Assembly (NCBI RefSeq): GCF_000515115.1
Contig: NZ_AZXF01000027.1
Coordinates: forward strand, 1 to 64,000
DNA from: Nocardiopsis sp. CNT312
GTDB lineage: Bacteria; Actinomycetota; Actinomycetes; Streptosporangiales; Streptosporangiaceae
Direction of reading: 5' to 3'
DNA length: 64,000 nt
Below the pieces are notes generated by a model. The model made no database searches and was not told the DNA's origin. It was given only the letters and a program-made list of their open reading frames with translations. The position numbers and the translations under genes are program-made. Positions 1 through 64,000 of this stretch are shown here, piece after piece (position 1 is the first letter of the stretch; each line of letters opens with the position of its first letter).

Positions 1-1
1 C

Positions 2-1276
2 TCAGGCGGACTTCTCCTCCGGACCGCCCTCCGACAACCCCCGACGCACGATCGTCGGATTCACGTGGTCCACCACCGTCTCCCCCGTAATGATCACCCG
101 ACCCACATCCTCACGCGAAGGCACCTCATACATCACCGACAACAACACCTCCTCGATGATCGCCCGCAACCCACGCGCACCCGTCCCCCGCACGATCGCC
201 TGATCCGCAATCGCCTCCAACGCCCCCTCAGTGAACTCCAACCCCACATCATCCAACTCGAACAACCGCTGATACTGCTTCACCAACGCATTGCGCGGCA
301 ACGTCAGAATCCGCACCAGCGCCGCCCGGTCCAGATCATGCACACTCGTGATCACCGGCAACCGACCCACGAACTCCGGAATCATCCCGAACTTCAACAG
401 ATCCTCCGGCATCACCTCACCCAGCAGCGCCGACTCCGCCACCTCCGACCGCGGCCGCAACACCGCGTTGAACCCCATCCCCTGCCGACCCGTCCGCGAC
501 TCGATCAACTTCTCCAACCCCGCGAACGCCCCACCACAGATGAACAACACATTGGTCGTATCGATCTGGATGAACTCCTGGTGCGGATGCTTGCGCCCCC
601 CCTGCGGCGGCACCGACGCCGTCGTCCCCTCCAGGATCTTCAACAGCGCCTGCTGCACCCCCTCACCCGACACGTCCCGCGTGATCGAGGGGTTCTCGCT
701 CTTACGCGCGACCTTGTCCACCTCGTCGATGTAGATGATCCCCGTCTCGGCCTTCTTCACGTCGTAGTCGGCCGCCTGGATCAACTTCAACAGGATGTTC
801 TCCACATCCTCGCCCACATACCCCGCCTCGGTCAGCGCCGTGGCGTCGGCGATCGCGAACGGCACGTTCAGGATCCGCGCCAGCGTCTGCGCCAACAGCG
901 TCTTGCCCGACCCCGTCGGACCCAGCAGCAAGATGTTGGACTTGGCGATCTCCACACCCTCCTCGCCCGGACGCTCCCCCTCCGACCGCACACGCTTGTA
1001 GTGGTTGTACACCGCCACCGACAACGCCTTCTTCGCCGCGTCCTGACCAATCACGTACGAGTCCAGAAACTCGTAGATCTCCCGCGGCTTCGGCAGACTG
1101 TCCCAGGCCAGTTCGGTGGTGTCGGCGAGTTCCTCTTCGATGATCTCGTTGCACAGGTCGATGCACTCATCGCAGATGTACACGCCGGGGCCGGCGATGA
1201 GCTTCTTCACCTGTTTCTGGCTCTTGCCGCAGAACGAGCACTTCAGCAGGTCCCCGCCGTCACCGATGCGTGCCAC
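2..1276 (-). CDS. clpX: ATP-dependent Clp protease ATP-binding subunit ClpX
   Basis: Cytosolic AAA+ unfoldase that recognises substrates and feeds them into the ClpP chamber. The N-terminal zinc domain has its four ligands (Cys13, Cys16, Cys35, Cys38). Walker A (GPTGSGKT) is at about 119-126, Walker B (YIDEVDK) follows, and the sensor-2 stretch GARGLR is near the C-terminus, so this is a complete ~424-residue ClpX. I chose the GTG at 1276 because GAGGAG lies 7 bases upstream and the protein then begins as other actinobacterial ClpX do ([15 protein letters not shown]); the open frame continues to 1321 without a better site. The stop codon is right at the window edge. It is the last gene of the tig-clpP1-clpP2-clpX run, but 282 bases separate it from clpP2, so it probably has its own promoter. 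Confidence 0.97.
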
Positions 1277-1522
1277 CCGGCCACTCCTCACCACTAGGGC
1301 CGCCCCGTCGGCCCCGCTCACGCGAACGCTCGGGAGCCCGTTTCCGCGGTCCCGTCCACGATCACGGCGAAGGACAGGGCGATCTGTGTGTCGCTCTTCG
1401 TCAGACTAAGCGAAAAACCGGACCGGCTTCACCACCAGGCTGTCCCAGGCGGGTCAAAAGACCGGTCCGGCTTCTCGGATATGCGGCCCGCAGGGCCCTC
1501 ACGGGGCCCCAGGGGCCAGGGC

Positions 1523-1542
1523 CGGTTCGCGCTTGCGAACCG
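1523..1542 (-). terminator. perfect hairpin after clpP2
   Basis: An 8-bp perfect inverted repeat (CGGTTCGC / GCGAACCG) with a 4-base loop lies 17 bases beyond the clpP2 stop codon. It has no T-run. It may end the clpP1-clpP2 transcript. It also contains GTTCGC-N4-GCGAAC, which resembles a ClgR operator, but the spacer is shorter than the 5-6 bases expected. Confidence 0.4.
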
Positions 1543-1558
1543 CTCGGCCCGGGTGCCG

Positions 1559-2215
1559 CTACTTCATGGACGCCTTGCGGTAGGGCAGGACGAAGTCGAT
1601 CAGACCGTACTCGACCGCTTCCTCGGAGGTGAGGATCTTGTCGCGCTCGATGTCCTTGGACACCTGTTCGGCCGTGCGCCCCGTGTGCCGGGCCAGGGTG
1701 GTCTCCAACTGGCTGCGGATCCGGGTGATCTCGTTGGCCTGGATCTCGATGTCGCTGGCCTGGCCGTGCATGCCCTCGGTCGCGGGCTGGTGGATGAGGA
1801 TCCGGGCGTTGGGCAGCGCACCGCGCTTGCCCTTGGTCCCGCCCGCCAGCAGGATCGCCGCCGCCGAGGCGGCCTGGCCGATGCAGACCGTCTGGATGTC
1901 GGGGCGCACGAACTGCATCGTGTCGTAGATGGCCATCAGCGAGGTGAACGAGCCACCCGGCGAGTTGATGTACATCTGGATGTCGCGGTCGGAGTCGAGC
2001 TGTTCGAGCGTGATGAGCTGCGCCATCAGGTCGTTGGCCGACGTGTCGTCGATCTGGACGCCGACGAAGATGATCCGCTCCTCGAAGAGCTTGTTGTACG
2101 GATTCATCTCCTTGACGCCGTACGACGTCCGCTCCACGTAGGACGGCAGGACGTAGCGGCTTTGGGGGGCCATCGAGGCCGCGCCGCCGATGAGACTGGG
2201 ATTGAACTCGGTCAT
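1559..2215 (-). CDS. clpP2: ATP-dependent Clp protease proteolytic subunit 2 (ClpP2)
   Basis: Serine peptidase subunit that in actinobacteria forms a mixed tetradecamer with ClpP1 and is served by ClpX or ClpC. The catalytic triad is visible: Ser117 in GQAASAAA, His142 in LIHQP, Asp191 in IERDK. The oligomer and substrate-groove motif MYINSPGG is at 81-88. Length is about 218 residues, normal for the family. The ATG at 2215 is preferred over one at 2233 because GGAAGG is placed 6-7 bases upstream. It starts 49 bases after the clpP1 stop, so the two subunits are most likely made from one transcript. Confidence 0.96.
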
Positions 2216-2264
2216 TTCACGCCTTCCACGCACTACGCCGTTCCTGGAACCAGGTCCGACGGGA

Positions 2265-2906
2265 TCAACTCCGGACAGGTCCCTCGGTCACGTCGAGGGT
2301 GCCCTCGAGGACCTCGTCGATGAAGCCGTACTCCTTGGCCTCCTGGGCGGTGAACCAGCGGTCGCGGTCGGCGTCCTTCTCGATCTGCTCCGGGGCCTGC
2401 CCGGTGTGCTCGGCGATCTTGCCGATGAACATCTTCTTCACGTAGAGGAGCTGATCGGCCAGGATGCGGATGTCGGAGGCGGTACCCCCGATGCCGCCGG
2501 AGGGCTGGTGCATCATCACGCGCGTGTGCGGAAGGGCGTAGCGCTTGCCCGGAGCGCCGGAGCACAGGAGCATCTGGCCCATGGAGGCGGCCAGACCGAT
2601 GCCCACCGTGCGCACGTCGTTGGGGATGTACTGCATGACGTCGTAGATCGCCATACCGGCCGTGACGGAACCGCCCGGTGAATTGATGTACATCGTGATG
2701 TCCCGGTGGCGGTCCTCCGCGGACAACAGCAGGAGTTCACCCACCAGGCGGTTGGCGATCTCGTCGTCCACCTGGTCACCGAGAAATACGATTCGCTGGC
2801 GCAGCAGGCGCTGAGGCGTCTGCTCCATAAAAGGGGAAAACTGCGACTCCGACGTACGGGCGTCGAATCGCGGGGACTCTTCAAAGGTCGGCGGCACTCT
2901 CGTCAC
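2265..2906 (-). CDS. clpP1: ATP-dependent Clp protease proteolytic subunit 1 (ClpP1)
   Basis: Partner peptidase subunit of ClpP2. The active-site serine is in GLAASMGQ, the histidine in MMHQP, and the aspartate in the DADRDRW stretch; MYINSPGG is also present. The frame is open to 3035, but a start there would put a candidate ClgR operator (2986-3002) inside the gene. GTG codons at 2906 and 2897 behind GGAG/AGGTGA give proteins of 213 or 210 residues, nearer the usual ~200-220. An ATG at 2828 lacks a ribosome site and would remove the N-terminal axial loop. The exact start is therefore uncertain. It lies between tig and clpP2 on the same strand. Confidence 0.93.
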
Positions 2907-2985
2907 CTGCTCCGGAATCGAAACGGTTGCGACTACTGCCGACACTAACGCCGACAGAGCCTGTGCTCGTCCGGATCCCGTCCCT

Positions 2986-3002
2986 GTTCGCTTTGAGCGC
3001 AG
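2986..3002 (-). promoter_or_regulatory. candidate ClgR operator upstream of clpP1
   Basis: The sequence GTTCGCTTTGAGCGCAG fits the ClgR operator pattern known from Streptomyces and Corynebacterium (GTTCGCY, short spacer, RGCG). The left half matches completely; the right half ends GCGCAG where GCGAAC would be ideal. It is 80-90 bases upstream of the likely clpP1 start, where ClgR activates clpP1P2 in Streptomyces. No clgR gene is in this window. Confidence 0.55.
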
Positions 3003-3107
3003 GGTGACCGCGGGCCGACGGGGCCGTTGCGCCACGGCGACCGCACGGACAACGGGCCCCGACCGGCACTGCTGCCGACGGGGCCCGTGAACGCCGCAGG
3101 GGCGGAC

Positions 3108-4538
3108 CTACTTGGCGTCCTCACCGCTCTCGGAGCCCTCAACCGCGGGCTCCTCACCGGCGGTCTCGGCCGCGGCGGCAGCGGCGGCCTTCGCGGCCTC
3201 CTCCACGGCCCGCTCGTCCGACGCGCCGGGGCGCTCCGGCGGCTCGACGGTCTTGCCGTCCTCGTCGGTGATCACGGCCTCGGCCAGGACCAGGTCCATG
3301 GCCTTGCCGCGGACGACCTCGGTGAAGGCGACACGGATCTGGTTCGACTCGACCAGGTGCTGGGCGAGCTGGTCCGGGCTCACGCCCATTCGCTGGGCCT
3401 GGTCGAACACGTACTGGCTGAGCTCGCCCTGGTCGGCCGTGAGGTTCTCCTCGATGGCCAACTGGTCGAGGATGAACCCGGCCTTGACCGCGGAGCGGGC
3501 GCCGGTGCTCAGCTCCTCGTCGAACTCCTCCTCGGTCTTCTCCTGGGACTCCAGGTAGGCCTCCTTGGTGAGGCCGCTCTGGGCGAGCTGCTGCTCCAGG
3601 CTCTGGCGGCGGCGGTCGACCTCCTCGTCCACCACCGAGTCCGGCAGCGGGATGTCGACCGACTCGATCAGCTTCTCCAGGGCCTGGTCACGGGCCGAGG
3701 AGAGCTGCTGGAGGCGGCGGACCTCGCCCATGCGCTTGCGAACGTCGTCGCGCAGCTCACCGATCGTGTCGAACTCGCTGGCGAGCTGGGCGAACTCGTC
3801 GTCCAGCTCGGGCAGCTCCTTGACCTTCACGCTGTGCACGGTGACGGTGACGTCAGCCTCCGTACCCTCGTGCTCACCGCCCACCAGAGTGGTCTTGAAG
3901 GTCTCCTCGCCGCCGGCCGCCATACCGCGCAGGGTCTCGTCGAGGCCCTCCAGCATGGTGTTGGTACCCACCTCGTAGGAGTAGCCGCTGACGGCCACGT
4001 CCTCCAGGGGCTCGCCGTCGACCGCGGCGGACAGGTCGATCGAGAGGTGGTCGCCGTCCTCGATCGGGCGTTCGACGCCGGTCAGGGTGGAGAAGCGCTC
4101 GCGCAGCGTCCCGACCTGCTCCTCGACCTGCTCGTCGGTCACCTCGGCGCTGTCCACGGTCACCGCGATGCCCTTGTAGTCCTTGACCTCGAACTTGGGG
4201 CGGACGTCGACCTCGGCGGTGAAGGCGAGCTCGTCGTGGTCCTCCAGCTTGGTGACCTCGACGTCGGGCTGTCCGAGGGCGAAGAGCTCCTCCTTCTGGA
4301 CGGCCTCGTTGTAGAGCTCGGGAACGGCGTGGTTCACCGCTTCGCTGATCACCGCGCCGCGGCCGACGTAGCGGTCGATCAGCCGCGCCGGCGCCTTACC
4401 CGGGCGGAAGCCCTTGATCCGGACCTGCTTGGCGAGCGACTTGTACGTCACGTCGAAAGCGTGCTCGAGCTCCTCGAAGGGGACCTCGATGGTCAGCTTG
4501 ACCCGGGTCGGGCTCAGCTCCTCGACATCGGTCTTCAC
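3108..4538 (-). CDS. tig: trigger factor (ribosome-bound chaperone, peptidyl-prolyl isomerase)
   Basis: Chaperone that docks at the ribosomal exit tunnel and folds nascent chains. The N-terminal ribosome-binding domain has the signature GFRPGKAP at about residues 43-50. An FKBP-type isomerase domain occupies roughly 150-240 and a helical C-terminal chaperone domain follows. The last ~45 residues are rich in Ala and Glu, as in other actinobacterial trigger factors. Length is 476 residues. The GTG start has AGGAG 8-9 bases upstream. It is the first of the four proteostasis genes on this strand. Confidence 0.97.
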   Translation of the reverse strand: MKTDVEELSPTRVKLTIEVPFEELEHAFDVTYKSLAKQVRIKGFRPGKAPARLIDRYVGRGAVISEAVNHAVPELYNEAVQKEELFALGQPDVEVTKLEDHDELAFTAEVDVRPKFEVKDYKGIAVTVDSAEVTDEQVEEQVGTLRERFSTLTGVERPIEDGDHLSIDLSAAVDGEPLEDVAVSGYSYEVGTNTMLEGLDETLRGMAAGGEETFKTTLVGGEHEGTEADVTVTVHSVKVKELPELDDEFAQLASEFDTIGELRDDVRKRMGEVRRLQQLSSARDQALEKLIESVDIPLPDSVVDEEVDRRRQSLEQQLAQSGLTKEAYLESQEKTEEEFDEELSTGARSAVKAGFILDQLAIEENLTADQGELSQYVFDQAQRMGVSPDQLAQHLVESNQIRVAFTEVVRGKAMDLVLAEAVITDEDGKTVEPPERPGASDERAVEEAAKAAAAAAAETAGEEPAVEGSESGEDAK

Positions 4539-4768
4539 GGGGCGGTACTCCTAGGTTTGCCGGCTGGTGTCCGCGTCGGCCCGCGCAAGCGCCACGCACA
4601 GGGGCGACAGGCACGCGCGCACCCCGCGACACGTCTGGTGACCGCGTTTCACTGGGGTGCCCTGCGACGGGCTGGGACTTACAGTTTCCTGCTGATCGCA
4701 CCAAGTCTAGGGCAGACAGACAGGAGGCCGAGGCGTGCGGCCACGGGCCGCCGCCACGGTGGTCTCGT

Positions 4769-4842
4769 CGGGGTGGCGGGATTCGAACCCGCGGCCTCAT
4801 GCTCCCAAAGCATGCGCGCTAACCAAGCTGCGCCACACCCCG
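4769..4842 (-). tRNA. tRNA-Pro (TGG)
   Basis: A 74-nt cloverleaf reads on the minus strand with 7-bp acceptor arms CGGGGTG / CACCCCG, a T-arm GGGTTCGAATCCC and the anticodon loop CTTTGGGAG, giving anticodon TGG. The CCA end is not encoded. It is read towards tig. Confidence 0.96.
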
Positions 4843-4958
4843 TGCACCTCACGCCGCCCCGCACCACGGATGGGAGGTGCGAGCAGCGCTCCGGAGACTG
4901 TACTCTTGTCTCCGTCGGCTCCACGAGTCTAGAGGAAACTCAAGGGCTCTGGCGCCAC

Positions 4959-5029
4959 GCGGGCGTAGTTCAATGGTAGAACTCCAGCCTTCCAAGCTGG
5001 CCATGCGGGTTCGATTCCCGTCGCCCGCT
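4959..5029 (+). tRNA. tRNA-Gly (TCC)
   Basis: A 71-nt cloverleaf with acceptor GCGGGCG / CGCCCGC, T-arm GGGTTCGATTCCC and anticodon loop CTTCCAAG (anticodon TCC). Only CC of the CCA end follows. It diverges from the tRNA-Pro gene. Its last bases are also the first bases of a 79-bp tandem duplication. Confidence 0.96.
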
Positions 5030-5190
5030 CCGTTTTAGGAGCGCCGTGTGCCCCCGGCACCACAGCACTCCGCCACCCCACCCGGGGGACGACCCCCAAA
5101 CCCCCGCTCCGTTTCAGGAGCGCCGTGTGCCCCCGGCACCACAGCACTCCGCCACCCCACCCGGGGGACGACCCCCGAACCCCCGCTCCG
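5027..5190 (+). repeat. two 79-bp tandem repeats starting at the 3' end of tRNA-Gly
   Basis: Units at 5027-5105 and 5106-5184 are almost identical, and the first bases of a third unit follow. Each unit begins with a small hairpin (GCTCC, 6-base loop, GGAGC) and contains a C/G-rich stretch with facing CCCGGGGG and CCCCCGG runs. It probably duplicates the terminator of tRNA-Gly. The open frames across it are proline-rich artefacts. Confidence 0.85.
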
Positions 5191-5375
5191 CGCACCCCCG
5201 GTTCCGGGTGTTCCACGACCCCCTCAGCACGCTAAGCCCGCAGCGGCCGCCATTGTGGCCGGATCCGGCCCCGCCACGCGGAATAGCCCGTCACAGGGGA
5301 TACGTTGATCCTGCGGACAGGCCCGCCGACCGACCTGGTGCGGGCACCCTCGAATCTGCGGTGGAACGGGGACCG

Positions 5376-5876
5376 ATGACGGACACGAACGCGGACGACG
5401 CGCACCGTCCCCTCAGCGCACACTGGTTCAGGACCACGGAGCCGCCCCGCCGGCCGGTCGTGGTCACCGGCGCGTTCGACGTCCTGCACGTCGGCCACGT
5501 CCGCTTCCTCCAGAGCATCGCCGAACGCGGTCTCCCCCTGGCCGTCGGCATCGAGTCCGACGAGCGCGTCCACGCCTGGAAGGGCCCCGGACGGCCGATC
5601 AACCCCGCCCAGGAGCGCGCCGAGACCGTCGCCGCCCTCTCCTGTGTGACGGCCTCCTTCGTGGTCGAGGGACCACCCGGGGTGGCCGACTGGGCCTCCT
5701 ACGCCGAACTCCTGCGCCCCCTGGCGCCCGCCGCCCTGGCCTACACCGCCGGCGACCGGTACGCCCAAGCCAAGATCCGCGGCGCCGACGCGCTGAACGC
5801 CCAGGCGTGGGAGCTGCCCTTCACCCCCGGCCGGTCCACCACCGCGGCACTGGGCCGCCTCGCGCATACGCTCTGA
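5376..5876 (+). CDS. cytidylyltransferase-like nucleotidyltransferase
   Basis: A 166-residue Rossmann-type nucleotidyltransferase of the HxGH family (cytidylyl- or adenylyl-transferases such as RfaE/HldE C-domain, TagD, CoaD). The nucleotide-binding motif HVGH is at 38-41, in the context TGAFDVLHVGH. The second family motif near the C-terminus is only loosely recognisable (GRSTTAAL, ~152-159). I chose the ATG at 5376, where the recognisable domain begins; the open frame upstream is the proline-rich repeat. The substrate cannot be told from sequence. It is followed by an ABC exporter with 106 bases between them. Confidence 0.82.
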   Translation: MTDTNADDAHRPLSAHWFRTTEPPRRPVVVTGAFDVLHVGHVRFLQSIAERGLPLAVGIESDERVHAWKGPGRPINPAQERAETVAALSCVTASFVVEGPPGVADWASYAELLRPLAPAALAYTAGDRYAQAKIRGADALNAQAWELPFTPGRSTTAALGRLAHTL

Positions 5877-5982
5877 ACACGGCGCGGAAACCGATAGCCT
5901 CTCCCGGGGTCCGCCCCGGGAAGCGTCCGGTGCGCCCCGGTGTTGACCCACAAGTGATCTCGCGAGGAGGACGGCTCCGCCC

Positions 5983-7845
5983 ATGATGCAAGGCAGGCCG
6001 CTGAGGAGTCTGATCGACGACGGAAGCGCCAAGGGCCAGGACCTGCCCCCGGGCATCACCCGCCGCGTGGTCTCTTACGCCCGTCCGCACCGGCGGAAGA
6101 TCACGGCGTTCGTCCTGGTCACCATGGTGGGATCGGCTGTCGTGGTGGCCAACCCGCTGCTGCTGCGGGCCATCATCGACCAGGGCATCCTGCCGGGGAA
6201 CACCACCCTGGTGGTGTGGCTCGCGGCCGCCGCGGCCGCTCTGGCGGTGGTGGAGAGCGCGCTGACCCTGTCGGGCCGGTGGCTGTCCGCGCGCATCGGT
6301 GAGGGCGTCATCTACAACCTCCGCACCGAGGTGTTCCGCCATGTCCAGCGGATGCCGCTGTCCTTCTTCACCCGCACGCAGACCGGCTCGCTCATCAGTC
6401 GGCTGAACACCGACGTGGTGGGCGCGCAGCGGGCGATCACCTCGGTCCTGCAGTCGGTGGTGTCCAACCTCATCAGCGCCACCGCCGTCATCGTCACGAT
6501 GTTCGCCCTGTCCTGGCAGGTGACGCTCGTGGCGCTGGCCCTGGTGCCCCTGTTCGTCGTACCCGCCAAGGTCATCGGCCGCAGACTGGCCGTTGTCACC
6601 CGGGAGGGGATGGAGAACAACGCCGCGATGAGCTCGCTGATGACCGAGCGGTTCAACGTCGGCGGAGCGATGCTCGTCAAGCTGTACGGGCGGCCGGACG
6701 AGGAGGCGTCGGGCTTCGAACGGCACGCGGGCCGGGTCCGCGACCTCGGTGTGCGCCAAGCCATGTTCGGCTCCCTGCTGTTCAGCCTCATGGGCCTGAT
6801 CACGGCCCTGGCCATGGCCATGGTCTACGGCGTCGGCGGCGTTCTCGCCGTCGGCGGCGCGTTCGAGGTGGGCACCCTGGTCGCGCTGACCACACTGCTC
6901 ACCCGCCTGTACGGGCCCGTCACCACGCTGTCCAACGTGCACGTGGAGATCATGACGGCCCTGGTCTCCTTCGACCGGGTCTTCGAGGTCCTCGACCTGG
7001 AGCCGGGTATCAGGGAGAGCCCGGACGCCCGTCCGGTCCCCGAGGGGCCGGCCGCGGTGGAGTTCGACGGTGTGTCCTTCCGCTACACCGGCTCGGAGGA
7101 CCTCTCGGTCGCCTCTCTGGAACTCACCCCGCAGGCGGTCGCAGAGGCCGAGGACACCGAGGTTCTGAGCGAGGTCTCCTTCCGCGCCGAACCCGGGACG
7201 ATGGTCGCCCTGGTGGGGCCCTCCGGAGCGGGCAAGAGCACACTGACCCACCTGGTGTCGCGGCTGTACGACCCCTCCGAGGGCAGTGTCCGCATCGGCG
7301 GGCTCGACCTGCGTGAGGCCACCGGCGACTCGCTCCGGAGGTCGGTGGGCGTGGTCACCCAGGACGCCCAACTGTTCCACGACACGGTCGGTGCGAACCT
7401 GCGCTACGCCCGTCCGGGAGCCACCGACGAGGAGTTGGAGCGGGTGCTGCGCCTGGCCCGGTTGGGGCCGCTCCTGGAGCAGTTGCCCCACGGGCTGGAC
7501 ACCATGGTGGGCGATCGCGGGTACCGGCTCTCCGGCGGTGAGAAGCAGCGGCTGGCCATCGCGCGCCTGCTGCTGAAGGAGCCGTCGGTGGTGGTGCTGG
7601 ACGAGGCCACGGCCCATCTGGACTCGGAGTCGGAGGCGGCGGTGCAGGAGGCTCTGGCGGCGGCGCTCAAGGGGCGGACGTCCCTGGTGATCGCGCACCG
7701 GCTGGCGACCGTGCGGGAGGCGGACCAGATCCTGGTGCTGGAGGACGGGCGGATCCTGGAGCGCGGCACGCACGAGGACCTGTTGGAGCGGGGCGGGCTG
7801 TACACGGCGCTGTACCGGACGCAGTTCGCCCCGCAGCGCGGCTGA
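5983..7845 (+). CDS. ABC transporter, fused permease and ATPase
   Basis: A 620-residue exporter-type half-transporter that should work as a dimer in the cytoplasmic membrane. Residues ~30-330 hold six hydrophobic segments (type I exporter domain). The ATPase domain has Walker A GPSGAGKST near 412, a Q-loop, the signature LSGGEKQR near 516, Walker B VVLDEATAHLD near 536 and an H-loop IAHR near 570. A short insertion (~365-390, TGSEDLSVASLELTP) separates the first ATPase strands from the rest of the domain. GAGGAGG lies upstream of the ATG-ATG start. The transported compound is unknown; lipids, peptides or drugs are all possible for this family. Confidence 0.9.
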   Translation: MMQGRPLRSLIDDGSAKGQDLPPGITRRVVSYARPHRRKITAFVLVTMVGSAVVVANPLLLRAIIDQGILPGNTTLVVWLAAAAAALAVVESALTLSGRWLSARIGEGVIYNLRTEVFRHVQRMPLSFFTRTQTGSLISRLNTDVVGAQRAITSVLQSVVSNLISATAVIVTMFALSWQVTLVALALVPLFVVPAKVIGRRLAVVTREGMENNAAMSSLMTERFNVGGAMLVKLYGRPDEEASGFERHAGRVRDLGVRQAMFGSLLFSLMGLITALAMAMVYGVGGVLAVGGAFEVGTLVALTTLLTRLYGPVTTLSNVHVEIMTALVSFDRVFEVLDLEPGIRESPDARPVPEGPAAVEFDGVSFRYTGSEDLSVASLELTPQAVAEAEDTEVLSEVSFRAEPGTMVALVGPSGAGKSTLTHLVSRLYDPSEGSVRIGGLDLREATGDSLRRSVGVVTQDAQLFHDTVGANLRYARPGATDEELERVLRLARLGPLLEQLPHGLDTMVGDRGYRLSGGEKQRLAIARLLLKEPSVVVLDEATAHLDSESEAAVQEALAAALKGRTSLVIAHRLATVREADQILVLEDGRILERGTHEDLLERGGLYTALYRTQFAPQRG

Positions 7846-7863
7846 GGCGCAGACCTCCACGCC

Positions 7864-8361
7864 TTACTTCTTGCTCTTACTCTTCTTGGCCTTCTTCTTG
7901 CCCTTGTCCTTCTTGGCCGCCTTCTCCCGGTCCTTCTTGCGCTTCTGCTTGGCGGCCTTGGAGCGCTCGGGCCTCTTGCGCTTCTTGGGCTTCCTGGCGT
8001 TCTTGGAGGTGACGTGGTCGGCCAGCTCCGCGGGCAGGGGCGCCAGGCCGGGGCCGCCCTCGAAGATCCAGCTGTCGATCGCCTCGACCAGCGCGTCCTC
8101 GGTGACCTCCCCGAGCCACACGGGTCGGCCGCCCGCCGACCGGCCCTCCCCCGAGGGCTGGACGACCACCACGTTGCGCTGGAAGCAGATCCCCAGGCAC
8201 TTGCTGGTGCGGACCGGGACGGTGCGCCCGGAGCGGTCGTCGATGGCGCTGAGCCTGGCGAGCTGGGCCTTGTGGTCCACGCCCGGGACCTTCTTCCTGG
8301 TCCCGCAGCAGCAGCCGCGACAGACCGTGAGCCGGCACGGGCCCGTACTGGTCGCACTCAC
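7864..8361 (-). CDS. (2Fe-2S) ferredoxin domain protein with a lysine-rich tail
   Basis: A 165-residue protein. Its first ~115 residues fit the thioredoxin-like [2Fe-2S] ferredoxin family of actinobacteria: CRGCCCG near the N-terminus, then CLGIC about 40 residues later, then a hydrophobic VVVVQPS strand. These cysteines are the likely cluster ligands. The last ~50 residues are almost only Lys, Arg, Ala and Ser and should be disordered and strongly positive. The start is a GTG and the ribosome site is not clear. It is convergent with the ABC exporter, 18 bases apart. The electron-transfer partner is unknown. Confidence 0.75.
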   Translation of the reverse strand: MSATSTGPCRLTVCRGCCCGTRKKVPGVDHKAQLARLSAIDDRSGRTVPVRTSKCLGICFQRNVVVVQPSGEGRSAGGRPVWLGEVTEDALVEAIDSWIFEGGPGLAPLPAELADHVTSKNARKPKKRKRPERSKAAKQKRKKDREKAAKKDKGKKKAKKSKSKK

Positions 8362-8538
8362 ACCCGCACCACCTCAGGTTCGCCCTACCTCAGCAGCGTA
8401 ACCTCACGCCGCACCGGACCCGACCGTCCGAGACGCCGTATCAGCAGGTCGCGGCGGTGGTATCAGCGCGGAGAAGGGTGGGGGCGGCGTGTCCCGCGCA
8501 CGGTCCGCCGCCCCCGCCCCTCGGCGGTCGCATGCCTT

Positions 8539-8739
8539 CTACGCGTCCTTGTCCCCCTGGGCGCGCTTGCGCAGGTAGTCCGTAGCGGCTCCGGCTCCCT
8601 TGTCGATCTTGTCGTCGTGGGTTCCGCCGGTGGCCTTCTTCGCGGCGTCGGCCGCCTTGTCGACCGCGGACTCCGTCTTGTCGGGGTGGTCACCCGCCGT
8701 CTTCTTCAGGCGGTTGATCGCATCTCTGATACCGGACAT
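8539..8739 (-). CDS. MT0933-like antitoxin family protein (orphan)
   Basis: A 66-residue, very hydrophilic protein rich in Lys, Asp and Ala (KTAGDHPDKTESAVDKAADAA). It fits the small actinobacterial family annotated as MT0933-like antitoxin (Rv0909-type). AGGGGGA precedes the ATG by 4-5 bases. No toxin-like gene is next to it, so an antitoxin role is doubtful here. It may be a stress-associated or DNA-binding small protein. Confidence 0.65.
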   Translation of the reverse strand: MSGIRDAINRLKKTAGDHPDKTESAVDKAADAAKKATGGTHDDKIDKGAGAATDYLRKRAQGDKDA

Positions 8740-8844
8740 GGAATCCCCCTAGATCCGTGCCTGCTCCTACCGCGATACCCGTTTCACCTGCGTTTCATGC
8801 GGAGAGCGCTGATCCGGGAACGGTGTGTGCGGGTGACGGAGCCG

Positions 8845-10197
8845 TCAAAGGCCCAGGATCAGCGTGGCGAAGGAGAAGTAGATGAGCAGACCGGTGGCGT
8901 CCACCAGGGTGGCCACCATGGGCGAGGAGACCACGGCGGGGTCCACTCCCACCTTGCGCGCGAACAGGGGCATCGACGAGCCGATGATCGCCGCCCACGT
9001 GCACACCGCGATCACCGAGCAGGCGACGACCACCGCGACCTGGACCCCGACGAGCAGCGAGCCGATCCCCAGCGCCAGCAGGGCCAGGACGACACCGAGC
9101 AGCAGGCCGACCCGCGCCTCCTTCCAGATCACCACCGGGAGGTCGCGCACCCGCACCTCGCCGACGGCCAGCGCGCGCACGATGGCCGTGGCCGACTGGG
9201 CGCCGACGTTGCCGCCGGTGCCGATGAGCATCGGCACGAACATCGCCAGGGCGGTGACCGCCTCCAGAGTCGGCTCGAAGACCTGCATGACGTTGACGGT
9301 CAGCGTCGCCGCCACGATCAGCAGGGTCAGCCACAGCACCCGGGCTCCGACCAGCCGGAACACGCCCACCGACGCGTAGTGCTCCGCGACGGGACTGGCA
9401 CCCGACTGGCGGGCCATGTCCTCGGTGTCGGCGGCCTCGATGACCTCCAGCGCGTCGTCGAAGGTCAGAAGGCCGACGAAGCGCTCCTCGGAGTCCACCA
9501 CGGACAGGGAGACGAGGTTGGCCTCCTGCATGAGGCGGGCCGCGTCCTCGACCGGTTCGGTGGCCCGCACCCGCGGCGCGAGTACGTCCACGATGTCCTT
9601 GATCAGCAGTTCGTCGGCGCTCACGACGAGGTCGCTCAGCCCGACCGTGCCGACGAGGCGGCGCCCGTCGCTGACCACCGGGAGGGTGTAGACGGTCTCG
9701 GCGTCGGCGCCCTTGGCGCGTACCACCTCCAGAGCGCGTCCCACCGTGAGGTCGCGGTGCAGGATGACCGTTTCGGGGGTCATGTACCGGCCGACGGAGT
9801 CCTCCGGATAGCCCAGCAGCGCCGCGGTCATCTTCCGTTCGGCGGGGCTCAGCCCGGCCAGGGCCCGGGTGGCGATCTTGGCGGGGGCCTCCCCGATCAG
9901 CCGGGCCCGGTCGTCGGGGTCCATCTCCTCCAGGAGTTCGTGGAAGGCCGTGTCCCGCAGTCCCTGGAGGACGACCTGCTGCAGTCCGGGATCGAGTTCC
10001 TCGAAGACCTCCAGCTCGCGGTCCTTGTCCAGGAGCCGGAAGGGGATGATGACGTAGGGGTCGGCCAGACGGCTGAGTTCGTCGGCGATCTCATAGGGCC
10101 TGTGTTCGGCCAACCAGAGCCTGATACCGGTCAGGTCGTTCCTCTCGACCAGAACGTCCAGTTCCTCAGCGCGCTCGCCGTCTGCCATGCGAAGCAT
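8845..10197 (-). CDS. mgtE: magnesium transporter MgtE
   Basis: Mg2+-gated Mg2+ channel of the cytoplasmic membrane, 450 residues, the usual length. It has an N-terminal helical MgtE_N domain (~5-130), a pair of CBS domains (~135-255) that sense Mg2+, and five C-terminal membrane helices (~285-450). The pore motif region MFVPMLIGTGGNVGAQS is intact. Two ATG starts (10197 and 10188) are both served by GAGGA/GAGGGG; the longer frame upstream is an artefact of high GC. Confidence 0.93.
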   Translation of the reverse strand: MLRMADGERAEELDVLVERNDLTGIRLWLAEHRPYEIADELSRLADPYVIIPFRLLDKDRELEVFEELDPGLQQVVLQGLRDTAFHELLEEMDPDDRARLIGEAPAKIATRALAGLSPAERKMTAALLGYPEDSVGRYMTPETVILHRDLTVGRALEVVRAKGADAETVYTLPVVSDGRRLVGTVGLSDLVVSADELLIKDIVDVLAPRVRATEPVEDAARLMQEANLVSLSVVDSEERFVGLLTFDDALEVIEAADTEDMARQSGASPVAEHYASVGVFRLVGARVLWLTLLIVAATLTVNVMQVFEPTLEAVTALAMFVPMLIGTGGNVGAQSATAIVRALAVGEVRVRDLPVVIWKEARVGLLLGVVLALLALGIGSLLVGVQVAVVVACSVIAVCTWAAIIGSSMPLFARKVGVDPAVVSSPMVATLVDATGLLIYFSFATLILGL

Positions 10198-10445
10198 CCC
10201 CTCGCGTCCTCTGTCGCCGCGCGGGCACGCCCGCGGAGCCGCCTGATTCGGGATGCCCCGGTCCATGGCACGGCCCCATGCGTCCACGGTTCCGGTGCGC
10301 TCCGCTTCGGCTCCTGGGCGGAGGAGGGAGGGCACGGCGTACCGGGGACGTGCGCACGGTCGTCCGCCGTGCCGGGATCGGGGATTGCAGGTCGACCCTA
10401 CAGGCAGGACGGGCGGACGGTACGCCCGTGTCGGCCGCCGCGGCG

Positions 10446-11549
10446 TCAGTCGCGCCAGAGGACGACGAGGGCGCAGTCGTCGTTCTTGTCCTTGCTGAGG
10501 GTGTCGACGATCTGCGCGGCGCCGGTCTTGAAGCCGCGTCCGACGACGGACTCGGCCATCCCCAGGAGCCGGTCGATCCCGGCGTCGAGATCCTCGCCGG
10601 GGGTCTCGATGAGGCCGTCCGTGCAGAGCATGATGGCATCGCCCGGGCGCAGCAGGCCCTGGGCGGTGGAGTAGGTCATCTCCGGAATGACGCCGAGCAC
10701 CACACCCTTGGCCTCGGTGGTGGTCCACAGCCCGCGCCCGCTGTCGTAGTGCAGGGCGGGCGGGTGGCCGGCCGAGGCGACGTCGTACTCGCCCGTCTCC
10801 AGGTCCAGGCTCAGGTGCACGGCCGTGACGAATCCCTCACCGCCGGAATTGCTCATGAGGTAGTCGTTGCAGCGCTCCAGGAACTCCTTGGCGGGCACCG
10901 CGCCGATGAGGCCGCTGAAGGCCCCAGAGAGCATCAGGGCCCTGGTTCCGGCGTCCACGCCCTTGCCGGAGACGTCGACCACGGCCGCGTCGAGGCGGTT
11001 GCCGCGCAGGGTGGAGACGACGAAGTCACCGCCGAAGGAGGAGCCGCCCGCCTGGCGCAGGACGGAGGTGCGCCCCCACCCCTTGGGCAGGTCGGGCAGG
11101 CGGCCCTGGTGGCGCAGCCGGTCGCGCAGGTCCAGGAGCATCATCTCGCCGCTGAGCCCCTGCACGCCGAGGCGTTCGCGCACGCCAGAGAGCAGGTAGG
11201 AGAGTACGGAGGTGACACCGATGGTGACCAGCAGCCCGGGACCGACCTGTCCGACCTCCAGCATGTAGGCGGTGAAGCCCAGCACGGCCACGACCACGGT
11301 GAGCAGGAAGGCCAGGCTCTTGCGCTTGAGCAGGAGCCCGCCGGCCAGCAGGGGCAGGACCGTCAGGCTGGGCGGGAACCATCCGGTGGGGCCCCACACG
11401 GCGCCGACACCGATGCCCACCGCCAGGACGACCAGGGTGATGAGGACGATCCGGTAGCGGAACAGCACCTTGCGCCGGAGCACCGCTACGAGCCGCTGCG
11501 CGGTGGAGCGCAGCAGCCGGGTGGACTTGGCAGTCGGTGTGGGCTTCAT
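10446..11549 (-). CDS. membrane-anchored PP2C (SpoIIE-type) serine phosphatase
   Basis: A 367-residue protein with three or four membrane segments in residues ~30-125 and a PP2C/SpoIIE domain from ~160 to the end. Metal-binding motifs are visible: GGDF, DVSGKG and CTDGLIET, with the final aspartate in NDDCALVV. This family dephosphorylates anti-anti-sigma or similar regulators at the membrane in actinomycetes. No partner kinase or anti-sigma gene is adjacent. The start is the ATG just after a stop in the frame. Confidence 0.88.
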   Translation of the reverse strand: MKPTPTAKSTRLLRSTAQRLVAVLRRKVLFRYRIVLITLVVLAVGIGVGAVWGPTGWFPPSLTVLPLLAGGLLLKRKSLAFLLTVVVAVLGFTAYMLEVGQVGPGLLVTIGVTSVLSYLLSGVRERLGVQGLSGEMMLLDLRDRLRHQGRLPDLPKGWGRTSVLRQAGGSSFGGDFVVSTLRGNRLDAAVVDVSGKGVDAGTRALMLSGAFSGLIGAVPAKEFLERCNDYLMSNSGGEGFVTAVHLSLDLETGEYDVASAGHPPALHYDSGRGLWTTTEAKGVVLGVIPEMTYSTAQGLLRPGDAIMLCTDGLIETPGEDLDAGIDRLLGMAESVVGRGFKTGAAQIVDTLSKDKNDDCALVVLWRD

Positions 11550-12146
11550 CAGTCACCTGGGGTCGAGGCGCCCGCGCGTACGCGGGGGTTGCGGGTACTC
11601 GGTCGGCACGGTCGTCACTTCGGGGCCCTGCGGCCGCCGCTCGCCCGTGGGACGTGTGCGCGGCCGCTGGACGGAAAGGGCCCTCGCCGCGGGGCGACGG
11701 GGCGGGTACGGGGGCACCGCCCGGCTCATGGCGGTCGAAAGTGCCGTGCACGGGCGTCGGGGAACCCTCCACTTGTGCACGAACTGTAGCGCGGAGGGCG
11801 CGGACGTGGCACGTGCAACCAGCGGCGTTCTCCCCAAAACCGCAGGTTTAGGTTGAACCGATAACCGAGAGTAGAGGACTTTCCCTCACATATACGAGGG
11901 TCCTATGGACGTTGACAGGGGCGACCACCCTCGCTCGGACGCCACCGCGCGACCTGCGCGGGGCCGGGGGACGAAAGCCGGGGGCGGCACCGGGCGGCTG
12001 CCCGGTACAGACCAGGTTCCCACACGGGGAGGTGCTCTGACCAGGGCCGGTCGTCCCTCGCCGCGGCGGCCGGACGGTGAGGACGACGGGGCGCGGCAAT
12101 GCCGGTCCCCGCGCCAGGAGGGCACGGAGACCGGGGCGGTCGGGTG
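11550..12146. other. 597-base intergenic region, no convincing gene
   Basis: Between the PP2C phosphatase and rpiB I see no frame with both good codon use and a ribosome site. An AT-richer patch at about 11845-11905 could hold a promoter. The 92-codon plus frame starting at 11905 is Arg/Gly/Pro-rich with only a weak GAGGG site and is not believed. Confidence 0.5.
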
Positions 12147-12620
12147 TCAGGAAAGGGGAGGCAGTTCGCCGGAGTCCTCGTAGGCGGAGAGCATGCCGAT
12201 ACGGCGGGTGTGCCGCTCCTCGTCGCTGTAGGGCGTGGTGAGGAAGACCTCCACGAACCGGGTGGCCTCCTCCAGCGAGTGCATCCGGCCGCCGATGCCC
12301 AGGACGTTGGCGTCGTTGTGCTCGCGTGCCAGGCGGGCGGTCTCCTCACTCCAGGCCAGCGCGGCACGGACGCCCCTGACCTTGTTGGCGGCGATCTGCT
12401 CGCCGTTGCCCGACCCTCCGATGACGACGCCGAGCGAGCCCGGGTCGGCGGCCACGCCCTCGGCGGCACGCAGGACGAAGGGCGGGTAGTCGTCCACGGC
12501 GTCGTAGACGGCCGGGCCGGCGTCGACCACCTCGTGACCGTGCTCCTTCAACCAGGAGACGAGGTGTTCCTTGAGCTCGTAGCCCGCATGATCTGATCCA
12601 AGATAAACACGCACGGACAC
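12147..12620 (-). CDS. rpiB: ribose-5-phosphate isomerase B
   Basis: Interconverts ribose-5-phosphate and ribulose-5-phosphate in the pentose phosphate pathway. The RpiB/LacA fold signature SDHAGYELK is at the N-terminus and the anion-loop GGSGNGEQIAANK is near 70-80. It has EHNDANVLGIGGR and the C-terminal RRIGMLSAYE. Length is about 157 residues. The protein most likely starts at GTG 12620 (or GTG 12614); the ATG at 12650 adds ten residues unlike the family. No clear ribosome site is seen. Confidence 0.93.
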   Translation of the reverse strand: MSVRVYLGSDHAGYELKEHLVSWLKEHGHEVVDAGPAVYDAVDDYPPFVLRAAEGVAADPGSLGVVIGGSGNGEQIAANKVRGVRAALAWSEETARLAREHNDANVLGIGGRMHSLEEATRFVEVFLTTPYSDEERHTRRIGMLSAYEDSGELPPLS

Positions 12621-12711
12621 AGTCTGGCAGGTCACGCGGGCTCGAAGCACCGCGCCCCGCCCCCTCCGGTGCGGACGGGGCGGGGCGGAAGCGGCTCGGG
12701 GCCCGGCCGCC

Positions 12712-12852
12712 TCAGCCCGCGGCCGCGGCCACGCTCAGACCGAGGGCGGCGAACAGGACGATGGAGCCCACCGCGACCAGGTTGCTCACCAGGATCATCT
12801 TGAGGTCCCCGAACAGGGGCCCTGCCTTGGAGACCGCAGGCTTCTTGCTCAA
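12712..12852 (-). CDS. small single-pass membrane protein
   Basis: A 46-residue protein read from a TTG start with GAGG 6 bases upstream. The first ~17 residues are basic (SKKPAVSKAGPLFGDLK) and the rest is one long hydrophobic helix ending in AAAAG. A longer frame from 12906 has no ribosome site. The function is not recognised. It lies between rpiB and an aldehyde dehydrogenase on the same strand. Confidence 0.55.
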   Translation of the reverse strand: MSKKPAVSKAGPLFGDLKMILVSNLVAVGSIVLFAALGLSVAAAAG

Positions 12853-12993
12853 CTCACACCTCGTTCGATTGCGGCCGGGGACATCCGTCACCGGATTTTT
12901 CCACACCCGACAACGCGCCGCTCACCGGGTCCGATTCCGCGGCGGGACCGACCGCGGTATGAGTCCGCCCACACCGCGGCGCGGGGCCCGCGG

Positions 12994-14415
12994 TCACAGT
13001 TGGAGGGACTTGGTCTCGCAGAACTCCTCGATGCCGGGCAGGCCCCACTCGCGTCCGTTGCCGGACTGCTTGTAGCCGCCGAAGGGCGCGCGCGGGTTGA
13101 CGGCTCCGCCGTTGACCTCGACCTGTCCGGCCTTGACCCGGCGCGCCACCGACAGGGCCCGGTCGGGGTCGCCCGACCAGACGGCGGCGTTGAGCCCGTA
13201 GACGGTGTCGTTGGCGATGGCGACCGCCTCGTCCTCGGTGTCGTAGGGGATGAGGACGAGCACCGGGCCGAAGATCTCCTCCCGGGCGATGCGCATGTCG
13301 TTGCGCACGTCGGCGAAGACCGTCGGACCGACGAAGTAGCCCTTCGCGCGGCCCTCGACGGGGTCGGCGCCGCCGACCACCAGGCGGGCGCCCTCCTCGA
13401 CGCCGACGCGGATGTAGTCGCGGACGCGTTCGAGCTGGGTTTCGGAGACCAGCGGCCCCATGCGGGTGCCCTCCTCCCAGGGGTCTCCGGGGGTGTACTT
13501 GGCGGCGGCGGCCGCGGCGATCTCCACGGCCTCGTCGTAGGAGTCGCGGTGCACGAGCATGCGGGTGAGGGCGTTGCAGCTCTGCCCGGTGTTGCGCATG
13601 ACGTCGGCCACGCCGCGCTTGACGGCCCGGGCGAGGTCGGCGTCGGGGAGCACGATGTTGGGGGACTTGCCGCCCAGTTCGAGCGCCACCCGCTTGACGG
13701 TCTCGGCGGCGACCTGGCTGACCCTGGTCCCGGCGCGCGTGGAGCCGGTGAAGGAGACCATGTCGACGCCGGGGTGGGCGGAGATCGCCTCGCCGACGAC
13801 CGGGCCGGTCCCCGACACGAGGTTGAACACGCCCGCGGGCAGGCCCGCCTCGTGGAAGACCTCGGTGAGCGCGTAGGCGGACAGGGGCGCCACCTCGCTG
13901 GGCTTGAGGACGACGGTGTTGCCCGCGAGCATCGCCGGGACGACCTTGAGCACGATCTGGTGCAGCGGGTAGTTCCACGGGGTGATGGCGCCGACCACAC
14001 CGATGGGCTCACGCACGACGAGCGAGGTGCCCACGCGCTCGCCCTCGAAGAAACGGTCGCCGACTTCCTCGACCAGGTCGATGAAGGTCTGGAACATCAG
14101 GGAGGGCAGGCCCGCCTGGACCTTGAGGGCGAACACCGAGGGCGCGCCCATCTCACGGGTGAGGAGCGCGGCGGTGTCCTTGATGCGGGAGTCGTACAGC
14201 TCCAGTGCCTTGGAGAGGTGCGTGACGCGCTGGCCGGGGGTGAGCGCCGCCCACCCGGGCTGGGCCTTCACAGCGGCCTCGACCGCCGCGTCGACGTCTT
14301 CGGACGCTCCGGCCGGGACGGTGTCGATGACCTGCTCGGTCGCCGGGTCCACCACGTCCAGGCCCTCGTCGGAGGCGGACGGGCACCAGGCGCCGTCGAT
14401 GTAGAGGGATCGCAT
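12994..14415 (-). CDS. NAD(P)-dependent aldehyde dehydrogenase
   Basis: A 473-residue member of the aldehyde dehydrogenase superfamily, oxidising an aldehyde to the acid with NAD(P)+. The catalytic cysteine is in NTGQSCNA, the general base glutamate in LELGGKSPN, the oxyanion asparagine in PWNYPL, and the cofactor loop is FTGSTRAG. The C-terminal EEIFGPVL and PFGGYKQSG motifs are intact. The substrate cannot be fixed from sequence. Confidence 0.93.
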
Positions 14416-14499
14416 ACTTCCACTTTCGCAGAACGCGATTCGGGTGGGCCACAGCGGAGACCGGGACCCGTGGTTTCACCGATCCCCGACCGGCGGGGC

Positions 14500-14658
14500 T
14501 CAGTCCCAGTGCGGCGGACGCTCGTCGAGCAGCCGCGCGGTGTCGTCGTCGGCCGTGTCGTCGCCCCAGCCCAGCGGGCGCTCGTCGCCGGTGGTGTCGG
14601 GAAGGATGTCGAGGTCGTCGAAGAAGTCGACCCTGCGGTCGCCGTCGGGTCCGGCCAC
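14500..14658 (-). CDS. small acidic protein ending RPPHWD
   Basis: A 52-residue frame that is too short for usual gene calls. It begins at GTG 14658 with AGGGGG 7 bases upstream; a GTG two codons earlier is too close to that site. The product is very acidic (FFDDLDILPD, DDTADDDT) and ends LLDERPPHWD, a type of ending I associate with small conserved actinobacterial proteins. Function unknown. It is on the same strand as, and just upstream of, the aldehyde dehydrogenase. Confidence 0.55.
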   Translation of the reverse strand: MAGPDGDRRVDFFDDLDILPDTTGDERPLGWGDDTADDDTARLLDERPPHWD

Positions 14659-14736
14659 GGTCACGCCCCCTGCTCTGCCTCACACACCCGGCTCCGGGCG
14701 GGCACCGCGCCCGCCCGGAACAGACTGTAACGGAAA

Positions 14737-15375
14737 CTACTCGAAGGACGGGGAGGCCGTGCGGGTGCGCTTGAGTTCGTAGAAGCCCTCGACCCCGGCG
14801 ACCAGGCGCACACCGTCCCAGAGGCGGCCGGCCTCCTCACCGCGCGGGACCGGGGTGACCACCGGTCCGAAGAAGGACACCCCCTCCACGCTGATGACGG
14901 GGGTGCCCACGTCCTCGCCCACCAGCTTCATCGCCTCGGCGTGCGAGGCGCGCAGCGCCGTGTCGTACTCGGTGGAGTCGGCGCAGGCGGCCAGGTCCTC
15001 GGGCAGGCCCGCCGCGGCCAGGGCCGCGCGGTGGGTCTCCTCGGTGCGGGGCGCACCCTCGTGGTGGAGCCTCTCCCCGTAGGCGGTGTAGAGGGCGCCG
15101 AGCACCTCCGGCCCGTACTTCTGCTCGGCCGCAGTGCACACGCGCACCGCGCCCCACGCGCTGTCGAGGAGTTCGCGGTAGTCCTGCGGCAGGTCTCGGC
15201 CCTCGTTGAGGACGGACAGGCTCATCACGTGCCAGCGCGCCCGGACCGGGCGCACCTTCTCCACCTCCAGCAGCCAGCGGGAGGTGACCCACGCCCAGGG
15301 GCAGGCCGGGTCGAACCACATGTCGGCGACAGCGACACCCTCGGGTGCGGCGGGCTGTTCGGGGGACTGCGTCAT
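14737..15375 (-). CDS. DsbA-family oxidoreductase, mycothiol-dependent nitroreductase type
   Basis: A 212-residue thioredoxin-fold protein without signal peptide, so cytosolic. The active-site motif is CPWAW at about 29-33 (context [17 protein letters not shown]), as in the Rv2466c mycothiol-dependent reductases of actinobacteria. The cis-proline loop is [14 protein letters not shown] is 5 bases before the ATG. It likely reduces electrophiles or disulfides with mycothiol. It diverges from pepN. Confidence 0.82.
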
Positions 15376-15607
15376 GGCTGCTCCTCGTCGTACGGGGGCG
15401 CTGGGACATGGCTGTGCGGGGAAGGTACCCGCCGCCAAGGGACAACCACGGCTTCTGGTTGCGCATTCCGGCGCGGTGCGTGGCAGGATCGGACCGAGTT
15501 CATGACGACCACCGGACCCGACCGCGCTCACCGCCCACCGGCAGGGCCCGACGGGAACGGCAACGATGTCCGGCCGTCGGCGACGGCGGCCGTGGAGGGA
15601 GCGTGGC

Positions 15608-18151
15608 GTGGCGGGGAACCTGACGCGGGACGAGGCTCGGGAGCGGGCGCGGATCCTGGACGTCGACTCCTACACCGTGGAGCTCGACCTGACCACCGGT
15701 GACGAGACCTTCCGGTCCACCACCGTGATCCGATTCACGAGCTCGGAGGCGGGTGCGCGGACCTTCGTGGACCTGACCGCCCCGGCGGTGGCCTCGGCGA
15801 CGCTCAACGGCCGGGAGCTGGACCCGGCCGAGTTGTTCGACGGCGAGCGCCTGGTCCTCCCGGAGGTGGCCGCCGAGAACGAGCTGACGGTCGTGGCCGA
15901 CGCCGCCTACATGCGCACCGGCGAGGGCCTGCACCGGTTCGTCGACCCGGTCGACGGCGGGGTGTACCTGTACAGCCAGTTCGAGACGGCCGACGCGCAC
16001 CGGATGTACACCTGCTTCGACCAGCCCGACCTGAAGGCGGCGTTCGAGCTGACGGTGTTCGCCCCCGACTCCTGGGAGGTCGTCTCCAACAGCGCGCCGG
16101 ACGTGGAGCGCGAGCCGGCCGGGGACGGCGGCCGAGTCCGCTGGCACTTCCCGCCCACACCGGTGGTGTCGCCCTACATCACCGCGCTCGTGGCCGGGCC
16201 CTACCACGTGGTGCGCGACGAGCACGACGGTATCCCGCTGGGGCTGTACTGCCGCGCCTCGCTGGCCGAGCACCTGGATGCCGACGCCCTCTTCGACGTC
16301 ACCAAGAAGGGCTTCGACTTCTTCCACGGACTGTTCGACCTGCGCTACCCCTTCGGCAAGTACGACCAGTTGTTCGTGCCCGAGTTCAACGCGGGCGCTA
16401 TGGAGAACGCGGGCGCGGTCACGTTCCTGGAGGACTACGTCTTCCGCTCCCGTGTGACCGACGCGCGCTACGAGCGCCGAGCGGAGACCATCCTCCACGA
16501 GATGGCGCACATGTGGTTCGGCGACCTGGTCACCATGCGCTGGTGGGACGACCTGTGGCTGAACGAGTCGTTCGCCACCTACGCCAGCGTGTACTGCCAG
16601 GCCAACGCCACCCGGTGGACGGACGCGTGGACCACGTTCGCCAACGTGGAGAAGGCCTGGGCGCTGCGCCAGGACCAGCTCCCCTCCACCCACCCGATCG
16701 CGGCCGACATGGTCGACATCCAGGCCGTCGAGGTCAACTTCGACGGCATCACCTACGCCAAGGGCGCCTCGGTGCTCAAGCAGCTCGCGGCCTACGTGGG
16801 CGTGGACGCGTTCTTCGCGGGCGTGCGCGCCTACTTCAAGGAGCACGCCTACGGCAACACCGAACTGAGCGACCTGCTGCGCCACCTGGCGGCGGCCTCC
16901 GGCCGCGACCTGTCGGAGTGGTCGCGCGAGTGGCTGGAGACGACGGGCGTCAACACCATGCGCCCGGAGTTCGAGGTGGACGACGAGGGCCGCTTCACGT
17001 CGTTCGCCGTGCTCCAGGAGGCCGCCCCGGAGCACCCGACGCTGCGCTCCCACCGCCTGGCGATCGGTCTGTACGAGCGCACCGACGCCGGGATCGTGCG
17101 CCGCGAGCGCGTGGAGCTGGACGTCAGCGGCCCCCGTACCGAGGTGCCCGACCTGGTGGGTTCGGCCCGGCCGGACCTGGTCCTGATCAACGACGACGAC
17201 CTCACCTTCACCAAGATCCGCCTGGACGAGCGCTCCCTGCGCACCGTGGTGGGGGGCGTCGGCGAGATCACCGAGTCGCTGCCGCGCGCGCTGGCCTTCG
17301 GGGCGGCGTGGGACATGACCCGCGACGCGGAGATGGCCGCCCGCGACTACGTGTCCCTGGTGCTCTCGGGTATCAGCGGCGTGAGCGACGTGATGGTCGC
17401 GCAGACCCTGCTGCGCCAGGCCACCGGGGCGCTGGTCAACTACGCCGACCCCGCCTGGCGGGAGACCGGTTTCGAGCTGCTGGCCGAGCGGCTGCGCGAG
17501 CTGCTGACCTCCGCCGAGCCCGGTGGGGACCTCCAGCTCGCCTACGTCAACGCGCTGGCCGGGGCCGCCGAGTCCGACGCGCACCTGTCGCTGCTCCAGG
17601 GGCTGCTCGACGGCGCGATCACCGTGGAGGGCCTGGAGGTCGACACCGACCTGCGCTGGACGCTGCTGCACCGCCTGGTCTCCCGGGGCCGGGCCGGGGA
17701 GGCGGAGATCACCGCCGAGCTGAAGGCCGACCCGACGGCGACCGGCCAGCGCAAGGCGGCGGGCGCGCGGGCCGCGATCCCCACCCCCGAGGCCAAGGAG
17801 GCCGCCTGGGAGCGGATCGTGGGCGCGGACCTGGCCAACGCCGAGTTCCGGGCGACCCTGGCGGGCTTCACCGAGCCCGGCCATGAGGAGCTGTACCGCC
17901 CGTTCGTGGACAGGTACTACGACCGGTTGGCCCCGGCGTGGGAGAAGTGGACCGGCGAGTTCGCCCAGAGCTTCGCGGAGATGATGTACCCCGGCGGCCT
18001 GGTGGAGGAGGCGACGCTGGAGCGCACCGACGCCTACATCGCCGAGCACGCTCCGCCCCCGGCGCTGCGCCGTCTGCTGGTGGAGGGACAGGCTGGTGTC
18101 GAGCGCGCCCTGCGCGCCCGCGCCAGGGACGCCGAAGCTGGCAAGGGCTAG
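15608..18151 (+). CDS. pepN: aminopeptidase N (M1 family)
   Basis: Zinc aminopeptidase that removes N-terminal residues from peptides, 847 residues. The substrate-anchoring motif GAMENAG is near 262-268 and the zinc site HEMAH with the downstream glutamate in WLNE is near 300-323. The C-terminal ERAP1-like helical domain is complete. I chose the GTG at 15608 because GGAGGG is 8 bases upstream and it matches the family start ([13 protein letters not shown]). The upstream ATG at 15566 adds an Arg-rich stretch. Confidence 0.95.
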
Positions 18152-18158
18152 AACCCAA

Positions 18159-18185
18159 GCGGCCCCGGGGGACGCCCGGGGCCGC
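18159..18185. terminator. bidirectional terminator between pepN and malQ
   Basis: A perfect 11-bp inverted repeat (GCGGCCCCGGG / CCCGGGGCCGC) with a 5-base loop sits 8 bases after the pepN stop. malQ ends on the other strand, so it can serve both convergent genes. Confidence 0.75.
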
Positions 18186-18302
18186 GCCGCCCCCACCCGC
18201 CCGGCCTACAGCAGACGGCCGGAACTGCGACGGGGGCGTCGGCCTCGGGGCACCCGCGCACCTGCCCAGCTTGCGAGGCAGCACAAACACAGTGAGGAAC
18301 CG

Positions 18303-20342
18303 TCAGCACAGCCCTCGGCCGCCTCCCAGGGGGCCCAGGGTCCGCCGGATCCGGGCCACCGTGCGGGGGTCGGCGAGCAGTTCGTCGACGAGCACGGGCT
18401 CGCCCTCCCCGTTGGTGAGCGGGATGCGCCAGTTCGGGTACTGGGTGCTGGTGCCGGGCTGGTTCTGCATGCGGCGCTCGCCCACCATGTCGGTCAGTGC
18501 CACACCCAGCATGCGTGCCGGGGTGGCCGACAGGAAGGCGTGCATGGCCGCCGCCACCGAGGCCGGGTCGGCCACCGGGTCCACGTCCGCGTCAAGCAGG
18601 CCCATCTCCACCAGGAGGGAGCGCCACCGCTCCACGCGCTCCTCGGATTCGGCGAGTTCCTCCTCCAGCGGCCGCCCCAGCAGCCCCAGCCGGTCGCGCA
18701 GTTCGATGTGCTCCCCCGACAGGAACGAGGCGACCGGCGGCAGGTCGTGGGTGGCGACCGTGGCCAGGCAGTCGGCGCGCCACTCCTGCGGCCGACGGGG
18801 CGTGCCCTCGGAGTCCTGTTCGAACCAGAGGACGGACGTGCCCAGGATCCCCCGGTCGGCGAGGTGGTCGCGCACCCGGGGCTCCACGGTGCCCAGGTCC
18901 TCTCCGACGAGCACGGCGTCGGCCGTGTGCGCGGCCAGGGCGAGGGTGCCCACCGTCCCCTCGTGGTCGTAGCGGACGTAGGTGCCCTCGGAGGGCGGGG
19001 CGCCCTCGGGCACGCACCACATCCGGAACATGCCCATGACGTGGTCCACGCGGGCCCCGCCGGCGTTGCGCAAGGCGTGGCCCATGATCTGGCGGAGGGG
19101 GGCGTAGCCCAGTTCGGCGAGCCTGCGCGGGTGCCAGGGCGGCTGGCCCCAGTCCTGGCCCTGCCGGTTGAACTCGTCCGGCGGTGCCCCCGCATGCAGC
19201 CCCGGGACCAGCGCGTCCCCGCAGGTCCACGCGTCCGCGCCCCCGGCCTGGACGCCGATCGCCAGGTCGTGGACGATCCCCAGCCCCATCCCCGCGGCCA
19301 GGGCGGTGCTCTGGGCCTGGGCCTCCTGCTCGTCCAGGACCCACTGGAGCCAGCGGTGGAACTCCACGGCCGGCCAGCGGTGCAGGGCCTCCTCCCCCAC
19401 CGCCTGTGATCCGACGTCGCGCAGGTGGGCGGGCCAGGAGCGGATGTCGCCCCCGTGCTCCTCGGCCAGGGCGCACCAGGTGGCGAACTCGACCAGGGGC
19501 TGCCCCTCGCTCTCCAGGTAGGTGCGGAGCGCGGCCTCCCGGCCGGGTGCGCGCGGCACCTGGAAGAGCACTTCGAGTGCGGCGCGCTTGGCCTCCCAGA
19601 CGGCGTCCCGGTCCAGCAGGTCAGCGGTGCGGCCGCGTTCGCGCAGGGGGCGGGCCAGACGCTGGATGCCCTCGCGCTGGGCGGGGTCGAGCCGGGCGTA
19701 CTCCGGGATGTCCTCCACCCGGATGTAGAGCGGGCTGCTGTAGCGGCGGCTGACGGGCAGGTAGGGCGAGGGCTCCAGCGGCGGCGCGGGTTCGGTGGCG
19801 TGCACCGGGTTGACCAGGACGAAGTCCGCACCGAGGTCGCGTCCGCCCCAGTCGCTGAGGTCGGCGAGGTCGCGCAGGTCTCCGGTGCCCCATGAGGCCC
19901 TGGACCGGACGCTGTAGACCTGGGCCGTGAGCCCCCACACCCGTGGGCGGCGCCCCAGGGCTGTGGGCTCGATCCGGTCGGGGACCACCAGCAGGGGCGC
20001 GTCGTACTCGGAGCCCCCGGCGTCGACGTGCAGGGTGTGCACGCCCAGGGGCAGGCCGGGGTCGAAGGGCAGCAGGGAGCCGTCGGCGGTCTCGACCGTG
20101 CTGCGGGCGCCCTCAGGCAGGACGAGGTCGGGGGCCTTGCCCTCGCGGACGACCACGGCGGGGGGCAGCGGGCCCGGCCGCGGCACCGACGCCGCGGCCC
20201 GGTCCTGGGGGTCGACCCCCAGGGCCCGCAGGACGTGGCGGATGGTGTCGGGCGCGACGGCCACCCGACGCCCCCGCCAGTCCTCGTAGGCGGTGGCAAC
20301 CCCGTGCTGCTCGGCCACGCGGGCCAACTGAACATCCCTCAC
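18303..20342 (-). CDS. malQ: 4-alpha-glucanotransferase (amylomaltase)
   Basis: GH77 enzyme that transfers alpha-1,4-glucan segments in maltodextrin or glycogen metabolism. The 679-residue length fits the long MalQ form with an N-terminal extension domain. The catalytic aspartate is in RVDHVMGM, the acid/base glutamate in LVGEDLGT, and the transition-state aspartate in ATHDLPP. The GTG start at 20342 lacks a strong ribosome site. No other mal genes are nearby. Confidence 0.93.
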   Translation of the reverse strand: MRDVQLARVAEQHGVATAYEDWRGRRVAVAPDTIRHVLRALGVDPQDRAAASVPRPGPLPPAVVVREGKAPDLVLPEGARSTVETADGSLLPFDPGLPLGVHTLHVDAGGSEYDAPLLVVPDRIEPTALGRRPRVWGLTAQVYSVRSRASWGTGDLRDLADLSDWGGRDLGADFVLVNPVHATEPAPPLEPSPYLPVSRRYSSPLYIRVEDIPEYARLDPAQREGIQRLARPLRERGRTADLLDRDAVWEAKRAALEVLFQVPRAPGREAALRTYLESEGQPLVEFATWCALAEEHGGDIRSWPAHLRDVGSQAVGEEALHRWPAVEFHRWLQWVLDEQEAQAQSTALAAGMGLGIVHDLAIGVQAGGADAWTCGDALVPGLHAGAPPDEFNRQGQDWGQPPWHPRRLAELGYAPLRQIMGHALRNAGGARVDHVMGMFRMWCVPEGAPPSEGTYVRYDHEGTVGTLALAAHTADAVLVGEDLGTVEPRVRDHLADRGILGTSVLWFEQDSEGTPRRPQEWRADCLATVATHDLPPVASFLSGEHIELRDRLGLLGRPLEEELAESEERVERWRSLLVEMGLLDADVDPVADPASVAAAMHAFLSATPARMLGVALTDMVGERRMQNQPGTSTQYPNWRIPLTNGEGEPVLVDELLADPRTVARIRRTLGPLGGGRGLC

Positions 20343-20464
20343 AGCAACCGATCATGCCCCAACCGTGGCCGTGTACACAGCAGGACGGCCCGGCGTGGAG
20401 CCGGAAAGCCCTCTCGACGTGGGGTGCGGTTGACCGTTTCCTTGTGTTCGTGGGCCGGCGCGGA

Positions 20465-21901
20465 TCAGTCTGTGCCGGGAGGGACGTGGTGCGCCCAGGG
20501 GCAGGCCTGTTCCAGTTGGGCCGACAGCGACAGCAGCGTCCCCTCGCCGCCCGGCCGTCCCGTGAGCATCACGCCGATGGGCAGGCCGTCGGGCGACCAG
20601 TGCAGGGGGAGGCTGACCGAAGGCTGGCCGGACACGTTGTAGACCGAGGTGAAGGGGGCGAACTCGGTCATCAGGCGAAACTCCTCGGCCGCCCCCTGGG
20701 AGCGCAGGTGCCCGATCGGCCCCGGGGGCAGGGCCAGGGTGGGGCTGAGCACGGCGTCGAAGGGGGCGGTGGCCGCGGCCAGGGACCGCACACCGCGCTG
20801 GAGCCGGGCCCAGGCGGCGATGTAGTCGGCGGCGGAGGCGGACCGGGCTCGGGCGCGCAGCCACCGGTTGAGCGGGCCGAGTTCGTGCTCGCGCTCGGGG
20901 GCCACGGGAGCGGCGGAGGCCATCGCCGTCCAGAGCACCTGGAAGTCCTGGAAGTAGGTGCCGCCGAAGTGTGCGTCGCCGGGCGGGGGGACCTCCTCCA
21001 CCTCGTGCCCGAGTTCGACGAGCAGCTCGGTGGCCTCGTCGTGGGCCCGCCGCACGTGCGGATGCACGGGGGCGTCGGTGGCTCCCGGCTCGGTGTAGCG
21101 GCCGATGCGCAGCCGCCGGGGTGCGCGCCGGGTGTGGCCGAGGAAGGTCGGGCCGGGGGGCGGGCACGGTGCGGTGTACTGGTCGCCGGGCAGGTTCCCG
21201 GCCACGGCGTCGAGTACCAGGGCGGCGTCGGCTACGGTGCGGGTGAGGAACCCGGCGGTGGCCAGGCCGGCGAGGTCGGCCCTTCCGGGGCCCGCGGAGA
21301 CGCGTCCGCGGGTGGGTTTGAGTCCGAACAGGCCGCAGGCGCTGGCGGGGATGCGCACGGAGCCGCCCCCGTCGGTGCCGTGGGCGATGGGGGCGAGCCG
21401 TGCGGCCACGGCCGCGGCGGCGCCGCCGCTGGAGCCGCCGGGGGTGAGGGCGGTGTTCCAGGGGTTGCGGGTGGGCGGGGCGATGCCGTTCTCGGTGTAG
21501 CAGGAGGAGCCGAGCTCGGGGGTGTTGGTCTTGCCGGTGAGGAGGGCTCCGGCGGCGCGCAGCCGACCTGCGGCGTGGGTGTCGAACGCGGCGACGGTGT
21601 GCGGGAGGGCGCGCGAGCCGTAGGTGGTCCGTACCCCGGCGACCGGATCGAGGTCCTTGACGGGGACGGGGACTCCGAGCAGCGGCGGCAGTAGGTCCGG
21701 CGTGTCGTCCACCACTCGTTTCTCGGCATAGCGGGCTTGTTCAAGAGCTATTTCGGCCGTGACCGCAATGTGGGAGCCGTAGGTGGGGTCGAGCCGCTCC
21801 ACCCGCCGCAGGAAGTGCTCGGCAATCTCCACGGGAGACAGTTCCCGGCCGCGGACCATCGCGGCCAGCCGGTGTCCCGGCAGGTCGTGGATCTGGGTCA
21901 T
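20465..21901 (-). CDS. amidase (amidase signature family)
   Basis: A 478-residue hydrolase of the amidase-signature family. The Ser-cisSer-Lys triad is visible: Lys in PVPVKD, and the serines in the glycine-rich GGSSGGA and GTDGGGSVRIPA stretches. No GatB or GatC is adjacent, so it is more likely a free amidase than GatA. The ATG at 21901 (MTQIHDLPG) is chosen; another in-frame ATG is two codons upstream. It diverges from the NERD gene. Confidence 0.88.
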   Translation of the reverse strand: MTQIHDLPGHRLAAMVRGRELSPVEIAEHFLRRVERLDPTYGSHIAVTAEIALEQARYAEKRVVDDTPDLLPPLLGVPVPVKDLDPVAGVRTTYGSRALPHTVAAFDTHAAGRLRAAGALLTGKTNTPELGSSCYTENGIAPPTRNPWNTALTPGGSSGGAAAAVAARLAPIAHGTDGGGSVRIPASACGLFGLKPTRGRVSAGPGRADLAGLATAGFLTRTVADAALVLDAVAGNLPGDQYTAPCPPPGPTFLGHTRRAPRRLRIGRYTEPGATDAPVHPHVRRAHDEATELLVELGHEVEEVPPPGDAHFGGTYFQDFQVLWTAMASAAPVAPEREHELGPLNRWLRARARSASAADYIAAWARLQRGVRSLAAATAPFDAVLSPTLALPPGPIGHLRSQGAAEEFRLMTEFAPFTSVYNVSGQPSVSLPLHWSPDGLPIGVMLTGRPGGEGTLLSLSAQLEQACPWAHHVPPGTD

Positions 21902-22063
21902 GATCATCCAGGCTAGCGGGCGGCGCGGCCGACCGGCCCGGGGACGGTGGTGCTCTCTGGAGAGGCTGTCCGAGGGGCGATCCTTCCCTGTCCCCGTGCT
22001 GCGGACACGCATGCGGGGGGCCGGATCGGGGCAGAGCAGGTGTGAGAAGTCAGGCGCTAGGAC

Positions 22064-22900
22064 TTGGAAATGGATGGATCTAACCTGTCCGACGTGGAAT
22101 CGACAACGACAGAGAACGCCCGCAGATCGCCAGAAAAAGCCCCAACGGGGGCTCAGCGCCCGGAAGATCTCTTTTTCCCCAACAAGCGCGAGAAAAAGGA
22201 TAATTCTGAGCGCAAGCCCCTCTATGGGACTTTGAAGGACAACAAGACCGCACGCCGCTGGGCCGTGCGCGTGGCCGCCGCCCTGGCTACCGCCCTCCTG
22301 GTGGGCCTGCTCGCCTCCAGTTGGCGCATCGGCGCCACCCTGGGGCTGATCGTGCTCATCTGGACCGCGGTGTACGACATGCGCCACCGCTCGGAGGTAC
22401 CCCAGTGGCGCAGGGGGCACGCCGCCCAGCGCAAGACCGAGGCCCAGCTCAAACTGATGAAGCAACTCGGGTACCGGGTCCTGCACGCACGATCCGTCCC
22501 CACCGGAGACGGCCAGATCGACCACTTCGTCGTAGGGCGCCGCGGAGCCTTCACCATCGACTCCGAGTCGTGGGACAAGCGCCTGCCGCTGCGCAACAAG
22601 CTGGAGAAGCTCTACCACGGCCGCTTCAGCAAGAACGAGCGGATCGACGAGGCGCTGGACGAGGCCAAGCGCGCCGAGGAACTCGTCAGCGCCCAACTCG
22701 GCCGCGACATCTCGGTGCGCCCGGCCCTGGCCATCTACGGCCCCGGGATGCCCTGGGACAGCCACCGCCTGCGCGGTGTCGACATCATCACAGGCTCCAA
22801 GGTCCGCCGGTGGCTGCGCACGGGGCGCGACCGGATGGACGAGACCGAGATCGAGGAGATCTACGAAGCCGCGAAGAAGGCGCTCCCACCGCGCTACTGA
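22064..22900 (+). CDS. NERD-domain membrane protein
   Basis: A 278-residue protein. Residues 1-60 are polar and disordered, ~68-107 hold two membrane helices, and ~120-240 form a nuclease-related NERD domain ([21 protein letters not shown] carries the D...D/E...E core typical of the fold). NERD domains are related to restriction-type nucleases, but this one sits on the cytosolic side of a membrane anchor. Its role is not known. ilvD starts 184 bases downstream on the same strand. Confidence 0.78.
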
Positions 22901-23084
22901 TCCAGGAGGACCGTCCGCACCGGGACCGGGTGGGCGGCACCGGGACCGGTGCCGCCCACCCGGTCCCGCACATCCCCGCATGTCTCACGATCCGGACACC
23001 GCGTCTCCCGAGGCGAGACCACGATGGTTGGACGGAACGGCTACCATCGACGGGAAAGACCCGGAACCGATGGGAGCCCACCCC

Positions 23085-24947
23085 ATGCCCGCGCTACGCT
23101 CACGCACGGTCACGCACGGCAGGAACATGGCAGGTGCGCGCGCCCTCATGCGCGCCACCGGTGTGGAGCGCGAGGACTTCGGCAAGCCCATCGTGGCCGT
23201 GGCCAACAGCTTCACCGAGTTCGTCCCCGGCCACGTCCACCTGCGCGAGGTCGCCGACGTGGTCTCCGCGGCGGTCCGCGAGGCGGGCGGCGTCCCCCGC
23301 GAGTTCAACTCGATCGCCGTCGACGACGGCATCGCCATGGGCCACGGCGGCATGCTCTACTCGCTGCCCAGCCGCGAACTCATCGCCGACTCCGTCGAGT
23401 ACATGGTCAACGCGCACTGCGCGGACGCCCTGGTGTGCGTGTCCAACTGCGACAAGATCACCCCCGGCATGCTGCTGGCCGCCATGCGGCTCAACATCCC
23501 CACGGTGTTCGTCTCCGGCGGCCCCATGGAGGCCGGCAAGGTCACCGTGGTTGACGGCACGGCCACCACGGTGCGCAAGCTCGACCTCATCAACCCGATG
23601 ATCGCCGCGGCCGACGAGAGCGTCTCCCAGGCCGAACTCGACGAGATGGAGGAGGCGGCCTGCCCGACCTGCGGCTCCTGCTCGGGTATGTTCACCGCCA
23701 ACTCGATGAACTGCCTCACCGAGGCGATCGGCCTGGCGCTGCCGGGCAACGGCACCGTGCTGGCCACCCACACCGCCCGCCGGGCCCTGTACGAGGCGGC
23801 GGGGCACCGCGTCGTGGAGGCCGCCAAGCGCTACTACCAGGAGGACGACGACTCCGTCCTGCCGCTGTCCATCGCCACACCCGCCGCCTTCGGCAACGCC
23901 ATGGCCCTGGACGTGGCCATGGGCGGCTCCACCAACACCATCCTGCACCTGCTGGCCGCCGCCACCGAGGCCGGTGTCGACTTCGGCCTCCCGGAGATCG
24001 ACCAGGTCTCCCGCCGCGTGCCGTGCCTGTGCAAGGTCGCACCGAACACGGAGAAGTACCACATCGAGGACGTCCACCGGGCGGGCGGCATCCCCGCCAT
24101 CCTCGGTGAACTCGCCCGGGGCGGCCTGCTGGACACGTCCCTGCCCACGGTGCACGGCAAGACCATCGGCGAGTTCATCGACGAGTGGGACATCGCCGGC
24201 GGCAGCGCCTCCGACGAGGCCGTCGAACTGTTCCACGCCGCACCCGGCGGCAAGCGCACCACCAAGGCCTACTCCCAGAGCACCCGCTGGGACAGCCTGG
24301 ACACCGACCGCGAGGCCGGCTGCATCCGCTCGGTGGAGCACGCCTACACCAAGGACGGCGGTCTGGCCGTACTGTTCGGCAACCTCGCCCCCGACGGCGC
24401 GATCGTCAAGACCGCAGGCGTGGAGGAGGAACTGTGGACCTTCTCCGGGCCCGCCAAGGTGTTCGAGTCCCAGGAGGACGCGGTCGAGGGCATCCTCTCC
24501 AAGCAGATCGAGCCCGGCGACGTGGTGGTCATCCGCTACGAGGGCCCCAAGGGCGGCCCGGGCATGCAGGAGATGCTCTACCCCACGAGCTTCCTCAAGG
24601 GCCGCGGCCTGGGCAAGGCGTGCGCGCTCATCACCGACGGCCGCTTCTCCGGCGGCACGTCCGGCCTGTCCATCGGTCACGCCTCGCCTGAGGCCGCTGC
24701 GGGCGGCGACATCGCCCTGGTGGAGGACGGCGACACCATAAGCATCGACATCCCGGGCCGCGGCCTGGTGCTGGAGGTGCCCGAGGACGAACTCGACGCC
24801 CGCCGCGAGCGCCTGGTCAAGGAACTGGGCCGCTTCCGGCCGCGCGACCGCCAACGTCCGGTGACAGCGGCACTGCGCGCCTACGCCGCCATGGCCACCT
24901 CGGCCTCCACCGGCGCGGCGCGCGACGTGAGCCAGATCGAGAAGTAG
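23085..24947 (+). CDS. ilvD: dihydroxy-acid dehydratase
   Basis: Fe-S enzyme that dehydrates 2,3-dihydroxy acids in valine, isoleucine and leucine synthesis. Cluster ligands lie in [10 protein letters not shown] and in [11 protein letters not shown]; the C-terminal [14 protein letters not shown] motif is complete. Length is 620 residues. The ATG at 23085 has GGGAG 8 bases upstream and matches the family start ([18 protein letters not shown]). Other ilv genes are not in the window. Confidence 0.96.
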
Positions 24948-24970
24948 GGCCTTCGGACCAAGAACGGTGC

Positions 24971-25001
24971 GAGGGGCGCCTCCTACCGGGGGCCGCCCCT
25001 C
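24971..25001. terminator. terminator between ilvD and the FmdB-like gene
   Basis: GAGGGGCG and CGCCCCTC form an 8-bp perfect stem between two convergent genes, 24 bases after the ilvD stop. Confidence 0.6.
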
Positions 25002-25022
25002 GGACGTGCCCGAGCGGTGCCG

Positions 25023-25229
25023 TCAGGAACAGCAGCCGCCCCCGCAGCACCCTCCGCCACCGGAGGGCCCGGGTGCGGCGGCGCGTCCGCCCACGGCCAC
25101 GGTGGACAGCAGGCGCACGGTGTCGTCGTGCCCCTGGGGGCAGTCGGCCGGGTCACCCGCCTCGGCCATCGGGCGGGAGACCTCGAAGGAGGCGCCGCAG
25201 GTGCGGCAGCGGAAGTCGTATCTGGGCAT
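25023..25229 (-). CDS. FmdB-family zinc ribbon protein
   Basis: A 68-residue protein that begins MPRYDFRCRTCG, the typical start of the FmdB/CxxC_CxxC regulatory zinc ribbon. The first CxxC (Cys8, Cys11) is clear, and CPQGH supplies only one cysteine of the second pair, replaced by CxxxH here. The tail is Gly- and Cys-rich (GGGGCCGGGCCS). The role is unknown; related proteins are annotated as putative regulators of formamidase genes. Confidence 0.75.
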   Translation of the reverse strand: MPRYDFRCRTCGASFEVSRPMAEAGDPADCPQGHDDTVRLLSTVAVGGRAAAPGPSGGGGCCGGGCCS

Positions 25230-25401
25230 GGCCACAGGATAGCCGCCCCCTCTCCTCCAGAGCCGGCTCCATGAGGTCACGCCCCGCCGACGCGTATCGC
25301 CCACCAACCTTCACCAGGGCCCCGATCCGTCCCCCGTTTTCCTCCGACTGCTCCGGGCACGCGGAAGCCCCCGCTCCCGCACAGGAGGAGGGTGAAGGGG
25401 T

Positions 25402-25438
25402 GGCGGGGCCGGTCGGGGACGCTTGCCCCGGCCCCGCC
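25402..25438 (-). terminator. terminator after the HNH gene
   Basis: GGCGGGGCCGG and CCGGCCCCGCC pair perfectly over 11 bp, 8 bases beyond the HNH stop codon. Confidence 0.65.
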
Positions 25439-25445
25439 GCCTGCG

Positions 25446-25997
25446 TCAGGCCACCAGGTGGGCCATGTACGGCTCCCACTGGGGGTCGCCGTGCAGGTCA
25501 CCGTTGATCAGCCGCCAGTGCGGCCCCTTGGGCACCTTGGGGGTGATGTGCAGCTCCCAGCCGAGCTCGTCCAGGAACTTGTCCGCCTTGCGGTGGTTGC
25601 ACGGCTTGCAGGCCGCCACCACGTTCTCCCACACGTGCGCCCCGCCGCGGCTGCGCGGGATGACGTGGTCGATCGTCTCGGCCTTTCTGCCGCAGTAACC
25701 GCAGGTGTTGCGGTCCCGGCGCATGAGGGCCACCCGCGTCAGCGGGACCCTGCGGCTGTAGGGGACGGTGATGTAGCGCCTGAGCCGGATCACCGACGGC
25801 ACGTCGTAGGACCGTGTCGCCGAGTGCAGGACCGCTCCCGTCCCGTCCTCATGGACGACCTCCGCCTTCTCCCGCAGGACGAGGAGAATCGCCCTGCGCA
25901 GAGGCAGCGTCGTCAGTGGTTCGAAACTCGCGTTGAGTAGCAGCACGTGGCGGCGGGCGGTGCCTGGACCACCCTCCCGGCTGCGTGGGGCGCTCAT
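25446..25997 (-). CDS. HNH endonuclease family protein
   Basis: A 183-residue protein with a C-terminal HNH domain: CGYCGRKAETIDHVIPRSRGG then NVVAACKPCNHRKAD. The two CxxC pairs bind a structural zinc and DHV, N and H supply the metal site. The N-terminal ~85 residues (LLLNASFEPLTTLP) are typical of the widely conserved actinobacterial chromosomal HNH protein, which is not a known phage or restriction nuclease. It diverges from the peptidase gene. Confidence 0.88.
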   Translation of the reverse strand: MSAPRSREGGPGTARRHVLLLNASFEPLTTLPLRRAILLVLREKAEVVHEDGTGAVLHSATRSYDVPSVIRLRRYITVPYSRRVPLTRVALMRRDRNTCGYCGRKAETIDHVIPRSRGGAHVWENVVAACKPCNHRKADKFLDELGWELHITPKVPKGPHWRLINGDLHGDPQWEPYMAHLVA

Positions 25998-26327
25998 CGC
26001 TTCGCCCCGGCCGCCGCATGCCGCGACCGTGTCTCTTCCCCGGCCAGCCGATCGGCCAGCCAGGAAGCCTCCCTGTGCACCGATCCGAGGATCGGTGGTT
26101 CCGTACGCCTTGCCACACGGACCTCCCGGTGGTTACCGCCGAGCTCGCGTCCCGCATTCAGTTTGCGTGGTCGGACCGCTCCTGCGCCACCCCATTTCCT
26201 CGCGGACCTCCAGAAAAAAGCCGGTGTTCGCCGCTTCGAGACCATCGCGTGCCCCCAGCGGGCCGCGCTCACCGCAACCACACCGTGACCGACAGAGACG
26301 GAATGGCCTGTGGATAGGCTGCGAAGT
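25998..26327. other. 330-base divergent intergenic region
   Basis: Separates the HNH gene and the S9 peptidase, which are read away from each other, so it should hold both promoters. I see no clear -35/-10 pair and no gene. Confidence 0.4.
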
Positions 26328-28421
26328 ATGCGCCAACTCCGGTACCCGCCAGCAGAGCGTTCGGACATCATCGACACCCTCCACGGCCATGCGGTCGGCG
26401 ACCCCTACCGCTGGTTGGAGGACCCCGACTCGGCCAAGACCAAGGACTGGTCCGCGGCCCAGGACACCCTGTACTCCGAGGCCGCCGCCGACTACAGGAC
26501 ACGCTCCTGGTTCGACGACCGTATCCGCTCGCTCCTGGGCGCCGGGTACGTCGGCGCCCCCCTGTGGCGGGGCGAACGCTGCTTCTTCACCCGCCGCACG
26601 GCCGAGCAGGAGCACGGCGTCCTCTACGTCCGGGACGGCGACGGCCCCGAGCGCGTCCTGGTCGACCCGGGTTCCCTGGACCCCGAGGGCCTCACCACCC
26701 TCGACGCCTGGCAGCCCGACCGCTCGGGGCGGCTCCTGGCCTACCAGCTCTCCGAGGGCGGCGATGAGGAGTCGGTGCTGCGCGTCATGGACACCGGCAC
26801 CGGTGCCACCGTCGACGGACCGATCGACCGCGCCCGCTACAGCCCCATCGCCTGGCTGCCCGACTCCTCGGCCTTCTACTACGTGCGCCGCCTGCCTGCG
26901 GAGCTGGCCCCCGAGGGCGAGGAGAACTACCACCGCAGGGTCTACCTGCACCGGCTCGGCTCGCCCGAGAACGAGGACGTCCTCATCTTCGGCGAGGGGC
27001 GCGACAAGACCGAGTACTACGCCCCCGCTGTGAGCCGCGACGGCCGCTGGCTCCTGCTGTCGGCGGTCAAGGGCACCTCCTCGGCCACCGACCTGTGGAT
27101 CGCCGACCTCGCCGAGGGCCCCCTGGAGTCCCCCAGGCTGCTGCCGATCCAACAGAACGTGGACGCCGACCTGGCGGCGCACGTGGGACGCGACGGCCGC
27201 CTGTACCTGTACACCGACCGCGACGCCCCGCGCGGGCGCCTGTGCGTGGCCGACCCCTCCTCCCCCGGGCCCGAGCACTGGACCACCCTGGTGCCCGAGG
27301 ACCCCGAGGCGGTCCTGGAGGACTACGCGATCCTGGACGGCCCGGAACTGGACCGGCCCGAACTCCTCGTGTCGTGGGGACGCCACGCCGTCAGCGAGAT
27401 CAGCCGCCACGACCTGGCCACGGGTGAGCGGCTCGGGACACTGGAACTGCCCGGCCTGGGCACGATCGGCACTCTGAGAGAGCGCCCCGAGGGCGGTCAC
27501 GAAGCGTGGTTCGGCTACACCGACAGCACCCACCCGTCGTCGGTGTACCGCTACGACGCACTCAGCGGCACCGTCTCGCGGTGGGCCCACGCCCCCGGTC
27601 GGATCGACGTGCCCGACGTGCGCACCGAACTGGTGACCTTCGCCTCCAAGGACGGCACCCCCGTGCGCATGCTCCTGGTCTCGCCTCCCGAACCCGCGGA
27701 CGGGCCCCGGCCGACCGTCCTGTACGGATACGGCGGTTTCCGGATCTCCCTCAGTCCCTCCTACTCCGCGTCGGCCCTGGCCTGGGTGCGCGCGGGCGGC
27801 GTGTACGCCATCGCCAACCTGCGCGGCGGGCTGGAGGAGGGCGAGGGGTGGCACCGCGCGGGGATGCTCGCCGACAAGCAGAACGTCTTCGACGACTGCG
27901 CCTCCGCCGCCGAGCACCTCATCGCCACAGGGGTGGCCGCCCCCGACCGGCTGGCGGTCATGGGCGGCAGCAACGGCGGCCTCCTGGTCGGCGCCATGGT
28001 CACCCAGCGCCCCGACCTGTTCGCCGCCGCGGTCTGCTCCGCGCCACTGCTCGACATGGTGCGCTACGAGCGCTTCGGGCTGGGACAGCTCTGGAACGTG
28101 GAATACGGCAGCGCCGACGTCCCCGAGGAGCTGGAGTGGCTGCTGGGGTACTCGCCCTACCACAACGTCCGCGAGGGGACCCGCTACCCGGCGACACTGT
28201 TCACGGTGTTCGACAACGACACACGGGTCGACCCCATGCACGCCCGCAAGCTGTGTGCGCTCCTGCAGTGGGCGACGTCGGTCCCGGCCGAGGAGCGCCC
28301 GATCCTGCTGCGGCGTGAGGCCGAGGTGGGACACAGTTCGCGTTCGGTGAGCCGGAGCGTAGCGCTCGGTTCCGAACAACTGGCCTTCCTCGCCCACCAC
28401 CTGGGCCTGTCCACGGGCTGA
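26328..28421 (+). CDS. prolyl oligopeptidase family serine peptidase (S9A)
   Basis: A 697-residue cytosolic peptidase cleaving after proline (or basic residues, as in oligopeptidase B). The N-terminal part is a seven-bladed propeller; the C-terminal alpha/beta-hydrolase carries Ser in MGGSNGG, Asp in DNDTRVDP and His in EVGHSSRS. It starts LRYPPAERSD as in the family. A GTG at 26310 is an alternative start; neither has a strong ribosome site. Confidence 0.92.
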   Translation: MRQLRYPPAERSDIIDTLHGHAVGDPYRWLEDPDSAKTKDWSAAQDTLYSEAAADYRTRSWFDDRIRSLLGAGYVGAPLWRGERCFFTRRTAEQEHGVLYVRDGDGPERVLVDPGSLDPEGLTTLDAWQPDRSGRLLAYQLSEGGDEESVLRVMDTGTGATVDGPIDRARYSPIAWLPDSSAFYYVRRLPAELAPEGEENYHRRVYLHRLGSPENEDVLIFGEGRDKTEYYAPAVSRDGRWLLLSAVKGTSSATDLWIADLAEGPLESPRLLPIQQNVDADLAAHVGRDGRLYLYTDRDAPRGRLCVADPSSPGPEHWTTLVPEDPEAVLEDYAILDGPELDRPELLVSWGRHAVSEISRHDLATGERLGTLELPGLGTIGTLRERPEGGHEAWFGYTDSTHPSSVYRYDALSGTVSRWAHAPGRIDVPDVRTELVTFASKDGTPVRMLLVSPPEPADGPRPTVLYGYGGFRISLSPSYSASALAWVRAGGVYAIANLRGGLEEGEGWHRAGMLADKQNVFDDCASAAEHLIATGVAAPDRLAVMGGSNGGLLVGAMVTQRPDLFAAAVCSAPLLDMVRYERFGLGQLWNVEYGSADVPEELEWLLGYSPYHNVREGTRYPATLFTVFDNDTRVDPMHARKLCALLQWATSVPAEERPILLRREAEVGHSSRSVSRSVALGSEQLAFLAHHLGLSTG

Positions 28422-28556
28422 CCCGGGGCCGCGGGCCCGAGCGAAGAGAGCAAACGCACAGGTGTCATGGCACCCGCCGCCGTGTACGCACGCGGCGGCG
28501 CTTGAGACCATGAGGGGCGCCCACCCCGGGGGAGCCGCCCACGAGAGGAACCGGAC

Positions 28557-28997
28557 GTGACCCAGACCGAGGCCGGACCCACCGCAGCCGCGACCGCACC
28601 CGAGCGGCACGTGTACCTCGCCCAGGTGCGCTATGGCGACCTCGACCCGCAGAACCACGTCAACAACGTGCGGATGCTCGCCTACCTGGAGGACGCCCGC
28701 GTCTCGTTCCTGCGCTACAAGGGGCTCTCCAACGACGACGGGGTGTTCGGCCCCCTGGTCGTGGCCCGCACCGAGGCGGACTACGTCGCTCCCCTGCTCC
28801 CCCGCACCGAACCGGTGCGGGTGGAGCTGTGGGTGACCGAGGTCCGCAGCGCGAGCTTCTCCCTGGCCTACGAGATCCGCGACGACGACACCGTGTTCCT
28901 GCGTGCCCGCACGGTGCAGGTCGGCTTCGACGTCCACACCCAGCGCGCCCGGCGGCTCGACAACCCCGAGCGGGACTTCCTCGCCCAGTACTCCTGA
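28557..28997 (+). CDS. acyl-CoA thioesterase (4HBT hotdog family)
   Basis: A 146-residue single-hotdog thioesterase. The conserved catalytic region YGDLDPQNHVNNVRMLAYLEDAR has the aspartate and histidine expected in the 4-hydroxybenzoyl-CoA thioesterase family. GAGAGGA is placed 7 bases before the GTG start. The acyl substrate is unknown. Confidence 0.88.
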   Translation: MTQTEAGPTAAATAPERHVYLAQVRYGDLDPQNHVNNVRMLAYLEDARVSFLRYKGLSNDDGVFGPLVVARTEADYVAPLLPRTEPVRVELWVTEVRSASFSLAYEIRDDDTVFLRARTVQVGFDVHTQRARRLDNPERDFLAQYS

Positions 28998-29013
28998 GGA
29001 GGTGCGGCGGCGG

Positions 29014-29334
29014 TCAGCCCCCGAGAGGGTCAGCGGGCCCCGCCGGCGAGGAGAGGGCCGCCGCGGTCCACCTGTGGCTCCCGGGGACGACCGCGGCGGC
29101 CTTCTCCCTCTGCCGGGCCCTGAGGTGCGCCGCCGGGGCCGCCTCGTCGGCGACCACCTCACGCACCCGGAACAGGGCGGGGCCGTCGGAGTCGGCCGCC
29201 GCGCCGAAACGCAGACAGCCCGGCTCCTCACCGACGGAGGCGGCGGCGTGCCTGGAGATCCCGGCGACGAAGGCGTCGCGGCGGCCGGACAGGATCCGAA
29301 CCGAGATGGCCAAGGGCAACGGGCGATCGGGCAC
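29014..29334 (-). CDS. antibiotic biosynthesis monooxygenase (ABM)-like small protein
   Basis: A 106-residue frame from GTG 29334. The pattern PLAISVRILSGRRDAFVAGISRHAAASVGEEPGC then ALFRVREVVADEAAPAAHL resembles the dimeric ABM ferredoxin-like fold (quinol monooxygenase type): first strand, helix, EEPGC turn, second strand, xAHL helix. The upstream part of the same open frame is not like the family and overlaps glbO. It lies downstream of glbO on the same strand with a 134-base gap. Confidence 0.5.
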   Translation of the reverse strand: MPDRPLPLAISVRILSGRRDAFVAGISRHAAASVGEEPGCLRFGAAADSDGPALFRVREVVADEAAPAAHLRARQREKAAAVVPGSHRWTAAALSSPAGPADPLGG

Positions 29335-29468
29335 AGCGGCCCCAGCGGCGGCGGTTCGGCACGACCGCGCCTGCGCCCCGGCCGCTCCCGCGGCGGTCGG
29401 GGCCCCGACCGCCCACCGCACCAGCCCCGACGGCCCTGCGCGCACGGATCCCGTGTCCGACGGCGGGC

Positions 29469-29984
29469 TCAGGCCAGGGAGATCCTGACGCTCTCGCCAC
29501 CGTCGTCGTCGCGCCCCTCCTCGGAGGAGACCCGGATCGAGGTCGGATCCGCCACCGCCGGTGGCGCGGCCTCCTCGGGCACGTTGACCATGCTGTGCGC
29601 GGCCATCACCATGTACTCCCACATCTGGCGGTCCAGCACCGGCGGCAGGTCCAGGGAGTCCATGGCCGCGCGCATGTGCTCCAGCCAGCGGTCGCGCTCG
29701 GCGGTGCCGATCCGGAACGGGAAGTGGCGCATCCTCAGGCGGGGGTGGCCGCGGCGCTCGTTGTAGGTGCGCGGGCCGCCCCAGTACTGCATGAGGAAGA
29801 GCCGCAGCCGCTCCTCTGCGGGCCCGAGGTCCTCTTCCGGGTACATCGGCCGCAGAACGGGGTCGGCGGCGACGCCCTCGTAGAAGCGGCGGACCAGGCG
29901 GGTGAAGGCCTCTTCCCCGCCCACGGCCTCGTAGAAGGTCATGCGCTCGCCCTGGCTCTGGTGATCGTCTCGCGCGGAAGTCAT
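29469..29984 (-). CDS. glbO: group II truncated haemoglobin (trHbO)
   Basis: Oxygen-binding or redox-active haem protein of the 2-on-2 globin fold. Diagnostic stretches are [35 protein letters not shown] and [23 protein letters not shown]; the proximal histidine is the His in [11 protein letters not shown]. The last ~35 residues (from APPAVADPT) are a polar tail longer than in most trHbO. ATG starts at 29984 and 29942 are possible; the longer is given. Confidence 0.9.
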
Positions 29985-30087
29985 CGCCCACCAGGGTATG
30001 CGACGGCCGCCGGGGTGCCGCTCCACCCGGCGGCGGTAGGCCCCGACGGGCGGGCGGGTTCAAGGGGTCCTCGCAGCACCTCGTTGG

Positions 30088-30270
30088 TCACACGAGTGAA
30101 CGCAGACGCTCGGCTGGAGTTCTCCAGCCGAGCGTCGTGCGTGGCCGACCGCTCAGCTTCTGAGCCACACGCTCCAGCTCCAGGAACCGCTCCCACAGAC
30201 GGACCAGTTCCTTCTTCGACAACGGCGCGGTGGTCGCAACCTCCCCGAGGCCAGGGTGTTGCGACCACCG
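30088..30270 (-). pseudogene. remnant of an IS30-like/integrase-core transposase C-terminus
   Basis: A 60-codon frame between glbO and ettA, without a start codon in a sensible place, closed upstream by a TAG at 30271. It reads VATTAPLSKKELVRLWERF and then SGRPRTTLGWRTPAERL before the stop. The second part is the typical last stretch of IS30-family transposases (RPRKTLGWxTPAExL). I infer a decayed insertion sequence of which only the 3' end is left. Too short for ordinary gene callers. Confidence 0.6.
30105..30136. terminator. 15-bp perfect palindrome in the transposase remnant
   Basis: GACGCTCGGCTGGAG and its exact complement are separated by two bases. The palindrome falls on the codons for TLGWRTPAERL, so it may come from the transposase code itself. 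Lying between ettA and glbO, it could now act as a terminator. Confidence 0.5.
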
Positions 30271-30271
30271 C
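30227..30271. repeat. 14-bp perfect inverted repeat downstream of ettA
   Basis: GCGGTGGTCGCAAC and GTTGCGACCACCGC face each other over a 17-base loop, 37 bases after the ettA stop. It may be the ettA terminator or a scar of the old insertion sequence. Confidence 0.6.
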
Positions 30272-30307
30272 TAGAGGCCACGGCGTCGGGGCCCGCTCCG
30301 TCGCGGT

Positions 30308-31972
30308 TCAGTCGCGGGTGAGCTTGCGGTGGGTGACCGCGTGCGGGCGTGTGGCGTCCGGACCCAGGCGCTCGATCTTGTTCTTCTCGTAGGACTCGAA
30401 GTTGCCCTCGAACCAGAACCAGTCGGCGTCGCCCTCCCAAGCGAGGATGTGGGTGGCCACGCGGTCCAGGAACCACCGGTCGTGGGAGGTGATGACGGCG
30501 CAGCCGGGGAAGTCCAGCAGCGCGTTCTCCAGGGAGCCGAGGGTCTCCACGTCCAAGTCGTTGGTGGGCTCGTCCAGCAGCAGGAGATTGCCGCCCTGCT
30601 TGAGGGTGAGCGCCAGGTTGACGCGGTTGCGCTCACCTCCGGAGAGCACACCGGCGGGCTTCTGCTGGTCCGAGCCCTTGAACCCGAAGGCGGCGACGTA
30701 GGCGCGGCTGGGGATCTCGACCTTGCCGACCTCGATGAAGGTCTCGCCGTCGGAGACGGTCTCCCAGACGTTCTTGCTGTCGTCGATCCTGGCACGGTAC
30801 TGGTCGACGTAGGAGATGTCGACGGTGTCGCCGACGTCGATCTTGCCCCCGTCCGGGGTCTCCTGGCCGACGATCATCTTGAACAGGGTGGTCTTTCCCA
30901 CGCCGTTGGGCCCGATGATGCCGACGATGCCGTTGGGCGGCAGCGAGAAGCTCAGGTCCTCGATGAGGACGCGGTCGTCGAAGCCCTTGGTGAGGTTCTT
31001 CACCTCCACGACCGTGTTGCCCAGGCGCGGGCCGGGCGGGATCTGGATCTCCTCGAAATCGAGCTTGCGGGTCTTGTCGGCCTCGGCCGCCATCTCCTCG
31101 TAGCGTTGGAGGCGGGCCTTGCTCTTGGTCTGGCGGGCCTTGGCGTTGGAGCGGACCCACTCCAGCTCTTCCTTCAGGCGCTTGGCCTTCTTCGCGTCCT
31201 TCTGGCCCTCGACCTTCAGCCGCGTCTGCTTGGTCTCCAGGTAGGTGCTGTAGTTGCCCTCGTAGGGGTAGAAGTGGCCGCGGTCCAGTTCGAGGATCCA
31301 GGTGGCCACGTGGTCCAGGAAGTACCTGTCGTGGGTGATGGCGACGATGGTGCCGGGGTAGTTGGCCAGGTGCTGTTCCAGCCAGTTCACGCTCTCGGCG
31401 TCCAGGTGGTTGGTGGGCTCGTCCAGCAGCAGCAGGTCGGGCTGTTCCAGCAGCAGCTTGCACAGGGCCACCCGGCGCTTCTCACCGCCGGAGAGCTGGG
31501 TGACGGAGGCGTCCGCTGGGGGGCAGCGCAGCGCGTCCATCGCCTGGGCGAGCTGGCTGTCCAGGTCCCAGGCATTGCGGTGGTCGAGCTGCTCCTGGAG
31601 CTTGCCCATCTCCTCCAACAGGTCGTCGGAGTAGTCCGTCGCCATCTTCTCGGCGACCTCGTTGAACCGGTTGAGCATCGCCTTGGTCTCGCCAACACCG
31701 TCCTCGACGTTCTCCAGGACGGTCTTGTCGGAGTCCAGACGGGGCTCCTGGGCGAGCAGGCCGACCGTGAACCCGGGCATGAGGCGAGCGTCGCCGTTGG
31801 ACGGCTGCTCGATGCCGGCCATGATCTTCAGCAGCGTCGACTTACCCGAACCGTTGGGCCCCACGACACCGATCTTGGCTCCGGGCAGGAACGAACCCGA
31901 AACGTTGTCCAGGACGACCTTGTCGCCGTGCGCCTTGCGCACGTTTTGCATGGTGTAGATGTACTCCGGCAT
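30308..31972 (-). CDS. ettA: energy-dependent translational throttle protein EttA (ABC-F)
   Basis: Cytosolic ABC-F ATPase that binds the ribosomal E site and gates the first peptide bond according to ADP/ATP. It has two ATPase domains, with Walker A GPNGSGKST and GPNGVGKTT, signatures LSGGEKRR and LSGGERNR, and Walker B LLLLDEPTNHLD and LLLLDEPTNDLD. The arm and the linker (P-site interaction motif region, KAKRLKEELEWVRSNAKARQ) fit EttA. Length is 554 residues. The ATG at 31972 gives the family start PEYIYTM; GGAGG is unusually close to it. Confidence 0.95.
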   Translation of the reverse strand: MPEYIYTMQNVRKAHGDKVVLDNVSGSFLPGAKIGVVGPNGSGKSTLLKIMAGIEQPSNGDARLMPGFTVGLLAQEPRLDSDKTVLENVEDGVGETKAMLNRFNEVAEKMATDYSDDLLEEMGKLQEQLDHRNAWDLDSQLAQAMDALRCPPADASVTQLSGGEKRRVALCKLLLEQPDLLLLDEPTNHLDAESVNWLEQHLANYPGTIVAITHDRYFLDHVATWILELDRGHFYPYEGNYSTYLETKQTRLKVEGQKDAKKAKRLKEELEWVRSNAKARQTKSKARLQRYEEMAAEADKTRKLDFEEIQIPPGPRLGNTVVEVKNLTKGFDDRVLIEDLSFSLPPNGIVGIIGPNGVGKTTLFKMIVGQETPDGGKIDVGDTVDISYVDQYRARIDDSKNVWETVSDGETFIEVGKVEIPSRAYVAAFGFKGSDQQKPAGVLSGGERNRVNLALTLKQGGNLLLLDEPTNDLDVETLGSLENALLDFPGCAVITSHDRWFLDRVATHILAWEGDADWFWFEGNFESYEKNKIERLGPDATRPHAVTHRKLTRD

Positions 31973-32164
31973 GCCTCCAAGCCTAGGGCGTCGGCGCCCC
32001 TGCCGAGACCCGCACGGTCCCGTCCCCGCCTTCGGGGAAGGAACGGCTCCAAGCGGTTCCGCCCCTGGGGAACCGCACGAGGACGGGCCGGGCCCTCCCC
32101 GTGGGGAGCCCTGCCCGCCCAGGCCCTCCTCCGGCACACGAAGCGGGTCCGCCCTTCCCGGCAC

Positions 32165-33214
32165 TCACTCGCCTCCCCAGGGCTCCCGGCCCCGGGACAG
32201 CGGCGGGGCGGTCTCCCGCCACCGCTCCACCGGCAGCCCCCAGTCCAGTGCACGGCGCATGAGCAGCGCCATGGAGTAGTCGGGGTCGGCGTCCAGGGCC
32301 GCCTCCAGCGCCGCCGACGCGAGCGGCACGTCGTCGCGCTGCCAGGCGGCCACGGCCAGCAGGGAGGCGGGGGCCGCCCTCAGGCGCGCGGGGACATGGC
32401 GCACGACACGGGCCCAGAGCCGCTCGTGCACGGGCGCGCTGCGCTCGGTGATGCGGGCCCACGCCTCGTCCCGTACGCGCACACGCGTCAGGTACACGCC
32501 CAGTTCGGCGAGTTCGGCGTGCCCGGTGACGTGCGCCCCCTCCCACTCGGCGCGCACCGCCGAGCGGACCGCCGCCAGGGCCGCCTCCGGCCTGCCGGGC
32601 CGGGCGCGCTCCGCGGCCTCGATCTCCTCCGCCCGGGCCGCCACCAGCGCCAGTGCCGCCTCCTCCACGGGGCCGAGCACCGCCCGCACCCGGGCCTCGG
32701 TACCGGACAGCAACTGCGCCACGGGGACGATCCCGCGCAGTACGGCGTCGGCGGGGGCGGTGGAGCGGTCAGTCTCCAGCGGTCGGCCCTCGGGCGGGCA
32801 GCACCCCGGTCCGGGGCAGGTGTGAGACCAGTAGCGGCCTTCCCAGACCCGGAAGGCGTCCAGCACGGTGACGTTCCGCTCCGGGGCGGCCCGTAGCAGC
32901 GCGTCGATGTCGGGGACGACCCGTTCCGGTGGGCCGAACGCCACCACCAGCAGCTCCCCGCACCGTGCCGCCGCCGCGTGCTCGACCGCCGACACCGCCC
33001 TCAGCTCCGTGGAGGAGGCCTCCTCCACACGGTCCAGGTCGGCTTGGAGGACGGAGTGGACCCGCCCGCCCTCCGCGAGCGCCAGGACCACGATCCCCGG
33101 ATCGGGAGGCCCGGGTACCAGGTAGGGCAGTGCGGCGACGATGTCGGCGGGACAGGTGAGGGTGAGCGGGCCCTGGGGATCTCCCTGCGGGAAACCGTGG
33201 CTTTGTGAGCGCAT
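32165..33214 (-). CDS. DUF4192 domain-containing protein
   Basis: A 349-residue actinobacterial protein of unknown function. The N-terminal block (LTLTCPADIVAALPYLVPGPPDPGIVVLAL) is characteristic of DUF4192. The ATG at 33214 starts just before this block; the open frame further upstream is not family-like. CPGPGCCP near the middle is a Cys cluster seen in the family. It lies between ettA and a diguanylate cyclase on the same strand. Confidence 0.82.
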   Translation of the reverse strand: MRSQSHGFPQGDPQGPLTLTCPADIVAALPYLVPGPPDPGIVVLALAEGGRVHSVLQADLDRVEEASSTELRAVSAVEHAAAARCGELLVVAFGPPERVVPDIDALLRAAPERNVTVLDAFRVWEGRYWSHTCPGPGCCPPEGRPLETDRSTAPADAVLRGIVPVAQLLSGTEARVRAVLGPVEEAALALVAARAEEIEAAERARPGRPEAALAAVRSAVRAEWEGAHVTGHAELAELGVYLTRVRVRDEAWARITERSAPVHERLWARVVRHVPARLRAAPASLLAVAAWQRDDVPLASAALEAALDADPDYSMALLMRRALDWGLPVERWRETAPPLSRGREPWGGE

Positions 33215-33306
33215 ACCATCACCATGCGTGACTCCCCGGTCGCACACAACGGGCCTTCCCCCGCCTGTGGACGAGCGCTGCGAGCCCGACTCTCCCCCGG
33301 CCGGTC

Positions 33307-34647
33307 TCAGCCGATCTGGCCGGGCACTCCGCGCCCGGAGGGGCCGCCCTCCCGCTGCCCGGGGATCCTGGTACCGCCCTGCCGCGCCGCTGGCAGGCAC
33401 ACACGGTTGCGTCCGGTCTCCTTGGCCCGGTAGAGCGCCAGGTCGGCGGCGGTGAGCAGTTCCACGAGGTCGTTACCGTGCTCGCCCGCCACGGCCGCAC
33501 CGACCGAGACGGTGATGGAGACGGGGACCTCCTCCACCGCGATCTGCATGCTCCCCACCTGAGAGCGCAGCCGCTCGGCGGCCTGCCACGCCTCGGCGGT
33601 GTCGGCTCCGGGCAGCAGCACCACGAACTCCTCCCCGCCGAAGCGGCCGAGCAGGTCCGACTGGCGCAACTGCTGGGCGATGGTGGTGGCCACACCCAGC
33701 AGGACCTGGTCGCCGAACAGGTGGCCGTGGTTGTCGTTGACCCGCTTGAAGTGGTCGATGTCGACGATCAGCACGGCGGCCCGGCCGCGCGATGAGCGTG
33801 CCCGGGCGATCTCCGCCGAGGCCTCCTGCTCCCAGGTCGGCGCGTTCAGCAGGCCCGTCTTGGGATCGGTGCGCGCCGCCGTCCGCAACTGCTGGAACAG
33901 CAGGCTGCGCTGGAGCAGCAGCACCGGGGGCACCGCGATGGCCAAGAGAAACAGCGAAAGCTGCGCGAGGACCGCGACGGTGACACCGACACATAATTCG
34001 ACGGCGTCGACCGTGCACGCCTCACGGTCCCACATGGGGCGGGGAGCGCTCCCGGCCCCCGCACTGATCCGCACCGCGAGGGCGACCAGCACGGTGTTGA
34101 GCGCCGTGAACGCCGCACAGCAGACCACGGCGAGGAGCACCCCGCCGGCGGTGCCCAGTTGCTCCTGCGCCTCGGGCGCCCCACCGACCGCGTCCCAGAG
34201 GCCGTCCGCGGTCGCCAGGTGCCATGCCACGGACGCGAGGAAGCCCGACAGCCCGACCGCTGTGGCGTTGAACACCCTGCGGTGGGCGAGCGCCCGCCTG
34301 GCGCGCAACTGGAGCAGGAGGAAGACCGGGACGGGGACCAGCAGGGAGTAGAGCGGCGGCAGAAGCAGCACGACCGGGAACCACCAGGCCCCCAGCAGGT
34401 CGCGGGCGAACCCCGCGGGCACTCCCAGACGGCGGATCGCCTCCACACAGATCCCCGCGCACAGCGCCAGCGCGAGGAAGGCCACCAGGTCGGACAGGTG
34501 CACCGAGGTCAGTGCGGCGGAAGCGCCGAACAGGAAGAGCGCGGCGCACAGAAGCATCCCCATGTACACGACCAGGCCCCGGGGCTGCTGGAGCACCGGC
34601 CACTGCGGCCGTCGGCCGACGGCCAGGGGCTTCTCCGAGATACTCAC
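33307..34647 (-). CDS. membrane diguanylate cyclase (GGDEF)
   Basis: Makes cyclic di-GMP from two GTP. The first ~250 residues hold about seven to eight hydrophobic segments forming a membrane sensor domain without recognised family. The GGDEF domain (~265-420) has DIDHFKRVNDNHGH and the active-site motif GGEEF, intact. The inhibitory I-site RxxD is not obvious before GGEEF (the preceding residues are LRQSDLLGRF, giving RQSD, a possible I-site). Residues after 420 are a polar tail. In actinomycetes c-di-GMP controls development through BldD. Confidence 0.9.
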   Translation of the reverse strand: MSISEKPLAVGRRPQWPVLQQPRGLVVYMGMLLCAALFLFGASAALTSVHLSDLVAFLALALCAGICVEAIRRLGVPAGFARDLLGAWWFPVVLLLPPLYSLLVPVPVFLLLQLRARRALAHRRVFNATAVGLSGFLASVAWHLATADGLWDAVGGAPEAQEQLGTAGGVLLAVVCCAAFTALNTVLVALAVRISAGAGSAPRPMWDREACTVDAVELCVGVTVAVLAQLSLFLLAIAVPPVLLLQRSLLFQQLRTAARTDPKTGLLNAPTWEQEASAEIARARSSRGRAAVLIVDIDHFKRVNDNHGHLFGDQVLLGVATTIAQQLRQSDLLGRFGGEEFVVLLPGADTAEAWQAAERLRSQVGSMQIAVEEVPVSITVSVGAAVAGEHGNDLVELLTAADLALYRAKETGRNRVCLPAARQGGTRIPGQREGGPSGRGVPGQIG

Positions 34648-35146
34648 GGCTGCGTCCTCCCTCCCCGCGTCACGCTCCGCAGTGCGACCCCTACAGTGCT
34701 ACTGATGCGCCGACCACCTCGCCCGGTTCTCCTTTCGACGAGTCGATACCGAACCGCGTTCCTTTTCATGTGCCGCACTGCCACCACACGCGGAACGACG
34801 CCACACCCAACGCGGGCACCACCCCCACCACTTTACATTACGTTGGGTAATAACTTAATTGCTGATTGTGCGAAAGGTGCGAAACTCTGCGACCCCCACC
34901 CCCGAGGGAAAAGCTCTCCACAGCGGCGGGCGCGGAACCGGAACACAAGGGAGGGGCGACATACAATCCGGCGTCCGCGGGCAACCGCCGCCGAACGCCC
35001 GCGGACGGAGTCAGGGCGGCACCACCGAAGGGACGCACATGTACCGCAGCGTGCACTGGACCTGAGAGAAGGACCCGAGCAACCGGGGGCGGGCGGCACA
35101 TCCGTGCCGCCCGCCCCCACGCCTCACACCAGCGACGCACCTGACG
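34648..35146. other. 499-base intergenic region with a candidate structured transcript
   Basis: An AT-rich patch at 34830-34870 stands out and could hold promoters in either direction (for example TTTACA-17-TTAATT on plus). On the plus strand it is followed by an 11-bp stem (CGTCCGCGGGC / GCCCGCGGACG, 34972-35007) and then the strong hairpin at 35085-35118. That layout would suit a small RNA of about 220-250 nt. A nine-codon frame ATG TAC...TGA lies at 35040. No known RNA family is recognised. Confidence 0.35.
35085..35118. terminator. strong terminator hairpin
   Basis: A 15-bp perfect stem GGGGGCGGGCGGCAC / GTGCCGCCCGCCCCC with a 4-base loop, 29 bases after the stop of the minus-strand GTPase gene. 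It could also end a plus-strand transcript. Confidence 0.75.
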
Positions 35147-37480
35147 TCACGACGACGACCGGGCCACCTCGTAGGCGGACCGGAACACGCGATAGCGCTC
35201 CAACTCCGCATCCATCGGCTCCGTGGCCCGCCGACGCGCGATCCGGCGCACCCGTTCCACGGCCTCCTGTTCGACCTGCTCGCGCCGCTGCACGGCCGAC
35301 ACCTCGACCAGGTTGCCGCAGCCGACCCCGGTCAGCCACCCCGCCAACAGGGACGCGACCGCCAGCGCACCGCCGTAGACGATGAAGGGGGTATCGAGCA
35401 CGGCCAGACCGGTGAACTCCCCGAACCAGTTCAGCCCCGCCACCAGAGCCCACACCAGGCCCAGGGCGGAAACACCCAGCAGCCCGTACTGCACTGCCTT
35501 GGCCGCCTTCCACCAAGACGGGTCCCGCTCGGGGTCGGCGACCGTCCCGGCAACCGCACCGCCCAGCTCACCCGGGAGTTCCGAGGCCCCGCTGAGCGCC
35601 GCAGCCCGCATCCTCCGGCGCCACGGCGCGGGCATCCCCTCGGAGACCCCGTCGGCGGCATCCCCCAGCACCCGCTCCAGCTCCGCCGACTGCGCGTCCA
35701 CCGGGCCGGTGACGCCGTCGCCGCCCTCACCGCGCAGGAAGTCCAGCTGCACCGACGCCAGGGGGTCCTTGCGCAGTTTCGCCAGCACGCCGCCGAGCGG
35801 CCACCCGACCTCGCGCCGACCGCGCTTGACGATGGTGGTCTCGGCCACGTCGGCCACGGCCCCCACACCGGCCGCCCGGACCAGACCGCTGCTGATCCGC
35901 TTGTCGACCTCCTCGGGGACGGTCTCCGGGATCTCGCCCTCACCGCGGAACTCCTCGAACTCCTCCATGACGAGTTCGAGGTCGGCGGCCAACCGGTCCA
36001 CCAGAGCGCGGCGCTCGCGCACCGTGTGGCTGAGGAACTCGCGCAGGTCGCCGATCCCCTTTCCGGTGAGAGTGGAGGTCGTGATGACCCTGGGATGCAC
36101 CCCGGCCTCGGTCTCCATCAGGCGGCGCAGGTCGGTGAGGAGCTCCTCGAGCTCGTCGGGCTGGACCTTGTCGACCTGGTTGAGGACGGCGACGGTGACG
36201 GCGCCGTGGCCGGCCATCCGTGCCAGGTAGCGGTGGTGCACCGCGGCGTCGGCGTACTTCTGCGGGTCCAGCACCCACACGAGCAGGTCCACCGAACCGA
36301 TGAGCCGGTCGGCCTCGGCCGTGTGCATGGAGCGGACCGAGTCGTGGTCGGGCAGGTCGAGCAGGACCAGGCCTGTCAGCTCCGAACTGCCCGAGTCCAG
36401 GACACCCGTGCGCGAGTGCCGACAGCGCATGGGAACACCGAGCCAGCTCAGGAGCGCGTCGGCGCCCTCGTGCCCCCACACGCACGCGTGCGCCCTGGAC
36501 GTGGTGGGCCGGGTGACGCCGATCTGCGACAGTTCGAGTCCACACAGGGCGTTGAACAGCGAGGACTTACCGCTTCCGGTGCCACCGGCCAGGGCCACCA
36601 CGGTGTGGTCGCCCGACAGGCGCAGGCGGGCTCCCGCATGGTCCAGCAACTGGGTGGCACGGGCGACCAGGTCCCCTGGCAGGTCCTCCCTGCCCAGCTC
36701 GGTCATGGTGGTCAGCGCGTCGAGCCGCTCCACGAGCTGGTCACGGGTGATGGTCCGGTCCGAGTGCCAGGTGTCGTGCTGGGTGGGACGGTACTCGTCC
36801 CCGTCCTCTTCGGTGGCGGGCGGAGCGCCGTCGGCCCCGGGAGCGGGGCCACTCCCCTGCGGGTCCACCGCCCGGAAGGACCCGGACATGGGCGAGGATC
36901 CGGGCACCCGCTGGGGCAGCGGTTCGGGCCCCTCACCACCGTCGGCCGAGTCCTCGGACTCCGGGGCGGGCACCCACTCGGGCCCGCCCGGCACCACGGC
37001 GGGCAGGGTGCCGGTGGTGCGACCGGCGATCTGGGAGTCCTCGGCCGCCTCGGCGAGGCTGCCGACCCAACCGGCCAGGCCGTCCGGGTCGTCGTCGCGG
37101 GAGCGCGCGGCCTCCCCCCGGGCCGACGGGCGCGCGTGGCGCCCCGCCCCGCCGTGCTTGTCGGGGGCGGAACCGCCGGGGGGCGGCCCCTCGGCGCCCG
37201 CCGCCCAGTCCGTACCGGCGTCCGGGTAGCCGGCGATCCCGTCGGGTACGGGGTCGCCCGAACCCTCGACGGATCCGGGCGGCGGCGTGTGGCCGGGGGC
37301 ATCCGGCGCGGGCACGGTGTAGCCGCGCCAGGGACCGCTCCGGTCCGCCACGGACTCACCGTCGGGGGCGCCGCCGCTCCGGCCCGCCACGGCGTCCGTA
37401 CCGGCCGGGGAGGCCCCGTCCCCTGCTTCGTCGGCACCGGGCCCGCCCGGCACCCGCTCGGGGTTCCACTGAGTAGTCAT
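35147..37480 (-). CDS. YfjP-type membrane GTPase (dynamin-like, second of pair)
   Basis: A 777-residue protein. The first ~230 residues are disordered and rich in Gly, Pro and acidic residues. The GTPase domain (~265-450) has P-loop GGTGSGKSS, G3 DLPDHDS and G4 NQVDKV. Two or more hydrophobic segments lie near 650-720 (VSALGLVWALVAGL, IVYGGALAVASLLAG). The pair resembles the DynA/DynB dynamin-like membrane remodelling GTPases that stabilise sporulation septa in Streptomyces; that role is inferred. Its ATG overlaps the stop of the upstream GTPase gene (ATGA), so the two are translationally coupled. Confidence 0.82.
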   Translation of the reverse strand: MTTQWNPERVPGGPGADEAGDGASPAGTDAVAGRSGGAPDGESVADRSGPWRGYTVPAPDAPGHTPPPGSVEGSGDPVPDGIAGYPDAGTDWAAGAEGPPPGGSAPDKHGGAGRHARPSARGEAARSRDDDPDGLAGWVGSLAEAAEDSQIAGRTTGTLPAVVPGGPEWVPAPESEDSADGGEGPEPLPQRVPGSSPMSGSFRAVDPQGSGPAPGADGAPPATEEDGDEYRPTQHDTWHSDRTITRDQLVERLDALTTMTELGREDLPGDLVARATQLLDHAGARLRLSGDHTVVALAGGTGSGKSSLFNALCGLELSQIGVTRPTTSRAHACVWGHEGADALLSWLGVPMRCRHSRTGVLDSGSSELTGLVLLDLPDHDSVRSMHTAEADRLIGSVDLLVWVLDPQKYADAAVHHRYLARMAGHGAVTVAVLNQVDKVQPDELEELLTDLRRLMETEAGVHPRVITTSTLTGKGIGDLREFLSHTVRERRALVDRLAADLELVMEEFEEFRGEGEIPETVPEEVDKRISSGLVRAAGVGAVADVAETTIVKRGRREVGWPLGGVLAKLRKDPLASVQLDFLRGEGGDGVTGPVDAQSAELERVLGDAADGVSEGMPAPWRRRMRAAALSGASELPGELGGAVAGTVADPERDPSWWKAAKAVQYGLLGVSALGLVWALVAGLNWFGEFTGLAVLDTPFIVYGGALAVASLLAGWLTGVGCGNLVEVSAVQRREQVEQEAVERVRRIARRRATEPMDAELERYRVFRSAYEVARSSS

Positions 37481-39315
37481 GAAGAGATCTCAAGGTTGTA
37501 CGTGGCCTGATAGAGCTGGACGGCGCTGTCCTCGGACGGGATACCCGCCGAGGCCAGCGTGTTGTCGAAGGGCAGGCGCTCGCGGCCGAGCATCCCGTCC
37601 ACACGCCGACGCAGGTTGTCCCGTGCCGTGCTGCCCATGCTACGCAGGGACTGGGCACCGAAGAGCCCTTTGAGCAGGCGTTGGGGGGAAGGGCCGACGG
37701 CGTCGGCCGCCTCGCCCGCGGCCCGGGACTGCTCGTAGCCGAGCAGGTCCATGATGAGCACGAGGGCGACGACGTCGTGGTCGAAGGTGACGAACCGGGC
37801 CACCGAGCGCTTGGTGGCACCGCTGGCGGCGGTGAGTTCGGCGATCTCCGCCTGCCACTCGGCGAGCTCCTCGCGGACCCGCTGCACCACCAGGCCCCCG
37901 CCGGGCACCGCCTTGGCCCTGTCCACGAGGTCGCCTCCCCCGGGGACCTCGCGCCAGCGGTCCTCGATCTCGTGGGCGGCGCGCTCGGCGGCCGAGACCA
38001 CCAGCGCCGACAGGGAGTCCCGGACCGCGCCCTCCAGCGCGGCCACCCGCTGGCCGCGCTCGGCGGCCTCGGCCTGGGCCCGGCGGGTGCGCTTGCCACG
38101 CGGGCGCAGGCTCTTGGCGAGCTCCCCACTGGCCGCGACCTCCTGCCAGCGGGCCAGCAGGGAACCGCTGAGCAGCGATCCCTCGGCCAGGGTGGTGTCC
38201 ACGTAGCGACGCGCCCCGGCGTAGGCGTCGCCGATGACGCCGTCGAGCACGCGCCCGGCCTCGATCTGCGTCTCCACCTGCCGGGCGAGCTCGGGGACAC
38301 GGGTACGGAAACTCTCGACGACACCGACGAAGGTGCGGCGCGAGACCCGGTCGCGGTGCTCGGCCTCGCCCGCCACGTCCGCCAGGAAGGCGCGGATGTG
38401 GTCGGCCACGTTGGAGGTGAAGCGCTCCCCCCGGACCTGATCGGTCTCGGGGATGGCAAAACGGGCCGCACCGCCGAGGCCGTTGGCCTCCAGCATGGCA
38501 CCGAAGTGGTCGAGCAGTTGGCGCCGCCCCTTGCGGGGGACCCGCGAGAGCACCACGGCCAGCGAGGTGTCGCGGTCGCGGGCGACCTGGAGGAACTCCC
38601 ACACGCGCGCGTCGGCGTAGCGGGTGCTGGTGGTGACGAAGACCCACAGGTCGGCGGCGTCGAGGAACTTGGCGGCGAACTCGTGGTGGGCGGACACCGC
38701 GGAGTCGACGTCGGGGGTGTCCAGCAGCGCCACCCCGGGGGGCATGGCCTCGCTGGCGGCCAGCACCAGCATGCCGTCCTTGCCGGGCATGGCCAGGCCC
38801 TGCTGGCGCACGCGTGGCAGGGAGGGGATGAAGGAGGCCTCGCTGAACCAGTCGACGTCGGCCGGGTTGCACGCGAGGACCGGGCTGTTGGTGGTCGGGC
38901 GGCGCACGCCGGTGGTGGTGACCTGCTCACCGACCAGGCTGTTGACCAGGGTGGACTTGCCCGCCCCCGTCGATCCCGCGACGGCGATCAGCAGGGGGAT
39001 GTCGGGCCTGCGCACCCGAGGCAGGACGTAGTCGGACAACTGGGCCAAGACGTCGGCCTGGAGGACCCGGCCCTCCTCGGCCGCGGGCAGCCCGTCGGCG
39101 AACTCCAGGTCGCGGATGAGCATGCGCAGCGACTCCAGGACCCGTTCGAAGCGCTGGTCCTCGGTAGCGGGCGCACGGCGGTGCTTGGCGGCCCCGGAGC
39201 CCCGGGAACCGTTGCCCTGGACTGCGGGTTGGGCGGAGGTGGCGGCCGGTCCGGCGACGAACCGGTCCGAGGCACCGGAACCACTGGTATCCGGTGCAGC
39301 CGACGGCCGGGTCAT
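37477..39315 (-). CDS. dynamin-family GTPase (first of pair)
   Basis: A 612-residue GTPase. P-loop GSTGAGKST, a G2-like TTTGVRRPTT loop, G3 LDTPDVDS and a diverged G4 (VLSRVPRKG) are in residues ~110-290; long helices follow to the C-terminus. The ATG at 39315 is preferred to one at 39366 because GAGGAGG precedes it by 11 bases. It overlaps the second GTPase gene by four bases. Two unlike GTPases in one unit is the dynamin-pair arrangement; assembly as a hetero-oligomer at the membrane is likely but inferred. Confidence 0.82.
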   Translation of the reverse strand: MTRPSAAPDTSGSGASDRFVAGPAATSAQPAVQGNGSRGSGAAKHRRAPATEDQRFERVLESLRMLIRDLEFADGLPAAEEGRVLQADVLAQLSDYVLPRVRRPDIPLLIAVAGSTGAGKSTLVNSLVGEQVTTTGVRRPTTNSPVLACNPADVDWFSEASFIPSLPRVRQQGLAMPGKDGMLVLAASEAMPPGVALLDTPDVDSAVSAHHEFAAKFLDAADLWVFVTTSTRYADARVWEFLQVARDRDTSLAVVLSRVPRKGRRQLLDHFGAMLEANGLGGAARFAIPETDQVRGERFTSNVADHIRAFLADVAGEAEHRDRVSRRTFVGVVESFRTRVPELARQVETQIEAGRVLDGVIGDAYAGARRYVDTTLAEGSLLSGSLLARWQEVAASGELAKSLRPRGKRTRRAQAEAAERGQRVAALEGAVRDSLSALVVSAAERAAHEIEDRWREVPGGGDLVDRAKAVPGGGLVVQRVREELAEWQAEIAELTAASGATKRSVARFVTFDHDVVALVLIMDLLGYEQSRAAGEAADAVGPSPQRLLKGLFGAQSLRSMGSTARDNLRRRVDGMLGRERLPFDNTLASAGIPSEDSAVQLYQATYNLEISS

Positions 39316-39387
39316 GATCGGTGTGCCCTCCTCATCGCTGCTGACGGTCCCCCGCCGCACAGACATCGAGCGCCGCCCGCGGGGGTC

Positions 39388-40668
39388 TCACTGGAGATCG
39401 CGCCCGGTCGCCAGTCGACGCGTCTCGAACTGGGTCCCTGTGTGCAGTATGTCAAGATCCCGCGCTGTTTTGACCACTTCTCCGATGATCACCACCGCCG
39501 GGGGTCGCACTCTAGCCGATCGGGCCGAGTCGGCGATGTCCGTAAGGGTACCCGTGACCGTCCTCTGCCCCGGCAGAGTGGCCTCCTGGACCACGGCGGC
39601 GGGGGTGTCGGCGGAACGGCCGTACCGGACGAGCGCCTCGGCGATCGCCTCCAGCCGCTGGACCCCCATGAGCACGACGAGCGTGCCGCCGGCGCGGGCC
39701 AGGCCCTCCCAGTCCACGGTGGAGCGCTCGTCGTCGGGCGCCACGTGCGCCGAGACCACGTGCAGGTCCTGGGAGACCCCGCGGTGGGTGGCCGGGATGC
39801 CGGCGCTGGCGGGCGCGGCGAGCGCGCTGGTGACACCGGGGACCGCGATGACGGGCACGCCCGCGGCGGCGCAGGCCGCGGCCTCCTCCCCTCCCCTGCC
39901 GAACAGGAAGGAGTCGCCGCCCTTGAGCCGGACCACGAACAGGCCCTTGAGGGCGCGGTCGACCAGGATGTCGTTGATCGCCTCCTGTGCCATCGACCGC
40001 CCGTAGGGGATCTTGGAGGCGTCGATGACCTCCACGTCCGTGGGGAGCCGGTCCAGAAGCGTGGTGGGGGCGAGCCGGTCCACCACCACGACGTCGGCCT
40101 GGGAGAGCAGTTGCTGTCCGCGAACCGTGATCAGACCGGGATCTCCGGGACCGCCGCCGACGAGGGCGACCCCTCTGTGGCGCTCGCGGCCGCGACGGGC
40201 GTCGAGCGTGCCGTCGGCAAGCCCGTCGGTGATGGCGTCGCGCAGGCCCGCGGCCCGCCTCGGGTCCCCGGAGGCCACGACGCCGACGGTGACACCGCCC
40301 GCGCTACCGGAGGCCGGCGTCCAGGCGGAGGAGGCATGCCGGTCGTCGGCGCGCACGCACCACACCCGGGCGCCCTCGGCCTCCTCGGCGACGGCCGCGT
40401 TCACCTGCGGGTCATCGGTTGCGGCGTGGACCAGCCAGTAGGCGGGAGCGTCGGGGCCCGCGACCTCGCCGGGGGCGAAGGGGCGGCGCTCCCACGTGAT
40501 GTGCCCGGCGGCAGCCAGGTCCTCCAGTGCGGCCGCCGCGGCCGGCGCCACGAGGGTGACACGCGCACCGGCGTCCACCAGGACGGGCACCCGGCGCTGG
40601 GCGACCCTGCCTCCCCCGACCACGAGGACCTTGCGGTCCATCATGCGCAAACCAAGCAGATACGTCAC
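39388..40668 (-). CDS. cobA: uroporphyrinogen-III C-methyltransferase / precorrin-2 dehydrogenase (CysG-like)
   Basis: A 426-residue two-domain enzyme. Residues ~1-150 form the NAD-binding precorrin-2 dehydrogenase part (VLVVGGGRVAQRRV). Residues ~160-420 form the SAM uroporphyrinogen-III methyltransferase, with LVGGGPGDPGLITVRG, DRLA and VRLKGGDSFLFGRGGEE. Its product precorrin-2 or sirohydrochlorin feeds sirohaem and cobalamin. GGAAGGGG is 7 bases before the GTG at 40668. The next gene upstream is also for cobalamin, so a local corrinoid unit is likely. The symbol could also be cysG. Confidence 0.92.
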   Translation of the reverse strand: MTYLLGLRMMDRKVLVVGGGRVAQRRVPVLVDAGARVTLVAPAAAAALEDLAAAGHITWERRPFAPGEVAGPDAPAYWLVHAATDDPQVNAAVAEEAEGARVWCVRADDRHASSAWTPASGSAGGVTVGVVASGDPRRAAGLRDAITDGLADGTLDARRGRERHRGVALVGGGPGDPGLITVRGQQLLSQADVVVVDRLAPTTLLDRLPTDVEVIDASKIPYGRSMAQEAINDILVDRALKGLFVVRLKGGDSFLFGRGGEEAAACAAAGVPVIAVPGVTSALAAPASAGIPATHRGVSQDLHVVSAHVAPDDERSTVDWEGLARAGGTLVVLMGVQRLEAIAEALVRYGRSADTPAAVVQEATLPGQRTVTGTLTDIADSARSARVRPPAVVIIGEVVKTARDLDILHTGTQFETRRLATGRDLQ

Positions 40669-40878
40669 GGTCGCGCCCCTTCCGTCGTGCCCGCCGACCC
40701 CCGACGGCGGCGGGGTGCGCGGCGGCAGCGGGCACCGCGCCGCCGGCGATGTTCGGCGATCTGTGGAACAGATTGTCAAGCTGGTATTACACCCGCGTAA
40801 ACGGTGGGGGCGCGGCGTGTGTGAGACGCACCGCAACCCCCGGTCCCGCCGGGGCGGGAGGTCTTCGGGCCGTCGGTC

Positions 40879-42822
40879 CTACTTCGCAGTGGACACGCCC
40901 GCGTCGTCGAAGGTGGCGACCTCGCGCAGGGACCGCGCGGCGGCCTGGAGGATGGGCAGCGCCAGCAGTGCGCCGGACCCCTCGCCCAACCGCATGTCCA
41001 GGTCCACCAGTGGGCGCAGGCCCAGGTGCTCCAGTGCGGGCCCGTGCCCGGACTCGCTGGAGCGGTGTCCGGCGAAGCAGGCGTGGACCGCCTCGGGCGC
41101 CATGGCCACCGCCGCGAGGGCGGCCGAACCCGCGATGATGCCGTCGAGCAGCACGGGGAGGCGCAGCGCGGCGGCGCCCAGGACGAATCCGGCCAGTGCG
41201 GCGTGCTCCAGCCCGCCCAGGGCCGCGAGGGTGCCGACCGGATCGGCCGGGTCCACCGGGTTGGCCTCCAGCGCACGGCGGACGACGGAGACCTTGTGCC
41301 GGTACGTGGCGTCGTCCACGCCGGTGCCCCGCCCGGTCGCGCTCTCGGGAGCGGCACCGGTGAATGCGCAGACCAAGGCGGCCGACGGGGTGGTGTTGGC
41401 GATGCCCATGTCACCGGTGACCAGGCAGCGGTTCCCGGCGGAGGCAAGGTCCCGGGCGATCCCGATCCCGCTCTCCAGCGCCTGGAGCGCCTGTTCGCGG
41501 GTCATCGCCGGCCCCCGGGTGAGGTCGGCGGTGCCCCGGGCGACCTTGCGCAGCAGCAGGCCTTCGGCGTGCGGCAGGTCAGCGGCCACGCCCACGTCCA
41601 CGACGGTGACCCTCGCCCCGGTCTGCCGGGCGAAGGCGTTGACCACCGCACCCCCGGCGAGGAAGTTCTCCACCATCTGGGCGGTCACCTCCTGGGGCCA
41701 CGGCGTCACCCCCTGGGCGTGGACGCCGTGGTCGCCCGCGAAGACCGCCACGGCCGCGGGTTCGGGCACGGGGGGCGGGCACTGCCCGGCCAGTCCGGCG
41801 AGGCGGACCGACACCTCCTCCAGCACTCCCAGGGAGCCCGGGGGCTTGGTCATGCGGTTCTGCCGGTCCCGGGCCTGCTCCATCGCGCGGGAATCCAGTG
41901 CTCCGACGGCGGCGACGGTCTCCTCCAGAAGGCTCGTAGGCTCGCGGCCGGGCAGTCCGCGGCGGCCGAAGCGGTCGCGGTGCACGGCCCAGGACAGGGG
42001 GCGCTCCCCCTCGGAGCCCGCCCCTGCGGCGGGCTCGTCGACGTAGCCGACACAGAGGCAGGCGACCACGTCCAGGTATTCCGGGAGTTCGAGCGCGCGA
42101 GCCAGGTCGGCCCCTTCCCCCCGGTCCACACGGCCGACGCCGAGTCCCTCGGCGCGCGCGGCCAGCCGCAACTGCTCCAGGACGGGTTCGGCGGAGCGCG
42201 CGGCTCCCGGGGCGGCACGCCCGGGGTCGGCGGTGAGGACGATGGCCAGCGGCGCTCTCAGGACCTCCTCGGGGGCGACGCCGGTGGAGGTGCCGCCGCC
42301 CCCGCCCCGTTCGGCCGCCAGGTCTCGGAGCCGCTCGCGCAGCCGGGTGTCCTCAACGAGGATGAAGTCCCAGGCGCGGTCGGCGCTCGGTGCACGGTGG
42401 ACGGCCTCCAGCACGCGGGTGAGGACGTCGTCGGGGACGGGATCGGGCCGAAAGCCCGAACGCACCTCGCGCGCGGTGTCGATGACCCGGTAGACGGCGG
42501 CGCGTTCGGGTTCGCTGAACACCCGGTCCTCACGGGGCGGCTGCGGCTGCGGCTGCGGCTGCGGCTGCGGCTGCGGCTGCGGCTGCGGCTGCGGCTGCGG
42601 CTGCGGCTGCGGCTGCGGCTGCGGGGAAGCTACCGGTTCGAGAGCCTCGGCTGGCTCCGACAGCGGAGCGCCGGAGGGGCCGGTGTCGCGGAAGGGATTG
42701 GCCGCCGTGGGACGTACACGCCGTGCCTCGGTCCCGCGTCCGCTCTCGGGCAGGCCGTCCAGCAGGCCGCCGAAGGCGGTGGGTCCGCTCCCCGGGGCAT
42801 CCGCGCGGTCACCGTCGCTCAT
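40879..42822 (-). CDS. cobT: fusion of a BluB-like nitroreductase domain and CobT
   Basis: A 647-residue fusion for lower-ligand assembly of cobalamin. Residues 1-70 are low complexity, 71-98 are a (Gln-Pro)n linker, ~100-300 form a nitroreductase-fold domain like BluB (FMN-dependent 5,6-dimethylbenzimidazole synthase; VYRVIDTAREVRSGFRPDPVP, HRAPSADRAWDFILV). Residues ~305-647 are CobT, nicotinate-nucleotide:dimethylbenzimidazole phosphoribosyltransferase (MTKPPGSLG, FAGDHGV, GDMGIANTT, and the C-terminal DLDMRLGEGSGA). One chain could thus make DMB and activate it. AGGGGG is 5 bases before the ATG. Confidence 0.9.
   Translation of the reverse strand: MSDGDRADAPGSGPTAFGGLLDGLPESGRGTEARRVRPTAANPFRDTGPSGAPLSEPAEALEPVASPQPQPQPQPQPQPQPQPQPQPQPQPQPQPPREDRVFSEPERAAVYRVIDTAREVRSGFRPDPVPDDVLTRVLEAVHRAPSADRAWDFILVEDTRLRERLRDLAAERGGGGGTSTGVAPEEVLRAPLAIVLTADPGRAAPGAARSAEPVLEQLRLAARAEGLGVGRVDRGEGADLARALELPEYLDVVACLCVGYVDEPAAGAGSEGERPLSWAVHRDRFGRRGLPGREPTSLLEETVAAVGALDSRAMEQARDRQNRMTKPPGSLGVLEEVSVRLAGLAGQCPPPVPEPAAVAVFAGDHGVHAQGVTPWPQEVTAQMVENFLAGGAVVNAFARQTGARVTVVDVGVAADLPHAEGLLLRKVARGTADLTRGPAMTREQALQALESGIGIARDLASAGNRCLVTGDMGIANTTPSAALVCAFTGAAPESATGRGTGVDDATYRHKVSVVRRALEANPVDPADPVGTLAALGGLEHAALAGFVLGAAALRLPVLLDGIIAGSAALAAVAMAPEAVHACFAGHRSSESGHGPALEHLGLRPLVDLDMRLGEGSGALLALPILQAAARSLREVATFDDAGVSTAK
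42539..42622. repeat. hexanucleotide microsatellite (GGCTGC)14 inside the bluB-cobT fusion
   Basis: Fourteen perfect copies of a six-base unit, coding Gln-Pro on the minus strand. Changes by whole units keep the reading frame, so the linker length can vary by slippage without breaking the gene. Confidence 0.97.
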
Positions 42823-43067
42823 GAACGCCCCCTAGTGCGCCTGTACGTGATTCGTGCTGGTTCGGCATCGACCGGCAAGCGTAGTGCGTGGTGTGCGCGA
42901 CCCCCGCATGAGTCCCCCGAATCGCGCTTCTCTGGTTGCGTGTGGACATCATTCCACAATTCGGACAAAGTTCATCTTTATGGCGTAGATTAAAAATAGG
43001 ATACCTTCTGAACTGCGGGCTTGTAGTGTGTGCGGGTCCACCGACCGACCCCAAGGACGACCAGCGC

Positions 43068-43646
43068 ATGCCCGACCGCCCCTCACAGCCGATGATGCCC
43101 TCCGTGATCCTGGAGACCGAGCGACTGCGGCTGCGCGCGTTCGTCGACTCCGACATCGACGACGTGTACCTGATCCAGGCCGACCCCGACTCCCAGAGAT
43201 GGGTTCCCCTGCCCTGGCCCGGCGCACCCTACACCCGCGCCGACGCCGAGCGCTGGTGCCGCGAGAACGGCCCCGCCCTGCGCACCAGCGGCGGCGGCCA
43301 GCACTGGGCCGCCACGGAGAGGGACACCGGCCGCCTGGTCGGGGCGTTCGGCCTGCTGCGCACGGACTGGCAGGCGATGGCCACCGAACTCGGCTACACG
43401 CTCGCCCCCTGGGCGCGCGGCCTCGGCTACGCCACCGAGGCCGCCGTCGCCGTCTCCCTCTGGGCGATCGACCAGGGCTTCCAACGGGTGGAACTGAAGG
43501 CCGCGACGGCCAACACCGCCTCCCGCAGAGTCGCCGAGCGGTCCGGGTTCACCTTCGAGGGGATCGAACGCAGCGCCATACCCCTACACTCGGGCCGCGC
43601 CGACCTGGCCTGCTACAGCCTCATCCCCGCAGATCTGGAGCGCTGA
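43068..43646 (+). CDS. GNAT family N-acetyltransferase (RimJ/RimL type)
   Basis: A 192-residue acetyltransferase. ILETERLRLRAFVDSD is the typical RimJ/RimL start and the acetyl-CoA loop is WARGLGYATEA, followed by VELKAATANTASRRVAERSGF. It probably acetylates an amine or protein N-terminus; the substrate is unknown. The ATG at 43068 has AAGGA about 10 bases upstream. The longer frame from 42936 crosses an AT-rich promoter-like region (42955-43010). Confidence 0.88.
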   Translation: MPDRPSQPMMPSVILETERLRLRAFVDSDIDDVYLIQADPDSQRWVPLPWPGAPYTRADAERWCRENGPALRTSGGGQHWAATERDTGRLVGAFGLLRTDWQAMATELGYTLAPWARGLGYATEAAVAVSLWAIDQGFQRVELKAATANTASRRVAERSGFTFEGIERSAIPLHSGRADLACYSLIPADLER

Positions 43647-43659
43647 CCGCGGCCCGCGC

Positions 43660-43929
43660 TCAGCCGCGGACCCGCGAGAGCATCCAGGCCCCACTGGCGG
43701 TGTCATGGCGCAGTTCGTACACGCCCTGCGCGCAGACCGCACCCGCCTCCACGCGCCAGTGGCGCCGCTCGGGCACCCGCGCCTCATGCACCGGGCTCCA
43801 GTCCACGCGCAGGGTCACCCAGTGGTCGAGGATCCTGCGCACCCCGTACACACGGCCGTTCCATGTGAATCGCGACGGACGGCCGCCGTCCTCGACGACC
43901 GCGACCTCGGCCCCGTAACACCGGTTCAC
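43660..43929 (-). CDS. DUF6504 family protein
   Basis: An 89-residue actinobacterial protein from GTG 43929 behind GGGGGAG. The pattern RPSRFTWNGRVYGVRRILDHWVT then WRVEAGA, GVYELRHD and GAWMLSRV fits the small family DUF6504. Function unknown. The family often neighbours DNA polymerase or nucleotide genes, which is not the case here. It is convergent with the acetyltransferase. Confidence 0.68.
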   Translation of the reverse strand: MNRCYGAEVAVVEDGGRPSRFTWNGRVYGVRRILDHWVTLRVDWSPVHEARVPERRHWRVEAGAVCAQGVYELRHDTASGAWMLSRVRG

Positions 43930-44148
43930 GACACTCCCCCTCAGTGATAGACGGACCCCACTCCACACACGGGAACCCCCCGGGGGAAGGACGGACAGGG
44001 ATTCGAACGTGTGTTCCAAGAGTAGCGAAAACCCCACGGGCGCGGAACCGTTTCCGCCACATCCGGACCGGACCCACCGCAGGTCCGCCCACGGATCAGC
44101 CGTCGGTACCCTGAAGTCCCCTCCGCACCGCGCAAGGAACCCCCAACC

Positions 44149-44583
44149 GTGACGCCGAACGGCCAGCAGACCGGCATCCCCCCGCGAACGGGGCGGCTAC
44201 CGCGTCCCTGGCAGGGCGGCGTGGGAGCCGTGCACCCGGACGAGGACCCCTCCGGCAGCCCCGTCCCCGTCGAACTCCTCCACCCCGGTCTCAGCAACGA
44301 CGAAGCTTCCGCCGCCGCTTCGCCCGCAAGGTCGACGCCGCCCGCCGCCCAGCAGCTCCCCGCCCTGCTCGTACGCGCCGCAGCGCACGTCGTCGAGGTA
44401 CCCGCCCAGACCGTGTTCGGCGCGCGCTGCTGGGACAGCGACGAGGCGGAGCGGAGCGCCCCGTACGGGGCGCTCCCGCGCTGCTACGGCCGGCAGCGGA
44501 GGTCCGCAAGGGCCCCGGCAGCACCCCCGCTCGGCGTGCTCTTCCCCGCATTCTCCGGCCACGAGATCCTCCCCGAGCCGTGA
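44149..44583 (+). CDS. hypothetical protein, doubtful
   Basis: A 144-codon frame from a GTG that ends 58 bases before the quinone oxidoreductase. The composition is Pro- and Ala-rich with no recognised motif, and the ribosome site is weak. The overlapping minus frame (44197-44772) is less likely because it runs into the next gene. It may be non-coding. Confidence 0.35.
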   Translation: MTPNGQQTGIPPRTGRLPRPWQGGVGAVHPDEDPSGSPVPVELLHPGLSNDEASAAASPARSTPPAAQQLPALLVRAAAHVVEVPAQTVFGARCWDSDEAERSAPYGALPRCYGRQRRSARAPAAPPLGVLFPAFSGHEILPEP

Positions 44584-44641
44584 GGCGACGGTGCGGACTG
44601 GCATGATGCGGGGGACGCCGAACCCAGCGAAGGAGCAGACC

Positions 44642-45607
44642 ATGCGCGCCATCGTCATCGAGGAACCGGGCGGACCCGAGGTGCTGCGGCTCACCGAGAC
44701 CCCCGACCCAGTACCGGAACCGGGACGGGTCCTGGTCGAGGTGGCCTCCCGCGGTGTCAACTTCATCGACATCTACCAGCGCGGCGGTGCCTACAAGGTC
44801 CCGATGCCCTTCATCCCCGGCATGGAGGCTGCCGGAACGGTCACCGCCGTGGGCGAGGGCGTCACCGGCCTGGCCCCGGGGCAGCGCGTGGGCTGGGCGA
44901 TGGCCCCCGGCGGCTACGCGGAGAGGGCCGCGGTCGACGCCTCCCTCCTCATCCCGCTGCCCGACGGCGTCTCCGACGACCAGGCCGCCGCCCTACTGCT
45001 CCAGGGCATGACCGCCCACTACCTCACCCACTCCGTGCACCCCGTGACCGACGGCGAGACCGTCCTGGTGCACGCCGCCGCCGGAGGTACCGGCCTGCTC
45101 CTCACCCAGCTCGCCAAGGAGCGCGGCGCCCGGGTGATCGGCACGGTCTCCACGGAGGAGAAGGAACGGATCGCCCGCGAAGCGGGGGCGGACGAGGTCA
45201 TCCGCTACACCGAGACGCCGGTGGCCGAGGCGGTCCGCGAACTGACCAGCGGCGAGGGCGTAGCCGCGGTCTACGACGGCGTGGGCCGCGACACCTTCGA
45301 GGCGAGCCTGGCGTCACTGCGCCCGCGCGGCGTGCTGGCCCTGTTCGGCCAATCCAGCGGCCCGGTGGATCCGGTGGACCCGCAGCGGCTCAATAGCGCG
45401 GGATCGGTGTATCTCACCCGGCCCTCGCTGGGACACTTCGTCGCCGACCGCGACGAACTCCTCGGCCGGGCCGGTGACCTGTTCCGGCTCGTCGAAGCGG
45501 GACGCCTGGACGTGCGAGTCGGCGGGCGCTACCCGCTTGCCGAGGCGGCCCGTGCCCACACCGACCTGGCGTCCCGGGCGACCTCCGGCAAGCTCCTGCT
45601 CGTCTGA
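44642..45607 (+). CDS. qor: NADPH:quinone oxidoreductase (zeta-crystallin type, MDR)
   Basis: A 321-residue medium-chain dehydrogenase/reductase without zinc ligands. Family stretches: RGVNFIDIYQRGGAYKVPMPF, GMEAAGTVTAVG, the cofactor loop AAAGGTGLLLTQLAK, and YDGVGRDTFEASL. It reduces quinones with NADPH in the cytosol. AAGGAG is 6 bases before the ATG at 44642. It is convergent with the SPFH gene, with three bases between the stops. Confidence 0.93.
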   Translation: MRAIVIEEPGGPEVLRLTETPDPVPEPGRVLVEVASRGVNFIDIYQRGGAYKVPMPFIPGMEAAGTVTAVGEGVTGLAPGQRVGWAMAPGGYAERAAVDASLLIPLPDGVSDDQAAALLLQGMTAHYLTHSVHPVTDGETVLVHAAAGGTGLLLTQLAKERGARVIGTVSTEEKERIAREAGADEVIRYTETPVAEAVRELTSGEGVAAVYDGVGRDTFEASLASLRPRGVLALFGQSSGPVDPVDPQRLNSAGSVYLTRPSLGHFVADRDELLGRAGDLFRLVEAGRLDVRVGGRYPLAEAARAHTDLASRATSGKLLLV

Positions 45608-45610
45608 GCG

Positions 45611-46687
45611 CTACGGCTCCTCGCGCTGCTGCGGGAACGTCTCGGCACCGCCGGCCCGCGCAGCGTCGCCCCGCGCGTCGGCGACCGCCCGCTCCGCCGC
45701 CTCGGCGGCCTCCTCCGCGGCCAGTTCCGACCTGGAGTGCGCTCCCCCGTCCGCCGTGATCTGCGCAGGGCCGGTATCGGCGCTCCCGGGCTCCTTCTCC
45801 GTGGAGGGCTTAGCCGCGGCCTCCCCGGAGAAGGCGTGGGTGACGTTCTTGACCGCCTCCGTGAGCTCGCCGGGGATGACCCAGAACGTGTTGCCCTCCC
45901 CCTGGGCCAGAGACGGCAGTGTCTCCAGGTACTTGTAGGCCAGCAGTTTGGCGTCGGCGTCGTTGGCGTGCACGGCCTGGAACACGCGCTCGATCGCTTT
46001 GGCCTCACCGTCGGCGCGCAGAATGGCCGCCTGCTGGTCGCCCTGCGCCTCCAGGATCGCCTGCTGACGGGCGCCCTCCGCCTTGAGGATGCGGGCCTGG
46101 CGCTCCCCCTCGGCGTGCAGGACCGCGGCGCGCTTGTCGCGGTCGGCTCGCATCTGCTTCTCCATGGCCTCCTTGATGCTGGGAGGCGGGTCGATCGCCT
46201 TGATCTCGACCCGGTTGACGCGGATGCCCCATTTTCCGGTGGTGTCGTCCAGGACCCCGCGCAACCGGGTGTTGATCTCCTCCCGCGAGGTGAGAGTGCG
46301 TTCGAGGTCCATGGAGCCGATGACATTGCGCAGCGTGGTGACGGTGAGCTGGTCGATGGCCTGGAGGAAGTTGGCCACCTCGTAGGCCGCGTCCTTGGGC
46401 CGGGTGACCTGGTAGTAGAGGACGGTGTCGATGTTGACCACCAGGTTGTCCTCGGTGATCACCGGCTGCGGCTTGGAACTGAAGACGTGTTCGCGCAGGT
46501 CGAACTTGGTGTTGACGCGGTCGACGCCCGGGATGATGAAGTTCAGCCCCGGGGTGAGCGTCCTGGTGTAGCGGCCGAAGCGCTCAATGTTGTAGGCGCG
46601 CGCCTGCGGGACGATGCGGACCGCCGACAGCGCGAGGAGCACCAACGCGACCGTGAGGATGATGAAGGGAAGTGCCGATTCGATCAT
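45611..46687 (-). CDS. SPFH/band-7 (stomatin, QmcA-like) membrane protein
   Basis: A 358-residue protein with one N-terminal membrane helix (~5-25), an SPFH domain (~25-180, VPQARAYNIERFGRYTRTLTPGLNFIIP) and an Ala/Glu/Gln-rich coiled coil (~180-240, KAEGARQQAILEAQGDQQAA). The tail from ~285 is disordered. Such proteins form large oligomeric membrane microdomains and work with the NfeD partner encoded just upstream, which shares the transcript. Confidence 0.93.
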   Translation of the reverse strand: MIESALPFIILTVALVLLALSAVRIVPQARAYNIERFGRYTRTLTPGLNFIIPGVDRVNTKFDLREHVFSSKPQPVITEDNLVVNIDTVLYYQVTRPKDAAYEVANFLQAIDQLTVTTLRNVIGSMDLERTLTSREEINTRLRGVLDDTTGKWGIRVNRVEIKAIDPPPSIKEAMEKQMRADRDKRAAVLHAEGERQARILKAEGARQQAILEAQGDQQAAILRADGEAKAIERVFQAVHANDADAKLLAYKYLETLPSLAQGEGNTFWVIPGELTEAVKNVTHAFSGEAAAKPSTEKEPGSADTGPAQITADGGAHSRSELAAEEAAEAAERAVADARGDAARAGGAETFPQQREEP

Positions 46688-46758
46688 GTCCGTACCTGAC
46701 CTTGGCTTGGTTTAGGGGAACGGGGCCGCTCACAGCCGACGGGAGCCGCCGCGCGGAT

Positions 46759-47199
46759 CTAGGGCAGGGCCTCACGCGGATAGACCACGGCGGTGGCACC
46801 GTCGATCTCCATGACGTCGACATGCGTGCCGACCGGGATGACCAGGTCCTCGTCGATACACCGTGCCGACCACTCCTCCCCGGAGAGTTTGATCAGCCCC
46901 CGGTCGCCGTCGACCTCCCGCAGGACGAGGCCGGAGCGGCCCACGAGGGCGTCGGCACCCGAACGGGTGTCGGGGCCGCGGGCCAGTTGGCGCTGGATGA
47001 TCGGGCGGACCAGGACGATCCCGGCGGCTGAGGTCGCCGCAAACCCGATGACCTGCACGGCCACGGGCAGCCCGAGTGCCCCCAGGAGTGCGGCGACCAG
47101 CGCCGCGACGGCGACAAGGCCCAGTACGAAGGTCAGGGTGAAGACCTCGGCGACACCGAGGGCGACGGCGAGGATCGTCCACATCAGCCAGTCGGGCAT
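46759..47199 (-). CDS. NfeD family membrane protein
   Basis: A 146-residue protein with three to four membrane helices (~1-75) and a C-terminal OB-fold (GRSGLVLREVDGDRGLIKLSGEEWSAR). This short NfeD form is the usual partner of SPFH proteins. The ATG at 47199 is chosen with GGGAGGG ~10 bases upstream; the TTG at 47220 adds seven residues. Its stop lies 71 bases before the SPFH start, so the two form one operon. Confidence 0.9.
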   Translation of the reverse strand: MPDWLMWTILAVALGVAEVFTLTFVLGLVAVAALVAALLGALGLPVAVQVIGFAATSAAGIVLVRPIIQRQLARGPDTRSGADALVGRSGLVLREVDGDRGLIKLSGEEWSARCIDEDLVIPVGTHVDVMEIDGATAVVYPREALP

Positions 47200-47446
47200 G
47201 GTTCCGCGGCCCTCCCGCAAAGGATCGGGTCATTCCTACGCTACCCACACAAGCCCGGCGTAGCACCCTTTACCGCTCATAGAAAGCGTTTCCGCACGCT
47301 CCGGGAGAGCCCATGAAGCCAACAAGAGCAAAAATGGCCACATGAGGACACCGACATCCCCTCACATGACGCCCCATCAGGGATCGATCATCACGTGTGA
47401 ACGTGTTAGACGCCGACGGCCCCATGGGCTTTGAAAGAATCTGCTC

Positions 47447-47953
47447 ATGAACCAGTATCCCAACCCCCACCCGGGCGACCCGTGGCAACAGCCCAGCGGC
47501 CAGAACCCCGGTTGGGGCCCTCCTCCCCCGGACCCTTACACGGGCGGCGCCCTCGAGCCCTACCCGGGCGGCTACCAGCCAGTCACCCCCGCGCCCGTCC
47601 CCGAAGAAACACCCCTCACCACGATCGGGGACATCGCGATCACCCAGAACCTGGTGATCACCCCGGCCGGACGCTTCCCCATCAACGGCACGGTGTGGAC
47701 GGTCACCGACATGAGCCGCACGGAGACCACCACCCCGGCCTGGGCCATCGTCGTCGCGATCCTCGTGTTCTGGTGGACCTGCCTGCTCGGCCTGCTCTTC
47801 CTCCTGGTCAAGGAGCACAAGACGACCGGGCACATCCAGGTGACCGTGCAGGGGCACGACCACTACCATGCGACGAGCATCCCGGTCTCGCACCCGACCA
47901 TGGCCCGGCAGATCAACGAGCAGGTCAACTACGCACGCAGCCTGGCCGCGTAG
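47447..47953 (+). CDS. proline-rich N-terminus, single-pass membrane protein
   Basis: A 168-residue protein. The first 55 residues are Pro/Gly/Gln-rich (NQYPNPHPGDPWQQP). One long hydrophobic helix is at ~100-123 (AWAIVVAILVFWWTCLLGLLFLLV). The domain before it (TTIGDIAITQNLVITPAG) and the stretch after it (VQGHDHYHATSIPVSHPTMARQINEQV) are found together in uncharacterised actinobacterial membrane proteins. Function unknown. Confidence 0.75.
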   Translation: MNQYPNPHPGDPWQQPSGQNPGWGPPPPDPYTGGALEPYPGGYQPVTPAPVPEETPLTTIGDIAITQNLVITPAGRFPINGTVWTVTDMSRTETTTPAWAIVVAILVFWWTCLLGLLFLLVKEHKTTGHIQVTVQGHDHYHATSIPVSHPTMARQINEQVNYARSLAA

Positions 47954-47960
47954 CGACCTC

Positions 47961-47990
47961 GGTCGGCCGTCCCACTCGAGATGGCCGACC
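47961..47990 (+). terminator. terminator after the membrane protein gene
   Basis: GGTCGGCC and GGCCGACC form an 8-bp perfect stem 8 bases after the stop codon. Confidence 0.6.
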
Positions 47991-48104
47991 GGACCGCCAA
48001 CACAACACCAAACACCTTCAAACCGCAACAAACCAGTGTTTACCACCCACTGTCCTCGCCCATACACCTAGAGCGTTCTACAGTCGGTGTGAGGGGGGAA
48101 GCGG

Positions 48105-48161
48105 ATGCTGGTCGCGCTGTTCGCGGTGGCCCTCTTCGCGGGACAGTGGTGGATGTTCTGA
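48105..48161 (+). CDS. possible 18-residue hydrophobic peptide
   Basis: ATG with a GGGGGGAAG stretch just upstream opens a frame for an 18-residue, strongly hydrophobic peptide (LVALFAVALFAGQWWMF after Met). It is in the ~500-base stretch before tRNA-Arg, which has no other believable gene. It may be a small membrane peptide or chance. Confidence 0.25.
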   Translation: MLVALFAVALFAGQWWMF

Positions 48162-48490
48162 ACCCGGGACCGCCCGAACCCGCGCTACCGGACTTCACGA
48201 AACGCCAGCACAGCAGCACCACACCGGGGGTTAATCACCGGTAACGTGGTGCACGTGGTCCGAAGCGACCGGTTTGGTGGAGCAAGAGTGGTTACGGGAA
48301 GCATCTACGAATGACCGTAGTTGGTCAGATTTTGCCCGACTGTGGGCGAGATCCGACAAATACCCTAGTATGTCTATCCGGGACGCTGTCGGTACCACGA
48401 CACGGGGCCCCGGCCGCAGGCCACCTCCCAGCCCCCGCCCCACCCCCAACCCGCAGTCGGCCCAGCCGAACCGGGACGACAACTGAACAG
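48162..48490. other. 329-base region upstream of tRNA-Arg
   Basis: No believable gene. An AT-richer stretch at about 48325-48380 (TTGCCC ... TACCCTAGTAT) probably contains the tRNA promoter. The open frames here (for example from GTG 48274) lack ribosome sites and continue into the tRNA. Confidence 0.4.
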
Positions 48491-48563
48491 GCACCCGTAG
48501 CTCAGTGGATAGAGCACCGGACTTCTAATCCGATGGCCGCAGGTTCGAATCCTGCCGGGTGCG
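48491..48563 (+). tRNA. tRNA-Arg (TCT), attachment site of the element
   Basis: A 73-nt cloverleaf with acceptor GCACCCG / CGGGTGC, T-arm CAGGTTCGAATCCTG and anticodon loop ACTTCTAAT (TCT). The integrase gene of the element follows and reads towards it. Tyrosine integrases of this type use a tRNA 3' half as attB, so the element should start in its 3' end and leave the tRNA intact. Confidence 0.95.
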
Positions 48564-48632
48564 CCGCAAAACCCCAGGTCAAACCGGGTGTGCGAGTCGA
48601 ACAGACGAGGCGGGACGCCCGTCTGGAGCCCC

Positions 48633-48699
48633 GAAATGCTCCGTGTGTGCTCCCCAGTGCAAGGTCCCGTACATCCGGGCGAGGACCTCCCGGAGCATT
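48633..48699. repeat. inverted repeat between tRNA-Arg and int
   Basis: AAATGCTCCG (48633-48642) faces CGGAGCATTT (48690-48699). The 283 bases between the tRNA and the integrase stop have no gene. The repeat may be the int terminator or an arm-type site for the integrase. Confidence 0.5.
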
Positions 48700-48846
48700 T
48701 TGCCATCCCGTGACCCCAGCAGCCCCGCGCCGGGGACGCCCGCCGCACCGCCGGGGGACGTGGCCCCGCAGGGCGTCCCGCCGTCCACGACCGGCACGGC
48801 GGGCCGCACAGGCACACACCCACACAGCCCGCCGAACAGCCCAGCC

Positions 48847-50313
48847 TCACCCCCGGGCGGGCCTGAGCAGTGCCGCGGTGGCCTCCGCCGCCGCCTTGGC
48901 GACCTCGGGGAACACCGTCTGGTAGGTGTCCTGCGTGAAGTGCGTCGTGGCGTGCCCGAGTTCGGTGGAGACCACCTTCACGTCCGCTCCCGCCGCCAAG
49001 GCGAGCGAGGCCGCGCCGTGGCGCAGTCCGTGCAGGTGGATCGGGGGCAGCCCCGCCGCGCGGGCGATCCGGTTGAACCAGCGCGTCACCTCCCCCGGAT
49101 GCCAGGCGGTGCCGTCGGAGCGGGTGAAGACCAGGCCCGTGTCCGGCCAGTGTGGCCCGGCTTGGAGGCGGGCCCGGTTCTGCTCACGCTTCCAGGAGCG
49201 CAGCACCGCGACCGTGTCCTTGTCGAGGGTGATGGTGCGCTGCCCGGCCGCGCTCTTGGGGATGGTCGTCACCGTCTTCCACCCCAGGGTGACGACCTGG
49301 GTGCGGATATCGATCTGCCCGTCGACCAGGCGGGTGTTGGCCCACGGCAACCCGACCGCCTCACCCCGGCGCAGCCCCTTGACCGCGATCAGGTGCAGCA
49401 GCGGGAACAGCCACCGGTACCTACGGGCGTGGGTGAGGAAGGTGATGGTCTGGGCCGGGGTCCACACCATCACCTCCCCCGGCACCACCCCGTCGACCTG
49501 CCACTGGCGCACCCGCTCAGCCGTCCACACCAGCGGCCGGGTGCGCGGACACGACGGCAGGCGGGCGTGGGAGGCGGCGTTCACGGCCACCGGCAGGTCG
49601 GGGCGGCGCACCGCCTCGGACAGGGCGCTGCGCAGCGTGGCGCGGATGCGGTGCTTGGTCGACAGCGAGATGACCCGCCGCCCCCGCACCGACGCCCTGA
49701 CCTTCGCATCGTGGGAGTCGCGGCATTCCAGGATGCGCTGGTTGGTCTCCTCGATGGCGGTGAACATCGCCTCGACCTGCCAGGGGGTGAGCCGGTCCAG
49801 GCGGACGCGGCCCAGGTGCGGGATGAGGTGGTTGCGCAGGTGCCCGGCGTAGGAGGCACGGGTCTTGACCGCCAGGTCGGGTTTGCCCTGCAGCCACTCG
49901 GTGAGCCACTCGGCGAGGGTCGGGATGCGTTCGCGGGTGCGGATCCCGGTGCCGATCCGGCGTTTGACCTCGACGGTCTCCGGCAGCGGGCGGCGGGCCT
50001 TGAGTGCCTGCTGGATGAGGTCGGCGATCTGCGCCTTCACCTCCGCCTCGTCCTCGGCCAGGCCGAGCAGTGTCTTGACGTGGTCGAGTTGGTCCTGGGC
50101 ACGGTCCTGGGCGGCCAGGCCGCCCCGGCGGGCCTGGCGGCGCTTGCCGCCGGTGGTGCGGGGGAGTTCGATCTGGAACGCCCATTCGCCGTGGCGGGGG
50201 TTCCAGGCGCCGTCCTCGCGGCGCAGCCTCGCACAGCGCGCCCCCAGGGGTTTGCCGGTGTCGGGGTGGCGGCATCCGCAGCGTTTGAACACCGATCCGT
50301 CATGGGAAGCCAT
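48847..50313 (-). CDS. int: tyrosine-type site-specific integrase
   Basis: Recombinase that inserts and excises the element at tRNA-Arg, 488 residues. The N-terminus has a Cys cluster (FKRCGCRHPDTGKPLGARC) typical of actinobacterial element integrases, then a SAM-like DNA-binding domain (~140-240). Catalytic residues: Arg in KGLRRGEA (~315), HxxR in HGLRHG (~428), His in ELGHA and Tyr in DTYQTVF (~463). The ATG directly follows the TAG of the upstream gene, so both are translated from one mRNA. Confidence 0.95.
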   Translation of the reverse strand: MASHDGSVFKRCGCRHPDTGKPLGARCARLRREDGAWNPRHGEWAFQIELPRTTGGKRRQARRGGLAAQDRAQDQLDHVKTLLGLAEDEAEVKAQIADLIQQALKARRPLPETVEVKRRIGTGIRTRERIPTLAEWLTEWLQGKPDLAVKTRASYAGHLRNHLIPHLGRVRLDRLTPWQVEAMFTAIEETNQRILECRDSHDAKVRASVRGRRVISLSTKHRIRATLRSALSEAVRRPDLPVAVNAASHARLPSCPRTRPLVWTAERVRQWQVDGVVPGEVMVWTPAQTITFLTHARRYRWLFPLLHLIAVKGLRRGEAVGLPWANTRLVDGQIDIRTQVVTLGWKTVTTIPKSAAGQRTITLDKDTVAVLRSWKREQNRARLQAGPHWPDTGLVFTRSDGTAWHPGEVTRWFNRIARAAGLPPIHLHGLRHGAASLALAAGADVKVVSTELGHATTHFTQDTYQTVFPEVAKAAAEATAALLRPARG

Positions 50314-50595
50314 CTACGACTCCGTTTCCTTCTGGTCTGTGCGCGCACCGCACCGCCCGCAGCCACCGTGTGGGAGGGCGGCGGGCTCGATACCCAGGTG
50401 GGCGAGTACCCCGGCGGTGGGCACCACCCACACCCGGCCCGCCCTGCGGGCGGGCACCGGAAAGGCGCCCTCCCTCAGGAGCCGGTAGGCGGTGGTGCGA
50501 CCGAAGCCGAGCATCCGCCCGGCTGTGACCGGGTCCAGCACCAGCGGCAGCGAAGCCACCTCACCCAACGTGACGGGAGCCTTCTCCTTCACCAT
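50314..50595 (-). CDS. xis: excisionase-like helix-turn-helix protein
   Basis: A 93-residue protein with a MerR/Xis-type winged helix (LVLDPVTAGRMLGFGRTTAYRLLREGAFPVPARRAG), placed directly upstream of int. It probably bends att DNA during excision. The C-terminal part has HGGCGRCGA, a possible zinc site. The ATG at 50595 opens this domain; the frame further upstream is not used because it lacks a ribosome site. Confidence 0.85.
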   Translation of the reverse strand: MVKEKAPVTLGEVASLPLVLDPVTAGRMLGFGRTTAYRLLREGAFPVPARRAGRVWVVPTAGVLAHLGIEPAALPHGGCGRCGARTDQKETES

Positions 50596-50906
50596 CGCCA
50601 CCTCCTCACTGTGGTTGGGCTGCGCGGATGCGGTGCGCGGCCCCGCACCGTGCGGGGCACCACGCATCCACGCTCGACCTCGACGAGAAGTGCAAGCGGA
50701 TTCGCTCCATCCCCCAGCGGATCCACGCTCCCCCTGTTCCACCCGGCCCTATTCAGCCCGGTATGCCGTTTTCACTGGTCAAGTCCACCAAACGGCCCGT
50801 GTGGGCCCCAGCCCCCGCACAGCGCCCACAACACCAGGCTGGGCGGGGTCGGGGGCCGGTGCGGGGCGCTGAACGGCCCGCACCGGCCCCGGCCGCCAGC
50901 CCTGGG
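50596..50906. other. 311-base gap upstream of xis
   Basis: No believable gene. A TTGACC motif at about 50785 on the minus strand could be the -35 of the xis-int promoter, but no -10 fits at 16-18 bases. Confidence 0.35.
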
Positions 50907-51356
50907 TCAGTCGGGGCGGATGTGGCCGGTGCAGGCCAGCCACGCCCGGTAGCGGGCCCGCACCCGCTCAGGGATGGCCACCACCCGGTAGCGGGCCACC
51001 CCCCGCTGGTGGCCCACCACCAGGTGCTCGCCCTCCCACACCGGCATCGACCCCAGCAGCGCCCCGGCCCGTGAGACCTCCGCGAACGCCGCAGCGTCGC
51101 CCCCACCGCGCGGGAAGTAGGACACGTCCACACTCGTGTGCGGGCTCACCGGAAGGTGCGGGTGCGCGCCCAGAAAGTCGGCCAGCTCCCGCAGGTCCGC
51201 GATCACTTGTCGGCGCCGCTGCCCGGACGCCGCATCGCTGAAGTCCGCGATGTCGGCAGGCAGGGCGAGCCTGTCTCCGGGGTCCTGGCGGGTCGTGTCG
51301 TTGTGGTCCATGTCCTCGTGGTCCTCACCGCTGGGGTTGTCGAAGGTCCAACTCAT
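50907..51356 (-). CDS. hypothetical protein of the element
   Basis: A 149-residue, mainly acidic protein with no membrane segment and no recognised domain. A conserved-looking core is RRRQVIADLRELADFLGAHPHLPV, followed by VDVSYFP and VGHQRGVARYRVVAIP. Its ATG overlaps the stop of the methyltransferase gene (ATGA), so it is translated with the two methyltransferase-like genes upstream. Confidence 0.7.
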   Translation of the reverse strand: MSWTFDNPSGEDHEDMDHNDTTRQDPGDRLALPADIADFSDAASGQRRRQVIADLRELADFLGAHPHLPVSPHTSVDVSYFPRGGGDAAAFAEVSRAGALLGSMPVWEGEHLVVGHQRGVARYRVVAIPERVRARYRAWLACTGHIRPD

Positions 51357-52369
51357 GCCGCTGCTCCCCTCTCGTGTCCGATCGCATCCGGGTCGGTGAA
51401 CACCAGCGCGTCCTCGTGCTGGACCACATGCACCGGGATCCCCGCTTTGCGCAGGCGGCGGGTCTCCACCATCTGGAAGAACGAGGACCGCGCCACCACC
51501 TGACCCCGCTCCCCCTCACGCAGCGCACACAGCAGAGCCGCGCACCGGTCCACCTGCACCAGACCCGCCCGCCGGCCCGCCTCCGCCACCTGCCCCGGGA
51601 AATCCACCAGACGCCCCTGGCTACGGAACGGGCGGGCCGTCACCACGACCACCCCGCCCGGCGCCAACAAAGGCCGGCACGCCGCCAGGATCCGCGCGAA
51701 GGAGGCCAGCAGCTCCTGGGGCCGCTGGTAGGCCAGGTTCACCACCTCACCTTCGGGCCGGTTCCGGCGGCTGCGGGTGTAGGTGTGGGCGTACTTCTCC
51801 ACCGCCTCCGCGCCGTCACGCCGCGAGCGCACCTGCCCGTGGGTCATCGACCCATAAGGCGGCGAGGTCAGCACCAGACGCACCCGCCCCGCCAGCGAAG
51901 CGGCCAACTCCGTAGCCACCTCGGCGCCGTCACCGGTATGCACCGCGCCGCGGCCGGGCGCCCCGGAGCAGGCGGCCGCTTGCAGGTTGAACCGGGCGGT
52001 GGAGGCCCACTTGGGCTCCAACTCGATCCCCACCGCGTCCCGCCCCAAGTGCAGCGCCTCGATGAGGGTGGTGCCGATCCCGCACATCGGATCCAGCACC
52101 AGGTCCCCGGGCCGGGTGTAGACACCGATGGCGTGGCGGGCGATCGCGGGCAGCATCTTGGCGGGGTGTTCCACCGACAGGCGCGAGTAGCGCTCCCCGC
52201 GCTGGCGGGCGGCCTGCTGCTGGCCCGTGACCCACACCGACCACCCAGCACCCGACGGAGACTGCTGCTGTTCGGGGTGACCATCGCAAGGGCCGTCGCC
52301 ACCGCAGCAGGGGCGGTCGGAGCCGTTGTCGGGACGGGGGCAATCGTTCTCGTCGCAGTCGCGGGTCAT
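51353..52369 (-). CDS. SAM-dependent DNA methyltransferase (N4/N6 type, TRM11-like)
   Basis: A 338-residue methyltransferase. The SAM-binding motif DPMCGIGTT is at 93-101 and the catalytic motif TSPPYG at 168-173, the SPPY form typical of N4-cytosine or N6-adenine methylases. HPAKMLP precedes motif I. The first 45 residues are acidic and Cys-rich (CDENDCPRPD, CCGGDGPC). No restriction gene is near, so it is a solitary methylase that may protect the element or mark its DNA. It overlaps its neighbours by four bases on both sides. Confidence 0.83.
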   Translation of the reverse strand: MTRDCDENDCPRPDNGSDRPCCGGDGPCDGHPEQQQSPSGAGWSVWVTGQQQAARQRGERYSRLSVEHPAKMLPAIARHAIGVYTRPGDLVLDPMCGIGTTLIEALHLGRDAVGIELEPKWASTARFNLQAAACSGAPGRGAVHTGDGAEVATELAASLAGRVRLVLTSPPYGSMTHGQVRSRRDGAEAVEKYAHTYTRSRRNRPEGEVVNLAYQRPQELLASFARILAACRPLLAPGGVVVVTARPFRSQGRLVDFPGQVAEAGRRAGLVQVDRCAALLCALREGERGQVVARSSFFQMVETRRLRKAGIPVHVVQHEDALVFTDPDAIGHERGAAA

Positions 52370-53127
52370 GCGACCACCTCCACCGCGCCGCGCTCCGGGC
52401 GGGAGCGGTATCCCCGCCCCGGAAGGCGGAACACCGACACGTTCAGGTGCGCGGGCGAGGTGATGGTGGCCGCCGCCCGCGCGGCCGAGACCGGCAAAGC
52501 CTCCCCCACATCCGGGTCGAGGTCGAGGTCGGGGTCGGGGTCCTCGTCCCGGACGGGGGCCGGGCCGCCCAGCCCCTCCTCGCACACCGGCACGGTCAAC
52601 GCGATCACGTGCTGCACATACACCAGCCCCGCACACTCCGCCGCCCGCACCACCCCCGGTGCCGGGTCCACCACGGCGCCCCGCGCACGGTGCGCGACCG
52701 GGGTGATGGCCGCGACGATCCCGCCCGGGCGGGTGAGCAGCGCGGCGAAGGCCACCCGCGCCCGGGTGCGCCGTTCCCGGCCCCGCCACTCCTGCTCCAG
52801 CGCGGGCAGCACCGTCACCGTCAGGTGCGCCCACCCGGCGCCGAACACCGTCACCTTCTCGCCCTGGTCGTATGCGGCGCGCGAGGCCGCCTGGCCGGTG
52901 CGGTCCTGCTCGCGGGCCAGCTCCGCGAGGCGGCCCCCGGTCCCGGTCAGGTCCGCGACCGCCTCCCCCGGGCGGGTGTACTCGGCCACCAGCCGGGACG
53001 CCAAACGGTCGGGGACCGCCACCTCCCCCACCCCCGGACGGGTGCCGGGGTGGGGGAGGTGGGGTGCGCACGGCCACACCGCCAGCGGCGGCCTGCCCTT
53101 GGGGGTGTCATAACCCTGGTGTGTCAT
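52366..53127 (-). CDS. methyltransferase-like partner protein
   Basis: A 253-residue protein. RLASRLVAEYTRPGEAVADLTGTGG looks like a SAM-binding motif I (DLTGTGG), as in the following gene (RPGDLVLDPMCGIGTT). No SPPY/DPPY motif is found; ITSPAHLNV near the C-terminus is the nearest. It may be an inactive homologue or a specificity partner. GGAGGG is 6 bases before the ATG at 53127. It is coupled to the methylase gene by an ATGA overlap. Confidence 0.65.
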   Translation of the reverse strand: MTHQGYDTPKGRPPLAVWPCAPHLPHPGTRPGVGEVAVPDRLASRLVAEYTRPGEAVADLTGTGGRLAELAREQDRTGQAASRAAYDQGEKVTVFGAGWAHLTVTVLPALEQEWRGRERRTRARVAFAALLTRPGGIVAAITPVAHRARGAVVDPAPGVVRAAECAGLVYVQHVIALTVPVCEEGLGGPAPVRDEDPDPDLDLDPDVGEALPVSAARAAATITSPAHLNVSVFRLPGRGYRSRPERGAVEVVA

Positions 53128-53252
53128 CAGGTGCCCTCCAGTCTTTCCTTCTCGCCCTGACACCCCCCTAAGAAGCCCTCCCCACCCGCGGATGCGACAC
53201 CGACCCCGGAGAAACAGCCCCGGAAGAAGCAAAAGAAGGTGAAGGACGTCGT

Positions 53253-53288
53253 CCCGCACCAGACCCCAGGGCCGGGGTCTGGTGCGGG
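53253..53288 (-). terminator. terminator after the Cys-rich membrane protein gene
   Basis: A 15-bp perfect stem CCCGCACCAGACCCC / GGGGTCTGGTGCGGG with a 6-base loop, followed on the minus strand by a T-rich stretch. It separates the genes at 53322-57507 from the methyltransferase-int unit. Confidence 0.8.
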
Positions 53289-53321
53289 GCGGCGGCCCTC
53301 ACCCGCGCACGCGGGCACCTC

Positions 53322-53687
53322 TCACGGCCGGTGCACCTCGCGGCGACAGGAACAGCCCGCCTCCTGGAGCATGTCCCGCACCAGCGGCGGGAAGGGCAAC
53401 GCCAGGAGCAGGGCCAGACGGTCCAGGCCGATGCCGTGACAGCAGCGGCCGGTGCGCTTGTCGTGCACCGCCAGGTGGTGGCCGCACCCGCACACCGTGC
53501 CCGGACCGCGCTCGGAGCGGTGCACCATGCCGGGCCAGCCGTCGTCGACGTAGTAGTCCTGCAGCAGGCGGCGGGCCCGGTTGACCGTCCCGACCAGGGC
53601 CAGGGTGACGCACAGACCGGTCAGGGCCAGGGTGTAGTCCCAGCCCACACACGCGGTGGTGTTCCAGGGCCAGATGCCGTTCAACAC
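53322..53687 (-). CDS. small membrane protein with a Cys/His-rich segment
   Basis: A 121-residue protein from GTG 53687 with GAGGGAG 7 bases upstream. One hydrophobic helix at ~16-33 (YTLALTGLCVTLALVG), then a cytosolic or external part with CGCGHHLAVHDKRTGRCCHG, which could bind a metal ion, and a hydrophobic stretch LLLALPFPP. A Cys pair (CSC) ends it. Not recognised. The longer frame upstream overlaps the next gene. Confidence 0.65.
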   Translation of the reverse strand: MLNGIWPWNTTACVGWDYTLALTGLCVTLALVGTVNRARRLLQDYYVDDGWPGMVHRSERGPGTVCGCGHHLAVHDKRTGRCCHGIGLDRLALLLALPFPPLVRDMLQEAGCSCRREVHRP

Positions 53688-53763
53688 GTGGATACTCCCT
53701 CGGGTATGTGGAAGGCGGGGTGCGCGCCTCGCGCGGGGTCGCGCACCCCCTTCGGGGCGGGCC

Positions 53764-54567
53764 TCAGGCGTGGATGGAGCGGTAGCGGCGGGGCCGCTCG
53801 CAGGCGAGCACGGCGTAGCCTTCCTTGGCCAGGCGGGCAAGGTTGTTCTGGATCGCGCCGATGGAGCGGCCCTGCAGGAGATGGCTGATAGCGGTGGCGG
53901 TGAACTCCTCGGCCGGCTCGGAGTCCAAGATGGCGCGCACCATCAGCTTGAGCTGGCCGGGGGCCAGGCGGGTGCTGCCCGTCACCGGGTTCACCCCCGC
54001 CTCGGGTCCCGCGGCCCCGGTCAGGGACACCGCACCGGGCCTCGCCTGGACCGGGGCCGGGGCTGCCGCCGGTGCGGTAGCGGTTCCCGCTTCGGGCACC
54101 TCAGCGGCAGGGGTGCTCTCGCCTCGGTCGGGAACAGGCTCCGCCTGCGCCGCGTCCCCGCCCTCGGGCACGGTGTCGGTGTCGGTGTCGGTGTCGGCAG
54201 GGTCGGCGGTCTGGTCCACCTCGGGCCCGTCCCCGGTCGAGGTGGCTGCCTCGACCTCGGAGAAGGCGGTGCCCCGGTCCGTCTCCGGCCCGTCTCGGTC
54301 AACGGAGACGGTCTCGGGGGCGGGGGCGGCTTCCCACCGGTCGGGGAGGCGGCGCCGTCCCTCGCGTCCGCCCGGGGTGCGCACCGCCAGCCCGTCCTTC
54401 TCCAGGGCGGGCATGTGCTTGCCCAGGGTGGACCTGGCCACCCCCGCCGCCTCGGCCAACTCGGTCACGGTCGCGGGCCCAGGCGCCTCGGCCAGAACAG
54501 CCAGCACGAGGTCGCGGGTACGGGCGGCACTGCGGCGCACGGGCGCAGCGGTCGTCGTCGTGGTCAT
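53764..54567 (-). CDS. regulator with two winged-helix domains
   Basis: A 267-residue protein. N-terminal winged helix at ~15-75 (LVLAVLAEAPGPATVTELAEAAGVARSTLGKHMPALEKDGL), a long acidic, Pro/Ala-rich linker with a Asp-Thr repeat (DTDTDTDT), and a second winged-helix-like domain at ~205-262 (LMVRAILDSEPAEEFTATAISHLL ... NNLARLAKEGYAVL). It probably binds DNA and could control the repeated leaders around it. It carries leader copy A upstream of its ATG; the site is GAAGGGA 10 bases before the start. Confidence 0.75.
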   Translation of the reverse strand: MTTTTTAAPVRRSAARTRDLVLAVLAEAPGPATVTELAEAAGVARSTLGKHMPALEKDGLAVRTPGGREGRRRLPDRWEAAPAPETVSVDRDGPETDRGTAFSEVEAATSTGDGPEVDQTADPADTDTDTDTVPEGGDAAQAEPVPDRGESTPAAEVPEAGTATAPAAAPAPVQARPGAVSLTGAAGPEAGVNPVTGSTRLAPGQLKLMVRAILDSEPAEEFTATAISHLLQGRSIGAIQNNLARLAKEGYAVLACERPRRYRSIHA

Positions 54568-54575
54568 GGTGAGCA

Positions 54576-54680
54576 GTTCCCTTCGTCGGGGCGCGCCGAG
54601 GCACACGCTCGGCGCGCGGTGATACGGGTGTTCGGTGGCGGGGCCGCCCCGCCCCCTGTCGCGGGGCAGCCCCGAGGTGG
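54576..54680 (-). promoter_or_regulatory. leader repeat A (upstream of the two-wHTH regulator)
   Basis: In minus-strand order it has a terminator stem (54640-54673, GGGGC-GCCCCGC with one mismatch), the box GGTGTTCGGTGG (plus strand), then a 10-bp perfect hairpin (54591-54617, GCGCGCCGAG / CTCGGCGCGC) and the ribosome site. It lies between two genes of the element. Confidence 0.75.
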
Positions 54681-54691
54681 TGCGGGTACGG

Positions 54692-55312
54692 TCAGGGGCG
54701 CAGGTCCAGGTGGGCGCGGGCGCGCAGCGGCGCCTGGCGGACCGGGTCGTGCAGAGCGGTGGGGGTCAACGGCATGGACCAGGCCCCGACCGACTGGCCG
54801 CGGTCGTACATGGTCAGCAGGGCCCGGCCCCGCGTGGAGACGTACTGCACCGCGCAGGTGGTGAAGGTGATCCGCGGGTCCTCTCGGAAGGTGTAGGTGT
54901 CGGTGACCGTGGTCAGGCTGGCCTCGGTGCGCGCATAGGCCGGGCGCCGGTGCAGGTCCATGCCGTAGACGCCCATGTCGCCGCGCAGGGCGCGGATGAG
55001 GGCGCCGGTGCGCATGGCGCGGTGGGCCCAGGAGTCGATGCAGTCCCAGGTCTGCTCGGTCAGGGCGTCGGCGATCTGCCCCCAGTCGTGGTCGTAGAAG
55101 TCCAGGTCGTGGGTGAGGTCGCCGTGCCCGTAGAGGGTGACGGTGGCGCGGTTGTCCGGCGCCAGGGAACGGGCGCGGGTGAGGTTGATGGTGTTCTGGT
55201 TCAGCCCTGCGGTGATCAGGGTTGCCGGGCCCGCCCGGTGCAGGCGGCGGAGCATGCCGGGGGTGACCTCCTGGTCAGCGAAACGCTCACGCAAGGTGCG
55301 GTAGCCGGTCAC
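54692..55312 (-). CDS. paralogous family protein 1 of the element
   Basis: A 206-residue soluble protein without recognised domain. It shares with the next gene product the order VTPGMLRRLHRAGPATLI, YGHGDLTHDL, DHDW and DCIDSW, and a strand near the end (DPRITFTT). Trp/Asp/His-rich blocks suggest a compact fold. GTG start at 55312 behind AAGGGA; the frame further upstream is leader DNA. Leader copy B is upstream. Confidence 0.7.
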   Translation of the reverse strand: MTGYRTLRERFADQEVTPGMLRRLHRAGPATLITAGLNQNTINLTRARSLAPDNRATVTLYGHGDLTHDLDFYDHDWGQIADALTEQTWDCIDSWAHRAMRTGALIRALRGDMGVYGMDLHRRPAYARTEASLTTVTDTYTFREDPRITFTTCAVQYVSTRGRALLTMYDRGQSVGAWSMPLTPTALHDPVRQAPLRARAHLDLRP

Positions 55313-55319
55313 AAGGTGT

Positions 55320-55430
55320 CCCTTCGTTGGGGCGCGCCGAGGCACACGCTCGGCGCGCGGTGATACAGGTGTTCGCGGTGGCGGGGGCCGCCCCGCCCCG
55401 CTTGGTCGCGGGGCAGCCCCCGAGGGGAAG
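55320..55430 (-). promoter_or_regulatory. leader repeat B (upstream of paralogue 1)
   Basis: Nearly identical to leader A: hairpin GCGCGCCGAG / CTCGGCGCGC at 55332-55358, the box GGTGTTCGCGGTGG, and a terminator stem at 55384-55421. The hairpin is about 20 bases from the GTG start, so it could affect translation as well as transcription. Confidence 0.75.
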
Positions 55431-55439
55431 GCGCCGGGG

Positions 55440-56090
55440 TCAGGTCCGGGTGCTCCGGCGCAGGTAGGCATCGACCCGCTCGCGCACCCGAAGGGCGGCG
55501 GGCCCGGCCGTGAGCGGGTTGGCGATCCGGTAGGGCGCCGCGCTGGCGTGGCCGCCCCGGTCGAACACCCGCACCAGGACCCGGGTATCGGGGTCGTGGT
55601 CGCAGGGGGCCTTGACGGTCACGGTGATGTGAGGGCTGGTGCGGTCGGTGTAGTGGTCGATGTAGGTCTCCCTCCCGTTGACCAGGGGGAAGGCGGTACG
55701 GGCGTCGGGGTCGAACCCGCGTGCCCGCAGTTCCCGGCGCAGCCGCTGCCCGGTGGGCCGGATCCGGGCGGCCTCGTCGATCCAGTCGTCGAGGCAGTCG
55801 CGGGAGGTCTCATCGATGGCAGCCACCAGGTACTCCCAGTCCCGGTCCCCGTAGCCGCAGGGGAAATCGGCGAGGTCCTGGCGCAGGTCGCCGTGGCCGT
55901 AGACGATGTAGCGGGCGGCGTCGGCCGCATCAAGGCGCCGCGAGTGCATGACGCGGAACCGGCGGGTCAGGGCGTCGGCGACGATGACGCCGCCGGGACC
56001 GATCCGGTGCAGGGCGCGCACCGTCTTCGGGGTGATCTCCGCGTCGGCGAACCAGTCGCCCGCCCAGGAGGTGGTCATGTGCTCACGCAT
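55440..56090 (-). CDS. paralogous family protein 2 of the element
   Basis: A 216-residue protein clearly related to paralogue 1: FADAEITPKTVRALHRIGP, YIVYGHGDLRQDL, DRDWEYL, ETSRDCLDDW and SPHITVTVK. The shared YGHGDL and DC(L/I)D(D/S)W blocks are the best family marks. No known domain. AAGGAG is 6 bases before the ATG at 56090. Leader copy C is upstream. Confidence 0.7.
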   Translation of the reverse strand: MREHMTTSWAGDWFADAEITPKTVRALHRIGPGGVIVADALTRRFRVMHSRRLDAADAARYIVYGHGDLRQDLADFPCGYGDRDWEYLVAAIDETSRDCLDDWIDEAARIRPTGQRLRRELRARGFDPDARTAFPLVNGRETYIDHYTDRTSPHITVTVKAPCDHDPDTRVLVRVFDRGGHASAAPYRIANPLTAGPAALRVRERVDAYLRRSTRT

Positions 56091-56097
56091 GGTGTTC

Positions 56098-56195
56098 TCC
56101 TTCGGGCGCGCCGGGCCCAGCGCTCGGCGCGCGTCGTACACGGGTGTTCGCGGTGGTGGGGCCGCCCCGCCCCCTTGTCGCGGGGCGGCCCCCGG
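56098..56195 (-). promoter_or_regulatory. leader repeat C (upstream of paralogue 2)
   Basis: Same architecture as A and B: GCGCGCC / GGCGCGC hairpin at 56106-56132 with a changed loop, the box GGTGTTCGCGGTGG, and a terminator stem at 56158-56192. Confidence 0.75.
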
Positions 56196-56204
56196 GCTCG
56201 GGGG

Positions 56205-56816
56205 TCAGCCGTGGGTGCGCAGGGCGTCGGCGACCGTGCTGGCGATCAGGCGGCTGGTCGAGGTGTGGGAGAACACCCCGCCGGCCTCCAGGGACAGCTC
56301 GCCCCTGGGCTGGGTCCCATCACCCCGCCCCGCGATACGGATACGGGTGGGCTCGATAAACCCGAAAGTGACCGTGATCTGGACGAACCGGGCGGCCCCG
56401 CCCAGGCGGTAGTGGTCCCTCATCCAGGGCAGCCCCTCCCCGGGCGGGCCGCACACGGGCGCCCCGTGCAGGTACACCCCGGCGTCGGCGAGGAAGCTGC
56501 GCAGGTCGTGGACCTGGAGGTTCATGGCGCGGACCTCGGGCCAGGTGTGCAGCCAGTCCCCCGCGATGTCGGCCAGGTCCCGGGCGAGGTCGTCGTCGGT
56601 GGGCTCGCCGTCGTAGACCTCGGCTACCTCGTCCAGCCCGGCGCTGGTGGCGATGATCATCCGGCGCGGGTTGGCGGCCTCGCTGACGGTGACCACCTCG
56701 ACCTCGCGGGTGTTCTCGTGCCAGGTCAGGGCCTGGTCGGGGCCGTCGATGCGCAGCTGGGCGATGTGGCCGTTCGTGACCTGGATCGCTCCGTGGTGGT
56801 ACATACTCGTGTGCAC
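56205..56816 (-). CDS. distant paralogue 3 of the same family
   Basis: A 203-residue protein with weaker likeness to paralogues 1 and 2: VTNGHIAQLRIDGPDQAL aligns with VTPGMLRRLHRAGPATLI, DLARDLADIAGDWLHTW with the HGDL...DW block, and FVQITVTFGF with the late strand. The YGHGDL motif itself is lost. GTG start at 56816 with AGAGGGAG 6 bases upstream. Function unknown. Confidence 0.62.
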   Translation of the reverse strand: MHTSMYHHGAIQVTNGHIAQLRIDGPDQALTWHENTREVEVVTVSEAANPRRMIIATSAGLDEVAEVYDGEPTDDDLARDLADIAGDWLHTWPEVRAMNLQVHDLRSFLADAGVYLHGAPVCGPPGEGLPWMRDHYRLGGAARFVQITVTFGFIEPTRIRIAGRGDGTQPRGELSLEAGGVFSHTSTSRLIASTVADALRTHG

Positions 56817-56943
56817 GGCACACTCCCTCTCATGGGTGCTGTGTTGGGCCCGCGCCCAGCGGTCCTGGGCTCCACACCTGTCCGGTGGGCGCGGGTGTTG
56901 CGGTGCGGCCGGCCTGGAGGTTGCCCCCTCCGGGCCGGTCGCG
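56817..56943 (-). promoter_or_regulatory. diverged leader repeat D (upstream of paralogue 3)
   Basis: Same order of parts as leaders A-C but different stems: CCCAG/CTGGG near 56855-56870, the box GGGTGTTGCGGTG, and a terminator stem GGCCGGCC...GGGCCGG near 56910-56938. Confidence 0.5.
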
Positions 56944-57183
56944 TCAGGCCGTGGTGACCTTCGCCAGGGGCACGAAAACGACCGGCCGTAGGGGCCCGAA
57001 CTCGCTCCGGCCCGTCCCCGGCTCCTCGTGCCAGCCGGGGCACAGCGACGAGCCGTCCCGGTGGCTGTGGCAGGGCCTGGCCCAGCCCGGGGGCTGGTTC
57101 AGGGGCGGAATGTGGCGGGCCTCCTCCCCGCAGTCGGGGCACATCAGGTCCTCGCCGAACTCGTGGGGCTCGCGTCGCCTCAT
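56944..57183 (-). CDS. small Cys/His-rich protein
   Basis: A 79-residue protein with CPDCG near residue 15 and further CHSH and CPGWH, so a zinc-ribbon-like fold is possible. It is otherwise not recognised. GGGAG is 7 bases before the ATG and only 15 bases separate it from the stop of the upstream gene, so the two are co-transcribed. Confidence 0.62.
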   Translation of the reverse strand: MRRREPHEFGEDLMCPDCGEEARHIPPLNQPPGWARPCHSHRDGSSLCPGWHEEPGTGRSEFGPLRPVVFVPLAKVTTA

Positions 57184-57198
57184 TGGTGTTCTCCCTTC

Positions 57199-57507
57199 TC
57201 AGGTGGTCGGCATGGTGCGGTGGGCTCGCAGCCGGAACAGGTCGTTCTCCGCCTGCTCGCGGTGGCGCTCGGCGCGGGTGTGGTCCTGGGCCGCCCGGCG
57301 CGCCTGGTCGCTGGGGCCCTGGGTGCGGTACAGGCGTGCCGCCCGCCCCCGGGCCGCCAGTTCCCGGACGAGGGCCTCCTCGTAGTCGGTGGCCGCCCGG
57401 CGCAGGCGCCGGGCCCGGTCGCGTTGGGCCAGCTCGGTTCCGGTGAGCGGCCGGGGCCGTTCGTTTACGTGCCGGAAAATGACGGCGATTGCGCGCATGG
57501 TGCGCAT
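57199..57507 (-). CDS. small basic helical protein, first gene of the run
   Basis: A 102-residue protein rich in Arg, Ala and Glu (RARRLRRAATDYEEALVRELAARG; ARRAAQDHTRAERHREQAEN), probably all helix or coiled coil. Not recognised. ATG at 57507 has GGAAGGGGG 7 bases upstream. It is the first gene after the repeat-rich region and so the first that the candidate promoters would serve. Confidence 0.65.
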   Translation of the reverse strand: MRTMRAIAVIFRHVNERPRPLTGTELAQRDRARRLRRAATDYEEALVRELAARGRAARLYRTQGPSDQARRAAQDHTRAERHREQAENDLFRLRAHRTMPTT

Positions 57508-57559
57508 TGATAAACCCCCTTCCATTCTCGGGTGTTTCTCGTTCTCGGTCCGAGGTTCA

Positions 57560-57772
57560 CTTGGTCGAACGGGGTTTGTCAACTCGTCCGGTGAACCTTT
57601 TTCCGCGCGTCCCGCAAACGGTGTCCGTTCACGGTCGGGACCCGATGTGACCTTGGGTGGCGTGGGTTTGTCAACTCGCGCCGCGAAACTGTGTTCCGCC
57701 CCACCCCGGAACCGTTGCCGTGTTCCGGGAACGACCCAATAGCAACTTGGGCGGGGCGGGGTTGTCAACTCG
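57560..57772 (-). promoter_or_regulatory. three 27-bp direct repeats with TTGACA cores
   Basis: Units at 57560-57586, 57652-57678 and 57746-57772 are spaced 92 and 94 bases apart. On the minus strand each reads CGAGTTGACAA, C-rich spacer, CCAAG. TTGACA is a perfect sigma70-type -35 box, and GTTGTCAAC in the third copy is a small palindrome. Only weak -10 boxes follow (TTGCTA for the third copy). They may be serial promoters or operators for the run starting at 57507. Confidence 0.6.
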
Positions 57773-58308
57773 TTTCGGCGATTTTTTCGGCGCGTTTCGC
57801 GCATGGAGAGGATCCACGCGCGCGCGTGGCCGGCCGGGCGCATCAGCGGAGCCGTTCCGGGTGATCTTCATTTTCATGGAGGGCGCCGATTTGGGTGATC
57901 AAAGAAAAGGCACACAACTTGTGTTGTGTGCTTTGGGTGGTGTTTTTCGGGTGCTGGTGGTGGGAGGGGAGGGTGGGTGGGAGGAAGAGGGAGTGCAGGG
58001 GGCGGGGCGGGCTGGGCCCGCCCCGGAGAAGGAGGGGGCCGCCCGCCCCCTACGTGAAGAGGACTACCCACTGGGTATAAGTCTGGCTTGCCGCCGACCC
58101 GTTTGAGCACCGCCTGACCTGCACTGATAACGCCTGGCGCGCCCTGTTTCAGTGGCCCTCCCACAGGCGGAGTCACAGGCCCACTGATCGGCCCACTCAC
58201 AGGCCCAGTCACAGGCCCTGCTGTGGCCCACATGTCTGCCGGGCCTCCACCGCGCGCCGGGGCGGCACCGACCACCCTGCTGAACCCCACCGGCCTGAAC
58301 CGGGAGTG
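57773..58308. other. non-coding region with an iteron-like array
   Basis: This stretch between the OmpA-BTAD gene and the TTGACA repeats has no believable gene. The minus frame 57874-58290 is Pro/Gly low complexity. It holds the 12-bp repeats at 58173-58232 and a G-rich tract at 57955-58020 followed by a short AT-richer part. Confidence 0.5.
58173..58232. repeat. five 12-bp iteron-like repeats
   Basis: Consecutive 12-base units of the type TCACAGGCCCAC; units 1, 3 and 4 differ by one or two bases, units 2 and 5 by more. Arrays like this are initiator-binding iterons in some plasmids and integrative elements. In one minus frame they would code a Gly-Pro-Val-Thr repeat. Confidence 0.6.
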
Positions 58309-60996
58309 CTACCGAACGAGGTCTTGAAAGAGAGCGCGGGACTCCGGTCCGGGTTGATCGCCACAGCGTCGGAGTTCGTCCTTCAGGGCGTCGAAGCACC
58401 GGTGGACCGCGTCTTTCCTTCCCAGGGAGGCGTAATGCTTCATTTTCTCTTGGTGGAGGACTTCGTTCAGGCGGTCCACGCGAAGTGCGCAGTCGATGAG
58501 GTGTATTCGTTCTTCTTGGTCTTCGACGTAGTCCAGCAACCGAACGTACGCATCAGCAGCCATGCTTTGGAGTTTCCACCGGAGTTCGGCGAACCATTCA
58601 CCCTGAACATCTGTCAGGAGATCCTGGCGATAGAGGCTTACCATCTTCCTCAACAGGGTTTCCGTGTTCGACCCGCTGGCCTTCCTCACTTCGTCGTGCA
58701 GTCCACAGAACTGGTGGACGTCGATGTCGAAGTATTCCCACTGGAGCCGGTAGCGGTTCTTCTCATTCTCCACCACCGGGACCTCAGGGCCCAGACCCAG
58801 TGCGACGCGCACGGCCTTGCGCAAAGTCGAGACCGCGTTGGACCTGAACCGGCGTGCCTGCACCTCGGGCATCTGTGGGGCGAGGACTTCCGTCAGCTCC
58901 TGGTGCCAGACACCCTCTCGGGGACCGAGGGCCAAGACGGCGAGCAGGGTGTAGGTGCTGGTACGCGTCCCCTGAAGAACATCGTGGCCCTCGACCTCGC
59001 ACACCACCTGGGGAGCGAGCAGCCGTACCTGTGCCCTGGCCGGTGTGTGGGTGCCGGGCGCAGTTTCGGCCCGCTCCTCCTTGGCCTGGTAGGGCTCGTC
59101 CCCACCCGTTCCCTTCGCGGCTTCGGTGCCGGGGCAGGGCTCGTGGCTGTCGTCGGCTTCAGGGTGTTCCTCTCCTGCGTCATCAGACGTCGCAGGCTGT
59201 TCTTCCTCGTTCTCCTGGCCGAACGCGGTCTCCTCCTCGGTTTCAGGGGTGTGCTCGGGGACCGCTGGCGGCTCCTGCGGGTCAGGGGTGTCTTCGTGTT
59301 CTTTCCGTTCCTGCGGCGGGCTCCACAACCGCAGAGCACCGCCGATCGCTTCTCTCCCGCCGTGGGCGCGGACCCGAACACGGCGGGTGTCTGAGCAGTC
59401 CACCGTGACCGCAGCGCCCTCGCTCTGACCGAGCACGCACACCACCGCCCCGGGAGTACCGGTGAGCGCCGCCGACAGGCCCTGATCGGCGTCGAGGTCG
59501 CCCGCTTCCACCACGGCCAGCACAGGCACAGCGGCAGGGGAAACCGCGCCGCCCCCGTCACCGTGCTCGTCCCGCTGCCGGGCCAGGGACAGCAGCTCGG
59601 CCTCCACCGCGACCCGCACCTGCGCCAGGCCGGAGGCCACCTGCACACCCCCCAGCGGGATACCTTCCGCGACCAGGGCGGTCGCGGCCGTGCGGGTGGC
59701 GACCACCGGGGCCGGGGCGTGCCCGGCGACGACGGCCGCGAGGACGCTCGCCGCGTGGGTTCCGGCGAACGCCACACCCCCGGAGGCATCCACCCGGCCG
59801 GTGTCGGAGACCAGCAGGTACCCGTCCCCGTCCAGGACACCACGGGAGAGCCCTTCGCCATCCTGGCGCAGCAGGACCTCCTGGTCCTGAGCGGCGTCAT
59901 CGACGACAGACCCGCCCGACAATGCACCTGCCCCGAAGGCCGCATCGGCGGCCGGTCCGGGCCTGCTGTGTTCGGTCGGGGCCCGTCGCCGTCCGGCCGT
60001 ATACCCGGCCGCCGCTCCCACCGCCCCGGACACGGCGGCGGCCCCGGCGGCAGCAAGCACAACGTTCTCTCCCACACCGGTGGCCGTGCCCGAGCCCGCC
60101 CTTTCTGAGACCCGTTCCGTGGCGGTCTCCCCGGAGGACGCTTCAGGTTGGGAGGCCGCCGACCGCTCGGGAGCCGGGGCCGGGGCGGTGGGGCGCTGGA
60201 GGGTGTAGGAGATCTCCACCCGCCGGTGCTGGCCATAGAAGGCATGCGGCTGCGCAGGGGGCTGGGCCGAACCCAGACCAACCACCTGGATCTCCACCCC
60301 GGCCTCCAACCGCTCGGCCACATGGTCGGCCACCGCCCGGGCACGGCGCTCAGACAGGCCCTGGTTGTAGAAGGGGTCGCCGACCGGGTCGGTGTGCCCG
60401 CTCACCACGACCGGCTCGCCGGGGCGGGCGAACTCAGCGATGAGAGCGATCGTGGGCTCCAGGGACCGGGCCATCTCGGGGGTGAGCTCGGCCGAGTCGA
60501 AAGCGAACCCCGCCAGCGGCAGGACACGGTCGGTCCTGCCCTGCGCCTGCTGATCCTGGGCTGTCGGGGTTTCCTCCGCAGGAGGCGTGTCGACCACGGT
60601 CGGCGCTTGGGCTGTCGCCTCGGTCGTGTGCGCGGCCAGGGCCGTGGTCTGGGTCGAGGTCGCGGCCGTGCCCCCGGCCACCAGCACCCACACCAGGCGG
60701 ACCAGCCCCACCCGGGGCACCAGCCCCACCCGGGGCACCAGCCCGCGCGCCAGCGCGAGGACGTCCGCGGCCACGACCACCAGGTGGGCCGCCCACACCG
60801 CCCACAGGAACACGACGAAGAACGCCAGCACCACCTCATCAGGGACGCTGCCCGCACGCAGGTACTGGAGGAACCACGCCCAGGTGGCCTCCTCCCCCAG
60901 CGGCCACTCCAGGCCGCTGGCCAGCCACGGCGGCCCGACCAGCAAAAGCACCGAGACCGCGACCTCGCACGCCACGGACCACACGCTGCGCGGCAT
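58309..60996 (-). CDS. transmembrane OmpA-domain / SARP-BTAD transcriptional regulator
   Basis: An 895-residue chimera. Two to three membrane segments lie at ~8-30, ~53-80 and ~98-112. An OmpA/MotB peptidoglycan-binding domain is at ~157-264 (FAFDSAELTPEMARSLEP, SGHTDPVGD, NQGLSERRARAV). Another hydrophobic segment is at ~313-334, then a middle domain of unknown fold (~365-560), an acidic linker, an OmpR-like winged helix (~656-747) and a BTAD helical domain (~752-895, WEYFDIDVHQF, YRQDLLTDVQGEW). It could sense peptidoglycan outside and activate genes inside. ATG at 60996 has GGGGGAG four bases upstream. Confidence 0.85.
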   Translation of the reverse strand: MPRSVWSVACEVAVSVLLLVGPPWLASGLEWPLGEEATWAWFLQYLRAGSVPDEVVLAFFVVFLWAVWAAHLVVVAADVLALARGLVPRVGLVPRVGLVRLVWVLVAGGTAATSTQTTALAAHTTEATAQAPTVVDTPPAEETPTAQDQQAQGRTDRVLPLAGFAFDSAELTPEMARSLEPTIALIAEFARPGEPVVVSGHTDPVGDPFYNQGLSERRARAVADHVAERLEAGVEIQVVGLGSAQPPAQPHAFYGQHRRVEISYTLQRPTAPAPAPERSAASQPEASSGETATERVSERAGSGTATGVGENVVLAAAGAAAVSGAVGAAAGYTAGRRRAPTEHSRPGPAADAAFGAGALSGGSVVDDAAQDQEVLLRQDGEGLSRGVLDGDGYLLVSDTGRVDASGGVAFAGTHAASVLAAVVAGHAPAPVVATRTAATALVAEGIPLGGVQVASGLAQVRVAVEAELLSLARQRDEHGDGGGAVSPAAVPVLAVVEAGDLDADQGLSAALTGTPGAVVCVLGQSEGAAVTVDCSDTRRVRVRAHGGREAIGGALRLWSPPQERKEHEDTPDPQEPPAVPEHTPETEEETAFGQENEEEQPATSDDAGEEHPEADDSHEPCPGTEAAKGTGGDEPYQAKEERAETAPGTHTPARAQVRLLAPQVVCEVEGHDVLQGTRTSTYTLLAVLALGPREGVWHQELTEVLAPQMPEVQARRFRSNAVSTLRKAVRVALGLGPEVPVVENEKNRYRLQWEYFDIDVHQFCGLHDEVRKASGSNTETLLRKMVSLYRQDLLTDVQGEWFAELRWKLQSMAADAYVRLLDYVEDQEERIHLIDCALRVDRLNEVLHQEKMKHYASLGRKDAVHRCFDALKDELRRCGDQPGPESRALFQDLVR

Positions 60997-61112
60997 ACCT
61001 CTCCCCCTTCTTCGTTGTCGTGCGATCTGTTCCAAGACACGGGGCCACGCAGCCCCCGTGAGGGATCACCCCGGCGGGGGTTGGAGCGCGCTCGCGGAGT
61101 GCGGGTACTCGG

Positions 61113-61145
61113 GGGCGGCCCGGCGGGCCCGGCCCGGGGCCGCCC
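61113..61145 (-). terminator. hairpin after the frameshifted secreted-protein gene
   Basis: GGGCGGCCC and GGGCCGCCC pair over 9 bp, about 20 bases past the stop codon at 61164. Confidence 0.5.
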
Positions 61146-61163
61146 TCGGGGGGCTTCGACCGC

Positions 61164-61981
61164 TCAGCGGATGTCGGTGACCACGGAGTGGATCTCGCTG
61201 ACCGGCAGCGCGACCGTGGACTCGGTGGTCAGATCCTCCAGCCCTCCACCGGTGCCGTCGGTGGCCGACCAGGACACGGCCCACTCCCACACCGCTCTCA
61301 CCGCCACCGTGTCCCCCGCCCCGCCCGGAGGCAGGGAGGTGTAGGTGTGGCCGCAGTCCGGGGAGCCCTCCTCCCGGTAGGTGCGCGCAGAGAACACCGT
61401 GCCGGGCCCGGCGCACACCACCTCGTGGCCGTCACCGGTGTCCCACACCACCCGCCGGGGCGCGGCGACCACGGTCACCGACCCGCGCTGACCGAGGCGG
61501 TCGCCGACACCGGCGCCCAGTCCCCCTCGTCCACCCACATCCAGGAGGGCATGTTCACGAACCTGGGACGGCCCAGGGGCGGCGCGGTGCCGATGTCGGG
61601 CCCAGGCGGGCGCATCGCCGCCCGCATCCGCTCCGCCAGCGCGGCCGGATCGAACCCCGCTTCCGCCGCGGTCTCCAGGACCGCGCTGCACCGGGCCGCG
61701 CCCCTGGGTACCTCCTGCGGGCCCTCCAGGCCCGACCGCGCGAACTCCTCGTCCCACACCACGCACTCGGGGCCGCTGCCCGTGCTGGCGCTCTCGCTGG
61801 GACGTATGCGAGGCGGAGGCGGTTCTCGGGGCGGGCTGTGGGCTCCGGCTGTGCATCCCGTCGCAGAGCACTCGACGTTGTGGGAGAAGCGCCCGTCATC
61901 GGCCAGGGCTGGCGCAGCGCTGGCCAGGACACAGCACATTCCGATACCTACGACGGCGCCTCGTTCACGCAGGCTCAGCAC
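61164..61981 (-). pseudogene. secreted protein gene split by a -1 frameshift near 61486
   Basis: The first frame starts at GTG 61981 (GGGGGAG 8 bases upstream, start overlapping the lipoprotein stop) with a signal peptide (AVVGIGMCCVLASAAPALADD) and runs to WVDEGDWAPVSATASVSAGR then stops. The neighbouring frame carries on the same protein: GSVTVVAAPRRVVWDTGDGHEVVCAGPGTVFS to SEIHSVVTDIR. One missing G in the run GCGGGT explains it. The joined ~270-residue product looks like the secreted, Trp-rich proteins found next to conjugation genes in actinomycete elements. A sequencing error is possible. Confidence 0.75.
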
Positions 61982-62490
61982 TGGTCGAACTCCCCCAGCC
62001 ACAGTTCCTCGACCTTCCACTGCCCGGCCTGTTCGGTGACCGTGGCCACGAACAAGCGGGTGTTGCGTGCCGAGGCCTCACGAGGGGGATGACCCTCCAG
62101 CACCCACTCGCTGTTGTCCATGCAGTCCTCGACCACGACCTGCGGGGGATCGCCGTCAAGGTCTGCCTCCACCACTTGGGGACGCAGCACTGGCTCCCCT
62201 GTAGCCGTGGCACCGTCCAGCATCGCCGTGGTGAGTTCGAGTGCCTGGCCTGAGGCGTACCCGTCCAGGTCCGGGTGGTCCTCAGCGCCTTCCAGGGAAC
62301 CGTCGACCAGGGCCCCCATCATCCCGCGGTAGGCCTCCAGCGCCAGCTCCTCCGCCGGTGGGCTGGCCTGCGCCGTGCGAGTCGGTGGCGCGGGTGTCGG
62401 CTCGCCGCTCCGGTCTCTCTCCTGCGCCGCACACCCGGCCAGAACCACCGCAACGGCCACCGCAACCCCACCCGCCACAGGCACGCGCAT
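61975..62490 (-). CDS. lipoprotein of the element
   Basis: A 171-residue lipoprotein with a lipobox VLAGC at ~20-24 after a hydrophobic signal. A Thr/Pro-rich linker is followed by a globular domain (LALEAYRGMMGALVDGSLEGAEDHPDLDGYASGQAL ... TEQAGQWKVEELWLGEFDQC) of the NTF2-like type seen in element lipoproteins. ATG 62490 is chosen; GTG 62511 is possible. Its stop overlaps the start of the secreted-protein gene, so they are coupled. Confidence 0.78.
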   Translation of the reverse strand: MRVPVAGGVAVAVAVVLAGCAAQERDRSGEPTPAPPTRTAQASPPAEELALEAYRGMMGALVDGSLEGAEDHPDLDGYASGQALELTTAMLDGATATGEPVLRPQVVEADLDGDPPQVVVEDCMDNSEWVLEGHPPREASARNTRLFVATVTEQAGQWKVEELWLGEFDQC

Positions 62491-62670
62491 GCCCCACCGC
62501 CGTTTCCGCACCGAGCACGGCACCAGCACCGCGCTTTCGATAAGTGACACTAACCACACACAGAGTCACGGCACAACCCGTTCCCGGATACTCCTCGTGA
62601 CCAAAAGTGTGAAGAGAACCACCGCGATCCGATGTCGCACGCCCCACCTGCAAAAACACGAAGACGAGGC

Positions 62671-62708
62671 AAAGAAAAGGGCCCGCCCCCGACAGGGAGA
62701 CAGGCCCG
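62671..62708 (-). terminator. rho-independent terminator
   Basis: On the minus strand a GGGCC / GGCCC stem with an internal GTCTCCC...GGGGGC pairing is followed by TTTTCTTT. It lies 17 bases past the stop at 62725. Confidence 0.65.
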
Positions 62709-62724
62709 GAGCACCGCCGGTTTC

Positions 62725-63270
62725 TCACGCCACAGGGGTCCGCTGCGCGTGCCACTGACGAATCAGTCCAGCCAATTCGTCCCATTCGCCAGGGATTACC
62801 GAACCAGTACTTTGGTCACAGGAATAAGGCGCAGAAGTCCGCTGCACATCAGCGGAAGGAGAAGACCTTCGCAGGTTGGCGCGTTGGCGCTTTTCATGCG
62901 CCACCAAGTAAGGGCGCACCGCCGCCACCCCGTCGTCATCCACACACCAGCCGAACTCCGGCAGCTCCACCACCGCGCCAGAACGGGCCCCGCCCCCGCC
63001 CTCGGTGAAGAGCGCCCACGACCGATCCGCGTGGACGCGGCGCGCCTCGTCATAGCGCCTGACCCACCCCGGCTCACCGCACGAAGGCGGGCCCGGGGGG
63101 TGAGAGGCCACCGGGCGCGGCTGCGGCAACCGCTGGGGTGAAGGTGTCGTGCGCTGGGGCGGCGCGGGCTTCACCCCCACGATCGCCGCGAGGACCGCTC
63201 CCACGGCCCACCGCGCGCGGCTGGCCCATCCCTGTCGGCGCCTGCGGTGCCGACCCGTAGCATGGCTCAT
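62725..63270 (-). CDS. single-pass membrane or secreted protein, hypothetical
   Basis: A 181-residue protein. A basic N-terminus (GRHRRRRQGWASRARW) precedes one hydrophobic helix (AVGAVLAAIVGV), then a Pro/Gln-rich linker and a domain with WVRRYDEARRVHADRSWALF and two Cys. The helix probably anchors it with the domain outside. The ribosome site AGGAGGA 6 bases before the ATG is excellent. No family is recognised. Confidence 0.72.
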   Translation of the reverse strand: MSHATGRHRRRRQGWASRARWAVGAVLAAIVGVKPAPPQRTTPSPQRLPQPRPVASHPPGPPSCGEPGWVRRYDEARRVHADRSWALFTEGGGGARSGAVVELPEFGWCVDDDGVAAVRPYLVAHEKRQRANLRRSSPSADVQRTSAPYSCDQSTGSVIPGEWDELAGLIRQWHAQRTPVA

Positions 63271-63840
63271 AGATCTTCCTCCTGGGTGCTTCAGGTGGTG
63301 GATTACGCCTCGGCCGGTGGTGGCTCATCGGTCGAGGCGGCTTCTCTTCTGTTGTGCTTCGCCGCTTTTGCGGCTTCGGTGTGTGGGCGGGACGGGTGTC
63401 AATGGCCCCGAACTCGATCACGTGCGGGGCTGCGCTTCCTCACCCCGCCCGACACGACGCGAACTCGCTATCCCCCTCTCCCGCCCGGCGAGGGCAGGGC
63501 ACAGGGAGCGTTCCTCAAGGCATGCACAGGCATGGCAAATAACCTCATTTCGGACATGAGAATGAAGCCGGTCGAATGGGAATGGTCGCGTTCACCCGGG
63601 CTGAACAGCGGTTTTGATGCTTCCCCATACTCGCGAGAAGTTTCAACCCGAACGGTTCAGAAAAGTCTTGGGGACACGAAAAAGACGGGCGGAGGGCACT
63701 TCCGGGAAGCGCCCACCCGCTCCCCCGCACGTATCCATCGCGCTGCGGGCACCCATGCTCCCGGATCGGAAGGCCGCCCGTGCCCGCAGCGGCGGTGCGG
63801 GCACGGGCGGCCCGACCGAACGGCCGCCGCGAACCGGGCC
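63271..63840. other. 570-base intergenic region, AT-richer part at 63540-63690
   Basis: No convincing gene. The part at 63540-63690 has lower GC than its surroundings (for example around AACCTCATTTCGG and GTTTTGATGC) and may hold the promoter of the membrane protein gene. The 63614-63979 plus frame is antisense to the partial gene and is not believed. Confidence 0.4.
63776..63808 (-). terminator. terminator of the partial gene
   Basis: GCCCGTGCCCGCA and TGCGGGCACGGGC form a 13-bp perfect stem with a 7-base loop, 33 bases after the stop codon at 63841. Confidence 0.75.
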
Positions 63841-64000
63841 TTACTCCTCCGGCTCATGCTCGGGCAGGGGGTGGCGGCGAGCGATATCCACCAACGTGAA
63901 CCGGTCGCTGGCATCCGCGGCCCGCCACACCGCCCGGGCCGGTCCCGGCCCGGCCAGGCGGGCATGGGTCGTGATGTAGACCCCCACCCGCCCGGGGACA
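63841..64000 (-). CDS. C-terminal end of a gene cut by the window edge
   Basis: The last 52 codons of a minus-strand gene ending in TAA. The visible part reads VGVYITTHARLAGPGPARAVWRAAD then FTLVDIARRHPLPEHEPEE. Too little is present to name it. The good terminator behind it and the even codon use support a real gene. Confidence 0.6.
   Translation of the reverse strand, partial: VPGRVGVYITTHARLAGPGPARAVWRAADASDRFTLVDIARRHPLPEHEPEE

Follow-up and report, generated by a model that had tools for sequence, protein, structure and literature searches.

One-component membrane regulators of the ToxR/CadC type combine, in one chain, a winged helix inside the cell with a sensor domain outside. The Tad locus of the C. 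acnes plasmid pIMPLE contains, right after three TadE genes, an open reading frame with LysM and BTAD domains (PMC3666418), and C. acnes plasmids of this sort also carry conjugation genes (PMC5696575). In the AfsR structure, 11-bp direct repeats are occupied by two protomers, which contact sigma and RNA polymerase (PMC10936776), and in A. baumannii OmpA the residues Asp271 and Arg286 bind diaminopimelate (DAP) (PMC5974059). The window, which is the whole 64,000-nucleotide stretch of DNA analysed here, codes for a membrane protein in which an OmpA domain stands in for LysM and which is a new form of this known, apparently uncharacterised Tad-locus protein. The initial annotation knew of no described OmpA+BTAD example and we likewise found no description in the literature searched, where the matches for OmpA with BTAD look unrelated by title.

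Architecture of the OmpA-BTAD protein

The protein is encoded by a stop-free minus-strand frame that is unbroken over its whole length (58309-61035; Table 1). Its start is best assigned to ATG 60996, directly 5' of which lies the Shine-Dalgarno sequence AAGAAGGGGGAGAGG, while an in-frame TTG at 61035, 5' of this ATG, would give an alternative protein of 908 aa. Residue numbers count from this TTG, making ATG 60996 residue 14. Both the OmpA match (177-262, E 1.3e-11) and the BTAD match (772-905, E 1e-5) exceed the curated Pfam cut-offs, and AlphaFold2 with a nine-row alignment gave confident models of the OmpA domain (pLDDT ~80-93) and of the winged helix and BTAD (pLDDT ~80-95). When these models were compared with the PDB using Foldseek, the OmpA domain matched OprF (5u1h) and A. 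baumannii OmpA with a DAP peptide (3td5). The C-terminal part, which has the SARP order of an OmpR-type winged helix followed by BTAD, matched EmbR (2ff4) and the SARP part of AfsR (8k60, 8hvr), with 2ff4 and 8k60 as the best hits. A split or chimeric gene is ruled out by the single open frame and by the recurrence of the architecture in eight other loci. The single intact frame, the Pfam matches and the AlphaFold2 models thus bear out the initial description of one 895-residue chain with membrane helices, OmpA, a further helix and a winged helix plus BTAD, and this membrane-crossing link between a wall domain and a DNA-binding activator is a real single chain.

Table 1. Features of the OmpA-BTAD gene, its protein and the surrounding element, in window coordinates
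Feature	Position	Strand	Remarks
OmpA-(FtsK-like)-winged helix-BTAD membrane protein	58309..60996	-	895 aa from ATG 60996; stop 58309
Transmembrane helix 1	60916..60990	-	aa 16-40; hydropathy peak ~17-35; preceded by basic N-terminus
Transmembrane helix 2	60748..60840	-	aa 66-96; hydropathy peak ~59-96; basic loop RGLVPRVGLVPRVGLVR after
Transmembrane helix 3	60661..60720	-	aa ~106-125; hydropathy peak ~103-121
OmpA peptidoglycan-binding domain (predicted)	60196..60507	-	aa 177-280; Pfam and PDB fold matches
Transmembrane helix 4	59995..60063	-	aa 325-347; hydropathy peak ~325-343; GRRR stop-transfer after
FtsK/EccC/TcpA-like alpha/beta domain	59323..59799	-	aa ~413-571; predicted cytoplasmic; fold modelled on relatives' copy, linked to window by HHalign
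Acidic low-complexity linker	59032..59313	-	aa ~575-668
OmpR/SARP-type winged helix	58723..59028	-	aa 670-771; AlphaFold2, PDB fold matches
BTAD domain	58321..58722	-	aa 772-905; Pfam, AlphaFold2, PDB fold matches
Deletion scar	60997..61163	-	168 bp; colinear relative G046:C125 holds ~6.3 kb there
Homologue of second Tad-cluster gene (PKD-like secreted protein)	61164..62020	-	split by frameshift near 61481-61490
Homologue of first Tad-cluster gene (lipoprotein)	61975..62559	-	likely ATG 62490
Promoter-like stretch upstream of lipoprotein gene	62546..62624	-	well conserved with same-genus relative; candidate regulator target
Three iteron-like repeats	57559..57773	.	GTTTGTCAACTCG core, 92-94 bp spacing, downstream of gene; also in sister element G046:C125 3629-3814
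tRNA-Arg (TCT), probable integration site	48491..48565	+	
Tyrosine integrase of element	48847..50313	-	

The hydropathy profile, together with basic stretches before helix 1, between helices 2 and 3 and right after helix 4, would by the positive-inside rule place the OmpA domain outside the cell and the C-terminal half with BTAD inside, and not both on the same side. Within the OmpA domain, Asp216 and Arg231 are invariant in a seven-protein alignment and match the DAP-binding Asp271/Arg286 of A. baumannii OmpA by spacing (15 residues in each). With its OmpA/OprF fold and this Asp/Arg pair, we infer that the domain is a peptidoglycan binder. A chance match to OmpA was considered and ruled out by the fold, the E-values and the ligand pair.

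The initial annotation overlooked a domain that follows helix 4 and precedes the acidic linker. It is FtsK-like and well conserved among relatives, LysM-type proteins included. The model of the relatives' domain (pLDDT 82) resembled FtsK (Z 11.5), TcpA (10.7) and EccC (10.5) by VIA-align 2; this RecA-like FtsK fold was thus found on the relatives' domain, and in the window copy by profile comparison only, with HHalign matching the domain of the window subgroup to that of the family at 96.5% probability. The family HMM missed the subgroup's domain because the subgroup is so strongly diverged. The loop at the Walker A position reads GxGxTGxGAxGAxR in the members aligned and, since the Walker lysine is absent, the middle domain is probably a pseudo-ATPase.

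Terminal proteins of Tad clusters in relatives

In every complete cluster read, HMM annotation gave the gene order lipoprotein, PKD-like, SAF, (TadZ), TadA, TadB, TadC, TadE, TadE, TadG and membrane protein. The terminal gene of these complete actinobacterial Tad (Flp) pilus clusters is of the LysM-FtsK-like-BTAD, OmpA-FtsK-like-BTAD or OmpA-FtsK-like type, the last without BTAD. The LysM type is widespread and comes from several families. The OmpA-BTAD type was found in the window and in eight other loci, all from one family (Nocardiopsis, Streptomonospora and relatives), so the window protein is not unique; these nine loci, the other eight of which are in Streptomonospora alba, S. mangrovi, Nocardiopsis sp. 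FR4, N. trehalosi and the genomes G018, G030, G046 and G072, are a lower bound. BTAD lies above the Pfam cut-off in the relatives' loci L058, L061, L062, L109 and L111, and was detected in L055, L096 and L103 solely by a profile built from relatives, with L055 itself among the seed sequences. The OmpA type without BTAD occupies 14 distinct loci, always in the same place after TadG. One genome, that of the window (G000), has all three kinds: the OmpA-BTAD protein and two paralogues of it, an OmpA-only protein (C32, L005) and a LysM-LysM-BTAD protein (C21, L016), both of which end Tad pilus clusters. The last-gene position after TadG was seen in the eight OmpA-BTAD relatives; the window keeps the flanking lipoprotein and PKD genes only.

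The window protein has the layout of the LysM-BTAD type, namely three helices, an ectodomain, a fourth helix, the FtsK-like domain and winged helix-BTAD, with OmpA instead of LysM as the ectodomain. The same terminal position and layout in both types support the earlier proposal that OmpA took the place of LysM in a membrane protein of this sort. Outside the family, no OmpA-BTAD protein was present among the matches listed from class- and phylum-wide samples of ~200 genomes each, these matches being LysM-type or BTAD-only. Plasmids and phages gave no direct copies, isolated OmpA domains alone being matched, and a search of genome contigs with the window protein alone as query gave no match. 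A first sub-alignment was too divergent for pattern reading.

In a TadA tree, a branch with values of 100/100 divides the OmpA-type from the LysM-type clusters, and next to the OmpA-BTAD clusters those with OmpA only group as a single clade (99/99). One LysM-to-OmpA replacement, followed by one loss of BTAD, is likely rather than proven from this tree, in which several deep branches are long. The window protein pairs with that of G046 in a tree of the N-terminal part (100/99) and with that of N. trehalosi in a tree of the winged helix-BTAD part (97/88). Because the two trees give different closest relatives, they suggest exchange of the C-terminal part and hint at recombination between modules, with long branches again advising caution. 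Relative to the G046 protein, OmpA is the most conserved part (64% identity, pN 0.21, pS 0.46) and BTAD the least conserved folded part (25% identity, pN 0.54, pS 0.76).

The Tad locus and its element

The gene sits on a mobile element, as initially claimed. Specifically, an integrase lies beside tRNA-Arg, and the inner part of this tRNA recurs beyond the window at C15 76106-76134 and C15 76856-76892 (34/37 bases); the tRNA-Arg integrated element is probably ~28 kb long. The element also contains a DNA methylase of the N6/N4 family (window 51356-52600) and, beyond the window at L007 9373-12520 (C15 67.4-70.5 kb), two putative glycosyltransferase-like genes that are possibly cargo, their translation having been judged by eye.

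At the DNA level the window locus is colinear with G046:C125, which at the position of the scar contains SAF, TadZ, TadA, TadB, TadC, TadE, TadE and TadG. The Tad cluster of G046:C125 is adjoined by T4SS genes (coupling protein, VirB4/TraG-like, PrgI, T4SS pilin) and a gene for an NlpC/P60+SLT protein, a set that recurs, together with a replication-relaxation protein, in N. trehalosi, G072 and G030. Four OmpA-BTAD clusters (L125, L126, L127, L129) adjoin T4SS genes, so elements of the Nocardiopsis type may move their pilus and transfer genes together as a unit. By comparison with these relatives, the T4SS and NlpC/P60 genes are absent from the window element. The window locus is a remnant. With SAF to TadG deleted and the neighbouring conjugation genes lost, its OmpA-BTAD protein is an orphan in this strain.

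It is about an even question whether this strain's protein is itself a decaying remnant, translated yet functionless and due to be lost. The SAF-to-TadG deletion, the frameshifted PKD neighbour and the lost NlpC/P60 and T4SS genes all favour decay, although the frameshift could be a sequencing error. The gene has a GC3 of 0.81, below most genes in the window, and its branch in the N-terminal (TM-OmpA) tree measures 0.87 versus 0.18 for its sister, a difference that relaxed constraint following operon loss would produce but that does not prove it. Decay is countered by an 895-codon frame that is still open, by the presence of a Shine-Dalgarno sequence and by the retained ligand residues. Decay of this copy would be compatible with the function that we favour below for the family.

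Upstream of the lipoprotein gene, a search for SARP-type 11-/22-bp heptamer direct repeats gave best scores close to those of shuffles in nearly all loci. For the leader repeats at 54576-56943, initially suggested as the regulator's target, such a role is not supported. They contain near-identical GC-rich hairpins (GCGCGCCGAG...CTCGGCGCGC) at 54578-54656, 55319-55397 and 56098-56133, self-complementary and located at the starts of successive, separate element genes, which look like leader or attenuator hairpins and not like 11/22-bp SARP direct repeats. The iteron-like repeats downstream of the gene are a possible origin or control site.

Function and known counterparts

The explanation that we favour, with somewhat better than even confidence, is that the protein is a wall-anchored SARP-type regulator that closes the actinobacterial Tad (Flp) pilus operon and acts on its own operon, and that it is orphaned here. 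Four membrane helices would anchor the chain, and the extracytoplasmic OmpA domain, in the place that LysM takes in most relatives, would bind diaminopimelate in the peptidoglycan of the cell wall. In the cytoplasm the degenerate FtsK/EccC-like domain would probably make the protein oligomerise or dock with the machinery of the pilus or of secretion, and the C-terminal winged helix and BTAD would bring RNA polymerase to the promoter of the operon itself, such that pilus genes, and perhaps also element genes, would be expressed according to the state of the wall or of assembly. The initial annotation had pictured a direct wall-to-promoter switch. Its layout, with the wall outside and DNA inside, fits the predicted topology and the peptidoglycan-binding residues; the direct signal path is uncertain given the 14 clusters without BTAD, and the switch would have lost its likely regulon here, since both the Tad core and the T4SS are missing from this genome's locus through deletion.

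A more specific signalling scheme appears somewhat less probable than its negation, namely that these proteins are one-chain receptors in which OmpA reads peptidoglycan (or the pilus passing through), the pseudo-ATPase FtsK-like domain relays the signal and the SARP part activates the pilus and conjugation genes of the element. No description of such a layout, from OmpA through an FtsK-like domain to a SARP activator, was found in the literature searched.

Transcription control is not essential to the role of the OmpA protein, since 14 related clusters keep it without BTAD. The strongest rival to the regulator is thus a structural wall anchor, because a whole clade lost BTAD and kept the rest. 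Such an anchor would fix the pilus assembly platform to peptidoglycan, with OmpA or LysM outside and the FtsK-like domain touching TadA/TadB inside, and BTAD would be an add-on or relic of little regulatory importance. In its favour are the TM-OmpA-TM-FtsK-like proteins that follow TadG in that clade, and OmpA as the most constrained part of the protein. We nevertheless regard a purely structural role as rather unlikely, as every LysM-type protein read from tad clusters retains the winged helix and BTAD, as do nine proteins of the OmpA type, the SARP folds are confident in the window protein, and pN of BTAD is, weakly, below pS. A wall sensor that times conjugative transfer with wall growth via the leader repeats is very improbable even though the gene lies inside a tRNA-Arg integrated element and its cluster adjoins T4SS genes in four relatives, given that in relatives it is the last gene of the Tad pilus operon and not part of the transfer block, that the repeats are hairpins at gene starts and not SARP boxes, and that the loss of the Tad core and T4SS here therefore leaves no transfer-timing switch to be claimed.

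The favoured regulator would be a SARP-type activator tied to pilus and conjugation genes and not to antibiotic synthesis. This apparently unstudied membrane protein, with a wall-binding domain and a transcription activator, is encoded in Tad loci both of actinomycetes and of plasmids from C. acnes. In operons that are otherwise constant, nature has exchanged LysM for OmpA and dropped BTAD, which provides a ready set of variants with which to ask if contact with the wall governs pilus gene expression or serves only to anchor the machine.

Compared with the ToxR/CadC-type regulators, the window protein has its winged helix at the C-terminus, has additional BTAD and FtsK-like domains, and has a sensor that is predicted to bind peptidoglycan. 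It shares with AfsR and EmbR an OmpR-type winged helix followed by BTAD, but their SARP part is N-terminal and they are not membrane proteins, whereas the window protein is a membrane protein and has this part, of distant sequence, at its C-terminus. The middle domain has the fold of the FtsK/EccC/TcpA ATPases (Z about 10-11.5) but differs from them in lacking the Walker A lysine and probably has no ATPase activity. The OmpA domain shares its fold and DAP-binding Asp/Arg pair with the peptidoglycan-binding domains of OmpA, OprF, Pal, TagL and OmpATb, and differs from these in that the protein bearing it lies in the plasma membrane of a Gram-positive actinomycete and has a transcription activator in the same chain. 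The closest counterparts are the LysM-BTAD proteins of Tad loci (PAGK_2369 on pIMPLE, PMC3666418; L016), which, like the OmpA-BTAD type, follow TadG and have three helices, a wall-binding ectodomain, one helix, an FtsK-like domain and winged helix-BTAD; the window protein differs from them in having OmpA in place of LysM and in the deletion of its Tad core.
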